Virus record (IMG/VR): IMGVR_UViG_3300025508_003105
Location: 1 to 20,625 of that record
Reading direction: 5' to 3' (one strand)
Origin: a virus
Length of the DNA stretch: 20,625 nucleotides
Below are positions 1 through 20,625 of this stretch, in pieces (position 1 is the stretch's first letter; the number at the start of each line of letters is the position of its first letter). A model generated the notes under the pieces. The model was not told where the DNA came from and did no database searches. It saw nothing but the letters and a program-made list of their open reading frames with translations. The position numbers and the translations under genes are program-made.

Positions 1-114
1 CAAGAAATCCTTACATTAACAAAATGTGATTACTTATTGAAAGCAGATTTATCGTCAATTTCTATTGTCGCTAGTATTCTAAGTGAAAATATTAAAACCG
101 TATATAAAGTATGA
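1..114 (+). CDS. C-terminal end of an upstream gene (5' truncated), probably glycan-related
   Basis: The first reading frame is open from base 1 to a TGA at 112-114 and gives the last 37 residues of a protein whose start lies outside the window. The segment reads like the end of a Rossmann-type domain, with KCDYLLKADLSS followed by a helical stretch rich in Ile, Ser and Ala. That pattern of a cysteine-aspartate strand and then a serine-rich loop occurs near the donor-binding C-terminus of some fucosyl- and other glycosyltransferases, but the piece is too short to place. The ATGA at 111-114 joins its stop to the start of the next gene, which suggests translational coupling within the sugar cassette. 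That it is coding is likely from the overlap; any function is a guess. Confidence 0.5.
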   Translation, partial: QEILTLTKCDYLLKADLSSISIVASILSENIKTVYKV

Positions 115-797
115 TTTATATAATTGGAGATAGTCATGTATCAGTATTTTCTGGAACCGATAAAGGGTTGAATGGGTTAAGACACATTCAACCAGAATTT
201 GGCACTTGTTATACTTTAAGTGGTGGTTCGTTAAGACCACACAATGTATTCGAACAGAGAATACCGTATTTTTGTCCAATTAAAATTGGTTCAAATACGG
301 CTTATAATTCATTCGATAAATTACCAGTAATTGAACAGGTAATTGAAGAATATGAGATATCAGAAAAAGATTATATATTCTTATGTTTTGGTGAAATAGA
401 TATTAGAAACCATATTGGGTTTAATGCTGAAGCTGAAGATATATTAATAACTGAAGGGATATATAGGTGTGTTGATAGATATATGAAAACCGTAGATTAT
501 CTAAATGATAAATACTCTAATGTTGGAGTATATGGTTCACCACCATCATCACGTAAAGGTGATAGCCCAGTTAAAGAATATAAAGATGAAATTTTTAGAA
601 ATGTTATGACAAAGGAATTTAATAAACACCTTAAATATAACTGTAATAAGAATGATATTATATTTAAAGATATTTCAGAAAAATTAATGTTAGAAAATGG
701 TAGGACTGACCCTAAATTTATTATGGATGATATCCATTTATCACAAGAGGTAATGCCGTTTTTAAAAGAAGAATTTAAAGATTTAATAGATGAATGA
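111..797 (+). CDS. SGNH/GDSL-type hydrolase
   Basis: A 228-residue protein with the block motifs of the SGNH hydrolase superfamily. Block I is IIGDSHV at residues 4-10 with the nucleophile Ser8. A GEIDIR segment at 94-99 sits where block III (GxND) is expected and resembles the GEID(C/R)R form of sugar-linked members. Block V is DDIH at 206-209, giving the Asp-x-x-His pair near the C-terminus. Family members are esterases, often removing or transferring acetyl groups on polysaccharides. There is no signal peptide, so it acts in the infected cell or on a cytoplasmic intermediate. It overlaps its upstream neighbour by 4 bp and the next gene by 8 bp. The surroundings of glycosyltransferase and nucleotide-sugar genes suggest O-acyl editing of a glycan. 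The fold is well supported; the substrate is inference. Confidence 0.8.
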   Translation: MIYIIGDSHVSVFSGTDKGLNGLRHIQPEFGTCYTLSGGSLRPHNVFEQRIPYFCPIKIGSNTAYNSFDKLPVIEQVIEEYEISEKDYIFLCFGEIDIRNHIGFNAEAEDILITEGIYRCVDRYMKTVDYLNDKYSNVGVYGSPPSSRKGDSPVKEYKDEIFRNVMTKEFNKHLKYNCNKNDIIFKDISEKLMLENGRTDPKFIMDDIHLSQEVMPFLKEEFKDLIDE

Positions 798-1602
798 TAG
801 GGTGGAAATAAATATGATAGGTGGTGGGTTTCAACATAGTCCGTCTACATCTGGTTACGAACCATTATATGTAAAATGGGTCAAGGGTAGCCATACAGCA
901 CCAATATCTATGCACATCGACTTTCTAATTAAAACACCACCAAATCCAAATACAATAAATTATGGTTGGTTATCTGAATCTAAAGACATCAACACTGGGT
1001 TATATGAGTGGTGTGCTAATAACTTAGATTTCTTAAAGAAACATTATAAGTTAGTATTCACACATGACGTTAGTTTAACCGAACTATCTAACATCTTTGC
1101 GTTACAAGTTAGTGGTAAATCATTTATCGCTGAAAGTGATGGGTTGGTGTACCCTAAGACTAAATTGGTTTCCATGATTGCGTCTAATAAAAAGATGTGC
1201 CCAGCTCATATTTATAGGCATGAAATGATTGCTAAATTCAGTCCACATTGTGACCACTTCGGAAGAGGGTTCCGTGAAATACCTAATAAGATTGATGGTT
1301 TAAAAGATTATTGTTTTTCCATTGCAATGGAGAATGGGACGTACCCCAATATGGTTAGTGAAAAAATCACTGATTGTTTTATGACTGGCACAATACCGAT
1401 TTTTTATGGCATTGAAAATATAGGTGATTTCTTTAACACTGATGGGATAATAACACTAAATGACGACTTCAAAATAGAATCATTATCTTTTGATTTATAT
1501 AATTCTAAAATTGAAGCAGTAAAAGAGAATTTTGAGACCGCTATGAATATGCTAGTTTCAGAAGACCATCTTTACTTAAAATACATTAAAAATGAAATAT
1601 AA
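790..1602 (+). CDS. GT10-family (alpha-1,3-fucosyltransferase-like) glycosyltransferase
   Basis: The 270-residue product carries the C-terminal signature of glycosyltransferase family 10. HFGRG is at 156-160, matching the 'D-x-x-G-(R/K)-G' strand. YCFSIAMEN at 174-182 matches the 'YKFxLAFEN' motif, SEK is at 190-192 (family 'TEK'), and TGTIPIFYG at 199-207 matches 'aGxVPVxxG'. GT10 enzymes move fucose, or a related 6-deoxy sugar, from a GDP donor; the nearby Gmd would supply the GDP-4-keto-6-deoxymannose precursor. No fucose synthase (Fcl/WcaG) is in the window, so the true donor may differ. I kept the ATG at 790, which overlaps the upstream gene by 8 bp; an ATG at 814 is an alternative. The family is fairly certain, the sugar is inferred. 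Confidence 0.78.
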   Translation: MNDRVEINMIGGGFQHSPSTSGYEPLYVKWVKGSHTAPISMHIDFLIKTPPNPNTINYGWLSESKDINTGLYEWCANNLDFLKKHYKLVFTHDVSLTELSNIFALQVSGKSFIAESDGLVYPKTKLVSMIASNKKMCPAHIYRHEMIAKFSPHCDHFGRGFREIPNKIDGLKDYCFSIAMENGTYPNMVSEKITDCFMTGTIPIFYGIENIGDFFNTDGIITLNDDFKIESLSFDLYNSKIEAVKENFETAMNMLVSEDHLYLKYIKNEI

Positions 1603-2305
1603 AACAATACATAGCTTAGGGAGTAGATGTCAAAATTCAGATATATTAAAACATTATAATTATCGAGAATTTTCAGGGTTTTTTGATTTTATGAATACTT
1701 TAAAGGTTGAAACCATTAAACATATTTTAGAAGACGATTTCAACGAAATTCTTAAACCTGAAAACAACTTTACCTTGTTATGTAATCAACTAACCATTGA
1801 CCCAGAAACAAGACTTCCATTACCAACATCGATGAGAACCAGTAATAAATTTTATGATGCTGACCATACTGATGTTCATGGTGCTATATTTCCACACCAC
1901 GATTTGAATACTGAAAAAGATTATAATCATTTTTTGAAATGTAAAAAAAGGTTTAAAAAATTAAAGGATTATAAGACTCTTTTTAATTATTCTTATAATA
2001 CATGGGAGAATAATCTTACAATTGATGATATGGAACATATCGTAACTTCTTTAAAAGAGGTTTATGGGTTTACTAACTTTAAGGTTTGTTTCATAGGAAT
2101 AGAAAAGGGTTTAGAATCAACATATAAACAGACGTTAGAATCTGAATTTTATGATAATTGGAGTCTAACAATTAACCTTAGTAGTTTTACAGGTGGGTTA
2201 TTTGGTAAACCATTGGATAATGAAAATTATATTAACATAATAAAAAACTATGATATCGATAATGTCAGAGTAACAAAAGAAGAAATAGATAATTATGAGT
2301 TTTAA
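1592..2305 (+). CDS. DUF1796-like putative papain-type cysteine peptidase
   Basis: A 237-residue protein that begins with HSLGSRCQNSDIL (residues 7-19) and then SGFFDFMNT (28-36). This matches the N-terminal signature I know for DUF1796 ('SLGSxC...sgPFDW'), a family predicted to be papain-like cysteine peptidases. Cys13 would be the nucleophile. FPHHD at 100-104 is a plausible site for the catalytic histidine, and FNYSYNTW at 131-138 is another family-like stretch. The gene overlaps its neighbours by about 11 bp on each side and lies inside the sugar cassette, where DUF1796 genes often occur next to glycosyltransferases. Its role there is unknown; processing or transfer on a glycoconjugate is possible. 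It could also be a non-proteolytic transferase of similar fold. Confidence 0.6.
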   Translation: MKYKTIHSLGSRCQNSDILKHYNYREFSGFFDFMNTLKVETIKHILEDDFNEILKPENNFTLLCNQLTIDPETRLPLPTSMRTSNKFYDADHTDVHGAIFPHHDLNTEKDYNHFLKCKKRFKKLKDYKTLFNYSYNTWENNLTIDDMEHIVTSLKEVYGFTNFKVCFIGIEKGLESTYKQTLESEFYDNWSLTINLSSFTGGLFGKPLDNENYINIIKNYDIDNVRVTKEEIDNYEF

Positions 2306-2888
2306 AGTAGTAACACAATTCGAAAATGAAGTTGCCGAATTTTTTGGCGCACCATACGCAATAGCGGTGGATAGTTGTACACATGGTATTGAACTATGTC
2401 TAAGATTAAAAGATGTGCAAAGTATACATGTACCAAAACATACATATATTTCTGTGCCATTTTTAGCAAATAAATTAGGTATTAGCTTAAGATGGACTGA
2501 TGAAAATTGGGTTGATTATTATAATTTAAGTTATGGAAATGTAATAGATGCGGCAGTACTTTGGAAAAAAAATAGTTATGTGCCAAATACATTTATGAAT
2601 TTGAGCTTCCAATATCAAAAACATTTAAGCCTTGGTAGAGGTGGGATGATATTATGTGATAATAAAAAAGATGCGATAAAGTTAAAGAAGATGTCATATG
2701 ATGGTAGGTTACCAGATATACCTTGGAGAGACCAAAATATAGACACATTTGGTTATCATTATTATATGACCCCAGAAACGGCACAAATGGGATTGGATAA
2801 ATTATCAAAGGCAATTGAAACGACCCCTAGACAATGGGTAGTTGAAGACTGGCCTGACTTAACTAAAATGGATATTTTTAATAGGTAA
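2295..2888 (+). CDS. Minimal DegT/DnrJ/EryC1-type aminotransferase-like protein
   Basis: The 197-residue protein matches the PLP-binding half of the DegT/DnrJ/EryC1/StrS sugar aminotransferases. Visible landmarks are AVDSCTHGIEL (24-34, the 'vsSGTaAL' phosphate-binding turn), VPKHTY (46-51, 'vPsyT'), VIDAAVL (83-89, the cofactor-ring aspartate region) and SFQYQKHLSLGRGGMIL (104-120), where Lys109 aligns with the Schiff-base lysine and Gly116-Gly117 with the 'GEGG' turn. Typical members have about 370-400 residues. This one lacks roughly 50 residues between the second strand and the cofactor aspartate, and nearly all of the C-terminal small domain. It overlaps the preceding gene by 11 bp. Next to gmd, a GDP-perosamine-type step is the obvious guess, but the truncation leaves open whether it is active. 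Confidence 0.68.
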   Translation: MSFKVVTQFENEVAEFFGAPYAIAVDSCTHGIELCLRLKDVQSIHVPKHTYISVPFLANKLGISLRWTDENWVDYYNLSYGNVIDAAVLWKKNSYVPNTFMNLSFQYQKHLSLGRGGMILCDNKKDAIKLKKMSYDGRLPDIPWRDQNIDTFGYHYYMTPETAQMGLDKLSKAIETTPRQWVVEDWPDLTKMDIFNR

Positions 2889-2905
2889 TTATGTTTACTT
2901 ATTCA

Positions 2906-2953
2906 TATTTTTTATTTATATTTAGTTCAAATAAAAAATATAAATAAAAAATA
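2906..2953. repeat. AT-only 18-bp perfect inverted repeat upstream of gmd
   Basis: The arms 2906-2923 and 2936-2953 are perfect reverse complements separated by 12 bases, all in the 73-bp gap before gmd. The structure could form an A/U hairpin in RNA or mark paired binding sites. It overlaps a 13-bp tandem duplication and several late-promoter-like octamers. Confidence 0.6.
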
Positions 2954-2961
2954 TAAATAAA
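2932..2961 (+). promoter_or_regulatory. Tandem 13-bp repeat with two TATAAATA octamers before gmd
   Basis: The 13-mer TAAAAAATATAAA occurs at 2932-2944 and again at 2945-2957, followed by TAAA. Each copy creates TATAAATA (2939-2946 and 2952-2959), which is the T4 late promoter consensus. Use of the first would give a leader of only about 10 nt; the second lies 2 nt before the ATG. TATTTATA, the reverse complement, is also present at 2913-2920. The sequence is seen directly; promoter function is inference. Confidence 0.4.
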
Positions 2962-3960
2962 ATGAGTAAAAAAGTAGCATTTATAACGGGGATAGCAGGT
3001 CAAGACGGTTCATATCTTACTGAGTATTTATTAGAATTAGGTTATACGGTACATGGTATGGTACGTAGAAATTCAGTGGCTGAGAACCAACAAAGTAGGT
3101 TAGCCGCTGCTAGAAAAAACCCAAATTTTTACGTCCATTATGGCGATTTAACGGACCAAACTTCAATTGAAAGATTATTAACTGAAATTAAGCCTGATGA
3201 AATTTATAATTTAGGTGCGCAATCTCACGTTAGGGTAAGTTTTGATATTCCACAATTTACGGTTCAAACAAACGCAGTTGGTGTGGTTAACATGTTAGAA
3301 GCGTATAGGCGATTATGTCCTAACGCTAAATTCTATCAAGCGTCAAGTTCTGAAATGTTTGGGTTAACAGTAGAAGACGATGGGTTTCAAAGAGAAACTT
3401 CGGTAATGAATCCAGTTTCACCTTATGGGTGTGCTAAAGTCTTCGCTTATAATATGGTTCGTCATTATCGTAGAGCTTACGGATTACATGTAACCAACGG
3501 TATTTTGTTCAATCATGAATCACCACGAAGGGGTAGTAATTTTGTTACTAATAAAGTTGTTAAAACTGCGGTTCAAATCAAACTTGGGTTGGTAGGTAAA
3601 TTAGAACTTGGAAATATGGATTCATATAGAGATTGGGGTCATTCTAAAGATTATGTTAGAGCAATGTATAAAGTAATTAATCATGACGTTGCCGATGATT
3701 TCGCAATTTCAACTATGGAAACTCATTCAGTACGTGAAATGTGTGATGTGGTATTTAAATATTTGGGTATGAATTATGAAGATTATGTAGTTCAGAACTC
3801 AAAATATATGAGACCTGAAGAATTACCATACTTAAAAGGTGATTCAACAAAAGCGAGAACTACGTTAGATTGGAAACCAACATATACCTTTAAGGAAATG
3901 ATGCACGAAATGGTGGACCATTGGATGGATGTATTACAAAATATTGAATCCACTAGATAA
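2962..3960 (+). CDS. gmd: GDP-mannose 4,6-dehydratase
   Basis: A 332-residue extended short-chain dehydrogenase that converts GDP-mannose to GDP-4-keto-6-deoxymannose, the entry step to GDP-fucose, GDP-rhamnose, GDP-perosamine and related sugars. The NAD(P)-binding motif GIAGQDG is at 10-16. VRRNS at 34-38 is the usual second cofactor loop. ASSSEMFG at 127-134 and SPYGCAK with Tyr155/Lys159 make up the catalytic set, and NHESPRRG at 184-191 is the GDP-sugar binding segment. Length and motifs fit a complete, active enzyme. It is separated from the upstream sugar genes by a 73-bp regulatory-looking gap. No fucose synthase (fcl) is nearby, so the next step is unclear; the short DegT-like protein or an enzyme outside the window may take over. 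Confidence 0.95.
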   Translation: MSKKVAFITGIAGQDGSYLTEYLLELGYTVHGMVRRNSVAENQQSRLAAARKNPNFYVHYGDLTDQTSIERLLTEIKPDEIYNLGAQSHVRVSFDIPQFTVQTNAVGVVNMLEAYRRLCPNAKFYQASSSEMFGLTVEDDGFQRETSVMNPVSPYGCAKVFAYNMVRHYRRAYGLHVTNGILFNHESPRRGSNFVTNKVVKTAVQIKLGLVGKLELGNMDSYRDWGHSKDYVRAMYKVINHDVADDFAISTMETHSVREMCDVVFKYLGMNYEDYVVQNSKYMRPEELPYLKGDSTKARTTLDWKPTYTFKEMMHEMVDHWMDVLQNIESTR

Positions 3961-4020
3961 TGGAAAAATACAATTTAGTAGGTTATAAGATATTACAATG
4001 GATTTAAGTAAATTAGAAAA

Positions 4021-4998
4021 ATGTCAATAATAAGATATTTAAAAAGAAAAATAACTTTACTATCACTAGCATTATCTAGGGTTGAGAAGTCTTCACTTAA
4101 TCAACACTCAGACGCTTTAGGGAGCGAAGGTACTGTACATGAAACAATGAATCAAGGTTCAATGGCTGATGCTCTATTAAGGGGTGAAATAACTATGCCA
4201 GTAAAAGAACTTAGGTGGCGTTTATATAAAATTTTGACTGAATCTAAGTCTAAGACGGCTAAGATTACTGGTTATGATTCGGATGGGCTTCCCATAGTTG
4301 AAACATATACCATTGAAAAACATAACTTATCTAAAATTAGTTGTGATGAATTTGATTCGTATGATGTTGAGTTAGTTATTAAAAACGAGGATATTATTAA
4401 GTCTACTGTGGAATCATTCGATAATAAAGATTTAAATGTTTTAGATAAAACTGAAATCGATGATTATGATGAAAATAAAACAAAACACGATTTAATTGGG
4501 GTTGAAAATTGGAGTGGTAGAACTTTAGGTGAAATTTCATTTGACGATATGGTATCTTCAATGAAATCTAAAAAAACTATTTATGTTAGTAGAGAAATAA
4601 GACCTAAATTTGAAATAGAATCTTATACTAAGAAATTGGTAATTAGAAAGATTAATGAAACTGAGAGGTTAATGGAATTTTATTTATCACAATACCCTGA
4701 TGAGTATGATAGAAAAACAAGAATGTTAATTTCAGAAATCAAAAAAGCTAAACAGAACCCTAGGGCTTCTGATTTATTAGATATTAATAAAGTCGGTTTC
4801 ATTAGTGATAAAGCAATTGGTTCAGATGATGGGTTAGAATATGAATATGATATTAAGAAATTTGATAAAATAGTAGAATTCAATGGCCACTACGTTATTA
4901 AATTTATTGCTGACGTTACTATTAATGGTGATAATATCTTTGAAAAGTATAAATTATCTGAATTAGAGTTAAAGTATGAAAATAAAATGGCTAAATAG
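4021..4998 (+). CDS. Conserved phage hypothetical protein
   Basis: A 325-residue soluble, charged protein. I recognise a stretch around residues 45-70 (GSMADALLRGEIT followed by a PVKELRWRLYK helix) that recurs, as far as I recall, in uncharacterised proteins of large marine T4-like phages. The middle is rich in Asp, Glu and Lys, and the C-terminal third alternates strands and helices. No signal peptide, membrane segment or catalytic motif is visible. In-frame stop codons just upstream (TAA at 4009-4011) support the ATG at 4021. The stop codon lies inside a perfect terminator-like hairpin. No function can be assigned from sequence; a virion or assembly role is only a guess from the company it keeps. 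Confidence 0.8.
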   Translation: MSIIRYLKRKITLLSLALSRVEKSSLNQHSDALGSEGTVHETMNQGSMADALLRGEITMPVKELRWRLYKILTESKSKTAKITGYDSDGLPIVETYTIEKHNLSKISCDEFDSYDVELVIKNEDIIKSTVESFDNKDLNVLDKTEIDDYDENKTKHDLIGVENWSGRTLGEISFDDMVSSMKSKKTIYVSREIRPKFEIESYTKKLVIRKINETERLMEFYLSQYPDEYDRKTRMLISEIKKAKQNPRASDLLDINKVGFISDKAIGSDDGLEYEYDIKKFDKIVEFNGHYVIKFIADVTINGDNIFEKYKLSELELKYENKMAK

Positions 4999-5027
4999 CC
5001 ATTTTATGTTTAGTTTTGTTTTTTTGT
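4982..5027 (+). terminator. Rho-independent-type terminator at the end of the 4021-4998 gene
   Basis: ATAAAATGGC (4982-4991) pairs perfectly with GCCATTTTAT (4998-5007) around a 6-nt loop that contains most of the stop codon. A T-rich stretch follows (5009-5027, with a run of seven T). The shape fits an intrinsic terminator. Confidence 0.7.
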
Positions 5028-5036
5028 AATTATATT

Positions 5037-5070
5037 AAATGTGAGTTTAAGAAAAGACTCACATTTTTTT
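5037..5070 (+). promoter_or_regulatory. phoH: Perfect hairpin plus T-run touching the phoH start codon
   Basis: AAATGTGAGT (5037-5046) pairs perfectly with ACTCACATTT (5057-5066) across a 10-nt loop, and T continues to 5070, directly before the ATG at 5071. By shape this is a second terminator. No promoter can fit between it and phoH, so phoH transcripts should carry the hairpin in their leader. It may therefore be an attenuator, an RNA-binding-protein operator or a processing site. Confidence 0.65.
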
Positions 5071-5796
5071 ATGGCAAAAAAACAAAATACTACAACAGTT
5101 AGGAAGACTGCAAAAGTAAGTTCGGTAAATGAAATTTTACCTAAGAAAGTACAATTAAAATGTAAAAATGTTAAGCAAAAAGAATATGCTACATTAATAA
5201 GGGAAAAAGAGATTGTATTCTGCTCTGGCCCAGCTGGAGTTGGTAAATCGTATGTTGCTATGGCAGTCGCATTACAACTCATCCAAAACACTTCAAACTC
5301 ATTTAATAGAATATTAATTGTGAAACCAGCTGTAGAAGCTGAAGAAAGTCTAGGTTTCTTACCAGGGGACTTAAAAGAAAAAATGGCACCATACATGGCA
5401 TCATCAATTGATATTGTTGACAAAATAATTGGTAAAGATAATAGATTTAAACTTGAGGAATGTGAAGACTTAATGGTGGAGCCATTAGGTTTTATACGAG
5501 GTAAATCTATTGACAACGCTGTATTACTTATGGAGGAAGCGCAAAACATGTCACCATCTCAAATGAAAACCTTATTAACAAGAATTGGTTACAATTCAAA
5601 ATATATAATATCGGGTGATATGGACCAATCTGATAAATATAGACGAATTGAACAAACTGGATTATATGATGCAATTCATAGACATAAAAATATTAAAGAA
5701 ATTGGTTTCTTTGAATTTGACGAAGGTGATATCGTAAGAAACCCTTTAATAACTAAAATAATCAATAACTATAAAATAATTGATGAAGATGTATAA
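5071..5796 (+). CDS. phoH: PhoH-family ATPase
   Basis: A 241-residue P-loop ATPase of the PhoH family, common in large phages, especially marine ones. Walker A is GPAGVGKS at 53-60, followed by the family segment ending in VKPAVEAEESLGFLPGD (84-100). Walker B is LLMEEAQNMS at 152-161, with Glu where many relatives have Asp. SGDMDQSD at 181-188 is the third motif, and a glutamate-rich C-terminal strand follows. I chose the ATG at 5071 (MAKKQ...) over a GTG at 5041, because the extra codons are simply the hairpin sequence. The cellular role of phage PhoH is not settled; links to phosphate stress and RNA metabolism have been proposed. Confidence 0.92.
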   Translation: MAKKQNTTTVRKTAKVSSVNEILPKKVQLKCKNVKQKEYATLIREKEIVFCSGPAGVGKSYVAMAVALQLIQNTSNSFNRILIVKPAVEAEESLGFLPGDLKEKMAPYMASSIDIVDKIIGKDNRFKLEECEDLMVEPLGFIRGKSIDNAVLLMEEAQNMSPSQMKTLLTRIGYNSKYIISGDMDQSDKYRRIEQTGLYDAIHRHKNIKEIGFFEFDEGDIVRNPLITKIINNYKIIDEDV

Positions 5797-5847
5797 AAAA
5801 AGTAACAAAGTTATTTACTTTATGGAATTTTTAATTAAAATTATATA

Positions 5848-6423
5848 ATGAAAATAGGGATAACTTTAAATGAGGTGATAAGAGACTTCATAGGGCAATT
5901 TAAATATGTTTATGGTAAATACTATAAGGAAGATTTAGAAGACGTTGTTATTGATGAATGGGATTTATTAAAATATTTTAAATTCCCATCAGAAAAAAAA
6001 CTTAATGAATTTTTATATAGTGATGCGCCAATGGAGGTATTTGCTCACGCAGACCAATCATACGCAAATATCGGTGCTATTTTAAATAGATTTATCGCTG
6101 ATATAAACGATGAAGAGGAACATGAGATTATAATAATTAGTAGGGATGCGCACAAGGCAATTCCTTCAACATTATTTTTCTTATCTAAGTTAGGTTTTAC
6201 TGGAAATAACATAAGATTTGTTAATGATACAGCTAAAAAATGGGACGATATTGATTTATTAGTTACTGCAAACCCAAAAGCTTTAGAAGCTAAGCCTGAA
6301 GGTAAAATTTCAGTTAAAATTAATGCTTCATATAATAAAAATACTGACGCTGATTATGAATTAGATAGTATTTTAGACTTCGTTGATAACGAAGAAAAAT
6401 TTAATGAGATTATAAATGATTGA
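5848..6423 (+). CDS. HAD-like (5'-nucleotidase-like) protein lacking catalytic residues
   Basis: A 191-residue protein that opens with MKIGITLNEVIRDF. This aligns with the start of small HAD-superfamily nucleotidases (MKIGxDxDGxIRDF), except that the two catalytic aspartates are Thr6 and Asn8. Later elements also follow the HAD order: a hydrophobic strand ending in Ser (IIIISRD, 94-100; motif II-like) and KKWDDIDLLVTANP (130-143), where active relatives have a Lys and then a DD-type motif IV. Here the acidic pair is replaced by Val-Thr-Ala. All three key positions are therefore altered, so a binding or structural role is more likely than phosphatase activity. The C-terminus overlaps the next gene by 8 bp, suggesting the two proteins work together. 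The fold assignment is mine by pattern and should be treated as probable. Confidence 0.6.
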   Translation: MKIGITLNEVIRDFIGQFKYVYGKYYKEDLEDVVIDEWDLLKYFKFPSEKKLNEFLYSDAPMEVFAHADQSYANIGAILNRFIADINDEEEHEIIIISRDAHKAIPSTLFFLSKLGFTGNNIRFVNDTAKKWDDIDLLVTANPKALEAKPEGKISVKINASYNKNTDADYELDSILDFVDNEEKFNEIIND

Positions 6424-6766
6424 ATTATTCGGTGAATTTTATTACATTGATTTCGATGAAATTGATGCGTTTTTATTACTAGGTGATGATAAACAAGAAA
6501 ACTTAAAGACAACTCAAAAGGTTGAATTATTTAATGCTAATGAGGAACGTATAAGTACTGAAATCACTCACAATGAAGATATAAAACACAAAGAAATAAA
6601 TGGTGTTAGGTTTGACTTGATAAGAGGGTTTATCGCTGATTTAGGTGATGAAAAAGAAGAAGGTGATTCAGCATTGGGAGCTAATAATTTAAAAGAAACT
6701 GGAATAGGATTTAAAATAGCGTTTAACACACTATTAGCCTATGACATATTAAAAAAAATGGATTAA
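6416..6766 (+). CDS. Small acidic hypothetical protein
   Basis: A 116-residue acidic protein of unknown function. The N-terminus (FGEFYYIDFDEIDAFLLL) forms predicted strands, the centre is charged, and the C-terminus (IAFNTLLAYDILKKM) looks like an amphipathic helix. The start overlaps the end of the HAD-like gene by 8 bp and the stop lies 1 bp before the next start, so it is probably translated as part of one operon. No motif, signal or membrane segment stands out. Its tight coupling to the degenerate HAD-like protein makes it a candidate partner of that protein. Confidence 0.7.
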   Translation: MIELFGEFYYIDFDEIDAFLLLGDDKQENLKTTQKVELFNANEERISTEITHNEDIKHKEINGVRFDLIRGFIADLGDEKEEGDSALGANNLKETGIGFKIAFNTLLAYDILKKMD

Positions 6767-6767
6767 A

Positions 6768-7862
6768 ATGGAAGAAAAGAAAAAACAAATGAAAGTTTTA
6801 GACTTAATTGAAAAAATAGATAATAAAGACTTTGGTTTCTATTTTTTCACTTTAGATACTAAAGGCAACCCAACTGCTGGGATTGCAAATATTTATGAGC
6901 AAGTAAAAACCTTAACAGATTTAGGTTACAATGCTTATATTTTACATGAAAAAAATGATTACCATGGTGTTCATGAATGGTTAGGTGATGCATATGCTAA
7001 TTTACCTCATGTTTCAGTTGAGGAACAAAATTTAAATTTAACTGCAATTGATTATTTAATTGTCCCTGAGATTTTTGCTAATGTAATGGAACAGGTTAAA
7101 GAATTTCCATGTAAAAAAATAGTACTTTCACAATCATACACATATATTTTAGAATTATTAAAAATAGGTGAAAGATGGGATTTAAACTATGGGTTTAGAG
7201 ATGTTATCACAACTAGTGATAAACAAGCAGACCACATTAAAGAATTATTCCCTAGTGTTAACACTTACACAATTGCACCGTCAATTCCTGAGTATTTTAA
7301 ACCTAGTGTTAAACCAAAAAAACCAATTATTTCAATTTTAACTAGAGACCAAAAATCTGCTTTAAAAATTGTTAAAACATTTTACTTACAATACCCAATG
7401 TATAAATGGATTACGTTTAGGGAATTAAGGGGTTTACCAAGAAAAACATTTGCTGAGCAATTAGGTGAATCTTGTTTATCTGTTTGGGTAGATGATATTT
7501 CAAGCTTCGGTACATTTCCATTAGAATCAATTCAATGTGAAACGCCAGTTATTGGTAAAATACCTGATATGATACCAAGTTGGATGGAAGTGGATTCAGC
7601 TGGTGAGCAAATTGAATTAAAAAATAATGGTATTTGGACTAATAATGTATTAGCGATACCTAGTTTAATTTCTGATTTCATGAGAGTTTGGTTGGAAGAC
7701 TCAGTACCTCAAGATTTTATCGATGGTGTTAAAGAATCTAAAGATTTATTCACTAGAGAAAAAGAAATTGAAAATATTAAAAATTTATATGGTGCGTTCG
7801 TAGCTAATAGAAGAAATGAATTCGAAGCATTATTAAACATTGAAGAGCAAAAAACGAAATAA
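6768..7862 (+). CDS. GT-B fold glycosyltransferase-like protein
   Basis: A 364-residue protein with the two-Rossmann outline of GT-B glycosyltransferases. The N-terminal half has a glycine-containing loop after the first strand (GNPTAGIANIYEQV, 33-46) and a helix, then a predicted strand (IDYLIVPEIF, 94-103). The C-terminal half has a donor-binding pattern: SSFGTFPLESIQCETPVIG at 245-263, where Glu253 takes the place of the 'E-x7-E/G' acidic residue of GT4-like enzymes, followed by a PDMIPSW loop. The start sits 1 bp after the previous stop, and a GT-A gene begins right after it, so the two transferases are co-expressed. Donor and acceptor cannot be told from sequence. Modification of a virion protein or a host glycan are both possible. 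Confidence 0.68.
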   Translation: MEEKKKQMKVLDLIEKIDNKDFGFYFFTLDTKGNPTAGIANIYEQVKTLTDLGYNAYILHEKNDYHGVHEWLGDAYANLPHVSVEEQNLNLTAIDYLIVPEIFANVMEQVKEFPCKKIVLSQSYTYILELLKIGERWDLNYGFRDVITTSDKQADHIKELFPSVNTYTIAPSIPEYFKPSVKPKKPIISILTRDQKSALKIVKTFYLQYPMYKWITFRELRGLPRKTFAEQLGESCLSVWVDDISSFGTFPLESIQCETPVIGKIPDMIPSWMEVDSAGEQIELKNNGIWTNNVLAIPSLISDFMRVWLEDSVPQDFIDGVKESKDLFTREKEIENIKNLYGAFVANRRNEFEALLNIEEQKTK

Positions 7863-7863
7863 A

Positions 7864-8646
7864 ATGAAAAATGAAATTAGTGTAATCATCCCAGTATTTG
7901 AAGTGGATGAAACTTTATTAAGGAATTCAATATTAAGTGTTGCGGCACAAAAACAAACCCCTGATGCTTTAATATTAGTAGTTAAAGAGAAATCTGATGA
8001 CCATAAATTAGTTGAAAAATTATCTAAAGAAATTGAAGGTTTAAATTATGAGATAATTGCGCACAACGGAAATACTAATTTCCAAGCTCAATTAAATTTA
8101 GGTGTTAAAGAATGTAAAACCGATTGGTTTATATTTTTAGAACAAGATGATGAGTTAGCCAGTATATGGGTTGACAATGTTATCAAATATAGAAGTCATG
8201 AACCACTAGTAACTATATTCTTACCTATGATTTTAGACGTAACACCTGAAGGTGAGTTTATTAACTTTACAAACGAAGCTGTATGGGCTTCACAATTTTC
8301 AGATGAATTAGGGTTTTTAGATAATGCCGCATTATTAAGATATCAAAACTTTAACATTGATGGTATGGCGGTTTTAAAAGAAGCTTATATGGAATTCGGT
8401 GGACTTAAAGAGAGTATAAAATTAAGTTTTATATATGAGTTCTTATTGAGAATGACACATAATGCATGTTCTATAATGGTTATCCCTAAATTAGCGTATA
8501 AGCACGTTAATGAAAGAGAAGGTGGTCTTTTTAGTAAATATAAGAAAGAGTTAACATTAGATGAATCAAGATGGTGGTTAGCTTTAGCAAAAAAAGAGTG
8601 CTTTCATATAGTTGATAGGGAAGAGCTTTATGAGAAAAAAGACTAA
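7864..8646 (+). CDS. GT-A fold, family 2-like glycosyltransferase
   Basis: A 260-residue protein with a family 2 glycosyltransferase start, ISVIIPVFEVDETLLRNSI (5-23), the 'N-x-G' acceptor-side turn near HNGNTNFQAQLNLG (67-80), and a DXD-type metal and nucleotide site at FLEQDDELAS (91-100). The GT-A core is complete, with a short C-terminal domain containing a WWLALAKKE helix. I placed the start at 7864, 1 bp after the upstream stop, because the extra eight codons from an ATG at 7840 would be shared with the upstream gene and precede the first strand of the fold. It probably works with the GT-B protein before it. The sugar transferred is unknown. Confidence 0.8.
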   Translation: MKNEISVIIPVFEVDETLLRNSILSVAAQKQTPDALILVVKEKSDDHKLVEKLSKEIEGLNYEIIAHNGNTNFQAQLNLGVKECKTDWFIFLEQDDELASIWVDNVIKYRSHEPLVTIFLPMILDVTPEGEFINFTNEAVWASQFSDELGFLDNAALLRYQNFNIDGMAVLKEAYMEFGGLKESIKLSFIYEFLLRMTHNACSIMVIPKLAYKHVNEREGGLFSKYKKELTLDESRWWLALAKKECFHIVDREELYEKKD

Positions 8647-8652
8647 ATTTTA

Positions 8653-9396
8653 ATGACTAAAAAAAGAGGGCGTAAAAGAAAAAATGGGTTGTATTTTGGG
8701 GATGAACAAGAAGCCGCAGTTGTAAGATACTTAAATGAAGATGACCCAGCTATTAGAAATAAAATTTATAATGAACACTTAAGAGAAGCATTCAACATTA
8801 TGGTTGAATCAATTATAAGGCGTTATAAGTTATATAGAAAAGACTATTCATTTGAAAATGTACATAGTGATACCTTATCGTATCTAATTTTAAAAGCTGA
8901 TAAATTTGACACATCAAAAGGGAAACGTGCGTTTTCTTATTATGGGACTATATGTAAGCATTACATAATAGGGTTAATGATTAAAGACACTAAAATGCTT
9001 AATCAAACTTTAGATTTTGATACGTCAATTTCTAAAGTACATGAGAAAGATGAATTTGTTTATCACTTATCAGACACCGACTATGAGTTATCAGACTTAA
9101 TTAATACAGTTGTCATTGAAATTCAGAAAGAGATTGAAAATGAGGGAGTTGATGGTAATAAAAAAATGACCGAAAACGAAAGAAAAGTTGGTGAAGCTTT
9201 AGTTGATATACTTAATAATTGGGAAATCCTTTTTTCTACCTTACAAGGTGGGTCTAAATTTAACAAAAATGTTATTTTAGCAACTATTAGAGAAAATACA
9301 AACCTAATCACAAAGGATATTAGGATTGCTATGCGTAGGTATAAAACCATATATGAGTTAATTAAGGGTGATAAGATAGAAGAGGGTTATTTATAA
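8653..9396 (+). CDS. gp55-like late transcription sigma factor
   Basis: A 247-residue protein resembling the T4 gp55 late sigma factor and sigma region 2. After a Lys/Arg-rich N-terminus (KKRGRKRKNG) come helices around residues 25-110, including the 'KFDTSKGKRAFSYYGTICKHY' region (quoted in parts: KFDTSKGKRAF, then SYYGTICKHYI). This corresponds to the 'FD...G..F..Y....' core of sigma region 2.2-2.4, which binds the -10 element and the beta' coiled coil. It is longer than T4 gp55 (185 aa), with a basic C-terminal helix near residues 215-240. In T4, gp55 with the sliding clamp directs late transcription from TATAAATA promoters without a -35 element. The gene sits directly before the virion block, whose first gap holds two copies of a promoter-like 13-mer. 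Confidence 0.75.
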   Translation: MTKKRGRKRKNGLYFGDEQEAAVVRYLNEDDPAIRNKIYNEHLREAFNIMVESIIRRYKLYRKDYSFENVHSDTLSYLILKADKFDTSKGKRAFSYYGTICKHYIIGLMIKDTKMLNQTLDFDTSISKVHEKDEFVYHLSDTDYELSDLINTVVIEIQKEIENEGVDGNKKMTENERKVGEALVDILNNWEILFSTLQGGSKFNKNVILATIRENTNLITKDIRIAMRRYKTIYELIKGDKIEEGYL

Positions 9397-9400
9397 TAAA
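9388..9400 (+). promoter_or_regulatory. Late-promoter-like 13-mer, copy 1
   Basis: TATTTATAATAAA begins inside the last codons of the sigma-factor gene. It is identical to the copies at 9415-9427 and 12821-12833. It contains TATAAT, a -10 consensus, with no recognisable -35 element. Confidence 0.45.
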
Positions 9401-9414
9401 ACACTATTTTTACC

Positions 9415-9427
9415 TATTTATAATAAA
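9415..9427 (+). promoter_or_regulatory. Late-promoter-like 13-mer, copy 2
   Basis: A second exact TATTTATAATAAA, 27 bp after copy 1 and 10 bp before the start at 9438. If TATAAT (9419-9424) is the -10 element, the transcript would have a leader of about 7 nt, in line with a host that does not need a Shine-Dalgarno sequence. Confidence 0.5.
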
Positions 9428-9437
9428 CAGACATGTT

Positions 9438-9809
9438 ATGGCTAGAAGTAAAAAACAAAAAATTGAAGTAAATAGTAATGACTCCCTTCAGAATGTTATG
9501 CAAGAGGTTTACAATAACTCATGCACTCAAATTCAGGACGCTCAAAAGGTAATCAATGAAATTTCAGCTGCATCAAACCCAGAAGACGTTGATGAGTGGG
9601 CAAAATTAGCTAAGGCTAAAACAGATGCATTAAAAGTTAAAGACTCGGCAATTAAAATTAAATTAGACATTGGTAAACTTCAAAACGAAATTATCAAAAA
9701 TAGTGGTGATGTTGCGGTGGCAATAAACAATAGTCCAGATATTGTTAGTAAAGATAGTTTTGCTAGGGTTAGGGAATTAATAGAGAATCGTAACTCAGAG
9801 TCAAAATAA
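9438..9809 (+). CDS. Small helical phage protein (terminase small subunit possible)
   Basis: A 123-residue, almost entirely helical protein. The N-terminus is basic (MARSKKQKIE), a long helical hairpin covers about residues 18-90, and the tail ends with a SFARVRELIENRN helix. Length and helix layout are compatible with T4 gp16-type terminase small subunits, which form ring oligomers and also end in a short helix after a glycine/asparagine turn, but I see no decisive motif. It is the first gene after two copies of the putative late promoter and is followed 8 bp later by a large virion-type gene, so late expression is likely. Other options are a scaffold or chaperone of the baseplate. Confidence 0.7.
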   Translation: MARSKKQKIEVNSNDSLQNVMQEVYNNSCTQIQDAQKVINEISAASNPEDVDEWAKLAKAKTDALKVKDSAIKIKLDIGKLQNEIIKNSGDVAVAINNSPDIVSKDSFARVRELIENRNSESK

Positions 9810-9817
9810 TTTAAATA

Positions 9818-11272
9818 ATGGACGTTACTAAAGAAAAATCTAATGTATTTGGGCAAATTGCTGCATTAAGGGTTTCTGCTGAAGGATACCCTAAAAAGGT
9901 TATTCTAAACTCATTACAATCAATATCTCAAAAAACAAATAGTTTAGATTTTTTAACTGATTTACTTAAATCTTTAATTGGTTTTGAATCATTAAAAGAA
10001 TCTTTAGTAGATGTTTTAACCCACAACTTAGATGAAATAGAATTAGATGTTAAAAAAGCAATTAAAAAAGCTTTAAAATCTATGGTTAGTTGTAGTGTAA
10101 ACCCAAAAATACCAGATTCATTTATTAATGATGGTATTACTATCGAACTTAATAAAATTGATTTCTTAGGGATGTTTAAAGTTGACCCAATTTCAGACGC
10201 TGGTAAACTATTATATAATGACGTATTTAATTTATCAAATAGCACAGACTTCAACACATTTTTATACAATACAATACAAAACGATGGTAATGTTGATAGT
10301 TGGGGGTTATCCACAACAAATAATAAAATTTTAGACATTCGTTTTGATGAATATGCGCCATCAGGAACAAACTTACCAAATAATACTATAAACATAAAAC
10401 CTAATGAACACTACGCTATAAATAAAAAACTACCAGATTTAAATAATGATTATATTGATAGTATTCAATTATTTAATTCAGCTAAGTTAATTAATAATAT
10501 AGTAGAATCTATTTTTGGTTCAATTAGTATAAAGATTGATAAGAGTAAAAAACAAATACAAAACGAAATAAAGATTGAGGATATTATCAATAGAATAATA
10601 GATTGTGATGATGATATAATAATAGATGATAGTTACTTCACGTTTACTAATGAAGATTTATCTTCTATTGATTATCGAAGTGAGATTAGAAGGAAAGGTG
10701 TTGACATTATCACTACTTGCGGTGATGCCGAATCAACAATTGATTTTAATACATTAACTAAACTAAACTCTGATTTAGATAGCCTTAATAATCAATCACA
10801 AAGTGATAACCTAATGGAGATTACCACTACAATAATAAGAAATGGTTTAAATGATTTAGCAAACGAATCAGCTAATAGTGTTGGTAATAATGATAAACTT
10901 AATATAAAAATTAATTTTATTGAAAAAATGTTAAGGCAAGTAATGGCTGCTATATTTAATTCAATATTAGCACCAAAATTAATTATCATTCTAGCAGTAA
11001 ATCACTCAATTATCTATGGTGAAGTTTTTGATGACACTGAAGCTTTCATTAAAAAAAATCGTGTATTACTAACAGCTGCATTACAGTCAGTTAGGGATGC
11101 GGTTATTGGAATATTAATGGATAAAGTATTAAAAGAAGTTAAAAAATTAGTAACGGATAACGTTATTAAAACTCAAATAGAAAAAGTTAAATATAAAAAA
11201 TCTCAAATAGCTAGTCTAGTTGGGGTACCAACAGACGTTTTAAGAAAAATGGCTGGAATTATAAAAAAATAA
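9818..11272 (+). CDS. Large hypothetical protein of the virion/baseplate block
   Basis: A 484-residue protein of unknown family. The first ~100 residues are helical with alternating charge. The middle (about 105-330) is Asn/Asp-rich, mixed strand and loop. The C-terminal ~120 residues are helical and include a hydrophobic stretch (APKLIIILAVNHSIIYG, about 386-402) and a Lys-rich coiled coil. It has no signal peptide. It lies between the gp16-like small gene and a compact set ending in a gp5-like spike protein, with 3 bp to the next start, so a baseplate or hub role is the best guess. I cannot name a T4 counterpart. Confidence 0.75.
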   Translation: MDVTKEKSNVFGQIAALRVSAEGYPKKVILNSLQSISQKTNSLDFLTDLLKSLIGFESLKESLVDVLTHNLDEIELDVKKAIKKALKSMVSCSVNPKIPDSFINDGITIELNKIDFLGMFKVDPISDAGKLLYNDVFNLSNSTDFNTFLYNTIQNDGNVDSWGLSTTNNKILDIRFDEYAPSGTNLPNNTINIKPNEHYAINKKLPDLNNDYIDSIQLFNSAKLINNIVESIFGSISIKIDKSKKQIQNEIKIEDIINRIIDCDDDIIIDDSYFTFTNEDLSSIDYRSEIRRKGVDIITTCGDAESTIDFNTLTKLNSDLDSLNNQSQSDNLMEITTTIIRNGLNDLANESANSVGNNDKLNIKINFIEKMLRQVMAAIFNSILAPKLIIILAVNHSIIYGEVFDDTEAFIKKNRVLLTAALQSVRDAVIGILMDKVLKEVKKLVTDNVIKTQIEKVKYKKSQIASLVGVPTDVLRKMAGIIKK

Positions 11273-11275
11273 AAA

Positions 11276-11692
11276 ATGGCGAGTTCAAGTTCAAGTTCAA
11301 GTTCAATGACTAATGTGCTTAAAACATTAAATGCAGCATTCTCAGTGCCTAGAAAACCTGTGGAAAGTTTACCACCTCAATTATTGTTAATTGGTGCTAA
11401 ATTAAGACCTGGGTTAAGTGCTAGAAATATAGCTTCTAATGTAATAGCTAGACAATCTGAAACTGGTGCACCAGCGGGTGATGTTTTTTCAGAAAACACT
11501 AACATGATGGAATCTATGATTGTTGTTGTTGTAGAAGAAATAATTAGTGCATTGCAATTGGATGCTAAAATAGAAGTTATAATACCACCTGGTGTTCAAG
11601 TAACTACAACTGGGTTAGGTAATATGGGTGGTCCTGTAATCAGCCAAGGTATGACAACGAATATAGGTATTGGTGAAGGGGTAATTAGATAA
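11276..11692 (+). CDS. Hypothetical baseplate-associated protein with poly-serine start
   Basis: A 138-residue protein. It opens with Met-Ala and eight serines encoded by four copies of AGTTCA, followed by an internal Met11 that could be the true start. The body contains LRPGLSARNIASNVIARQ (43-60) and GAPAGDVF, then a helix rich in Glu and Val (IVVVVEEIISAL) and a glycine-rich end with PPGVQV and GNMGGPV. I recall similar short proteins in T4-like marine phages beside the baseplate spike gene, but no function is known to me. The spacing (3 bp before, 3 bp after) ties it to its neighbours in one operon. Confidence 0.7.
   Translation: MASSSSSSSSMTNVLKTLNAAFSVPRKPVESLPPQLLLIGAKLRPGLSARNIASNVIARQSETGAPAGDVFSENTNMMESMIVVVVEEIISALQLDAKIEVIIPPGVQVTTTGLGNMGGPVISQGMTTNIGIGEGVIR
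11282..11305 (+). repeat. (AGTTCA)x4 hexanucleotide repeat
   Basis: Four perfect tandem copies of AGTTCA encode Ser8 right after the second codon of the gene. Because the unit is two codons, copy-number changes would keep the reading frame and only alter the length of the serine tract. Confidence 0.9.
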
Positions 11693-11695
11693 ATT

Positions 11696-11866
11696 ATGAA
11701 TTACGAAGAAATGTCAAATATGGATATTAATGCAGTTCATATTCAAATGAAAGAAGAATATGACGCTATTAAAAATCAAGTGCATAATTTAATAGATAAA
11801 TTAGATAAAATGGACGCTGAATACCTTAAAGGTAAAACAGTGTTAGATAAAAGATTACAAAGATAA
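11696..11866 (+). CDS. 56-residue helical protein between baseplate genes
   Basis: A short frame fills the whole gap between the poly-serine protein and the gp5-like gene. It starts 3 bp after the previous stop, and its TAA shares the A of the next ATG (TAATG at 11864-11868). The product begins MNYEEMSNMDINAV and continues as an amphipathic, heptad-like helix (KNQVHNLIDKLDKMDAEYL) with a basic C-terminus. The seamless fit with both neighbours and the coherent helix argue that it is a real gene. It may be a small baseplate chaperone or a coiled-coil component. No family is recognised. Confidence 0.75.
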   Translation: MNYEEMSNMDINAVHIQMKEEYDAIKNQVHNLIDKLDKMDAEYLKGKTVLDKRLQR

Positions 11867-12810
11867 TGAATAATAAGTATGCTTTTGGTGGTACGAGTGT
11901 TTTTAATAAAGGTTCTAAAAATCGTTTAGATACCACTATATTCTATTATGGTAAGGTAACATCAAATTTTGATGAACTAGGCGCAAATCGCATTAAAGTG
12001 CGTATAACGGGTATAGATGACAGTTTATTTGAGAAGGATTTGAGTTATTCATTTCCTATGCTACAAAAGTTCTTTCATGTAGTGCCTAAAGTTGGTGAAA
12101 CTGTAATGGTTTTTATACCAGATGTTAAAAACCCATTTATTGATAGGTTATATTTAGGTCCAATAATTTCACAACCACAAAATTTATATAAAGATAATAA
12201 TTTATTTTCATCAAAATCGGTATTAGCTAGTGGTATAAAACAACCTAAACCAGCCCCAAATACAATACCAGAAAATAGAGGGGTTTACCCATCATTGGAT
12301 ACAATAGCAATTCAAGGTAGAAATAACTCAGACATAATTTTAAAAGAAAAAGAATTATTATTAAGAGCTGGTCAATTTGACTCTAAAACCCCTAAAGGTG
12401 ATATACCAAAGTTTAATAAAATTAACCCATCGTATATTCAAATAAAACATGATATTGTTTTAAAAGCTAATTCAGAACAGGAGGCAACTGAAGTTGGTGG
12501 TGCAATTAATATTGTTAGTAATAAGATTAATTTATTAACACATAAAAATGGTAGCCCTAGATTTACATTAAATGACCAGAATTCAATGGTTAGCGATGAA
12601 GAAATTCAAAAAATAATTAATGAGGCTCACCCATTGGTTTTTGGGGATAGATTAAATGAATTTTTGAGTGTTTTTATAAATGCATTTACAAACCACGTAC
12701 ATGCTTACCCTGGGCTTAAACCCCAAGACCTTTCTGGTGTCAATGATATTGATAAGTTGTTAGAATATGATTTAAAATCATTACTATCTAAAAATATCAA
12801 AATTAATTAA
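11866..12810 (+). CDS. gp5-like baseplate hub/spike protein without lysozyme domain
   Basis: A 314-residue protein. Residues 26-103 form an OB-fold like that at the N-terminus of T4 gp5 and in VgrG/gpV spikes: a YYGKVTSNFDELGANRIKVR first hairpin, PKVGETVMVFIPD at 74-86, and the closing strand FIDRLYLGPI at 91-100. The T4 lysozyme domain is missing. After a linker come repeating beta-rich stretches (DIILKEKELLLRAG, then IQIKHDIVLKA, then INIVSNKINLL), as expected for the beginning of a needle. A helix plus FTNHVHAYPG (His277 and His279) follows, a pattern seen near the end of other T4-like spike proteins. It would form the trimeric centre of the baseplate. Start overlap with the 56-residue gene supports the ATG at 11866. 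Confidence 0.8.
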   Translation: MNNKYAFGGTSVFNKGSKNRLDTTIFYYGKVTSNFDELGANRIKVRITGIDDSLFEKDLSYSFPMLQKFFHVVPKVGETVMVFIPDVKNPFIDRLYLGPIISQPQNLYKDNNLFSSKSVLASGIKQPKPAPNTIPENRGVYPSLDTIAIQGRNNSDIILKEKELLLRAGQFDSKTPKGDIPKFNKINPSYIQIKHDIVLKANSEQEATEVGGAINIVSNKINLLTHKNGSPRFTLNDQNSMVSDEEIQKIINEAHPLVFGDRLNEFLSVFINAFTNHVHAYPGLKPQDLSGVNDIDKLLEYDLKSLLSKNIKIN

Positions 12811-12820
12811 TATTCCTAGA

Positions 12821-12833
12821 TATTTATAATAAA
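12821..12833 (+). promoter_or_regulatory. Late-promoter-like 13-mer, copy 3
   Basis: The third exact TATTTATAATAAA, 7 bp before the start at 12841, in the only gap of this stretch. The 13-mer is found only three times in the window, each time just upstream of a gene in the virion block. Confidence 0.5.
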
Positions 12834-12840
12834 ACGAACA

Positions 12841-14262
12841 ATGGTCTTAAGAACATACTTTGATAGGAACAATACTTTGGTATATAATAATAATACCAAC
12901 ACAGGTAAAAACCCTGTGGCCGAACTATTCTATGGTGGTAATTGGCTAAGTGAAAATCCACTATTCACTAGATACATATTTCAATTCAATACTGAAAGAA
13001 TTGAGGAATTTAGAGATAAAGGTATGTATCCAGATTTATCTAAATTAACGCATACACTTAGAATGACAAATACTAGTACATTTGATGAATCATTATTAAG
13101 TAAAGAAACTGCCGATGGTAAAGATAGAACAACATCTTTCAACTTAAATTTATTTGCTGTTAACCAAGATTGGGATGAAGGTGTTGGTTATGACTTTTCT
13201 GGTCAAAAATATTTCTCATCATCCGATGCATCAGTGTATAGTGAGGGTGCGTCAAATTGGATTGAAGCTACGAATGGTGTTAATTGGGTAGATGGTAGTG
13301 GAACATACACTGGCTCAACTTCTGGTGTTACATTACAAACACAACATTTCGAAGATGGTAATGAAAATCTTGAAATTGATATAACTGACATTGTAAACGG
13401 TTATCTAACAGGTGCTACTAATCACGGCTTAGGTTTGGCCTTTGATGATGGAAATGAAGTTAGCATAGAAGACAATCTTAAGTATGTTGGGTTCTTTACT
13501 CGTCACACACAAACATTTTATGAACCATATGTAGAAACTAGATACGCTGATACGATTATTGATGATAGGGGTAATTTCTACTTAGATAAAAATAATAAAT
13601 TATATCTTTACGTTAACATAGGTGGGGTTCCAACGGATGTTGATACTATGACAGGTATGACCGTTACAATAAATGATAACGGTGGTGATTTATTTTCTTC
13701 ATTTACAAGCAATCAAATTACCCATGTAACTCAGGGGGTTTATTCGATAGATTTACTTGTACCAACAACTAGAATAGGTTGTACAATATACGAAGATGTT
13801 TGGTCTGGCGTTGTTATTGATGGTCTTACAAGACCAGATATTGAATTAGAATTTGAGTTGAAAGATTCAGCTGAATATTATAATATTGGTTCTGACGCTT
13901 CAACACCAAAAACATACACGTTTAACGTATCTGGGGTTAAAGATGGTGAAAAGATTAATAGAGGTGATATAAGAAAAGTTAGAGTTATGGCCAGAGTACC
14001 GTATAGCGTTAACCAACAAGAGGTGTTAGATACTTTAGAGTATAGATTATACATCAAAGAAGGTAAAGCTGAATATACTGTAATTGATTATGCACCAGTG
14101 GAATTAGCTTTCAATTATAATTATTTCTTATTAGATACTGCGAGTCTTGTACCACAAAGATATTATTTAGATGTTAAAGCAACGTCTAACTACGAAGTTA
14201 ATACAACAAAGAATATCATTAGTTTCGATATTACTAGTCAAGTTGATAAAAGAAAGGGGTAA
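12841..14262 (+). CDS. Virion structural protein with DNRLRE-like beta domain
   Basis: A 473-residue protein rich in Asn, Asp, Thr and Tyr, typical of tail or surface proteins. The first ~230 residues have the outline of a DNRLRE-type beta sandwich. An opening with paired Asn residues is followed by FTRYIFQFN (40-48), an NQDWDEG turn and the characteristic late strand IDITDIVNGYLTGATNHGLG at about 179-198. Residues 230-470 look like two or three Ig-like or adaptor beta domains (VTINDNGGDLFSSF, then a segment with YSIDLLVP, then PQRYYLDVKATS). No enzyme motif is seen. It is probably a baseplate-peripheral, fibre-adaptor or decoration protein. Its own promoter-like 13-mer suggests separate or boosted late expression. 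Confidence 0.7.
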   Translation: MVLRTYFDRNNTLVYNNNTNTGKNPVAELFYGGNWLSENPLFTRYIFQFNTERIEEFRDKGMYPDLSKLTHTLRMTNTSTFDESLLSKETADGKDRTTSFNLNLFAVNQDWDEGVGYDFSGQKYFSSSDASVYSEGASNWIEATNGVNWVDGSGTYTGSTSGVTLQTQHFEDGNENLEIDITDIVNGYLTGATNHGLGLAFDDGNEVSIEDNLKYVGFFTRHTQTFYEPYVETRYADTIIDDRGNFYLDKNNKLYLYVNIGGVPTDVDTMTGMTVTINDNGGDLFSSFTSNQITHVTQGVYSIDLLVPTTRIGCTIYEDVWSGVVIDGLTRPDIELEFELKDSAEYYNIGSDASTPKTYTFNVSGVKDGEKINRGDIRKVRVMARVPYSVNQQEVLDTLEYRLYIKEGKAEYTVIDYAPVELAFNYNYFLLDTASLVPQRYYLDVKATSNYEVNTTKNIISFDITSQVDKRKG

Positions 14263-14400
14263 GTATTTACATTTTTATATATTTTAGCATATTTATTTAT
14301 ATAACGTAATTAATGCGTATTGGTCTTGAGTCGTTTATTCGACTTTGGAGTTATTTCGGTAACAAAAAGATTGGTACATAATTAAAAATTAAAAGTAATT
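14263..14400 (+). promoter_or_regulatory. Leader region of the zinc-ribbon gene
   Basis: A 138-bp gap, one of the longest in the window. It holds TATTTATA at 14294-14301 (the octamer core of the late-promoter-like motif), directly followed by TATAACGTAATTAAT (14300-14314), whose perfect reverse complement lies after the next gene. A small hairpin follows, AGTCG (14329-14333) pairing with CGACT (14340-14344). A leader of about 90 nt would be unusual here, since other leaders are under 10 nt. Confidence 0.45.
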
Positions 14401-15278
14401 ATGAATACAAATGTAAAGGTGGGTAATCCTAACCCAACAGCAACTCTTGCTATCAATAAAGGCAGGGTAAAAATCTATAACAATAAGTCAGAAACTCCGA
14501 CTTACTACCTTAAAAAAGGTCAAGAATTCCAAATTGAAGTCTTTAATACAACAACCGATACGGTATTGGCTAAAATCAAATTGAATAATAAACTTATTTC
14601 ACAAAGTGGTTTGGTATTAAAACCAGGTCAGAGAGTATTCTTAGATAGGTTTTTTGATATAGACAAAAAATTTAAATTTGATACATACGAAGTGTCAGGT
14701 GGTGATGAAGTAAAACAAGCAATTATAGATAATGGCGATGTTGAAGTTTTATTTTATAGAGAGGAACAACCATATATTAACCTCAACACGTTTAATAATA
14801 CGTATGGTGGTTCATTTGGTGGGCCAGTTCACACTGATAACACTATGTTTTTTAGTGATATGGCATCAACAGGTGGTTATGTACATGATTCAGTGACAAA
14901 CACAAATAACATAACATTTACGACAACAGGTAGTGTTGAGTTAGGTACTACCACATCAAACGCATCATTAGATGTTTTAAAGTCAAGTAGTGTCAAAAAA
15001 AAATCTCTAGTTAAAAAAATTAAATCTAATAATATTGAAACTGGTAGGGTTGAGCAAGGTGCTACTTCAAATCAAAAATTCGATACTGTGAGTCTTGATT
15101 TCCAATCAAACCCATTTCACAGGGTTTCTTATAAGTTATTACCAAATTCACAAAAAAATGTGGAAACACAAGATTTACCCAAATCTTATTGTACTCAATG
15201 TGGTGCTAAAGCGAAAGCGAAAGATAACTTCTGTTCAAAATGTGGTAAAAAAATATAAATAATATTAATTACGTTATA
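14300..15278. repeat. 15-bp inverted repeat flanking the zinc-ribbon gene
   Basis: TATAACGTAATTAAT at 14300-14314 is the exact reverse complement of 15264-15278. One copy lies just after the promoter-like octamer, the other between the stop codon and the terminator of the same gene. They could pair in the mRNA or be two copies of a protein site. By base composition one or two such repeats could occur by chance in 20 kb, so the placement is what makes it noteworthy. Confidence 0.6.
14401..15258 (+). CDS. Phage protein with beta-rich N-terminus and C-terminal zinc ribbon
   Basis: A 285-residue protein with three parts. Residues 1-122 form a beta-rich domain (GRVKIYNNKSETPTYYLKKG, then GLVLKPGQRVFLDRFFD, then FKFDTYEV) of a type I recall from virion-associated proteins of large marine phages. 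Residues 125-255 are a Ser/Thr/Asn-rich linker, including a basic patch (SSVKKKSLVKKIKSN). The C-terminus is a zinc ribbon with Cys264, Cys267, Cys278 and Cys281 (CTQCG, ten residues, then CSKCGKKI). The gene ends the virion block and is followed by a strong terminator, so it is likely abundant late product. A capsid or tail surface protein whose zinc ribbon binds a partner is one reading; the function is unknown. Confidence 0.75.
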   Translation: MNTNVKVGNPNPTATLAINKGRVKIYNNKSETPTYYLKKGQEFQIEVFNTTTDTVLAKIKLNNKLISQSGLVLKPGQRVFLDRFFDIDKKFKFDTYEVSGGDEVKQAIIDNGDVEVLFYREEQPYINLNTFNNTYGGSFGGPVHTDNTMFFSDMASTGGYVHDSVTNTNNITFTTTGSVELGTTTSNASLDVLKSSSVKKKSLVKKIKSNNIETGRVEQGATSNQKFDTVSLDFQSNPFHRVSYKLLPNSQKNVETQDLPKSYCTQCGAKAKAKDNFCSKCGKKI

Positions 15279-15282
15279 ATTT

Positions 15283-15314
15283 AAAGGGGGGAATTTGTTT
15301 TTCCCCTTTTTTTT
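15283..15314 (+). terminator. Strong intrinsic terminator after the virion block
   Basis: AAAGGGGGGAA (15283-15293) pairs with TTCCCCTTTTT (15301-15311), including two G-U pairs, around a 7-nt loop, and the T-run continues to 15314. The GC-rich core in an AT-rich genome makes it the clearest terminator in the window. Confidence 0.85.
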
Positions 15315-15329
15315 GTGTATTATTGTATC

Positions 15330-16406
15330 ATGAATAAAACGATATTAATTACTGGTGGAGCTGGATTTATAGGTTCACACGTTGTGAATTACTTCACAGA
15401 TAAATACCCTGAAACCCATTTTATTGTAATTGACTCTTTAACATACGCATCTAATTTAAAAAATATTATGCAAGTAGAAGGTAGTTCCGTAGGGTGGAAA
15501 CCAAACATGACTTTCTGGAACACTGATATTAGAAACGTTGATTCTCTTCAAACATTATTCAAAAGTCATAACATTGATGGAATTATTCACTTAGCAGCTG
15601 AATCTCATGTTGATAATTCTATTAAAGACCCAAATATTTTTGTGGAAACAAATGTTATTGGTACTCTTAACCTATTAAATGTTGCTAAAGAATTCTGGGG
15701 TGAAGGTTCTGAAAATAGGTTCCATCACGTATCAACAGATGAAGTTTATGGTGATTTAACGCTTGACGAACAACCTTTCGTGGAAACGACACCTTATGAC
15801 CCAAGTTCACCTTATTCAGCCTCTAAAGCAGCCTCAGACCATTTTGTAAGGGCATATGGTAGAACTTATGGGATGAATATTACAATTTCTAATTGTTCTA
15901 ACAATTATGGGCCTCACCAACACGCTGAAAAGTTAATCCCAGTTGTTATTAAAAAATTAATGCATGGTGAGAAGATACCAGTTTATGGTAAGGGTGAGAA
16001 TGTAAGGGATTGGTTATGGGTTGGCGACCATGTAACGGCAATTGATGAAATATTCCATAATGGTAAAAAAGGTCACACTTATAATGTAGGTGGTGATAAT
16101 GAATTAACCAATATAGAATTAATATATAAAATATGTGAATTATTCAATAATTTATATAAAAATGTTGAATCACCGATAGTAAATTTACCTGATTTTCCAA
16201 TAAAGTTTGTTACAGATAGAAAAGGTCATGATTTGAGATATGCAGTTAATTCAAATAAATTACAAACAAATCTTAATTGGAAACCTGAAAAGAAAATTTA
16301 CGATGGTTTATTAGAAACAATTGAATATTATGTTAGAACTAAAATAGTTAACGGTAAATTAGAATATGAAAATAGAACAATTAACACTGGCCGAAGTAAC
16401 CCTTGA
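15330..16406 (+). CDS. rfbB: dTDP-glucose 4,6-dehydratase
   Basis: A 358-residue extended short-chain dehydrogenase (RmlB/RfbB) that turns dTDP-glucose into dTDP-4-keto-6-deoxyglucose, the precursor of dTDP-rhamnose and many deoxy and amino sugars. Diagnostic features are ITGGAGFIGSHV at 6-17 (NAD site), HVSTDEVYGDL in the middle, SPYSASKAASDHF with the Tyr-x3-Lys pair, NCSNNYGPHQHAEKLIP, and GENVRDWLWVGDH. Length fits the family. The ATG at 15330 gives the usual short N-terminus; a GTG 15 bp earlier lies in the T-run of the terminator. RmlA, RmlC and RmlD are not in the window, so the phage may divert a host pathway or encode them elsewhere. A possible host-type promoter overlaps the terminator (TTTG 15294-15297, 20 bp, TATTATTG 15318-15325). 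Confidence 0.94.
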   Translation: MNKTILITGGAGFIGSHVVNYFTDKYPETHFIVIDSLTYASNLKNIMQVEGSSVGWKPNMTFWNTDIRNVDSLQTLFKSHNIDGIIHLAAESHVDNSIKDPNIFVETNVIGTLNLLNVAKEFWGEGSENRFHHVSTDEVYGDLTLDEQPFVETTPYDPSSPYSASKAASDHFVRAYGRTYGMNITISNCSNNYGPHQHAEKLIPVVIKKLMHGEKIPVYGKGENVRDWLWVGDHVTAIDEIFHNGKKGHTYNVGGDNELTNIELIYKICELFNNLYKNVESPIVNLPDFPIKFVTDRKGHDLRYAVNSNKLQTNLNWKPEKKIYDGLLETIEYYVRTKIVNGKLEYENRTINTGRSNP

Positions 16407-16521
16407 ATTAAAAAGGGCTAAATTTTGGGTTGAAGATACACCAATCCGCAAGTCATTAGACTTGATTAATAAAATGGAGACTATAAAATTAAAATTAATA
16501 AATAAAAGTTTGGATATATGA
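16366..16521 (+). CDS. 51-residue helical protein overlapping the end of rfbB
   Basis: An ATG at 16366, in a different frame from rfbB, opens a 51-codon frame that overlaps the last 41 bp of rfbB and ends at TGA 16519-16521. The product (MKIEQLTLAEVTLELKRAKF, then WVEDTPIRKS, then a second helix) is charged and looks like a helical hairpin, unlike random AT-rich translation. The frame uses the otherwise empty space before the helicase. Overlapping starts are common in this genome. It may be a small regulator, but nothing is recognised. Confidence 0.6.
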   Translation: MKIEQLTLAEVTLELKRAKFWVEDTPIRKSLDLINKMETIKLKLINKSLDI

Positions 16522-16540
16522 AATGTTATTTTTATATTTG
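16509..16540 (+). promoter_or_regulatory. Bacteroidota-type promoter before the helicase gene
   Basis: TTTG (16509-16512), 20 bp, then TATATTTG (16533-16540) match the -33 TTTG and -7 TAnnTTTG consensus of Bacteroidota housekeeping promoters. Transcription would begin near 16545, giving a leader of about 25 nt before the ATG at 16571. Confidence 0.5.
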
Positions 16541-16570
16541 TATCATTTTAAAACAACAAAATATAATAAT

Positions 16571-18019
16571 ATGAAAAGAAATTTAGTGCTTAGAGGGTAT
16601 CAAGAAGGCGCAGTAGACCACATTATGAAAACACCAGTATGTGTTTTAGCAATAGCACCCAATGGTGGTAAAACAGAAATATCTATTAAAGTTATTGATA
16701 GATATCTACAAAAAAACCCAAACGCCAAAATCTTAGTGTTACCTCACTCAACTAATGTGTTGAAAGATAATTATTATGATAGATTAGAAGAAACTAAAGT
16801 CAATTTCACATATTCAAAAGAATTTGACCCTAATAGTAGTGTCCACATATCACTACCAAATAGTGAGAAAAAAATCACAGGTAAATATGATTTTGTAATA
16901 GTTGATGAAGCTCATGAAAATTATTTTGCAACAAGAGAACAAAGACTTATCAAGAATATAAACCCAAGTAAACAACTATTGTTAACTGGAACACCCTCTA
17001 TTTTTATTAGGAAGGGTGGGTTTGATATATTTTTTATTGCAGCAAATCAAATTCCAGAAATATACTCAGCTAAATTAAATCTTGAATTGGTGGCATCCAA
17101 CTATAAATGGTTAGGTAATTACACCAATGACCACGAAGTTAAAAAAAGTTTCATGTTTAATGTTGATGATACACGAAAAACACTTGAAGCGGTAATGGAC
17201 AAATTATTACAAAGACTTCAAACTAAATTTACACCAGTACAATTTAATCACCCATCATGGGTAACTAAATTTAAAAATTGGGCGTTTACTTATGACCAAA
17301 TTGGTAAAACAATGATTGCATGTAAAACTATTTCACAAGCTAACACAGTTTATGATATTTTAAAAAATGAACATAATATGAATGTAGGGTTATCTCATTC
17401 ATTAAATGATACTGAAAGTAGTATAATTAATGATTTTAAAGCTGGTGAGTATAATGTGTTGGTTGTTGTTAATAGAGGTCGATTAGGGTTTAGTGATGTG
17501 AATTTAATGAACCTTATTGATATGACAGGTACACATAATCCAGATATTATATTTCAAATGTTCTGTCGAGTTCTTAGAGGTACACCAGACATGACAAAAT
17601 ACTATATGAAGGTTACACCTAAAGAATTACATAACATGTCATTAACACACCTCTCAGTATGCGCTGGGTTGATGTTAACAGATATTAAATTCTTAAAAAT
17701 ATACAACGGTAGAAATTTTAATGATATCCAAATCCCAATAATTAGAGGTAATAGACCATCACCAACTGTTGGGTCAACAAGTGGAAGTGGTGGTACAAGA
17801 CCTAACCCAGTTACTAGAAATATTTTACCAGAATTTACTTACAATGTTGTAGATACAATGAAAAGTGTGCTTCATGATGCTGAAAACATTGCCAGTATTT
17901 ATAAAATGACCACTATTGGTCACGTTAAATACACATTAGGTCATTCTAAACAAAGACCCAAATTAACATTTGAAGATATAGTAGAAAGTTGTCGAGGTAA
18001 TTTATCGTTAGTGGAGTAA
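16571..18019 (+). CDS. uvsW: UvsW-like superfamily 2 DNA helicase
   Basis: A 482-residue SF2 helicase resembling T4 UvsW, which unwinds branched DNA and R-loops during recombination-dependent replication. Seen motifs are a Q-motif-like RGYQEGAVDHI near the N-terminus, Walker A APNGGKTE at 29-36, a VDEAHE DEAH box at 111-116, LTGTPS (motif III) at 138-143, a motif V-like NRGRLGFSDVN at 301-311 and motif VI QMFCRVLRG at 329-337. The Walker A loop reads GGKT, one residue shorter than the usual GxGKT. A Gly/Ser/Pro linker (about 401-418) precedes a short C-terminal domain. The start at 16571 fits the family; an upstream in-frame ATG at 16523 would add 16 unrelated residues inside the promoter. 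Confidence 0.83.
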   Translation: MKRNLVLRGYQEGAVDHIMKTPVCVLAIAPNGGKTEISIKVIDRYLQKNPNAKILVLPHSTNVLKDNYYDRLEETKVNFTYSKEFDPNSSVHISLPNSEKKITGKYDFVIVDEAHENYFATREQRLIKNINPSKQLLLTGTPSIFIRKGGFDIFFIAANQIPEIYSAKLNLELVASNYKWLGNYTNDHEVKKSFMFNVDDTRKTLEAVMDKLLQRLQTKFTPVQFNHPSWVTKFKNWAFTYDQIGKTMIACKTISQANTVYDILKNEHNMNVGLSHSLNDTESSIINDFKAGEYNVLVVVNRGRLGFSDVNLMNLIDMTGTHNPDIIFQMFCRVLRGTPDMTKYYMKVTPKELHNMSLTHLSVCAGLMLTDIKFLKIYNGRNFNDIQIPIIRGNRPSPTVGSTSGSGGTRPNPVTRNILPEFTYNVVDTMKSVLHDAENIASIYKMTTIGHVKYTLGHSKQRPKLTFEDIVESCRGNLSLVE

Positions 18020-18023
18020 TAAT

Positions 18024-18785
18024 ATGCCTGAAAAAACTCCATATAATTCAATTAAAGAATGGCGAGTTAGTAATAAAAAAGCCTATAAAGATGCTGAATC
18101 ACAAGGTTATATTAATAGATTATGTGAAATATTTGGGTGGTCTGAATATGTGAAAGAAAGGGGTAATGGGCATTGGAATCTAAATCGATGTGTTGAATCT
18201 GCAAAAGGTTTAACTAAAAAAAAATGGAGAGAAAAATTTAATTCAGCATATCAAGCAGCACATAGAAAAGGTTGGATGGGTGAATGTAATAAAGTTTTAA
18301 TACATAATACTAATCCAACTGGGTTAGTTAGAAGTGAAAAAGAAAGTCATTTAATAGCATTAAAATATAGTACACTTAGAGATTTTAGAGAAAATGAACC
18401 AATTACTTATAGTCACGCATCTTATCATGGTTGGTTACCCAAAATAACATCACACTTAATTAGGGAAACAAATAAAACTAAAACTTACACTAAAGAAGAA
18501 TGTATAAATTCAGCTAAAAAATTTAAATATAGAAGTCAATGGGCTAAAAATGAAGTGACGTATTATAATTATGCAAGAAATAATGGTTGGTTAGATGAAT
18601 GTTGTCAACATATGAATAGAAAATCTAAATGGGAAGATTCAAATATTTGGATTGAAAAAATAACTTTCATAGATTCTAAAAAATATAAAACCGAAGAAGA
18701 ATGGAAAAAAAAATCCATAGGTTCTTATATGACAGCTCAAAAATTAGGGATTATGGATGAATGTACTAAACATATGAAATTATGA
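18024..18785 (+). CDS. Modular repeat protein 1 (header plus four ~50-residue repeats)
   Basis: A 253-residue basic protein built almost wholly of one module. A header of about 45 residues (EKTPYNSIKEWRVSNKKAY, ending in LCEIFGW) is followed by four diverged copies, each with a Trp near the start, an A-K-K-(Y/F) helix, a (E/Q)W or (D/F) pair, an SY/YY...A pair and a closing G-W-(L/M)-x-E-C-x2-(H) motif (for example NGWLDECCQHM). As I recall, similar modules occur in marine phage proteins, some carrying GIY-YIG endonuclease domains; here no nuclease motif is present. The high Lys/Arg content suits nucleic-acid binding. The stop overlaps the next start by ATGA. The repeats are more diverged than in the second gene. 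Function is inference. Confidence 0.8.
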   Translation: MPEKTPYNSIKEWRVSNKKAYKDAESQGYINRLCEIFGWSEYVKERGNGHWNLNRCVESAKGLTKKKWREKFNSAYQAAHRKGWMGECNKVLIHNTNPTGLVRSEKESHLIALKYSTLRDFRENEPITYSHASYHGWLPKITSHLIRETNKTKTYTKEECINSAKKFKYRSQWAKNEVTYYNYARNNGWLDECCQHMNRKSKWEDSNIWIEKITFIDSKKYKTEEEWKKKSIGSYMTAQKLGIMDECTKHMKL

Positions 18786-19561
18786 AAGAAAAATCACCAT
18801 ATAAATCACTAGGTGAGTGGCGAAAAGCTAACCCAAAAGAATATAAAAAAGCTTATTCTAAAGGTTGGTTAGATGAAATATGTGGTAAGTTTAGTTGGAT
18901 TAAAATTTCAAAAAAAATTAACGCTAATGGTTATTGGAATATTAAAGAGAGGGTCTTAAATGAATCTAAAAAATATAAAACTAGAAGTGAATGGCAAAAA
19001 AATTCTTCTGGTTCATATAATTCAGCTAGAAAAAATGGTTGGTTAGACGAATGTACTGAACATATGAAAAGATTTAATAAACCAAATAAATATTGGGTTA
19101 AAAAAAAATGTATCACCGAAGCTAAAAAATACAAAACTAGAAGTGAATGGGCTAAAAATTCTTCTGGCTCATATAATTCAGCTAAAATAAATGGTTGGTT
19201 AGATGAATGTACTAAACATATGATTGAGGTATTAAAACCGAAAGGTTATTGGACTAAAGAATTATGTTTGGTTGAAGCTAAAAAATATAAAACTAGAAAT
19301 GAATGGCAAAAAAATAGCCAAACTTCATATAATAAATCAAGAATGAATGGTTGGTATGATGAATGTATACTTCATATGGAAATTAAAAAAATACCATCTA
19401 CTTATTGGACTAAAGAATTATGTTTGGTTGAAGCTAAAAAATATAATAGTAAATCTAAATGGAAAAAAAATAATTCATCTTCTTATAACTCAGCTAGAAT
19501 TAACGGTTGGTTTAATGAATGTACTAAACATATGAAACGTGGTAGAAAAATCTCAATATAA
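18782..19561 (+). CDS. Modular repeat protein 2 (header plus four near-identical repeats)
   Basis: A 259-residue, strongly basic paralogue of its upstream neighbour. The header (EKSPYKSLGEWRKANPKEY ... GWLDEICGKFSW) is followed by four repeats whose YW pairs lie at residues 51, 104, 156 and 208, giving a period of 52-53 residues. A typical module contains EAKKYKTRSEW, a KNSSGSYNSA helix and NGWLDECTKHM. The Cys before the EAKKY helix and the C-x2-H at the end recur and might bind metal, though some copies lose them. No catalytic residues or nuclease motif are visible. Start is coupled to the upstream stop, and a paralogue starts within its last 23 bp. Confidence 0.82.
   Translation: MKEKSPYKSLGEWRKANPKEYKKAYSKGWLDEICGKFSWIKISKKINANGYWNIKERVLNESKKYKTRSEWQKNSSGSYNSARKNGWLDECTEHMKRFNKPNKYWVKKKCITEAKKYKTRSEWAKNSSGSYNSAKINGWLDECTKHMIEVLKPKGYWTKELCLVEAKKYKTRNEWQKNSQTSYNKSRMNGWYDECILHMEIKKIPSTYWTKELCLVEAKKYNSKSKWKKNNSSSYNSARINGWFNECTKHMKRGRKISI
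18932..19534 (+). repeat. Tandem ~156-bp coding repeats inside the second repeat gene
   Basis: Four in-frame copies, spaced 159, 156 and 156 bp. Parts are still identical at DNA level: the 45 bases at 19246-19290 recur exactly at 19402-19446. This points to recent unequal duplication or gene conversion between modules. Confidence 0.9.
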
Positions 19562-20625
19562 ATCCCTAGCCGAATGGAGAAAATCAGATTTATCATCATA
19601 TAATGCTGCTAGGAAACAAGGGTTTCTAAAAGAAATATGTGATTTATTTGGTTGGAAATTAATACCAAAAAAAATCTTCTGGACCAAAGAAAAGTGTGTA
19701 GTTGAAGCTAAAAAAAATGAAACTAGGCTTGAATGGAGAAAAAATAGTTATGGTTCATATGATTCTGCTAAAAGAAAAGGTTGGTTACCTGAAATATGTG
19801 ATTTATGTAATTGGGAAGAACCAAAAAAAATATATTGTAGAAAACCTAATGGTTATTGGGGTGTATTAGAGAATTGTATGATAGAAGCGAAGAAACACAA
19901 CACTCTAACTAAATGGCGTAAAGCTAATCTCCCTTCCTATGAGGGGGCAAAAAACAATGGACACCTTAATGAATGTACTAAACATATGACAATACCTAAA
20001 ATAGGTGTTAAATATTGGACATTAGAGCGTTGTAAAGAGGATGCGTTAAAACATAGTGGTAGGTGGGAATGGCAAAAATCTAAAGGTGGTTACAATGTAG
20101 CGAAAACTAAAGGTTGGTTAGATATTTGTTGTGAGCATATGCCACAAAGAAAAAAATGGACATATGAAGAGGTTAAAAAAATAGCATTAAAATATGAATA
20201 CGCTTCTGATTGGGAACATGCTGACCCCTTATCATACTCAATAGCATCAACTAATGGTTGGTATGAAGACTTAACCGCACATATGGGTAGGAAAATAAAA
20301 AAATTAGGTTACTGGAATAATAAGGAACTTTGTAAAAAAATTATCGCAACATGCAATAGTAAGGAAGAAGTTAAGAAACATCACGGTGTATTTAACTCAA
20401 TTAGAAGAAATGGGTGGTATAAGGAGTTAACAGCGCATTTTAAACCAGCTACTGGTTTTTGGAATAAAGAAACATTATTAGAAGAGGCCAATAAGTATGA
20501 AACAATTAAGGATTTTAAGGATAATTCAAATGGTGCATACCAAACAGCTATTAAACTTGATTGTAAGGATTACGTGACACAAAATTTAATCAGTAATTTA
20601 TGCAAACCTAAAGGTTATTGGACAA
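19539..20625 (+). CDS. Modular repeat protein 3, 3' truncated, GTG start
   Basis: An open frame of at least 362 codons with no stop up to the window edge. The start is a GTG at 19539, overlapping the second repeat gene by 23 bp. The choice is supported by alignment with the start of gene 2: GTG/ATG, then x-E-K-S-x-Y-K-S-L-x-E-W-R-K in both, codon by codon. A TGA at 19533-19535 closes the frame upstream. After the header (ending KEICDLFGW) come six modules and the first residues of a seventh (GYWT at the edge). Later modules are diverged (NGWYEDLTAHM, NGWYKELTAHF), and the second module contains HLNECTKHM. It is the longest of the three and its C-terminus, where a nuclease domain would be expected in known relatives, is outside the window. 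Confidence 0.75.
   Translation, partial: MVEKSQYKSLAEWRKSDLSSYNAARKQGFLKEICDLFGWKLIPKKIFWTKEKCVVEAKKNETRLEWRKNSYGSYDSAKRKGWLPEICDLCNWEEPKKIYCRKPNGYWGVLENCMIEAKKHNTLTKWRKANLPSYEGAKNNGHLNECTKHMTIPKIGVKYWTLERCKEDALKHSGRWEWQKSKGGYNVAKTKGWLDICCEHMPQRKKWTYEEVKKIALKYEYASDWEHADPLSYSIASTNGWYEDLTAHMGRKIKKLGYWNNKELCKKIIATCNSKEEVKKHHGVFNSIRRNGWYKELTAHFKPATGFWNKETLLEEANKYETIKDFKDNSNGAYQTAIKLDCKDYVTQNLISNLCKPKGYWT

Follow-up and report, generated by a model that had tools for sequence, protein, structure and literature searches.

The window, a stretch of 20,625 nt of viral DNA, ends in an array of genes built from tandem copies of one ~44-aa module, and the array stands immediately behind the gene of an SF2 helicase. 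In other phages, homologues of this helicase carry homologous modules in the same polypeptide. We put at about even probability the reading that the array is a split-off, exchangeable DNA-binding arm of the upstream helicase. The module itself links several types of DNA-acting enzymes in phages and bacteria, and in the window it stands alone in multiplied, recombining genes.

The array and its module

The array consists of four overlapping genes on the same strand, whose coordinates are collected in Table 1. Three of the ORFs lie in the window, with overlaps of 4 nt between genes 1 and 2 and 23 nt between genes 2 and 3 (ORF list). An IMG/VR contig of 41.9 kb (IMGVR_UViG_3300006029_000017, here L001) shares 9844 bp with the window at 100% identity; it carries the array past position 20625, where it completes gene 3 and adds gene 4. 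Thus, of the three consecutive, coupled genes of the preliminary description, the overlapping same-strand arrangement is real, but the number of genes is four. Modules were delimited with an HMM seeded from gene 2, and the best single-module E-values in genes 1, 2 and 3 were 5e-21, 1e-35 and 1e-19, which is far past chance. A half-module opens each array gene at the N-terminus. This is in good agreement with the shared header and the 4, 4 and at least 6 modules seen earlier, the third gene having 7. Gene 2 had been called nearly uniform and genes 1 and 3 diverged. It is indeed the most uniform, but its mean module-module identity is only 0.54, against 0.24, 0.30 and 0.38 in genes 1, 3 and 4.

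Table 1. Coordinates of the helicase gene, the array genes and their parts (window numbering unless stated otherwise).
Feature	Position	Strand	Description
SF2 helicase	16523..18019	+	called as 498 aa; 482 aa when started at ATG 16571, which lines up with relatives
Gene 1	18024..18785	+	253 aa, half-module header and 4 diverged modules (ORF list, module HMM)
Gene 1 header	18024..18140	+	half-module xEKxxYxSxxEWRxxNxxxY...FGW without the first helix
Block of gene 1 modules 1-3, probably exchanged	~18171..18637	+	97% identical to L037, surroundings ~80%
Gene 2	18782..19561	+	259 aa, header and 4 similar modules, 156-nt period at the DNA level (ORF list, module HMM)
Gene 3	19539..20625	+	GTG start, 417 aa, header and 7 modules; open at the window end
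Gene 3, complete	L001 8758-10011		ends at window-equivalent 20792
Gene 4	window-equivalent 20770-21369		199 aa, 3 modules (L001)
Headers of genes 2, 3 and 4	start at 18782, 19539 and window-equivalent 20770		HMM partial matches, header alignment

With pI values of 9.5-9.9 the array proteins are all basic, as had been noted. A profile search for the GIY-YIG domain (PF01541) gave no match in genes 1-4, in accordance with the earlier view that the array genes lack a nuclease domain, nor did it give one anywhere in the 41.9-kb contig, which extends beyond position 20625, where a nuclease domain was to be looked for; the profile does match in relatives that carry this module. Array ORFs are known from two phages, the second being represented by the contig L037, and all seven genes are intact and coupled and have conserved headers, the last L037 gene leaving its contig. 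This speaks against decay. A single long gene broken by frameshifts was rejected, as every gene starts with a header of its own and L037 shows an identical junction of helicase and array. The earlier idea of an anti-host system found no support; membership of a defence system was rejected, PADLOC giving weak matches to the helicase core only. On the 3' side of gene 4 there are convergent head genes, including those for the major head protein and the head protease (L001). The window phage is T4-like, and two sugar-nucleotide genes, one GDP-mannose 4,6-dehydratase-like and the other a second NAD-dependent dehydratase/epimerase, are found among its structural genes at 2962-3960 and 15315-16406.

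The consensus of 490 distinct modules is YWTKEKCKEEALKYKTRSEFRKNSSGAYNAARKNGWLDEICSHM, in which W2, H43 and M44 are nearly invariant (93-96%) and A11, Y14 and Y28 are conserved at 80-87%. The variable positions include 18, 21, 25, 29, 30, 32 and 33. C7, C41 and H43 are common and a CxxC motif is absent. With 65 aligned module pairs from IMG/VR and GTDB as input, AlphaFold predicted the module as four short helices (4-11, 17-23, 25-33 and 37-40; pLDDT 91, pTM 0.55), and AF2 of the whole of gene 2 gave a pLDDT of 90.7 and a pTM of 0.46, the linkers being less certain. The predicted header helices (10-16, 18-26 and 30-37) correspond to module helices 2-4, helix 1 missing. The combination of confident modules and low pTM (0.46-0.55) is read as beads on a string, that is, as modules that would fold independently.

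The module had no PDB match with E <1 among solved folds (best VIA Z 2.7), and a structure search of BFVD returned the family itself and one "Endonuclease-like" protein. As a family it is named in PHROGs only, where phrog_20046 (PHROGs v4) has neither function nor architecture assigned; this profile matches genes 1-3 with E-values of 1.3e-45, 3.7e-62 and 1.5e-52. A search of the available literature gave no paper describing the module or the helicase-module fusions. For 32 pairs of modules from one and the same ORF, each pair with a nucleotide identity of 80% or more, omega was 1.08 at eight variable positions, picked from those same alignments, and 0.16 in the core, a contrast that is no more than suggestive. 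We infer that the module binds nucleic acid.

Enzymes joined to the module and the upstream helicase

Scanning with a four-row consensus alignment identified 78 module loci in IMG/VR and 15 in GTDB genomes; 20 diverse module pairs were too poorly conserved to serve as query. Architectures were tallied for 89 non-redundant module ORFs from a biased sample, namely the best 80 of 181 IMG/VR matches to two motif patterns, the 15 GTDB loci and isolated phages. In this sample a GIY-YIG-like domain is present in 65/89 ORFs, an SF2 helicase in 6/89, modules only in 9/89 and other arrangements in 9/89, which bears out the earlier statement that such modules accompany GIY-YIG nucleases in phages. Modules flank the GIY-YIG domain on both sides in the relatives, and the Pfam GIY-YIG matches of several module ORFs are near or above the cut-off. 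The module also has partners beyond GIY-YIG. The module protein of BcepSauron has MUG113 (Pfam), and four loci (L019, L085, L097 and L103) combine modules with nuclease domains that appear Vsr-like by inspection and by sub-threshold Pfam matches, in L019 and L085 to MTES_1575. One ORF (L052 5821-9216) has the unusual combination of five modules, an SNF2-type ATPase and a methyltransferase (Methyltransf_8, E 2e-41). Such a range of partners, from GIY-YIG, MUG113-type and Vsr-like nucleases to an SF2 helicase and an SNF2-methyltransferase, is what one would expect if the module is a general DNA binder.

The window helicase stops 4 nt ahead of the array, gene 1 being in another frame, and matches ResIII (1.5e-13) and Helicase_C (7e-8) in Pfam. 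In the six helicase ORFs of the tally (L030, L032, L041, L042, L059 and L079) a ~480-aa SF2 helicase with a ResIII/DEAD core and 4-7 modules form one polypeptide. The window helicase can be aligned along its whole length with their helicase parts (~470 aa, 28-36% identical, E 1e-37 to 1e-73; best alignment 35%, E~1e-73), and the alignment ends close to where the modules of the fusions start. The separation of helicase from modules is the same in L037. A helicase tree groups the split forms with a support of 100, but places this group only weakly with respect to the fused forms.

A search by helicase alignment, run independently of the modules, found one further helicase with two modules in its tail (L117). 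Another member of the group (L116 4968-7070) ends in a different tandem repeat of ~57 aa, FYSDKQGYFDLIRVENITS...KYKELSERDGVKYHS...FNQSVKEFFDECYP, which has no Pfam match above the cut-off, and a third (L119 3-1619) carries INT_rpt-like repeats, named from integrases (PF14882, 26.2 bits with a cut-off of 26.5). L120 is a member of the group without a repeat tail. Helicases of this group thus usually end in a repeated C-terminal tail, and the array of the window resembles a tail of this kind placed in separate genes. At E 1e-15, none of 50,697 records of isolated phages matched the window helicase, so that all members of the group known here come from metagenomic contigs.

Most module proteins, among the 89 ORFs from the best 80 of 181 IMG/VR matches and the other sources, are nuclease proteins without an adjoining helicase. 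Apart from the two helicase-array phages, a helicase adjoins in two unrelated phages only: in Rhizobium phage RHph_TM3_3_9 (L012) and in Vibrio pYD38-B (L013) a module-nuclease gene lies beside a different SF2 helicase, with a gap of 4 bp and an overlap of 7 nt, respectively. Adjacency in so few ORFs is not general. RHph_TM3_3_9 has three module-GIY-YIG genes (W04 63232-66874), two of them ~1-4 kb past the helicase, across the record start.

Exchange of modules and interpretation of the array

L037 represents the only other close relative that was found. Its helicase is 80% identical to that of the window and is followed by three module-only genes, and the order dehydratase, helicase, module genes is common to both phages. 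An extra module gene of 200 aa lies in L037 between the helicase and the gene 1 orthologue. Between the two phages dS is 0.77-1.2 in well-aligned neighbouring genes and 0.77 in the helicase, against 0.163 (bootstrap 0.113-0.224) in gene 1. Within gene 1, dS is 0.036 and dN 0.028 in the block of modules 1-3 (~450 bp), whereas the header has a dS of 0.65 and the last module one of 0.26. The simplest reading is that the block was recently exchanged, with edges at module boundaries. RNA structure was rejected as a cause of its conservation (z -0.44). The array keeps its location in the two closest relatives, but gene number and modules vary; the combination that would have spoken against the preliminary description, a fixed location together with a fixed copy number and a structural role, did not occur.

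The module genes of Vibrio phages vary as well. In schizotequatroviruses a GIY-YIG module gene occupies one location with 3 to 6 modules, in line with the expandable repeats proposed earlier. The gene is duplicated in R11Z, and it is found in VH7D and missing in ValKK3 between flanks that are 98-99% identical. In VH7D a terminator-like hairpin, AAAGGGTTGCGCTATGCAGCCCTTTTTT, stands on either side of it (L148 3927-3957 and 4908-4936), and ValKK3 has a single copy of this hairpin without the module gene (L152 ~1540-1570). This suggests gain or loss of the gene via recombination between terminators. Either homing or plain recombination could account for this presence/absence pattern and for the exchange of the gene 1 block. 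A third contig (L151) has header-bearing module genes at another place, adjoined by a gene that by eye resembles LAGLIDADG endonucleases (4796-5928). The latter is located beside a duplicated 3' fragment of a neighbouring 516-aa gene, as if inserted.

Alternatively, the array could derive from GIY-YIG mobile endonucleases, as a relic or satellite that lacks the nuclease: modules copied from homing-type proteins would have gathered beside the helicase, kept by recombination and with no helicase-linked function. The GIY-YIG-like domain in 65 of the 89 ORFs (best 80 of 181 IMG/VR matches), the cassette-like difference between VH7D and ValKK3 with its duplicated terminator-like repeats, the block exchange in gene 1 and the L151 locus, which lies elsewhere with a LAGLIDADG-like endonuclease as its neighbour, all fit with such an origin. 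We nevertheless find it unlikely, as the seven array genes of the two phages are intact and coupled with conserved headers (dN 0.14, dS 0.65 between window and L037), the 41.9-kb contig has no GIY-YIG match, and the helicase-module fusions represent a use of the module outside nucleases. The preliminary description had likewise offered the DNA-binding half of a mobile endonuclease family; the GIY-YIG company of the module agrees with this, but a DNA-binding arm of the helicase reads better, since the helicase upstream has homologues fused to modules.

That the proteins are stand-alone DNA-binding regulators, similar to CapR or to I-TevI acting as a repressor and directed for example at the convergent late/head genes, appears quite improbable to us: CapR is a precedent (PMC10448857) and the array end adjoins the operon of the major head protein, but four parallel genes exceed the need of one repressor and the association with the upstream helicase is left unexplained. 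Least probable is that the modules have proteins or RNA as their ligands instead of DNA, the array being a scaffold (e.g., of helicase-nuclease complexes) or a binder of the host nucleoid, for although neither a solved structure nor a curated family links the fold to DNA and basic proteins can bind RNA too, the partner enzymes mostly have DNA-cutting or DNA-remodelling domains.

According to the helicase-arm reading, the four genes would encode strings of basic, independently folding helical modules that bind nucleic acid and supply, in trans, a DNA-gripping or DNA-targeting arm to the SF2 helicase of the same operon. The arm, which in other phages is the C-terminal tail of the helicase, would in the window phage have become detached and been copied into several genes in a row. 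The fusions in the relatives suggest such an interaction in trans. Recombination between repeats and between phages would change the number of genes, the number of modules and blocks of modules, so that the helicase would be paired with changing arms, presumably to the benefit of a changing specificity. A more specific version, which we hold only tentatively and think possible rather than probable, is that one SF2 motor is served by a growing, recombining library of interchangeable targeting arms, in which block swaps change the DNA preference. If so, this would be a recognition system in which certain module positions vary while the core is kept. Should the module bind DNA with a tunable preference, it would constitute a new modular recognition unit with a logic like that of strings of zinc fingers or TALE repeats, and many proteins at present annotated as hypothetical would gain a testable function. 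The helicase fusions give the repeat protein a specific candidate partner.

Comparison with known systems

The closest arrangement by homology is that of the six helicase-module fusions, whose helicase and modules are both homologous to those of the window; they are one polypeptide, whereas the window phage has a helicase and four separate module genes. phrog_20046 is the same module family as the window genes. Helicases with Helicase_assoc domains (PF03457) consist of an SF2 motor with repeated C-terminal accessory domains. They are similar in having tandem small helical repeats after the motor and differ from the window, where the repeats are separate genes; PF03457 had no Pfam match in the fused helicase-module proteins or the array genes.

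GIY-YIG nucleases with NUMOD domains, such as I-TevI and Seg/SegD (PMC1564403, PMC5107563), join a catalytic domain to repeated small DNA-binding modules, as do the module-GIY-YIG relatives. The window array, however, is without a nuclease, and in its relatives modules occur on both sides of the GIY-YIG domain. NUMOD1-4 gave no Pfam match in any module protein scanned, while a control (L036 9343-10152) did give NUMOD1.

Of the systems described, the T5orf172 endonucleases come nearest in logic, with DNA-binding domains that are repeated and recombine. These homing-type endonucleases have repeated CapR/DUF723/DUF4379 zinc-finger domains, and CapR, a stand-alone repressor of capsid genes, shares its DNA-binding domain with them (PMC10448857). 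DNA-binding repeats like beads on a string, a variable copy number, recombination between repeats and an occasional stand-alone protein are points of likeness (PMC10448857). The array module differs in lacking a CxxC...CxC finger and in forming a multigene array behind a helicase, and DUF723 and DUF4379 gave no Pfam match in the module proteins. Taken together, we rate modular DNA-binding strings on phage enzymes as known, and the module, its partner and the multigene layout as new.
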